The notes below the pieces were generated by a model, which worked only from the letters and a program-made list of their open reading frames with translations, had not been told where the DNA came from and did no database searches. A DNA stretch of 24,184 nucleotides from a virus, in IMG/VR virus record IMGVR_UViG_3300018416_000113, positions 1-24,184 of that record. One strand, written 5' to 3'. The stretch's first letter is position 1; the number at the start of each line of letters is the position of its first letter. Positions 1 through 24,184 of the stretch are shown here, one piece after another. Both the position numbers and the translations under genes were made by a program.

Positions 1-443
1 TAGGTGAATGGCATAAAGAAATCTACGATGAGGCAGTTCGTGAACGTAAATTAGTAATGCCAACTGGTAGAGTATATAACTTTGAATCTGAAGTTAGAGG
101 TAACAAAGTATATTATCCACGTACTAAGATTCTAAACTATCCTGTTCAAGGATTAGGTGCAGATCTTATGGCTATTGCTCGTGTATCGTTAATGACTCAA
201 CTACGTAAGATGGTAGACATAGTTATGGTTAATACAGTACATGATTCAATAATACTTGATTTTAATTCAAAAGTATGGGATAATATAGATATAGTCAATT
301 TAGTTGACAGATGTTTTAATAATGTTCCAGATAACTTTCACAAATTATTTGGGAAAGAGTTTAACTTACCCATGAGAGTCGAGTGTCAAGTAGGACCAAC
401 ATGGGGATCAATGGAGGTAATAGATGCAGATAAGTGTAATTGA
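1..443 (+). CDS. DNA polymerase, family A (C-terminal part only)
   Basis: This is the last ~147 residues of a family A (Pol I/T7 gp5-like) replicative DNA polymerase. The frame is already open at base 3, so the gene starts upstream of the window; the internal Met at base 57 is not a real start. What is seen: a conserved helix region NYPVQGLGADLM (bases ~138-173), where family A enzymes have their NYPxQGxGAD signature, and palm motif C VHDSI (bases ~237-251), whose His-Asp holds a catalytic metal. The C-terminus ends WGSMEVIDADKCN. The fingers motif with the O-helix Lys and any 3'-5' exonuclease domain lie outside the window. The gene overlaps the next gene (SSB) by 20 bases, so the two are probably translated together. 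The family assignment is firm; the exact subfamily cannot be told from this fragment. Confidence 0.93.
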   Translation, partial: GEWHKEIYDEAVRERKLVMPTGRVYNFESEVRGNKVYYPRTKILNYPVQGLGADLMAIARVSLMTQLRKMVDIVMVNTVHDSIILDFNSKVWDNIDIVNLVDRCFNNVPDNFHKLFGKEFNLPMRVECQVGPTWGSMEVIDADKCN

Positions 444-963
444 TGTAGGACAACCAACCACTCACGCAGGTAACAATGGTAGATCATATCAAATGATTGA
501 AGTTGCTTACAAGAATGAGAATGGTCAAATTCAACAGAAGAAATTATTTTCTTTCAGAAATCCTGATGTATTCAAATCAGCTCAAACATGGGAAAAAGGT
601 CAAGCCGTCCATGTCCAAGCAGAGAAGAATGAGAAAGGATATTGGGAATGGATAGGTTTAGGTGAAGCTGCCGCCAATTCATCTCCTACTCCAACAGCTA
701 GTAAGCCTAGTGGTAACACTAGAGTTACTGGTTCTAACTACGAAACCAAAGAAGAACGTGCTGCACGACAAGTAATGATTGTTCGTCAATCGTCTATCTC
801 GTCAGCAGTATCAGCTCTTACAGCAAGTAACAATGTACCTTCGAGCGAAGACATACTCTCCCTTGCCAAGCAGTTCGAAAACTTTGTTATGGGTAATGAA
901 ACACCAACACCCAATAAAGCTGATGGTAACGTAGATAACTTTGAGGATGATGTTCCTTTCTAG
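424..963 (+). CDS. Single-stranded DNA-binding protein
   Basis: Likely phage ssDNA-binding protein that coats unwound DNA and organises the replisome. It has 179 residues: a beta-rich N-terminal part (about 1-85, compatible with an OB fold), a Ser/Thr/Pro/Asn-rich linker (about 86-108), a conserved-looking helical segment with RQVMIVRQSSISSAVSAL (about 115-132), and a disordered acidic end DNFEDDVPF. Acidic C-tails ending in a hydrophobic residue are the hallmark of SSBs (E. coli SSB ends in DDDIPF; T7 gp2.5 has an acidic tail ending in Phe). The gene lies between DNA polymerase and exonuclease, as expected for a replication accessory protein. The ATG at 424 overlaps the polymerase end and follows a GGAGG at 413-417. 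No close sequence match was tested; the call rests on tail, length and position. Confidence 0.78.
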   Translation: MQISVIDVGQPTTHAGNNGRSYQMIEVAYKNENGQIQQKKLFSFRNPDVFKSAQTWEKGQAVHVQAEKNEKGYWEWIGLGEAAANSSPTPTASKPSGNTRVTGSNYETKEERAARQVMIVRQSSISSAVSALTASNNVPSSEDILSLAKQFENFVMGNETPTPNKADGNVDNFEDDVPF

Positions 964-978
964 GAGCATCACCCCCTT

Positions 979-1674
979 ATGTTAGCCTTAATAGACATGG
1001 ACATAGTATGTTATCGTTGTGCTGCTTCAGCAGAGAACGATGACGTAGGTATTGCTATCTATAGACAGAACGAACTACTCGATCAAATCCTAGAGATGAC
1101 AGGAGCTACAGAGTATAAAGCGTTCCTATCAGGAAAGAAAAACTTTAGAAAACAAATCTACCCTGAATACAAAGCTAATAGAAAGCAACCAAAACCTATA
1201 CACCTCGATGAGTGTAGAGACTATGCTATGCAGGAACAATCAGCAGAGCTAGCACCTATAAACCTAGAAGCAGATGATGCTCTAGGTATAAACCAAACTA
1301 AAAACACAATCATCTGTAGTTTAGATAAAGACCTACTACAGATACCAGGACACCACTACTCGTGGGAAATCAGTGGTAAAGGATGGAAAAAACCACATAC
1401 ATTCAGAGAAATAACTGAACTAGAAGGACTACGTTTATTCTATGAACAATGCCTTAAAGGTGACAGAACAGATAATATTAAAGGCATAGAAAAGATTGGA
1501 GATAAAAAAGCTAAAGTAATATTAGAACCATACACAACAGAACAAGAAATGTTTAACAAAGTAAGAGAGATGTATGGTAATGATGAAGAGTTCTTGATGA
1601 ACGCTAATTGTTTATGGATACTACGAGATGAAAAAGAAACGTTTACAGAACGCTTTGCCCAACTTCAAAAGTAA
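979..1674 (+). CDS. 5'-3' exonuclease (T7 gp6-like, FEN/PIN family)
   Basis: Metal-dependent 5'-3' exonuclease/flap endonuclease that in T7-like phages removes RNA primers and degrades host DNA to recycle nucleotides. The 231 residues show the full family pattern: N-terminal LIDMD (D6, D8), the arch segment with NFRKQIYPEYKANR (about 55-68), the metal cluster LEADD (E97, D99, D100), a second cluster SLDKDLL (D116, D118), and GDRTDN (D162, D165) leading into a helix-3-turn-helix DNA-binding element, IKGIEKIGDKKA (about 167-178). The size is shorter than T7 gp6 (about 300 aa) but complete by motif. The ATG at 979 is preceded by AGGAG at 962-966. The 3' end overlaps the endonuclease I gene by 47 bases. 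Confidence 0.93.
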   Translation: MLALIDMDIVCYRCAASAENDDVGIAIYRQNELLDQILEMTGATEYKAFLSGKKNFRKQIYPEYKANRKQPKPIHLDECRDYAMQEQSAELAPINLEADDALGINQTKNTIICSLDKDLLQIPGHHYSWEISGKGWKKPHTFREITELEGLRLFYEQCLKGDRTDNIKGIEKIGDKKAKVILEPYTTEQEMFNKVREMYGNDEEFLMNANCLWILRDEKETFTERFAQLQK

Positions 1675-2038
1675 GTTTGAACGTAAAATATGGGAAGAAC
1701 TAACTAAAGAATACAGAAATTGTAAGTACGAATGTGACTCGTACAAATACGAACAACCAGTAATATATCGAACATACACACCTGATTTTAAAACAGGTAG
1801 AGCTAAAGTATACCTAGAAACAAAAGGTAAATTAGATTTGGAGACTCGTAAGAAAATGATATGGTTTAAAGACTGTAATCCAAACATACGAGTTATATTC
1901 CTATTTCAAAATGCAGATGTTAAACTACGTAAAGGTAGTAAAACATCTTATGGAGAATGGGCAACGAAAAGTGGTTTTGAATGGCTAGATGCAAGAAAGG
2001 ATTGGCTAAGTGCATATAAAGAAATGCTCAAAGCGTAA
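1628..2038 (+). CDS. Endonuclease I, Holliday-junction resolvase (T7 gp3-like)
   Basis: T7 gp3-type endonuclease that resolves branched DNA and helps break down host DNA. The 136 residues line up with the 149-aa T7 enzyme: FERKIWEEL (E18), YTPDF (D53), LETKGK (E64, K66), then RKKM, IRVIF and LRKGSKTSYGEW. In T7 endonuclease I the catalytic set is E20, D55, E65, K67, so all active-site residues appear present. The start is unusual: the only nearby ATG (1628) puts the first 15 codons inside the end of the exonuclease gene in another frame. A TTG at 1655 would be the only in-frame alternative, and no strong ribosome site precedes either. The product is expected to act as a swapped dimer, as in T7. 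The next gene overlaps by 29 bases. Confidence 0.92.
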   Translation: MKKKRLQNALPNFKSKFERKIWEELTKEYRNCKYECDSYKYEQPVIYRTYTPDFKTGRAKVYLETKGKLDLETRKKMIWFKDCNPNIRVIFLFQNADVKLRKGSKTSYGEWATKSGFEWLDARKDWLSAYKEMLKA

Positions 2039-2207
2039 AGACGGAACATTTAAATTCGAAGTAGAAGTAAACAGAGATGAGGCTGAATACTTATTTAATT
2101 ATGCTCTTAATGATCTTGTTAAAGCAGGGTTTATGCACGTTGATTTAATTAGCGAAGCAGAGCATGAACTAGATTTATTTAAAGAAGATGGGGGAGACCT
2201 ACAATGA
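2010..2207 (+). CDS. Small protein of unknown function (65 aa)
   Basis: Not recognised. The product has a basic N-terminus (KKCSKRK) followed by an acidic, mostly helical body and an acidic end (ELDLFKEDGGDLQ); there are no membrane segments. It would start at a GTG (2010) inside the end of the endonuclease I gene, a 29-base overlap, and it ends in an ATGA overlap with the metallophosphoesterase gene. That packing on both sides is the main support for it being a real gene. There is no other start codon upstream that would avoid the overlap. It lies in a run of DNA-metabolism genes, so a helper role there is possible, but no function is claimed. Confidence 0.62.
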   Translation: MHIKKCSKRKDGTFKFEVEVNRDEAEYLFNYALNDLVKAGFMHVDLISEAEHELDLFKEDGGDLQ

Positions 2208-2965
2208 AACATCTTGTAATACCTGATTGTCAAGTTAAACCTAAAGTAGATATGAGTTATTTACATAGTATTGGTAAATACATTGTAGCTAAACAGCCTG
2301 ATGTTATTGTATGTATAGGCGACTTTGCAGATATGCCTAGTCTTAGTAGTTACGATACTAACAAAAAGTCATTTGAAGGACGTACATACAAAGCAGATAT
2401 AAAAGCAGTACATCAAGGTATGGAGTTACTACTTGGACCACTATGGGAATACCAAGACTGGCAACGTACTCAAAAGAAAAAGATGTACAGACCTCGTATG
2501 ATATTGACGTTAGGTAATCATGAAGATAGAATAGATAGAGCAGTAAATACAGATCGTAAGTTAGAAGACTTAATAAGTGTGGAGGACTTAAACTATGAGC
2601 AATATGGTTGGGAAGTGTATCCTTTTCTTGACGTGGTTGTGGTCGATGGTGTTGCTTACTCTCATTATTTTGCAAGTGGTGTTATGGGAAGACCAGTTAC
2701 ATCAGCACAAGCTCTTATCAACAAAAAGCATATGTCATGCTTTGCAGGACACCAACAAGGACGACAGATTGCGTATGCAAGAAAAGCCTCAGGTGAAGAG
2801 ATTACTTGTATTATAGCAGGTAGTTGTTACCTACATAACGAAGACTACTTATCGTCTCAAGGTAACAATCACTGGAGAGGAATCTATGTATTACATGATG
2901 TAGACAATGGTAGTTTTGATGAGATGGCTGTAAGCCTTAAGTATTTAACAAAGGAGTATAAGTAA
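2204..2965 (+). CDS. Calcineurin-like metallophosphoesterase
   Basis: Predicted two-metal phosphoesterase of the calcineurin-like fold, 253 residues. Motifs in order: DCQ (D8, Q10; the usual DxH appears as DxQ), IGDFAD (D40), the hallmark LGNHED (N105, H106), a His at YSHYF (H154), and AGHQQG (H183). This is a full metal-binding set for the fold. Such phage enzymes are often encoded beside DNA replication genes and may act on nucleic acid ends or on nucleotides, but the substrate cannot be read from sequence. The start is an ATGA overlap with the preceding small gene, with GGGGGAG at 2190-2196 as ribosome site. The stop TAA shares a base with the next ATG. It is different from the T7 gene set and probably belongs to the nucleotide-supply part of the operon. 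Confidence 0.85.
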   Translation: MKHLVIPDCQVKPKVDMSYLHSIGKYIVAKQPDVIVCIGDFADMPSLSSYDTNKKSFEGRTYKADIKAVHQGMELLLGPLWEYQDWQRTQKKKMYRPRMILTLGNHEDRIDRAVNTDRKLEDLISVEDLNYEQYGWEVYPFLDVVVVDGVAYSHYFASGVMGRPVTSAQALINKKHMSCFAGHQQGRQIAYARKASGEEITCIIAGSCYLHNEDYLSSQGNNHWRGIYVLHDVDNGSFDEMAVSLKYLTKEYK

Positions 2966-3267
2966 TGCACCCATTAGAAGTAATCTTTAAGAAAGCAGTA
3001 GAACAAGTGGCTAGTGGTAAAGGTAATGAACGACATGGTGATGGTGGTGATTTCATGATTCAACCTTGGGTTAATATTACTAGACTACATGGACGTGGTT
3101 TTCTAACAGGTCAGGCACAGAAAAAACTAGAAGAGGCTGTTCGTAATCGAGTCGGTCATAACTACGAATGGTATGAGCGTGAGTTATTAGGTGCTATTAA
3201 TTACTTGGCTATGGCATTACTGGCTGAATATGAGATTGGTAAAGATACTACGGAGGAATTACATTGA
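2965..3267 (+). CDS. Unknown 100-aa protein, possible nucleotide pyrophosphohydrolase-like
   Basis: A 100-residue soluble protein, predicted mostly helical. The middle carries a Gly/His-rich segment with ERHGDGGDF (22-30), PWVNITRLHG (34-43) and GFLTGQAQKKLEEA (45-58), and the end has ELLGAINYLAMALL (73-86). The helix with a Glu and the hydrophobic pattern near the C-terminus recalls all-alpha NTP pyrophosphatases (MazG-like, and phage dATP/dGTP diphosphohydrolase-type families), but the canonical ExxE...ExxD metal motif is not clearly present, so this is only a suggestion. It is coupled to the upstream phosphoesterase by a TAATG junction, with AAGGAG 12 bases before the ATG. It sits just before ribonucleotide reductase, consistent with a nucleotide-pool role. 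Confidence 0.7.
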   Translation: MHPLEVIFKKAVEQVASGKGNERHGDGGDFMIQPWVNITRLHGRGFLTGQAQKKLEEAVRNRVGHNYEWYERELLGAINYLAMALLAEYEIGKDTTEELH

Positions 3268-3446
3268 TTACTATTGAAGAATTAGCAGAGCAGCTAGAAA
3301 CATTTAGTGAGGTAGACTTGCTAGAGATACTAGAGATTGACTCAAAAGAGTTAGTTGCTAGGTTTATGGATAAGATAGAAGATAACTACGATGATCTTGT
3401 ATCTGAATTTACGATTGATTTAAACGAGGAGAATGAGGATGAGTAA
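3264..3446 (+). CDS. Small acidic protein of unknown function (60 aa)
   Basis: Not recognised. This is a strongly acidic 60-residue protein, very rich in Glu and Asp (ending EENEDE), predicted helical, without Cys or membrane segments. It starts at TTG (3264), with GGAGG at 3252-3256 as a well-placed ribosome site, and overlaps the preceding stop codon (TTGA junction). Its own end overlaps the start of ribonucleotide reductase. The tight coupling suggests it is made together with that enzyme. Its small, acidic nature would suit a protein-binding or DNA-mimic role, but nothing in the sequence proves it. Confidence 0.66.
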   Translation: MITIEELAEQLETFSEVDLLEILEIDSKELVARFMDKIEDNYDDLVSEFTIDLNEENEDE

Positions 3447-5313
3447 CTTACCTAGTGTGTATCAAGACACCATAGCTATGTCAAGATATGCTAGATATTT
3501 ACCTGAAAAGAAACGAAGAGAAACTTGGACTGAGACTGTAGATAGACTTATAGAATATCTTAGATCTAAACACCCAGGCTTTGAAAAGAGTTATAGTGAA
3601 CTACGACAAGCTATACTTAAACTAGAAGTAATGCCTTCTATGAGATTATTAATGACAGCAGGAGAAGCGTGTGATCGTGATAATATATCTGCTTACAACT
3701 GTTCTTATTTAGCAGTTAACAACAAACGAGCTTTTAGTGAAGCACTCTATATTCTTATGAATGGTACTGGTGTAGGATTCTCTTGTGAACGACAAGACAT
3801 TAACAAACTACCAGAGATCCCAGAAGACATTGGTAATTGTGATGACATAATAGTCGTTGAAGATAGTAAACTAGGATGGGCGAAAGCCTTTAAGAAACTA
3901 ATCTCACACCTATACGAAGGAGATATTCCTACGTTTGACTACAATAAAGTAAGACCTGCAGGAGCTAGACTTAAGACGTTTGGTGGTCGAGCTAGTGGAC
4001 CTGAACCACTAAAGAAGTTATTTGAATTCGTAATTAATACATTTAAAGAAGCTAAAGGACGTAAACTATCTTCTATCGAAGTACACGATATTATGTGTAT
4101 GGTAGGTGAAATTGTAGTTGTTGGTGGAGTAAGACGTTCAGCTTTAATTTCTCTCAGTAATCTAACAGATAGACGTATGAGGGATGCTAAAACAGGAGCA
4201 TGGTACAATGATCATCCACATCGAGGACTCGCAAACAACTCAGTTGCCTACACCGAAAAACCTGATAATGAAACTTTCATGGAAGAGTGGCTCAGCTTGG
4301 TTAAGTCAAAGTCTGGTGAACGAGGAATATTTAACAGGGTTGCTGCTCAAACACAAGCTGCGAAATGGGGAAGACGTGATAAAAATCTCTCTTATGGAAC
4401 AAACCCATGCAGCGAAATTATACTGCGTGATAAGCAATTCTGTAATCTTACAGAGGTTGTTGTTCGAAATGGAGACACCGAAACAGATCTTACAAGAAAA
4501 GTTAAACTCGCTACTATATTGGGAACACTCCAGTCTACTTTAACAGACTTTAAATTCTTATCTCACGAGTGGAAACAAAATACTGAAGAAGAAAGACTAC
4601 TTGGTGTATCGTTAACTGGTATCATGGATGCTAAAATTACATCTAATCCTGATCCTAAAATGTTAGAAAGGTTACGTGATGTCGCAAGAGAAACAAACGA
4701 AAAATGGGCTAAAACATTGGATATACCTGTTTCTGCATCAATTACTTGTGTTAAGCCTAGCGGCACTGTTTCTCAGCTTGTGGATAGTGCTAGTGGTATT
4801 CATACACGACACAATGACTATTACTATAGACGAATCAGAATGGACAAGAAAGATCCAATCTATACGTTCTTAAAAGATAAAGGTGTAGAAGTAGAAGATG
4901 AGGCTTTTAGACCTGACTCTACTGCTGTATTTACATTTCCTATGAAAGCTCCTAAAGGTGCTATATTGAGAGACGGCATGACAGCTATTGAGCAATTAGA
5001 AAACTGGATTATCTATCAACGACACTGGTGTGAACACAAACCTTCAGTCACTATCTCAGTTAAAGATGATGAGTGGGTTGAAGTAGGTGCATGGGTATGG
5101 AAACACTTTGATGAGATTTCAGGTGTATCTTTCTTACCCCATAGTGATCATACCTATCAACAAGCTCCCTATGAAGACTGTAATAAAGAACAGTATGAAG
5201 AGTTGTTAAGTCGTACTCCTAAAACTATAGACTGGACAGAGTTTGTAGAAGAAGACGACAATACAATAGGTCAACAAACATTAGCCTGTACGGCAGGAAG
5301 CTGTGAAATATAA
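3439..5313 (+). CDS. Ribonucleotide reductase, class II, adenosylcobalamin-dependent
   Basis: Converts ribonucleotides to deoxyribonucleotides for phage DNA synthesis, using coenzyme B12 as radical source. Numbered from the upstream ATG at 3433, the markers are C90 in NCSYL (redox), N324/C326/E328 in NPCSEI (thiyl radical and acid/base), C337 in FCNL (second redox Cys, 11 residues after C326), a phosphate-binding PSGT, and C619/C624 in the tail CTAGSC. In the Lactobacillus RTPR the same cysteines are C119, C408, C419, C731 and C736, with identical spacings. At ~624 residues it is shorter than RTPR (739). This is a single-chain enzyme; no small radical subunit gene is nearby, as expected for class II. 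The ATG at 3439 is preferred because GAGGAG (3426-3431) lies 7 bases upstream; the ATG at 3433 is only 1 base away from it. Confidence 0.93.
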   Translation: MSNLPSVYQDTIAMSRYARYLPEKKRRETWTETVDRLIEYLRSKHPGFEKSYSELRQAILKLEVMPSMRLLMTAGEACDRDNISAYNCSYLAVNNKRAFSEALYILMNGTGVGFSCERQDINKLPEIPEDIGNCDDIIVVEDSKLGWAKAFKKLISHLYEGDIPTFDYNKVRPAGARLKTFGGRASGPEPLKKLFEFVINTFKEAKGRKLSSIEVHDIMCMVGEIVVVGGVRRSALISLSNLTDRRMRDAKTGAWYNDHPHRGLANNSVAYTEKPDNETFMEEWLSLVKSKSGERGIFNRVAAQTQAAKWGRRDKNLSYGTNPCSEIILRDKQFCNLTEVVVRNGDTETDLTRKVKLATILGTLQSTLTDFKFLSHEWKQNTEEERLLGVSLTGIMDAKITSNPDPKMLERLRDVARETNEKWAKTLDIPVSASITCVKPSGTVSQLVDSASGIHTRHNDYYYRRIRMDKKDPIYTFLKDKGVEVEDEAFRPDSTAVFTFPMKAPKGAILRDGMTAIEQLENWIIYQRHWCEHKPSVTISVKDDEWVEVGAWVWKHFDEISGVSFLPHSDHTYQQAPYEDCNKEQYEELLSRTPKTIDWTEFVEEDDNTIGQQTLACTAGSCEI

Positions 5314-5684
5314 TGAGAGTTTGTATAATAGGTAGTCGTAGTTTAGATAAGGCAGAAGTAGTAGTGCCTATTATGGATAAGTTTTTTAAAGAACATACTG
5401 TAAAACCACAAGTAATTATATCAGGTGGTGCTAAAGGAGTAGATCACTTTAGTCAGTGGTATGCTGAACATAATGGACTTGACTTTATACAAATATTGCC
5501 TTATCATTTACTGGATACCACCACTGAGTTTAATAGTAAATACTTTTTTATCCGTACCAAACAAATGATAAGTAATGCAGATAAGGTACTAGCTATATGG
5601 GATACTAAAAGTAAAGGTACTGAGTATGGTATTAAACTTGCTCAGAAATTAAATATACCAGTGATGGTTGTTAAAGTACCATAG
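5313..5684 (+). CDS. SLOG-fold nucleotide-binding protein (DUF2493/YspA-like)
   Basis: A 123-residue Rossmann-like protein of the DUF2493 branch of the SLOG superfamily. Visible motifs: the N-terminal strand plus IIGSRSL (5-11), ISGGAKGVD (36-44), the conserved Arg/Met/Asn segment RTKQMISNADKVLAIWD (about 81-97), and a following SKGTEYGI (99-106). SLOG proteins bind nucleotides or nucleotide-derived ligands; some are enzymes on such ligands and some are sensors. The ligand here is unknown. The start ATG shares a base with the stop codon of ribonucleotide reductase (TAATG), so the two are translationally coupled, pointing to a role linked to nucleotide pools or nucleotide signals. The stop codon lies inside the first of two downstream hairpins. 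Confidence 0.84.
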   Translation: MRVCIIGSRSLDKAEVVVPIMDKFFKEHTVKPQVIISGGAKGVDHFSQWYAEHNGLDFIQILPYHLLDTTTEFNSKYFFIRTKQMISNADKVLAIWDTKSKGTEYGIKLAQKLNIPVMVVKVP

Positions 5685-5712
5685 GTTTCCCTTCCTTTTT
5701 GTCCTATGGTAT
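5676..5712. repeat. Inverted repeat / hairpin 1, overlapping end of SLOG gene
   Basis: Arms GTACCATAGG (5676-5685) and CCTATGGTAT (5703-5712) pair over 10 positions (9 Watson-Crick plus one G-U on the + strand), around a 17-base pyrimidine-rich loop. The left arm includes the last codons and stop codon of the SLOG gene. It has no U-tract right after it, so it is not a typical intrinsic terminator on its own. It may be an mRNA 3'-end stabiliser, an RNase III target or a protein-binding palindrome. Confidence 0.6.
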
Positions 5713-5715
5713 GCT

Positions 5716-5763
5716 ATGGTGCTGTAGTAGTTAGGTTGCCTCGCCTAGCTATTACAGCATTAT
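5716..5763 (+). terminator. Strong hairpin 2, possible + strand terminator or processing site
   Basis: Arms 5721-5735 and 5744-5758 pair completely over 15 positions with an 8-base loop (TTGCCTCG), and the stem extends outward to 5716/5763, giving about 20 pairs. Four pairs are G-U on the + strand RNA and would be C-A mismatches on the - strand, so the structure is built for + transcripts. The stretch ATTATTTTATAT follows, a moderate U-rich run. This suggests an intrinsic terminator after the SLOG gene with read-through into the 70-aa gene, or an RNA processing/stability element. The ribosome site GGAGG of the next gene lies at 5771-5775, just outside the stem. Confidence 0.62.
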
Positions 5764-5779
5764 TTTATATGGAGGTAAT

Positions 5780-5992
5780 ATGCTTGAATATGTATTAGTA
5801 TTATATCTAAATGATGAACCTAACTATATAGGTAACTTTAAGTCATGTGCTCATGCAAATCGATATATACAGAACTGTTACTTTAGTACAGTTATGCCTA
5901 GTGACTATTATGTTTCATGTCAACATCAAGACTATTTGTTTTTACCTGAGGGTTTTGTAGCCACTTACCCTGAGGACTGTTCCACAGATTAA
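5780..5992 (+). CDS. Unknown 70-aa protein, last gene of the + strand operon
   Basis: Not recognised. A 70-residue protein rich in Tyr, Asn, Cys and Asp (4 Cys: C23, C33, C47, C67), starting MLEYVLVLYLNDEP and ending EDCSTD. The first ten residues are hydrophobic, but this looks like a beta strand rather than a signal peptide. The ATG follows a perfect GGAGG (5771-5775) at good spacing, so translation is well supported. It is the final gene before the convergent structural operon and is separated from the SLOG gene by two hairpins, so it may be expressed differently from the genes upstream. Its function is unknown. Confidence 0.72.
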   Translation: MLEYVLVLYLNDEPNYIGNFKSCAHANRYIQNCYFSTVMPSDYYVSCQHQDYLFLPEGFVATYPEDCSTD

Positions 5993-6022
5993 TAGGAGGA
6001 AAATCTATACCCTTCCATTCAA
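5993..6022. other. Convergent operon junction
   Basis: Thirty bases separate the stop codons of the converging arms. They contain a strong but orphan Shine-Dalgarno-like AGGAGG (5994-5999) on the + strand with no ATG, GTG or TTG in reach. A short inverted repeat AAGACT/AGTCTT (6029-6034 and 6043-6048) lies inside the end of the transglycosylase gene; it lacks a U-tract on either strand. No clear bidirectional terminator is visible here. Confidence 0.6.
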
Positions 6023-8374
6023 TCATAGAAGACTTTGTAAGTAGTCTTTAGTCTCTGCAGGTAATTTAGTTTTCCAATCACCACCATTAGCTTCTATTAA
6101 TTTATCTACGTTTTTATAACCATAGTTGTATGCAGCTAACGCTTTTTCTTTATCTCCACGATAGTAACTTACTAACTTATCAAGATAGTTTTGTACCCAT
6201 TGAGCCTGTTCCATAATAGTAGATGTTTCAAGGTCTATAGATGGTAGCCCAAACCCTGGATCTTCTGCTGTGCTAGGAAGTATTTGGAACTGTCCTAATG
6301 CACCTTGAGGTGACTTAATTAGTTTACCTGCTTTATCTCGATGTCCTTGAGCAGATTCTTTAGGACCTAATTCATTAATAACAAAGTCTAAATCAAGCTT
6401 TTTAGCAGTAGTTTCTTGAACAAGAGTTTCTGGTTCTACAGGAGCAGTAGTTACTTCTTCTGTAGATGTAGTTTCTACTGGTTGTTCTGTTTGAGTAGGT
6501 ACTACTTCAGGAGTAACTTCTTTTTGAACTTGCTCTTGTTGAGTTGTTTTAAGACTATCTAAAATACCTTTATTTGACTCAGCAGCCATTAACTTACCAT
6601 ATGTTTTAATACTGTTGTTTAATGGTACTACATACTTATTATTAAAGTTATTTTTAGCACCAGGTACAATAACTAACCCTTGACCATCTATTTTAACAGT
6701 TAAACCTAAAGTATTAGCTTCTGCTTCCATTTGGTTATAAATTTGTGGTACAGTAGTTTCAATACTTTGAGTTAATGTACTTTGACGAGTTGCATCTAAT
6801 GATCTAACATCATCACTTGTTACTACATTAGAAGCTATACCTGCCATAGTTTCAGTATATAATTTATATTTATCAGCAGCACTATCATTTTGATTATTAA
6901 ATGCTTCATCAATACGATCAAATAAAGCATTAGCTACTTCAGTACCTTTAGTATCTCCTGATAGTTTAGTTAAAGATATTTGAATACCCTCTTGTACCAT
7001 TGATTTATTTTTATTAAGAGGACTTATATTTAACATTTCATCTAATGATGATATAGCTTTATTTCCTTCTTGTTCAAACACTTTATTAAGATTACCAACA
7101 AATTCAAGATATTCTTGAGTATTAAGAGGAATCCCTAAAGTATTTGCAACTACAGCAAGTTTTTCCATTAATGTTGCAGTTTCTGGTAAAGCTCCAAATC
7201 TTTCTCTTATATCTAATGTAATTTTATTTTCAACAATAGATTTTTGATTATCAACAAATGTTTTAATATCACTAAGATTTTTATAATTTTCTATTGTAGT
7301 TAAAGAATCATTTAAGTTATCTTTATAACGAGTAAGTCGATCTTTAATTTCAGGCTCGTTTAAACCATAAGAAGAAAATGCTAATTCAGCATCTATAATA
7401 CGATCTTTAATATATTTTTGGGCATTAGCTTTTGCTGTTGCTAACTCACTAGGAGATAGTTCTTCTCGTGTAACTATTTGCCCAGTTTGTTGATCAACAT
7501 TAGTAATAGTAAAGATTTTTTCAATTTCATTTATATCTGTAAATTGTCTATTTAATGTTATTTTATCAAATGTACGATCTTTAATAGCTCTACGAAGTTG
7601 TAATTTATCAATATTTTCACCTCGTTTTGCTGCTTTATCAAGAGCATCATCACCAAATTTAGCAGATCTTAACCACTGATTCATAGCATCCATAGCTTGA
7701 GCATCTAATTGACCATTAGGCAATCTATACAAAGCAGTATTTAAATTAAGATTATTATCTTTAGCTTCTTTATAAATCTCTTTAAACATCCATTCATCCA
7801 TACCTGCTTTAGAAGTAGCCATTTTGTCGTCAAGTTTAATACGATTTTCAATACCATTTATATCAAGAATAGTTTTACCATGAGAAAGAATCTCTGATTT
7901 TAAATAAGGATATTGTGTTATTTTTTCTTTTAAGATTTGTTTTACTCGTTGATCAAATTCAAAACCACTAACACGATCTTGAGATTTTGCTTTATCTAAG
8001 AATTGTTTTTGTGTATCTATGTCTGATAAAACATTGTTAATAGATTGATTAACATCTTCTGCAGAACCTGATTCTTGAGAAGGTAGTTTAGCTAATTCAG
8101 CCTCAGACTTTTGTAAACCTTGTTGTTGTTCTAATATTTTAGAAGGACTAGCTGATTCATAGGCTTTTATTTCATCTTCTATTTCACCTGTAATACCTTG
8201 TAACGCATTAAGTTCAGCTACATCTTTATAAATAGCTGTTGATAGTTTAGCTGCATTTGTAAACGCATTAATATCTGTAGCAGATCCATATCCTTCTGAT
8301 TTATCTATTACTGGTTGTTTAACAAAAGGAGCAACATTTCTTTCTCCTATGCTATCTGTAAAACCTTTTGCCAT
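6023..8374 (-). CDS. Internal virion / ejection protein with C-terminal lytic transglycosylase
   Basis: A 783-residue virion protein. Residues 1-610 are long helical, Gln/Asn/Lys/Glu-rich sequence with coiled-coil character. Residues 611-659 form a Thr/Glu/Pro/Val-rich linker, and about 660-783 is an SLT (soluble lytic transglycosylase) domain: catalytic Glu in KESAQGH (E673), GALGQFQILPST (691-702, matching the GxMQxxPxT motif) and ALAAYNYG (745-752). Such domains open the peptidoglycan locally so the ejection proteins can span the envelope during DNA entry. In T7 the transglycosylase is at the N-terminus of gp16; here it is at the C-terminus of the last and smaller large protein. The start shares a TAATG with the upstream 1704-aa gene, with AAGGAG 6 bases before it. 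It is the last gene of the - strand operon. Confidence 0.88.
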   Translation of the reverse strand: MAKGFTDSIGERNVAPFVKQPVIDKSEGYGSATDINAFTNAAKLSTAIYKDVAELNALQGITGEIEDEIKAYESASPSKILEQQQGLQKSEAELAKLPSQESGSAEDVNQSINNVLSDIDTQKQFLDKAKSQDRVSGFEFDQRVKQILKEKITQYPYLKSEILSHGKTILDINGIENRIKLDDKMATSKAGMDEWMFKEIYKEAKDNNLNLNTALYRLPNGQLDAQAMDAMNQWLRSAKFGDDALDKAAKRGENIDKLQLRRAIKDRTFDKITLNRQFTDINEIEKIFTITNVDQQTGQIVTREELSPSELATAKANAQKYIKDRIIDAELAFSSYGLNEPEIKDRLTRYKDNLNDSLTTIENYKNLSDIKTFVDNQKSIVENKITLDIRERFGALPETATLMEKLAVVANTLGIPLNTQEYLEFVGNLNKVFEQEGNKAISSLDEMLNISPLNKNKSMVQEGIQISLTKLSGDTKGTEVANALFDRIDEAFNNQNDSAADKYKLYTETMAGIASNVVTSDDVRSLDATRQSTLTQSIETTVPQIYNQMEAEANTLGLTVKIDGQGLVIVPGAKNNFNNKYVVPLNNSIKTYGKLMAAESNKGILDSLKTTQQEQVQKEVTPEVVPTQTEQPVETTSTEEVTTAPVEPETLVQETTAKKLDLDFVINELGPKESAQGHRDKAGKLIKSPQGALGQFQILPSTAEDPGFGLPSIDLETSTIMEQAQWVQNYLDKLVSYYRGDKEKALAAYNYGYKNVDKLIEANGGDWKTKLPAETKDYLQSLL

Positions 8375-11300
8375 TACTGTTCTCCTTTGGGTTCTGTTTG
8401 TTTAATATTAAAACGCTCTTTTAACATTTCTACTGCTTTTTTAGTAGAAGGTTTGTCTATACGTTCTAACTTGTTAATTACATTATTAATAAATTCATTA
8501 GTTTCTCGTTCTTGAGATCTAAATAATCTACCTAAAATACTTGATTCAATATCACCTTTAGCAGCTCTTCGATCAAAAGCTATAATTTGTTTTTGTATAG
8601 CTAATATATCGTCTTTAGAGAAAAATTTACCACCTTGTTCTAATACAGTTAAAGTTTCTCCTATTACTTTCATTTTATTTGTAACTGTTTCTAAAGGAGT
8701 TGCACTGCTTTTAACATCAGGACTATTAAAGATTTTTACCATTTGTTTGTAAACATCTTCAGCTACTTTTTTATTACGTTCATTACGTTTATTTTCATCT
8801 CGTAATATTGCATAAAGTTCATTTTCATTTACAGTTCTAAAACCAAACATTTGTGCTGCAAGTTCTGCTTGTGTTTTTTGTAAACTAATACTATTACCAA
8901 ATGATGTGACAATTTCACCTGATTCTGCTTGTACATAAGATTTAGTAACATTACTCATACCTGATACAAACTCAAATACTCGAGGTAATGCAGAAGTCAT
9001 TTCTTCTTTAGTAATATCTTTAGTTCTCATAAAGAAATCAAATGTATCAAAAGCTTTTAATAAAGATTGTGAACCTTGTATTGCAGGTATTCTAAATGTA
9101 CCACCTTTTTCAGTAAATATATCTTGAATATTATAAATAAACTCAATAAAAGCAAAAGGAGTACCTGATTCACCCATAGGTGCTACTGATGTTGAGTAGT
9201 CAATATTAGGTCGTTTACCTTCACCACCTTGAACAGCTTGGTAAAATAATTCATTTACAAGGTAGTTAGCTAATCCTCGTTCTATTAAAGCCCTAGTATT
9301 CTCATCTAATTGATCTTCAGGATGTTGTTTATCTAACATATCAACTAAGAACTTACCAAACATAAATCCTGCAGAACCATACATTATTGTGTGACCTGCA
9401 AACCATCTAGCTCTTGCTGCTTTAGTTAAATTAGTTGCATTGTTTTGAAAGAAAATATTAGAAATCTTTTGTACTGCAGCAAGAAATTGAAATAAACTAC
9501 TTGTTAAACCTTTTTGAAAATTAAAAGCACCTTGTCTAGTTTGTGATCCTGATAGTCTCCATCCTTCATAAAATATGTCATCTTGAGTACGTTTATCTTT
9601 TAAATTAAGATCTTTACCTGCTAGTTTACGTTTATTCATCATAGCTATATTAGCAAAGAATAATCTGTTTTGAAATTCAGCAAAGTTAAAACCAACAGTA
9701 CGAGCTACTCCAACAACACCTCTTACAGGGCTAGTAACAGCACTGACAGTTTGTTGCATTTTAGATGGATTAATAGGATTATATTTATCACCTAATAACT
9801 CGTTTACCATCATGTTAAGAGAAGCTGATTGTGCTAATCCTGATTTATTAACAGCATCTATCCAAGCTTCAAACTCTGGTACTTGCATAATTTTAAAGCC
9901 AGGTACATCTGTAACTTTTAATATACTGTGTACCATTTGTTTAATACCTTCACCTGCAGCAGTACCTTTAAACTTATCTGCTTCTGCAAGTAAACGTAAA
10001 TTTACTAAAATAGACATTGATGAGTCACGTAATGCTGTATGAGGATTACCACCTAACCATGTAACAATTTGAGTAGTTTGGACAAAAGGTTGTCGTAAAG
10101 TGTTTAAAGCAATATATAAACCAGAAGCAATTTTATTACCTAAAGAAGTAATTTGTTGTCCATCTAGTTTTCTAAGAATAGGATTAGTTCTTTTATTAAT
10201 AAAGTTAGGAGACATCCATTCAAAACCATCATAAACTTTATTAACAAACTCATTAACTAAACCCTCACCTTGAGTAAGATAAGTTTGTTGTGATTCATAA
10301 TATTTATATTTATTTAAAGCTGCTCTATATTTCTCACGATTAATATTTGGATTTATTATATCTGATTGTGATCTAGGAAATATAGGTTCACCTTGTGCAT
10401 CTCGTTTAAGAAACTCAGGATAAGTCCTTACAAAGTACTCTTCAAATACTCTAAGATGTGGATCTAATAAATTAAGTCTATCTAAAGCACGATGAGACTT
10501 AGCAAGAGATACCATCATATCTTCTAAGTTATTATTCTTAAAGTTACGACTTAAATACTCACCTCTTGTTTTAGCACTTGCTGCAGAAGCTCTATATATT
10601 TCTTGATCTGTTTTAATATCATTATATGTATTCTCTGCACGTCTAGGTTCAACGACACGATATGCAGGTTTACCATCAGCATCCATAGGTAAATCTGCTT
10701 CCATCTTTTTAGCAAATGCTTTAGCATCTTTAATAGTATCTGCTGTACCTACTACTTGTCTGTATTGTGCTAATACTTCAGGTTGTTGTTTAAACTTACC
10801 ATTTACAAATAATGAGTTAGGTTCTATTTCAATAAAGTAAACAGCTTTGTGTACTGTAGGTAAATAACCAGGTACTTTATCTAATACTTGTGTAGGTAAA
10901 GAATCTATTTGGAATTTAACAGAATCAATAACACCATATTCATAAACATCAATACGTTTATTTAAATTAAATGGATCTTGTTGTGGAAAACGTAGTTGAA
11001 CAATTTGTCGTCCATATTTATCATAAGGAATACCATCTTTAACTTTATCAAATACTAGTTCAGTACCTGCTTTTGCTTCAAAATCCCATACTAAACCAAT
11101 ATCCTCTTTGATAAAAGGAAACTCTGTTTTAATAGGTTGTAACATTGTATCTAAATTACCTTTATTGTAAATAGCTTCTTTAAAGCCACTAGCAACAAGG
11201 TCTTCTTTAAATAGTTTATTAGTGTATGCGTAATCTAATTTAGTTATTAATTTAACTGTTTGTATATCAGTATAAACAGAATCAATTAATTTAGTACGTT

Positions 11301-13488
11301 TACTAGCTTCAATTTGATCAAATAAAGGTCTATGTAACTTAACTAAATCAGCACGGCTAATATCTTTTAATCCATTTACAAATAAATGATTTAATGTTTC
11401 AAATACATAACTTGAGTGTGGTGATGTAGCTATTTTATTAATTTCTTTTACAATAGCACGAGTATTATAGTTTGTTTTTTCAGCAGCTCTTTGATAACCT
11501 TGTGATAACCAATTATCAAATTGAGCACCTAAACTCATAATATTATTACTAAATACATCTGCTGCTTTAGCAATACCTTCACTGCCAAAATAAGTTGTTT
11601 TAGGAGCTAAACCATTAGAATCATAAATATGTAAATCAAGAGGATCAAATGTTCTATCAAATTCTAAAGTTACACTTAAAGTACGTTCACTACCTTCTAA
11701 GTTCTTTTTAAACTCAGCCATGTCATTAGCATCTAATATATCTTTACCTTTACGTTCTTTAAAGTCTTGTAAGTTAAAGAATTTAGATTCTTTCATAAGA
11801 GAGTCAGGAGTATACTTTTTACCTGTATCTAAATCTTCAATATATAATTCAAGTTTACCTCTACTCTTTTCAAAGTTCTTTAAATCACCATAAAAAGCTT
11901 TACCTTGATCTATAATATCCTGTTTAATTTTATTATAAATACCAATAGCTTCTTGTCGTGAGTAAATCATATAACTATCGTCTTTACCAAAACGAGATTT
12001 ACCAAAGATATTATTTTGTGCTAAAGTAAATTTAGATTTATTTAAATGTAGTTTACCTTGACTTTCTGATACTACAGCTTGTAATAAATCAGCATATTGT
12101 TTACGAACTTCATAGTTTTGAAGAGGATTAAAGTAATTTTCTGTAAATAAATCACTAAAATCTTCAGTTAAAGTTCTTAACTTATGTTCAAGTGAAGGAG
12201 TGTTTTTAATATCAGACGTAAAGTTGTCAGCTTGATTTAACAAAGTATCATGAATAATATTGAACTTTTTATTATTTAGTTTAGTTGCTATATTATTAGT
12301 AGGATCAACAATAGCTGTAAGTGCTAACTCTCCTCCTGCTTTAGGATTTGCTTGTATTACATTATCAAGAGGACTACCATCTACTATATTTTCAGTACGT
12401 CCATTTTGATAAACACGGATACGTTCTCTTTTAGTTTTACCTGTTTGAGGATCAATATATTCTACAGTAGTATATCGTTCATTGTATTTACGAGATACAT
12501 AGTTTTTACCACCTTTAGCAATAGGGTAAGCTATTAAAGCAGTTTCAATAATTAAACTACCTTGTTCTTTATTTTTAAATATACCATTGTTAGCACCAAT
12601 TTCAGCTAAAGCTTGTATACCATCACTAATAACCATTTCACCTTTACGAACCATACTATCTCTAAACTCATCACCAATACCTACTTTATCAGCATATTGT
12701 TCTAATGTAAGCATATGTGCAGCTTTATGTATAGGATTATTAGCTTCTTTAATTAGTGTATCAGCACGTTCAGCTATTGTTTCCCAATTTACTTCACCAT
12801 TATCAATATAGTCTTTAGTAGCAAATGCCCAACGAGCCCCTAAGTTACCCATTACCTCAGGTATTTGAGTAAAAAAGTTAACTAAAGCAGTTGTTTCTGC
12901 TGTTGTTTGTTTACCCCATTGTTTCCAATTAATACTACCATTTTTATTTTTAGGTATACTAGGACCAAATTTTATTTCAGAGTTATTAAAGAAATCAATA
13001 ACATTACCAGTTAATTGTTGGTCTTCTTGTAATGATTGATAGTCTTTTTTCTCTTGACGAGAATCTATAATAGTAGATAAATGAGCATCTTGATTTTGAT
13101 CTTCAACATCAAAGTCACCACCAGGTAATGTAGATATGTTTTCTACAAAAACATCTTCTTTATCTTGAGGTTCTAATACACCTTTATAATAGTCTGCTAT
13201 TAATTGGCGTTTAGTTAAATCATCATATTGAGGATCGTCAATAATATCAGCTACTGCTGATTTATAATTATTAGCTTCTGTTTGCTGTATTTCAGCATCT
13301 TTTAAATCTCGATCTTCAGTAATACCATTCTTTAAATCTTCAGACATTTTAAATATGTCTTCAAAGTCAGCACTACCATCTAAACCTATAGTATATATAG
13401 CTTCCTCATTAGCCGTAGCATCGTTCATTAAAGGCTGAGTTTTTTCAACCTCAGGTACTATAAAGTCTTTAGGTAAATTTAATCCCAT
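8374..13488 (-). CDS. Giant internal virion / ejection protein (1704 aa)
   Basis: Largest gene in the window and almost surely a structural ejection protein, by position after the gp14-like gene and by size (T7 gp16 has 1318 aa). The first ~150 residues are acidic and Gln/Asp-rich, probably flexible. The bulk is mixed helical sequence without a recognisable enzyme motif. Two more hydrophobic stretches stand out: about 1110-1165 (SGLYIALNTLRQPFVQTTQIV) and about 1358-1387 (HTIMYGSAGFMFGKFLVDML). These are candidates for membrane contact when the protein is expelled into the host envelope. The C-terminus is Lys/Glu-rich. Ribosome site and start are clear, 3 bases after the preceding gene. It has no transglycosylase motif; that activity is in the next gene. 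Assignment is by context and composition. Confidence 0.82.
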   Translation of the reverse strand: MGLNLPKDFIVPEVEKTQPLMNDATANEEAIYTIGLDGSADFEDIFKMSEDLKNGITEDRDLKDAEIQQTEANNYKSAVADIIDDPQYDDLTKRQLIADYYKGVLEPQDKEDVFVENISTLPGGDFDVEDQNQDAHLSTIIDSRQEKKDYQSLQEDQQLTGNVIDFFNNSEIKFGPSIPKNKNGSINWKQWGKQTTAETTALVNFFTQIPEVMGNLGARWAFATKDYIDNGEVNWETIAERADTLIKEANNPIHKAAHMLTLEQYADKVGIGDEFRDSMVRKGEMVISDGIQALAEIGANNGIFKNKEQGSLIIETALIAYPIAKGGKNYVSRKYNERYTTVEYIDPQTGKTKRERIRVYQNGRTENIVDGSPLDNVIQANPKAGGELALTAIVDPTNNIATKLNNKKFNIIHDTLLNQADNFTSDIKNTPSLEHKLRTLTEDFSDLFTENYFNPLQNYEVRKQYADLLQAVVSESQGKLHLNKSKFTLAQNNIFGKSRFGKDDSYMIYSRQEAIGIYNKIKQDIIDQGKAFYGDLKNFEKSRGKLELYIEDLDTGKKYTPDSLMKESKFFNLQDFKERKGKDILDANDMAEFKKNLEGSERTLSVTLEFDRTFDPLDLHIYDSNGLAPKTTYFGSEGIAKAADVFSNNIMSLGAQFDNWLSQGYQRAAEKTNYNTRAIVKEINKIATSPHSSYVFETLNHLFVNGLKDISRADLVKLHRPLFDQIEASKRTKLIDSVYTDIQTVKLITKLDYAYTNKLFKEDLVASGFKEAIYNKGNLDTMLQPIKTEFPFIKEDIGLVWDFEAKAGTELVFDKVKDGIPYDKYGRQIVQLRFPQQDPFNLNKRIDVYEYGVIDSVKFQIDSLPTQVLDKVPGYLPTVHKAVYFIEIEPNSLFVNGKFKQQPEVLAQYRQVVGTADTIKDAKAFAKKMEADLPMDADGKPAYRVVEPRRAENTYNDIKTDQEIYRASAASAKTRGEYLSRNFKNNNLEDMMVSLAKSHRALDRLNLLDPHLRVFEEYFVRTYPEFLKRDAQGEPIFPRSQSDIINPNINREKYRAALNKYKYYESQQTYLTQGEGLVNEFVNKVYDGFEWMSPNFINKRTNPILRKLDGQQITSLGNKIASGLYIALNTLRQPFVQTTQIVTWLGGNPHTALRDSSMSILVNLRLLAEADKFKGTAAGEGIKQMVHSILKVTDVPGFKIMQVPEFEAWIDAVNKSGLAQSASLNMMVNELLGDKYNPINPSKMQQTVSAVTSPVRGVVGVARTVGFNFAEFQNRLFFANIAMMNKRKLAGKDLNLKDKRTQDDIFYEGWRLSGSQTRQGAFNFQKGLTSSLFQFLAAVQKISNIFFQNNATNLTKAARARWFAGHTIMYGSAGFMFGKFLVDMLDKQHPEDQLDENTRALIERGLANYLVNELFYQAVQGGEGKRPNIDYSTSVAPMGESGTPFAFIEFIYNIQDIFTEKGGTFRIPAIQGSQSLLKAFDTFDFFMRTKDITKEEMTSALPRVFEFVSGMSNVTKSYVQAESGEIVTSFGNSISLQKTQAELAAQMFGFRTVNENELYAILRDENKRNERNKKVAEDVYKQMVKIFNSPDVKSSATPLETVTNKMKVIGETLTVLEQGGKFFSKDDILAIQKQIIAFDRRAAKGDIESSILGRLFRSQERETNEFINNVINKLERIDKPSTKKAVEMLKERFNIKQTEPKGEQ

Positions 13489-13491
13489 GTA

Positions 13492-14109
13492 TTATCCTAT
13501 AGCTGAGTCAAAAGGTGCAAAGTAATCACTTGGTGTTTTATTATTACTTGCTACTTTAAATGGATTACCAACTCCAAAGTCACGAGCTACATTAAAACCT
13601 AAAGTTGATAAGTTTTGGTAACCTTGCATTTGCATACCAGTAGTAGCTACTTGAGAAGCATAGCTACCTATTTGTTGTGTAGTTTGACTCATGTCTCTAC
13701 CTGCCATCTCAGTACCAGTTAACTGTGATTGTTGTAGTTGTTCTTGAGTAAGTAGTGAACCAGTAGCTCCACTAGCTACAGAAGTACCAGGAAATGCTAC
13801 TCCACTTTGTGCTAAGTTAGCAATAATATTAGATCGTTTAAGATACGACTCTCGTGTTAATTGCCTTCGTTGTTTTTGTATATTAGCCTCAGCTACTTTT
13901 TGTTTCTTTTCTTCAAGAATACGAGCTTGTTCTGCACGTTTTTCTTCAGCATCTTCTTGTTTTTTACCTAATCGTCTTTGTTGTATCATAGAATAAGCAG
14001 ATGCAATATAACCTATAGGTCCTAAATATTGACCTATAATACCTGATTTACCTGCAAATTTACCTACTGCTGATACAACACTTGTCACTGCCTTAACAGC
14101 ACCACCCAT
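13492..14109 (-). CDS. Internal virion protein, T7 gp14-like
   Basis: A 205-residue protein close in size to T7 gp14 (196 aa) and in the same place, after a gp13-like gene and before the large internal proteins. The N-terminus (about 1-42) is Gly/Ala/Ile/Val-rich and hydrophobic, suitable for membrane insertion. Next comes a charged helical coiled-coil-like segment rich in Lys, Glu, Gln and Arg (about 45-95). The remainder is rich in Gln, Ser, Gly and Thr. This matches the class of small ejected proteins that form the outer-membrane part of the DNA channel in T7-like phages. Start: ATG sharing a base with the preceding stop (TAATG), with AGGAG 8 bases upstream. Confidence 0.82.
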   Translation of the reverse strand: MGGAVKAVTSVVSAVGKFAGKSGIIGQYLGPIGYIASAYSMIQQRRLGKKQEDAEEKRAEQARILEEKKQKVAEANIQKQRRQLTRESYLKRSNIIANLAQSGVAFPGTSVASGATGSLLTQEQLQQSQLTGTEMAGRDMSQTTQQIGSYASQVATTGMQMQGYQNLSTLGFNVARDFGVGNPFKVASNNKTPSDYFAPFDSAIG

Positions 14110-14432
14110 TATAATACTCCTTTAACAATATATTGATACTCTGTTCCATGATTAATTTCAGCTAGTTCACCTGTATACTCACCACCAAATAAAGCATTAA
14201 ACTTTACTTCTTTTGGTGTTTTAGATAAACCATAAACTTCATTAATACCTCTTCGTTTTAATACTTTTTTAATTGCTTCACCTACTTTACGATAGCGTTT
14301 ATATGTAGATAATGACCATTCTTTACATTCAATATGAAGTATCCATTTTTCCATATACGGCTCCCAACTTAAAGCAACGTAGCCATTACCTTCTTCTTCA
14401 TAAAGATATATCTTTTCGTTAGGGTCTATCAC
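14109..14432 (-). CDS. gp13-like protein, degenerate GNAT-type
   Basis: A 107-residue protein between the nozzle (gp12-like) and gp14-like genes, the exact slot of T7 gene 13. The pattern is compatible with a reduced acetyltransferase (GNAT) fold: strand EGNGYVALSWEPY, then WILHIECKEW, a basic helix (YRKVGEAIKKVLKRRG, 45-60), then EVYGLSKTP, and the typical closing KFNALFGGEYTGE. A full acetyl-CoA P-loop (Q/RxxGxG/A) is not evident, so it is probably structural or an assembly factor rather than an enzyme. Start: GTG at 14432, overlapping the nozzle gene by 14 bases; no strong ribosome site, so coupling to the upstream gene is likely. The gp13 equivalence rests on synteny and pattern. Confidence 0.7.
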   Translation of the reverse strand: MIDPNEKIYLYEEEGNGYVALSWEPYMEKWILHIECKEWSLSTYKRYRKVGEAIKKVLKRRGINEVYGLSKTPKEVKFNALFGGEYTGELAEINHGTEYQYIVKGVL

Positions 14433-16686
14433 TAGCTATAGCAGGTGTTGCCCATCCTAATAAAACCATATCTTTTCCTTCTTCTGATTCTATCTTTAAA
14501 CTTAAGGTTTTACCTGATCCTCGTATTTTATTTTTTGTTACAATTACACCATCTCCATAATCAAATGGATCACCAGAACCACTTGGTATATAGTTTCTTA
14601 ATAATCTATAAGCTTGGAATTGTGTACCCCATTTACCACTATTAGCACTATTTGCCCAATTCCATTGTGATTGTACTAAACAAGATGATTGTTTATTTAA
14701 TATTAAATTACTACCATCTTGAGTATAGCCATCTTCAGTACGATTAAAATAAAAGAATATATAAGGAGTTTGTTTACGTCTCATTATGTCGTTATATAAT
14801 TCATATCCTGTAACAAGATAACTACTATAATTAGCTCCTGTACTATCTGCTGTATACCAATCTTTAAATTGTAAACTAGCAAACTTAGATACAGTAAACT
14901 GTGTTCCTTTAATAGTAAGATAACTAAATTGAGAACTTCTATTTAAAGGAGTATCAACAGTAACTATAACTTGATCTGTTGATGTAACAATAACTTCATC
15001 AGTATTAACTAAAACGTTAGTATCTTGCTCTGCTATTACATAACCTGGTATTTGTATATAATCTGCTATATAAGGTGAGTCTGAGCTTAATGAAGCAAAT
15101 GTATTGGTATACCATGCTTGTAATGTTAAATCATATATTAACTCTTTATTATATTTATTTATGTAGTTAGTAGTATTATAATTAGTGTCGTCATTATTAT
15201 TATATAACCAACGAACTCTGTTTTCCTTTTCATCATAGTATCCTTTACAATGATCTTTACCTAATTCAGGAATATCTAAATATAGTGATTGTATAGTTGT
15301 TAATGATAAAGAAACAGCTTTAAATCGTCCACCTGCAGCATCAGGTGTAAGCATATAAATACCTGCATTAGACCAATAAAAGAAAGCACCATTAACAAAT
15401 ACAACAGAGTCTGCATTAAGTACTCCATTATCTGATATTTTACCTAACTGAAATGATGTAGCATTAAAACCACCAGTATCACCATAAAGTTCCCATACAC
15501 CATTTTCTGCAAAGATTAGTAAAGAAGCTTGAGACGGCACAATTTTAATAATCTTACTACAGTCAGGAATTTGTACAGTACCACCATCAGATGCTACAAC
15601 ATCATTTAATGCTGAATCAGTAGGATCAGTTTCTTGATGACATTTACCTAATTGGTCGTCTGACGTTACTACTTGAGTAAAGAAAATATAACCTGAGTAG
15701 TTAGGTGATTTAGCATCAGGATCAGTAACATTAGATACAACACCTGAATAAAAAAGTCGTTGAGCATAAGTAGCAACAGTAGTAAATGAACCTGTTTCTT
15801 GATCTGTATTTAAACCAGTAACATCTGTATTAGTTTCACGACTAGAACCTCTATTAAAAGCATCTATTACAATACGACCTTTAGCTACTTGAAAACGAGA
15901 AGTAGCATTTCTTGCTAATATAGAAGGATTAAACTTTTCATAGTTACTACTAGATGGATTAGAATTTTTACCAAGAACCCAAGCATCAGCATTACTTGGA
16001 TATACATTACCAAATGCTGATGAGTTTGCACAATATTCTAAAGCATCAGTATATGTACCTGAATCAGTAACAATATTTTCAGACCAACCTTGATTACGTA
16101 AATTATATTTATGATCATCTGAAAGAGATGAAGGTCTTTCATCTACATCTAAACCATCATCAAGTCCCCATATATCACGTACTTTAATATCAATAGTAGA
16201 TTGTGTAACTGTATCTGTAGTAGAATTATAAGTAAGTAGTACAGGTTTACTTAAATCATCAGATACAATAATACATTTATTGTTAATAACTGCAGTTTGT
16301 ATTTTAGCATTATTTAATCCTGTAACTGTTAAAGCATTACCACTATTAAGTAAATTAGCACTAGGATTAGCTGTAAGTAAATCTAAAAAGAATAATTTAT
16401 TTACAATTCTAATAATACCAATAGACACAGATGTAGAACCACCTGGAGTTGTCCATACATGAAAAGATTGTTTACCTTCTTTTATACTATCTGCTGTTAA
16501 ACCAGTATTATTTAATTGATAAAGGTTTTCATAGTCAATACCTAGTCGTCTAGAACGAGAACCATCTCGATTAAGAACAAAGTTATCTTCATCAAGAGAT
16601 GCGTTTTCAGGAAACGTAAGAGGACTAGCTTCAGTAATTAAACCTTTTGTAAAAGATCTAAAAGCCTTTTCAATAGCTCTAGCCAC
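14419..16686 (-). CDS. Tail tubular protein B / nozzle (T7 gp12-like)
   Basis: A 755-residue beta-rich tail nozzle protein (T7 gp12 has 794 aa). The N-terminus, with FTKGLITEASPLTFPENA (12-29) followed by DEDNFVLNRDGSRSRRLG (32-49), is typical of podoviral nozzle or stabilisation proteins. The body is made of repeated short strands with many Asn, Thr, Ser, Tyr and Gly, as in beta-propeller proteins. It forms the lower tail tube below the adaptor ring and holds fibres. The gene starts with GTG (16686) directly after the stop of the 80-aa gene, with AAGGAAG 6 bases upstream. Order gp11-like, small genes, gp12-like, gp13-like, gp14-like follows T7 synteny with three small inserted genes. Confidence 0.88.
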   Translation of the reverse strand: MARAIEKAFRSFTKGLITEASPLTFPENASLDEDNFVLNRDGSRSRRLGIDYENLYQLNNTGLTADSIKEGKQSFHVWTTPGGSTSVSIGIIRIVNKLFFLDLLTANPSANLLNSGNALTVTGLNNAKIQTAVINNKCIIVSDDLSKPVLLTYNSTTDTVTQSTIDIKVRDIWGLDDGLDVDERPSSLSDDHKYNLRNQGWSENIVTDSGTYTDALEYCANSSAFGNVYPSNADAWVLGKNSNPSSSNYEKFNPSILARNATSRFQVAKGRIVIDAFNRGSSRETNTDVTGLNTDQETGSFTTVATYAQRLFYSGVVSNVTDPDAKSPNYSGYIFFTQVVTSDDQLGKCHQETDPTDSALNDVVASDGGTVQIPDCSKIIKIVPSQASLLIFAENGVWELYGDTGGFNATSFQLGKISDNGVLNADSVVFVNGAFFYWSNAGIYMLTPDAAGGRFKAVSLSLTTIQSLYLDIPELGKDHCKGYYDEKENRVRWLYNNNDDTNYNTTNYINKYNKELIYDLTLQAWYTNTFASLSSDSPYIADYIQIPGYVIAEQDTNVLVNTDEVIVTSTDQVIVTVDTPLNRSSQFSYLTIKGTQFTVSKFASLQFKDWYTADSTGANYSSYLVTGYELYNDIMRRKQTPYIFFYFNRTEDGYTQDGSNLILNKQSSCLVQSQWNWANSANSGKWGTQFQAYRLLRNYIPSGSGDPFDYGDGVIVTKNKIRGSGKTLSLKIESEEGKDMVLLGWATPAIASDRP

Positions 16687-16929
16687 TTAGTCTTCCTTAT
16701 TTAAATTAAGTGTTTCTTTTACTTTCTTAGCTTGTTTCTTTTGTTGAGCTGTTAATAAATAGCTACGAGCAGCAACATCAGCTATACGTTCTGATGTAAA
16801 ATGTCCATCTAATGAGTGAGGTAGTTCACCACCACTTCCAAATTGAAACTTAAGATGAGCAGTAGTAGGACAAATAAACAACTGTAATTCTTTGCCACCT
16901 TCTGTTTCATATGTTTTAATAACTTTCAT
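16687..16929 (-). CDS. Small protein of unknown function (80 aa)
   Basis: Not recognised. An 80-residue protein with an N-terminal half of predicted strands (MKVIKTYETEGGKELQLFICP) and a C-terminal basic helix rich in Lys and Gln (LLTAQQKKQAKKVKETLNL). No signal peptide, membrane segment or enzyme motif. It lies between the tail tube A and tail tube B genes and joins its neighbours with almost no spacing (2 bases upstream, 0 downstream). A structural or assembly role is likely by position only. AAATAAAGATG precedes, so the ribosome site is weak and translation probably depends on the upstream gene. Confidence 0.7.
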   Translation of the reverse strand: MKVIKTYETEGGKELQLFICPTTAHLKFQFGSGGELPHSLDGHFTSERIADVAARSYLLTAQQKKQAKKVKETLNLNKED

Positions 16930-16931
16930 CT

Positions 16932-17138
16932 TTATTTCTTCTTTCTTATTTTGTCTTGTACTTCAGCAGGATTACCATTTTTAGGAGCTTCTTTAATAGT
17001 ACGTACTCGTTCTTGGTTATCTTCTATTACTTCTTTAGTTTTATTTCTAGAATCTTCTTCATATTCACCAAAGTTATCAAGAATGTCTTGTAATTGTTTT
17101 TTAGTTAATCCATTAGGTTTTTTATTATCTTGAGCCAT
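16932..17138 (-). CDS. Small charged protein of unknown function (68 aa)
   Basis: Not recognised. A 68-residue, very hydrophilic protein: Lys, Glu, Asp, Asn and Gln make up most of it, and the end is basic (DKIRKKK). It is predicted to be one or two helices (KKQLQDILDNFGEY), probably partly disordered. No membrane segment, so it is not a holin candidate. The start is ATG at 17138, one base after the stop of the hidden 53-aa gene, with AAGGA 9 bases upstream lying inside that gene. Located within the tail gene cluster; function unknown. Confidence 0.72.
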   Translation of the reverse strand: MAQDNKKPNGLTKKQLQDILDNFGEYEEDSRNKTKEVIEDNQERVRTIKEAPKNGNPAEVQDKIRKKK

Positions 17139-17139
17139 A

Positions 17140-17301
17140 TTAATATCCTTGTTTTTTAGGTTTACCCATTTTCTTCATTGGTTTCTTTTTAGGCATAGTT
17201 TTCTTTTTCATAGGTTTCATAGTTTTTTTACCTTTCTTAGTTGATTTACCATATTGTTCTTTATGAACAAATGATTGAGTGTTGCTCGTTAATTGACTCA
17301 T
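17140..17301 (-). CDS. Small Lys-rich protein with capsid-like N-terminus (53 aa)
   Basis: A short gene that fills an otherwise empty 162-base gap. It starts with ATG whose first base is the last base of the tail-tube-A stop codon (TAATG) and ends TAA one base before the next ATG, so the packing supports it. The product has 18 Lys in 53 residues, 6 Met, one Glu and no Asp: a highly basic tail with repeated MKP/MPK/KKxM patterns from residue 28 to the end. Residues 1-17, MSQLTSNTQSFVHKEQY, closely match the first residues of the major capsid protein, MAQLTSNTTAFIESQQY (10 of 17 identical), although the codons differ at synonymous sites. It may bind DNA or be carried in the virion; this is inference. 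No strong ribosome site of its own, so translation is coupled. Confidence 0.75.
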   Translation of the reverse strand: MSQLTSNTQSFVHKEQYGKSTKKGKKTMKPMKKKTMPKKKPMKKMGKPKKQGY

Positions 17302-18077
17302 TAGTAGTTAGGTTTTCCTTTAATACCTGGTTTACGACCATAGTTTCCAAATGTAATACCATTCTTTAATCTCCAAGCTTCTTGACTCATTCTACGTTTT
17401 TGAGATATAGATGCTTGTTCAGCTTTAGGATTAGGCATTTGTTTTAATGTAAGGAAACAATTTGATTTAGCTTCTGCTAGTAAATATGTAAACATTTGTA
17501 CAGGAAGATCAGGAGTAAATGAATCAGATAATGTAAATGCTACAGATCGTTTACCTTGTGCTTTAGTTTTAGTAGCAACTAATGTAGAATCTACAACACT
17601 ATCATAAGCATCAAATACTAACATTTCATCGTCAAAAGATGTAAAGTAGTTAGGACCTTGATCATTATAAATATTTAAAGTAATACCAGTAGTATCTGTA
17701 ACTACAGTAACATCAGAAGCAGAGCTATCTCTTTGATCTACAATATACATAAAGTCTTCAGGTGTTTTATAAATAATTTCTTTATATTTATCTTTAGTAT
17801 CTGTTGACTTACGACAATTATATTTTATCCATTTAAGATCAATAATATCGTCAGGTAATGACATATGAGTAGGTCTACTTGCTGTGCCTGATGCTTCTAA
17901 TTGAAATAACTCATATAAAAACGGCATATCACGACCATCTATAATATTATAGTAAGTTGATTTAATAAGTTGAGCTACTTGAGTGGCTTCTTGAGTATCA
18001 TTAATACTATTAATTTCATCAGAATCCATGTCTGACATAATGTCTTGTACCATTTCAAGTAGTGTCATTTTAGCCAT
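17301..18077 (-). CDS. Tail tubular protein A / head-tail adaptor (T7 gp11-like)
   Basis: A 258-residue adaptor protein that forms the ring between portal and nozzle (T7 gp11 has 196 aa). The N-terminal half is helical and acidic (MTLLEMVQDIMSDMDSDEI, then ATQVAQLIKSTYYNIIDGRDMPFLYEL). The motif with LPDDIIDLKWIKYN (73-86) is typical of gp11/gp4-like adaptors, as is the late helix region TYLLAEAKSNCFLTLKQ (198-214) and the basic Arg/Lys/Gly-rich end. Its place upstream of the gp12-like gene fits. The start is ATG at 18077, 9 bases after the fibre-like gene, with AGGAATAA upstream. Assignment rests on motif order, length and synteny. Confidence 0.83.
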   Translation of the reverse strand: MAKMTLLEMVQDIMSDMDSDEINSINDTQEATQVAQLIKSTYYNIIDGRDMPFLYELFQLEASGTASRPTHMSLPDDIIDLKWIKYNCRKSTDTKDKYKEIIYKTPEDFMYIVDQRDSSASDVTVVTDTTGITLNIYNDQGPNYFTSFDDEMLVFDAYDSVVDSTLVATKTKAQGKRSVAFTLSDSFTPDLPVQMFTYLLAEAKSNCFLTLKQMPNPKAEQASISQKRRMSQEAWRLKNGITFGNYGRKPGIKGKPNY

Positions 18078-18086
18078 AATTTATTC

Positions 18087-18662
18087 CTAGTCTAAGAAGA
18101 GAGCTACTAACCCTGCTTCAGTTGGAGTAATATTCTGTCCTGAAGAAGTACCATCTCCTCCTACATGGATAGATAATAATTGTCCTGCAGTAGCATCTAC
18201 TGTACCTGTAGATGATAATGTTAATTTGTCAGCACCATTAGTAGGTTTAGATACAGAGCTTGTTCTAGAGCTTGTTGTACCATCTAAAGCAAATTTAAAG
18301 TTATAGTCTGAACCTTGAGCAATAGCTGTTGTTGTAAAGTTAATCCAAAAAGTAATTAAGTAATGTCCTGCTTGATTAAGAGTAATAGTACCATTTCCTG
18401 CAGTAACAGTAAGGATGTCTTCATTACCTGAAGCAGTCCATTCACCACTTGGATTAAGAATTGTATAAGCAGACGAACCTGCTAATGTATGAGCAGTTGC
18501 TCCACTTGTAATATAAAGTTCAGCATGAGGTTTAGCAGGAGGATATTCCCATGTACCTGAGCCTGATCCATTAGAAATATATACTTTACCACTTGTAGCT
18601 GCGGCTACACCTTTAGGTTCGTGTATATCAGGATCTGTGATAGTATTGTGTTGTATTGTCAT
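18087..18662 (-). CDS. Head or tail fibre/decoration protein with C1q-like domain
   Basis: A 191-residue virion protein. The N-terminal part has ITDPDIHEPKGV (7-18) and GKVYISNGSGSGTW (25-38), a pattern common to podoviral head-fibre or decoration proteins that anchor to the capsid. From about 50 to the end it looks like a C1q/TNF-type jelly roll: strands with GNGTITLNQAGHYLITFWINF (89-109), SDYNFKFALDG (117-127), and a closing EAGLVALFLD. Such domains trimerise and often bind glycans or proteins, so it may help attach to the host. It is the first gene after the hairpin that ends the capsid unit. Ribosome site AGGA lies 10 bases before ATG. A tail-associated position cannot be excluded. Confidence 0.72.
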   Translation of the reverse strand: MTIQHNTITDPDIHEPKGVAAATSGKVYISNGSGSGTWEYPPAKPHAELYITSGATAHTLAGSSAYTILNPSGEWTASGNEDILTVTAGNGTITLNQAGHYLITFWINFTTTAIAQGSDYNFKFALDGTTSSRTSSVSKPTNGADKLTLSSTGTVDATAGQLLSIHVGGDGTSSGQNITPTEAGLVALFLD

Positions 18663-18681
18663 AAATATATATTCCTAAAAG

Positions 18682-18714
18682 ATTAGGAGGGGACACAAAG
18701 TCCCCTATCCTAAT
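18682..18714 (-). terminator. Hairpin terminator after the capsid gene cluster
   Basis: On the - strand, arm 18714-18700 and arm 18694-18682 pair as 6 GC-rich pairs (GGGGAC/GTCCCC), a 2-base bulge, then 7 more pairs, closed by a 5-base loop; CTTTTA follows (18681-18676). The stem begins at the stop codon of the 163-aa gene. The U-run is short, so termination is probably partial. It separates the capsid genes from fibre and tail genes, as the T-phi terminator does after gene 10 in T7. Confidence 0.75.
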
Positions 18715-19205
18715 TAAGCTTTCGTATATTCTACGATAAGTCTACCTGCACCTGCAGTTAAGTCATCTACGTTAGGAGCAACAACAACTTCACCTGCTAC
18801 TGCACCAATAGAAGCACCAACTAAAGCACCTGTGCCATCAACAACTGTACCAACGTCTGCTGCATCTTCAATAGCTGTGTCAACTAAGTTAACTGCTGTT
18901 AAAAGACCATCAGCATCAATAACGTTGCCGTCTTTGTCATTAAGACCTACTAATAAATCAGTAGTTCCTGAAGTAGAAGTCCATGGAGAATCTACAATAA
19001 ATTTAGCAGAAAGAATTCTAGCATTAGCAGGAATAGAATATTCCAATGCAGAAGTACTTTCGCCTGGTAGATCGTCATATGTAAACTCCCACTCTACTGT
19101 TTTAACAGAAGTTTTAGTTCCATATTCACCACCATATTTTTTAGTAGTTTCTCTAGCACCATAGTGATTAGTTACACCACGTTTTGCATCAATTTCGTAT
19201 GTCAT
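18714..19205 (-). CDS. Head-associated virion protein of unknown class (163 aa)
   Basis: A 163-residue, beta-rich, acidic protein directly after the major capsid gene. It opens with a charged segment (ARETTKKYGGEYGTKTS) and then alternates strands with Val, Thr, Gly and Asp: TVEWEFTYDDLPGE, YSIPANARILSAKFIVDSPW, DLLVGLNDKDGN, and ends GRLIVEYTKA. The pattern of strands and the IPANARI...AKF motif resembles small structural or decoration proteins seen beside capsid genes in many phages. It could be a capsid cement/decoration protein. Start ATG at 19205, 11 bases after the capsid gene, with AAGGAGA upstream at good spacing. The stop overlaps the terminator stem. Function is inferred from position. 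Confidence 0.75.
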   Translation of the reverse strand: MTYEIDAKRGVTNHYGARETTKKYGGEYGTKTSVKTVEWEFTYDDLPGESTSALEYSIPANARILSAKFIVDSPWTSTSGTTDLLVGLNDKDGNVIDADGLLTAVNLVDTAIEDAADVGTVVDGTGALVGASIGAVAGEVVVAPNVDDLTAGAGRLIVEYTKA

Positions 19206-19216
19206 GTCTAATCTCC

Positions 19217-20197
19217 TTAGTAATTAGATGGATGTGTTAAAATTACACCCAATGTGTCAACACGTTGAGCACCAAAACCAAAGCGAGAAGTAACTTGATA
19301 CTTGTCAGCTCTTTCTTCGTTGTCTCTCCAACCTTCTGTTTTTGGAGCACGTCTCCATGCGTGCATAATTGGCTTACATGAATCGTCAGCCACACACATA
19401 AATACGTTTGCTTTATCACCAACTGCAGCAGTTTCTGATGTTAAGCCATAAGAAGAAGCATTAATAGCTTCAGCAGCAGTTAATGTAGGTAAGAAGTTAG
19501 AAGTATAAATGTCGAAACCAAAGATGTTTTTAACAAATTTATGGTCACGAGCAAAACCTTCTGTAACAATACCTTCAAACATTGGGTTGTTAGATACGTT
19601 TACTAAGTTTTGTAAACTGTTTAATGTTGCTTCAACAACTGGATCAACGATAGCAATACGACCACCTGCAGGAACATTAGCTTTATCGAAAGCTAATTTC
19701 ATAGCGATGAAGTCGTTTAGTGTTATTGTTCTAGCGTTAGCAGCAGCAGAACCTACGAAACGGTGAGGACGACCATTAACTAAGTTTAAGTTAGCAGCAG
19801 TCTGAGCACTGTTAGATGCAGCTAAGTATTTAGTTTCGTGGTTTTCACCTAATGCACGTGTAGATTCCATAGCTCTCATAGACATTAATGTGTCTACTTG
19901 ATTACCATCTTCACGTAAGTCATCAGATACTTTCCAAGCATCACCAACATAGTCAGTGATAGCAAGTGTTAAGTTACCTGTGTCGATTGGTGAGAAGTTA
20001 AGAGGTGTATCTTCAGCAGCATCTTGAAGTGTTACAGTACCTACTGTTTTGATGTTAAGAGTTGTACCTGAACCAAAGTCTGTTACGTCTCTCCACATAC
20101 CTTCAGGAAGTAGATAGTCATGTAAGTTTTCAAGGATGAACTGAGAATACTGTTGCGATTCAATGAACGCAGTTGTATTACTTGTTAATTGTGCCAT
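19217..20197 (-). CDS. Major capsid protein (HK97-fold type)
   Basis: The shell protein of the head, 326 residues. The N-terminal part has a helix (FIESQQYSQFILENLHDYLLPEG) followed by a strand-rich segment with DFGSGTTLNIKTVGTVTLQD, the usual N-arm to E-loop transition of HK97-fold capsids. Then come the spine-helix-like region MSMRAMESTRALGENHETKYL and typical P-domain and A-domain sections (GGRIAIVDPVVEATL, KNIFGFDIYTSNFLP). It ends RVDTLGVILTHPSNY. Position after scaffold and before a decoration-like gene is the standard podoviral order. Ribosome site AAGGAG lies 8 bases before ATG. The codon choice here is less AT-biased than in the neighbouring structural genes, as expected for a highly expressed protein. 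Its first residues are echoed by a small protein at 17301-17140. Confidence 0.93.
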   Translation of the reverse strand: MAQLTSNTTAFIESQQYSQFILENLHDYLLPEGMWRDVTDFGSGTTLNIKTVGTVTLQDAAEDTPLNFSPIDTGNLTLAITDYVGDAWKVSDDLREDGNQVDTLMSMRAMESTRALGENHETKYLAASNSAQTAANLNLVNGRPHRFVGSAAANARTITLNDFIAMKLAFDKANVPAGGRIAIVDPVVEATLNSLQNLVNVSNNPMFEGIVTEGFARDHKFVKNIFGFDIYTSNFLPTLTAAEAINASSYGLTSETAAVGDKANVFMCVADDSCKPIMHAWRRAPKTEGWRDNEERADKYQVTSRFGFGAQRVDTLGVILTHPSNY

Positions 20198-20210
20198 TTA
20201 AGACTCCTTG

Positions 20211-20936
20211 TTAATTATTTAATTGACGTTTTACTTTTTCACCTGCAGCTTTCCAAGCAGCTAACATATCTTTAGTAGAAGCACCTTTAGGTACTCTAGC
20301 AGATAGTTCATCTGTACTTTGTTTGCTTAAAGTTTCTGTATTAACAGTACTTTGTGGTTTTGCAACAGATGTTGGCTTGTTTTCAAAACCTGCTAACTTA
20401 AGTACAACATTTGGAGATGTTGCAGATAAAGTATGTAATTGATCTAATGTCATACCTGCTTCTTTTGCTAAAGTATTATAAACAGCTTCAGCTTGACTAC
20501 CATACTTCTCAGTAAACTTGTCAGCTACTGTTTTAGCATTGGTTTGTGCTTTAGTCTGTTGTTCTCTTTGTGCAATCGTTGCATTGACTAGATCCATGAT
20601 TCTATCTTGGTTTATTTCACCTTGAGAGGTGGTAGCCTCTTGTGGTTGAATACCAGACTTTATTTCATCCAGTAACTCTTCTGTAGTTCTACGTTTAGAT
20701 AGTTCCTCTTTCAATTGAGCCATTTCAGTTTCTAACGTCTGAATATGCTCTTGAGCATGAGGTACAGATCTTAACGCATCTTCTGCAGATTTGTACTTTT
20801 TACCTTCGCCTACAAACTCTTGAGCTTCTGTCGGTATCTCAAAAGCTTTAGCTTGGGTATCTTGTTGCTGAGTCTCTTGGGTAGTTGACTCAACAGGTTG
20901 TTCTTGTTGTTCTTGTGTTACTTGCTCTTCAGCCAT
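20211..20936 (-). CDS. Scaffolding protein
   Basis: A 241-residue protein with all the usual features of a capsid assembly scaffold: a Gln/Glu/Thr-rich, disordered N-terminus (MAEEQVTQEQQEQ...), a coiled-coil helix (about 60-90, HIQTLETEMAQLKEELSK), further helices, and a basic C-terminal helix (DMLAAWKAAGEKVKRQLNN) like the capsid-binding end of the P22 and T7 scaffolds. It lies directly upstream of the major capsid gene. It would guide capsid shell assembly and leave before or during DNA packaging. Start ATG is joined to the preceding stop by TAATG; GGAG lies 6 bases upstream. No enzyme motif; in particular no protease motif was seen, so it is not a fused maturation protease. Confidence 0.88.
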   Translation of the reverse strand: MAEEQVTQEQQEQPVESTTQETQQQDTQAKAFEIPTEAQEFVGEGKKYKSAEDALRSVPHAQEHIQTLETEMAQLKEELSKRRTTEELLDEIKSGIQPQEATTSQGEINQDRIMDLVNATIAQREQQTKAQTNAKTVADKFTEKYGSQAEAVYNTLAKEAGMTLDQLHTLSATSPNVVLKLAGFENKPTSVAKPQSTVNTETLSKQSTDELSARVPKGASTKDMLAAWKAAGEKVKRQLNN

Positions 20937-21157
20937 TATTTTTCTCCTTGGTCAGGAATAAGATTATATAGTTTAGAAAAAGCTTTTTGAATACCTAATT
21001 GATAAGCTTGGTACTGAGCCCAAGCAGGTTTATCAAAAGTATCTTCATCAATTGCTTTTCTTTGAGCAAGTAGAATTTGCTCTTGACAGTAAGCTTTAAG
21101 CTCTTCAAACACTTGTTGTTTTGTTAAGCTTTTAGCTTTATCTGATTTTAAATCCAT
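20936..21157 (-). CDS. Small conserved-type protein between portal and scaffold (73 aa)
   Basis: Function unknown. A 73-residue helical protein: basic start (MDLKSDKAKSLTKQQ), then VFEELKAYCQEQILLAQRKA, then DKPAWAQYQAYQLGIQKAF and KLYNLIPDQ. Similar-looking small helical genes occupy this slot in other podoviruses, so it is likely an assembly helper or minor virion protein. The only ATG is at 21157-21155, nine bases from the -10 box of a strong promoter, and no Shine-Dalgarno lies upstream. If that promoter is used, the mRNA would be leaderless or nearly so. Its stop overlaps the scaffold start (TAATG), so translating this gene would feed ribosomes into scaffold. Confidence 0.78.
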   Translation of the reverse strand: MDLKSDKAKSLTKQQVFEELKAYCQEQILLAQRKAIDEDTFDKPAWAQYQAYQLGIQKAFSKLYNLIPDQGEK

Positions 21158-21165
21158 ATATAATT

Positions 21166-21194
21166 ATTCTAACATAATTGATTAAAAAAGTCAA
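21166..21194 (-). promoter_or_regulatory. Sigma70-type promoter for the capsid genes
   Basis: On the - strand: -35 box TTGACT (21194-21189), a 17-base spacer ending in TGT (extended -10), and -10 box TAGAAT (21171-21166). Both hexamers match consensus at 5 of 6 positions and the spacing is ideal. It starts right after the portal stop codon (21200-21198). The expected start of transcription is near 21159, one to a few bases before the ATG of the 73-aa gene. It is the best bacterial promoter seen and implies use of host RNA polymerase. Confidence 0.75.
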
Positions 21195-21197
21195 GGT

Positions 21198-22985
21198 TTA
21201 AATTAACCCTGCTCCCTGCAAGACAGACTCGTTAAGGTCGTCTTCAATAGGTTCTTGAGCCTGCATCTGAGCTTCTTGTTGAGCAGACATAGCTAACTTC
21301 TGTGATTCAGCATTTTCAAAGATAGCTGCGTTGTCTTTAATAAACTCGTAAGCTTCAAAACCCATATATTCTTCCACCATCTTAGCTAGTTGTTTAGCTG
21401 AGATATGTGGTGAAATCATTTGTCCAATAGGACTATTAAACAATCCTATAATATTCTGTACTAATTGTGCTCTAGCAGCATAGTGTCTAGCACCAATAGG
21501 ACGTAGTTTACCTTTAGCTGTAATATCTTCTTTAGTAATAGATATAAAGTCAGCTACACCTAAGTCGTTATCCATAACTTTAGCAATTTCTGCTACATCT
21601 AAGTTACGTCTAGCTGTTTCAAGCATTGTATTTAAAATAGGTTCAATAAATTCTATTTCAAACTTATTAACTTTGTTTTGGAAGATACGACCTGCAGCAT
21701 TTTGTAACTGTTGTACTTCAAATGCTGTTTTCTCACCAGGACTACGGATACCCATAGCTTCTCTAGGAGCACCTGCCATTTCTTCCATAAGTTGTAATAA
21801 CATACCTATTTCATTATTAACTTGGAACGCAGCAGGGTTAGGTGGCATCATATCTACATCACCATCTTCAGGGATATGAATAGTTGATTCAGGACCCCAT
21901 TCAAATGGCTCTACGTCACCTTTGATTCTAATTGGTGGATGTATAGTTAAATCTAGTGCATCTGCTTTTAAGTTTTCTAAATGGTCTACTCGATATTGCA
22001 TACCTACTAAGTTATCTAGTGGACCCATCGCATATAAGTTGTCAGGACGATCTCTCCAACCTACATGATGTTTATTATCTTTACCTAAGTAAGAAGGATT
22101 CTCTACATTACGTAATACATAACTACGATCTACAATAGTAATAATTCTGTTTTCTAGTAGTTCATCGTCATGTTCACTATAAATAGTTCCTTCAAATTCT
22201 AGTATTTCTACTAAACCTGATTGGTAGTATTCTTGTAAAGAACCAAAACCATCAATATGATAAGCTTCTGCTTTGTTAATATCCTCTAATCTAAACTGAC
22301 TAATGTTACGTCTTACATCCATAGACTTATTAAAAGAGTCTACGTTATATTGTAAGTCAGGTCGTTTATCAATATCTAACTTAAGTTCGCCAACTGTTTT
22401 AACATATCTTGTAAATTTAGGAGTATCTTTAAACGCTTTAGCAGTAGGATTAAAGATAATATCAAATGGTGATATTCTTTCGAGTTTAGGACCATTGTAT
22501 GTTACTACATCTTCTCCTGTAACAGGATCAACGTGTTTTTCTGTAACATAATTAACTTCAGCAAAAGCATTACCATAGTCAATGTAGTCATAGACTAATT
22601 GTGCAATTGTTTCTCTAAAACCTGATTCTTTTAGTTTAGTTTTAAGATAAGCTTCAATAGCTTTACGTTTTGATTTAACTGAATCATCAAGGGAAGCTCC
22701 TTCCCACTTCATCCAATTATCGTTTGGAAACAACGCATCCATATAGTTAGCATGAAGGTTGTCTCGTATTTGAGTAAGCTTAGGCAGAGTAGTTTTATTC
22801 TTCCAAGGAAGTTTTGAATTAGTTGTTTTAGTTGTATCAGTTGCAAATAAATAATTCCTTAGTTCTCGCCATTCTTCTTCTTTGTCTTGTCTTTGAATCC
22901 ACCAATTGTTATAGAGATGTCCTAGCTGTCTTGCTAAGTTTTCTCTAGCTAACATTTGTTTGATTTCTGCTACTTTTCCTGCCAT
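21198..22985 (-). CDS. Portal (head-tail connector) protein
   Basis: Twelve-subunit ring through which DNA enters and leaves the head, 595 residues (T7 gp8 has 536 aa). The N-terminal wing region has LYNNWWIQRQDKEEEWREL and LPWKNKTTLPKLTQIRDNLH (about 59-78), then LFPNDNWMKWEG and the characteristic YDYIDYGNAFAEVNY. The central stem and clip section includes NPTAKAFKDTPKF, and the crown and helical region follows with MEEMAGAPREAMGIRSPGEKTA (about 397-418), a strong portal signature. The C-terminus is Gln/Glu-rich. It lies just after terminase, the usual packaging pair. ATG at 22985 with AAGGAAA 8 bases upstream. It is followed by the capsid promoter. Confidence 0.92.
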   Translation of the reverse strand: MAGKVAEIKQMLARENLARQLGHLYNNWWIQRQDKEEEWRELRNYLFATDTTKTTNSKLPWKNKTTLPKLTQIRDNLHANYMDALFPNDNWMKWEGASLDDSVKSKRKAIEAYLKTKLKESGFRETIAQLVYDYIDYGNAFAEVNYVTEKHVDPVTGEDVVTYNGPKLERISPFDIIFNPTAKAFKDTPKFTRYVKTVGELKLDIDKRPDLQYNVDSFNKSMDVRRNISQFRLEDINKAEAYHIDGFGSLQEYYQSGLVEILEFEGTIYSEHDDELLENRIITIVDRSYVLRNVENPSYLGKDNKHHVGWRDRPDNLYAMGPLDNLVGMQYRVDHLENLKADALDLTIHPPIRIKGDVEPFEWGPESTIHIPEDGDVDMMPPNPAAFQVNNEIGMLLQLMEEMAGAPREAMGIRSPGEKTAFEVQQLQNAAGRIFQNKVNKFEIEFIEPILNTMLETARRNLDVAEIAKVMDNDLGVADFISITKEDITAKGKLRPIGARHYAARAQLVQNIIGLFNSPIGQMISPHISAKQLAKMVEEYMGFEAYEFIKDNAAIFENAESQKLAMSAQQEAQMQAQEPIEDDLNESVLQGAGLI

Positions 22986-22995
22986 AATAGTTTCC

Positions 22996-24184
22996 TTAGT
23001 AAGTTACTCCACCAAAACGAGAGTGTGTTTGTATTCGATTAGTCATACTAATTACATTACTTCTACCTTTTGGTACAATAGATATTGCTATTGCATTAGC
23101 TAGTGCATCTTTAATATCATCATGAGGTGGATGCCTTTGTGTAAGTTCTTCTTCTAAAGGTTGACAATTACCACCTTTATAATGCCATATTTGTTGATTA
23201 TCATATTTAGGTTCTAAGATAGCACTAATACGTTGACGTTTGTCTCCCATGTGTCTAGTAGGTCTATACTCATCAATAGCTAGTGGTATGCCATTAGGTC
23301 GTAAATAACTATCTTTTAACTCTTTAACAATTAATTGTTGAGCTACAGTAATCTCTGCACGTAGTTTTCTAAAACCCCATTTCTCCCAAGCTCGTAGTAT
23401 GTGATCATAGTAGTCAACAATCTTATCAGTTTTAAAACGATCTATATCAAGAACGTAGTAATTAGCTTGATTATCAACTCCAATAATAACAAGAGCAGTA
23501 TAGTCAGCTTTTTTACGTAAACTAAAAGCAAAGTCAATTGCAGCATATACATTTAATTTACGATCTCTAATTACCCAATCACCTTCTTTGTTTTGTAGTA
23601 TAGAACGATCATAGTATTGAAAGTCGTCAGCACTTAAATTAGCTGTTTCTTTACTGTTAGGATCATTATAATACTGAGCATAAAATTGTGTTTGGTCTAC
23701 ATATTTAGCTCTAATACGTGCTAGTTCTTGTAAATCAAATCCAAATGCTTTACCATCTTTACGTTTTTGTTTAGCCCAAAGAAACTCTCCATCTGTTTCT
23801 ACAACTCGTTGAAATAACTCGTATACAGGTTCTTCTGAAATCATCTCTCCATTATCATCATAGATAGACTCTTTCATATTTACCATAGTATCATAAATAT
23901 CTCGAGGATGATAACGAGTCCCAACAACCCATTCAAAAGCACCAGGGTTTTCAATGGAAGCTAATTGGCTATATGCTGCTGCAACTTTATCTCGTCCTTC
24001 TTCAGAATAAGCATTACCTGGTACAACAATATCATCAAGCACCACAACATCAGCATGGAAACCAGTAGTATTACTGGTAAGCCCAACTGCTTTAACGCTA
24101 GCATCTCGTACTCCTTCTTCTTTTCGTCTAGGATGATCAACAGCTATTTCAGCTACTGCCCATTTTTCTCTTTTACCTTCTTCA
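22996..24184 (-). CDS. Terminase, large subunit (C-terminal part; 5' end outside window)
   Basis: DNA-packaging motor ATPase/nuclease, T7 gp19-like. The frame stays open to the window edge, so about 395 residues are visible and the N-terminus with Walker A is missing; the GTG at 24045 lies inside the coding region. Seen: the Walker B strand DVVVLDDIVV (about 24051-24022) with its acidic pair, the coupling motif segment EWVVGTRYHP (about 23931-23902), and the RNase H-like nuclease centre: D in AAIDFAF (about 23535), E in LRAEIT (about 23355) and D in HDDIKDA (about 23120). The ending ITNRIQTHSRFGGVTY is basic. It lies immediately upstream of portal, opposite in order to T7, where terminase is at the end of the late genes. 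The stop is 11 bases before the portal start. Confidence 0.93.
   Translation of the reverse strand, partial: EEGKREKWAVAEIAVDHPRRKEEGVRDASVKAVGLTSNTTGFHADVVVLDDIVVPGNAYSEEGRDKVAAAYSQLASIENPGAFEWVVGTRYHPRDIYDTMVNMKESIYDDNGEMISEEPVYELFQRVVETDGEFLWAKQKRKDGKAFGFDLQELARIRAKYVDQTQFYAQYYNDPNSKETANLSADDFQYYDRSILQNKEGDWVIRDRKLNVYAAIDFAFSLRKKADYTALVIIGVDNQANYYVLDIDRFKTDKIVDYYDHILRAWEKWGFRKLRAEITVAQQLIVKELKDSYLRPNGIPLAIDEYRPTRHMGDKRQRISAILEPKYDNQQIWHYKGGNCQPLEEELTQRHPPHDDIKDALANAIAISIVPKGRSNVISMTNRIQTHSRFGGVTY

Follow-up and report, generated by a model that had tools for sequence, protein, structure and literature searches.

A short Lys-rich protein of Zobellviridae-like podoviruses carries a conserved and selected likeness of the major capsid protein N-terminus

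The 53-aa protein encoded on the minus strand at 17140..17301 of the DNA analysed here (the window: 24,184 nt, positions 1 to 24,184 of IMG/VR record IMGVR_UViG_3300018416_000113) begins like the major capsid protein (MCP) of the same phage, and we conclude that this likeness is real, conserved and selected. We refer to the gene as the capsid-arm mimic. Our leading proposal for its role, to which we give roughly even chances, is that the mimic is a small, basic protein of the head, with its copy of the MCP N-arm serving as address tag.

The window comes from a podovirus of Zobellviridae type and encodes a terminase, portal (Head-tail_con), scaffold, MCP, adaptor, tail appendage (phrog_8094), large internal protein and SLT transglycosylase protein. 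Among named relatives, ctOsX528 and the Methylophilales phages MEP402 and MEP401 stand nearest by MCP (76-78% identical). The features that concern us are as follows.

17140..17301, minus strand: capsid-arm-mimic gene, 53 aa, MSQLTSNTQSFVHKEQY followed by a Lys-rich tail ending in KKQGY; ORF and family conserved in related loci
17251..17301, minus strand: mimic codons 1-17, with the MCP-like motif N-T-x-[AS]-F-[IV]-x-x-[QE]-Q-Y; 10/17 residues identical to MCP
17140..17250, minus strand: mimic codons 18-53 and stop, the fast-evolving Lys-rich tail, as judged from pN/pS and charge across relatives
17301..18077, minus strand: head-completion adaptor (tail tube A-like), upstream of the mimic; phrog_7592, E=4e-87
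19217..20197, minus strand: MCP, N-terminus MAQLTSNTTAFIESQQYSQFILENL; phrog_267, PF25209, and PDB 9jwb at E=2.8e-11 by profile
20147..20197, minus strand: MCP codons 1-17, the copied N-arm, deeply conserved in Zobellviridae
20211..20936, minus strand: scaffold protein, the candidate docking partner; phrog_7931, with a homologue annotated as scaffold in MEP401/402

Three other genes of the window deserve mention. An 80-aa protein (16687-16929, minus strand) carries the motif G-G-x-x-P-x-x-L-x-G-x-Y-T; genes of this family (phrog_9082) lie between the adaptor and the tail appendage in nearly all Zobellviridae examined, including those that lack the mimic. The mimic is followed by a 68-aa charged gene (16932-17138, minus strand), which in relatives is strongly variable or swapped for other small genes; the interval from adaptor to tail appendage thus contains a variable cargo slot. 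The 1704-aa protein at 8374-13488 (minus strand) occupies the position of an internal virion protein and had no PHROG match at E 0.001.

The complete product of the mimic ORF, read from 17301 to 17140, is MSQLTSNTQSFVHKEQYGKSTKKGKKTMKPMKKKTMPKKKPMKKMGKPKKQGY; it starts with ATG, whose A is shared with the adaptor stop codon (TAATG, a 1-base overlap), and contains 18 Lys. Aligned over the first 17 residues, the mimic (MSQLTSNTQSFVHKEQY) and the MCP (MAQLTSNTTAFIESQQY) are identical at 10 positions and similar at 14, with a BLASTP E-value of 3e-06 in one single comparison. Translation of the ORF and the alignment thus confirm two counts made in an earlier reading from the sequence only, namely 10 of 17 identities to the MCP start and 18 Lys among 53 residues. 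The match is confined to residues 1-17 and the remainder is Lys-rich; the HK97 fold domains that follow the N-arm in the MCP are absent from the mimic.

A stretch of just 17 residues invites the suspicion that two short, low-complexity N-termini look alike by chance. The comparative data already refute this explanation, the probability of which we consider negligible: nine identities among the 16 positions after Met arose only 5 times per 1,000,000 shuffles, the likeness recurs in about 126 loci, and it is seen in no other ORF. Among approximately 4,800 other ORFs in related loci, no ORF had more than 6/16 identities to the MCP of the same locus, with the single exception of one mis-sorted mimic copy.

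The codons of the ten shared residues are the same in mimic and MCP in four cases and synonymous in six, where the sequence-only reading had put the synonymous differences at four or more. Across relatives, codon identity at shared residues was 0.533 within genomes and 0.549 between genomes. Mimic and MCP of one genome thus share codons no more often than those of different genomes. This argues against a recent duplication and against gene conversion, and we reject both as the source of the likeness to the MCP start.

Over 84 distinct genome pairs, the F and Y of the mimic motif are invariant (84/84 each), T at -3 is present in 79/84 and N at -4 in 73/84; the residues around F are mostly A/S, I/V, Q/E and Q. 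In closely related pairs, the motif had a pN/pS of 0.14 and the tail one of 0.43. Mimic proteins range from 30 to 72 aa across relatives, with a tail net charge of +6 to +20 (median +15). We conclude that the motif is under strong purifying selection, and that the tail is relaxed with its charge kept. The MCP N-terminus is itself conserved deep in the family (NT-x-A-x-I...YS). Its invariant Glu13 is not retained in mimics, most of which have His, Asn or Lys instead, often with Lys also at position 14. The kept residues N, T, A/S, F, I/V, Q/E, Q and Y (at -4, -3, -1, 0, +1, +4, +5 and +6 from F) would suit a capped helix with one conserved face.

The motif is also restricted to two proteins. 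When 16,351 ORFs from both strands were scanned with a motif profile, 226 matches were to MCPs, 132 to mimics and 49 to others; the 49 consist of one divergent MCP (ICP2) and weak noise, and no third carrier of the motif was found among these ORFs. Taken together, the codon comparison, the selection on the motif and its restriction support the view, already put forward from the sequence, that the likeness lies at the protein level and does not reflect a fresh DNA duplication.

That reading had also proposed that co-selection would show as conserved identity in both N-termini across related phages. Here the outcome was divided. Motif residues upstream of F agreed better with the MCP of the same genome than in shuffled pairs (4.79 versus 4.38; 0/5000 shuffles as high), but tree-independent pairs pointed the same way only 3.5 versus 0.6 times, with p 0.375. 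Co-variation of the two N-termini is therefore suggestive, and not significant after tree correction.

A tblastn search with the 53-aa protein against phage records gave no match, the query being short and subject to the low-complexity filter, and relatives were for this reason traced through their MCP neighbours: MCP-anchored scans of viral contigs yielded approximately 220 loci. A strict-motif copy lies directly behind the adaptor in 90/130 loci with a whole adaptor-to-tail interval, and about 20 more have a looser copy; the overlap with the adaptor gene is usually 1 or 4 bases. Scanning with the mimic's own family profile returned only loci with the adaptor alongside. We classified 146 loci as carrying a mimic (123), a basic peptide without the motif (6) or neither (17); three of the non-mimic calls (L026, L063 and L065) were in error, as clear copies are present there, so that the raw 123 becomes approximately 126 by hand. 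With this manual correction, approximately 126/135 loci with an MCP at least 70% identical have a mimic, and 0/11 of the more distant relatives do. Two loci, L237 and L258, represent the same region occurring twice on one 74.8-kb IMG/VR contig (3300021961_000065), which is probably a concatemer or chimera.

The carriers are mostly aquatic phages related to Zobellviridae. By position and motif, MEP401 gp37 (WBF78090.1) and MEP402 gp39 (WBF78159.1) are orthologues; they start with TTG and read LTFTTANTLSFIHKEQYGKKKKK, the MCPs of these phages start MAH[N/T]TANTTAFIESQQY, and both genes are annotated as hypothetical protein. The MEP401/402 paper notes neither a function nor mimicry for gp37 or gp39, and reports no virion proteomics or mass spectrometry (PMC10580990). 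The mimic is absent from ctOsX528 and from the other Zobellviridae sampled (CW02, PA11, CVT22, Pecta, ICP2, RIO-1, VpV262, SIO1 and CRP-4). On the MCP tree its presence requires approximately 5-6 changes, a number partly inflated by the three misclassified loci, and on this basis more than one gain or loss of the mimic is probable. Relatives without the motif, or without the gene altogether, show that it is dispensable in part of the group.

The sequence-only reading would have been undermined by stops in the small frame in relatives, or by one N-terminus being kept while the other varied freely. For the most part neither was seen: the frames are intact, and only a few lineages have lost the motif. 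One mimic variant (MGQFTFNTLSFIDKEVYEKKK) is paired with two MCP N-termini, MAHNTANT and MAQLTSNT, in L143, L152 and L155; since the same variant adjoins two different MCPs, recombination can separate the pair.

In L168-L170 and L224 the site holds only a basic peptide, with no capsid-like motif, and thus the basic part can exist alone. Across these loci and L221, the peptide is either 15-38 aa long and motif-less or a 30-aa minimal version (MNTQDTSFVNKEKYSKTKKKK...), and such forms are possible steps in the gain or loss of mimicry. The motif-less peptides speak for a reading in which the likeness is shared ancestry only: the MCP start would have been partially duplicated long ago, and the product would since have taken up an unrelated role, such as that of a nucleic-acid-binding or host-directed basic peptide. 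We regard this as very improbable, since F, Y and NT are conserved over the 84 distinct pairs while the flanks diverge, and since the motif has a pN/pS of 0.14; a relic would not retain MCP-like residues.

Under our leading proposal, that of a head protein with a copied address tag, the mimic motif would fold into the short helix or arm that it forms in the MCP, and would occupy an MCP N-arm site, either on the procapsid scaffold or among the N-arms of neighbouring MCPs in the shell. The mimic would thereby be co-assembled within the head, where its Lys tail might neutralise or anchor packaged DNA, or leave with it. The N-arm precedents in P22 and SPP1 suggest that a free peptide with an MCP-like arm could take an arm site on scaffold or shell; the step from motif to docking, the binding partner and the location in the virion are presumptive. 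The retained N, T, F, I/V, Q and Y would fit a hydrophobic helix face or N-arm pairing. Loss of the MCP-invariant Glu13 in mimics weakens the case for an exact copy of an acidic scaffold contact of the P22 type. The scaffold has a conserved basic C-terminal helix, as judged from alignment and an AF2 model, for which no PDB match was found. The AF2 model of the MCP had a pLDDT of 41.5 and an unusable fold, with a low-confidence helix at residues 9-24, and Foldseek returned weak capsid matches only.

A more novel reading is that the mimic acts as a capsid decoy, in which a stand-alone MCP N-arm with a DNA-binding tail sits at the N-arm sites of shell or scaffold and tethers the shell to DNA. We advance this tentatively, and with the same reserve we note that it would be a previously undescribed mode of head construction.

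The location of the gene behind the adaptor, away from MCP and scaffold, counts against the head-protein proposal and bears on two other roles; signs that the mimic is expressed or present in virions were likewise not found. The mimic might instead regulate assembly, with its peptide and the MCP N-arm in competition for sites on scaffold or shell and no need for the peptide to stay in the virion. Such competition could affect timing, scaffold release, or portal-vertex sites left empty for want of a penton, with the Lys tail binding acidic scaffold, portal or DNA. The motif is conserved and restricted to MCP and mimic, the overlap with the adaptor suggests expression coupled to a low-copy neck protein, and competition for a site has a precedent in SaPI1 CpmB versus scaffold on the capsid protein (PMC5644958). 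Nonetheless we think this role unlikely, given that DNA is the simplest explanation of a strongly basic disordered tail and that neither capsid size nor assembly is known to be altered. Alternatively, the mimic might be a virion protein of the neck or the vicinity of the portal. Produced together with the adaptor, it would fill N-arm sites at the portal vertex, and its Lys tail would anchor the last DNA end or ejection proteins. Its position behind the adaptor is invariant, usually with the 1- or 4-base overlap, yet gene order is the sole basis for this role, and we judge it improbable.

As far as could be tested, the mimic family is undescribed so far. Pfam, PHROG and NCBIfam models gave no match at E 0.1 for 17 mimic members, the mimic had no PDB match, and no capsid-arm mimic was found described in the open-access literature searched. 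A head-protein mechanism is plausible, and it is testable on cultivated phages. If it is true, a phage can bring a small basic protein into its head with a copy of the assembly arm of its own shell protein. A family of common aquatic phages would then have a natural capsid-targeting tag of approximately 17 residues, with which N-arm function could be probed and tested, and short genes now left as hypothetical would gain a function as a family.

The known systems closest to this proposal differ from it in what is copied and by whom. In P22, the coat N-arm is bound by the C-terminal helices of the scaffold, with Arg/Lys contacting Asp14, Glu15 and Glu18, and Ser285 contacting Asn4 (PMC9965877). 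SPP1 has an MCP N-terminal helix that is held by the scaffold and, once released, forms the N-arm; these arms pair antiparallel with neighbouring N-arms through residues that include Ile, Phe and Tyr (PMC6813328). In both phages docking thus takes place at the coat N-terminal helix, of which the mimic would be a copy, whereas the passages considered describe no separate small protein carrying the arm (PMC9965877, PMC6813328). The internal proteins IPI-III of T4, with their capsid-targeting sequence (CTS), resemble the mimic in having a short conserved N-terminal tag, a diverse remainder and lysines, which in T4 contact DNA phosphates (PMC3012670). The mimic likewise combines a conserved short N-terminal tag with a divergent remainder (pN/pS 0.14 versus 0.43; targeting by the tag is putative). 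A prohead protease, which would cleave such a tag, is not named among the annotated MEP401/402 genes in the stretches examined. The CTS is common to several cargoes, which it sends to the scaffold core, whereas the mimic tag is a copy of the MCP N-terminus, found in MCP and mimic only, with one carrier per genome seen here; because the tag is not shared among cargoes, the mimic is not a member of the T4 CTS internal proteins. SaPI1 CpmB is a small protein that, as proposed for the mimic, reproduces a motif of an assembly interface and thereby competes for a binding site, in this case with scaffold on the capsid protein (PMC5644958). CpmB, however, is the product of a parasite and imitates the C-terminus of the scaffold. 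The mimic has a Lys-rich C-terminus in place of a scaffold-like capsid-binding one, copies the capsid arm at its N-terminus, and is encoded by the phage itself.
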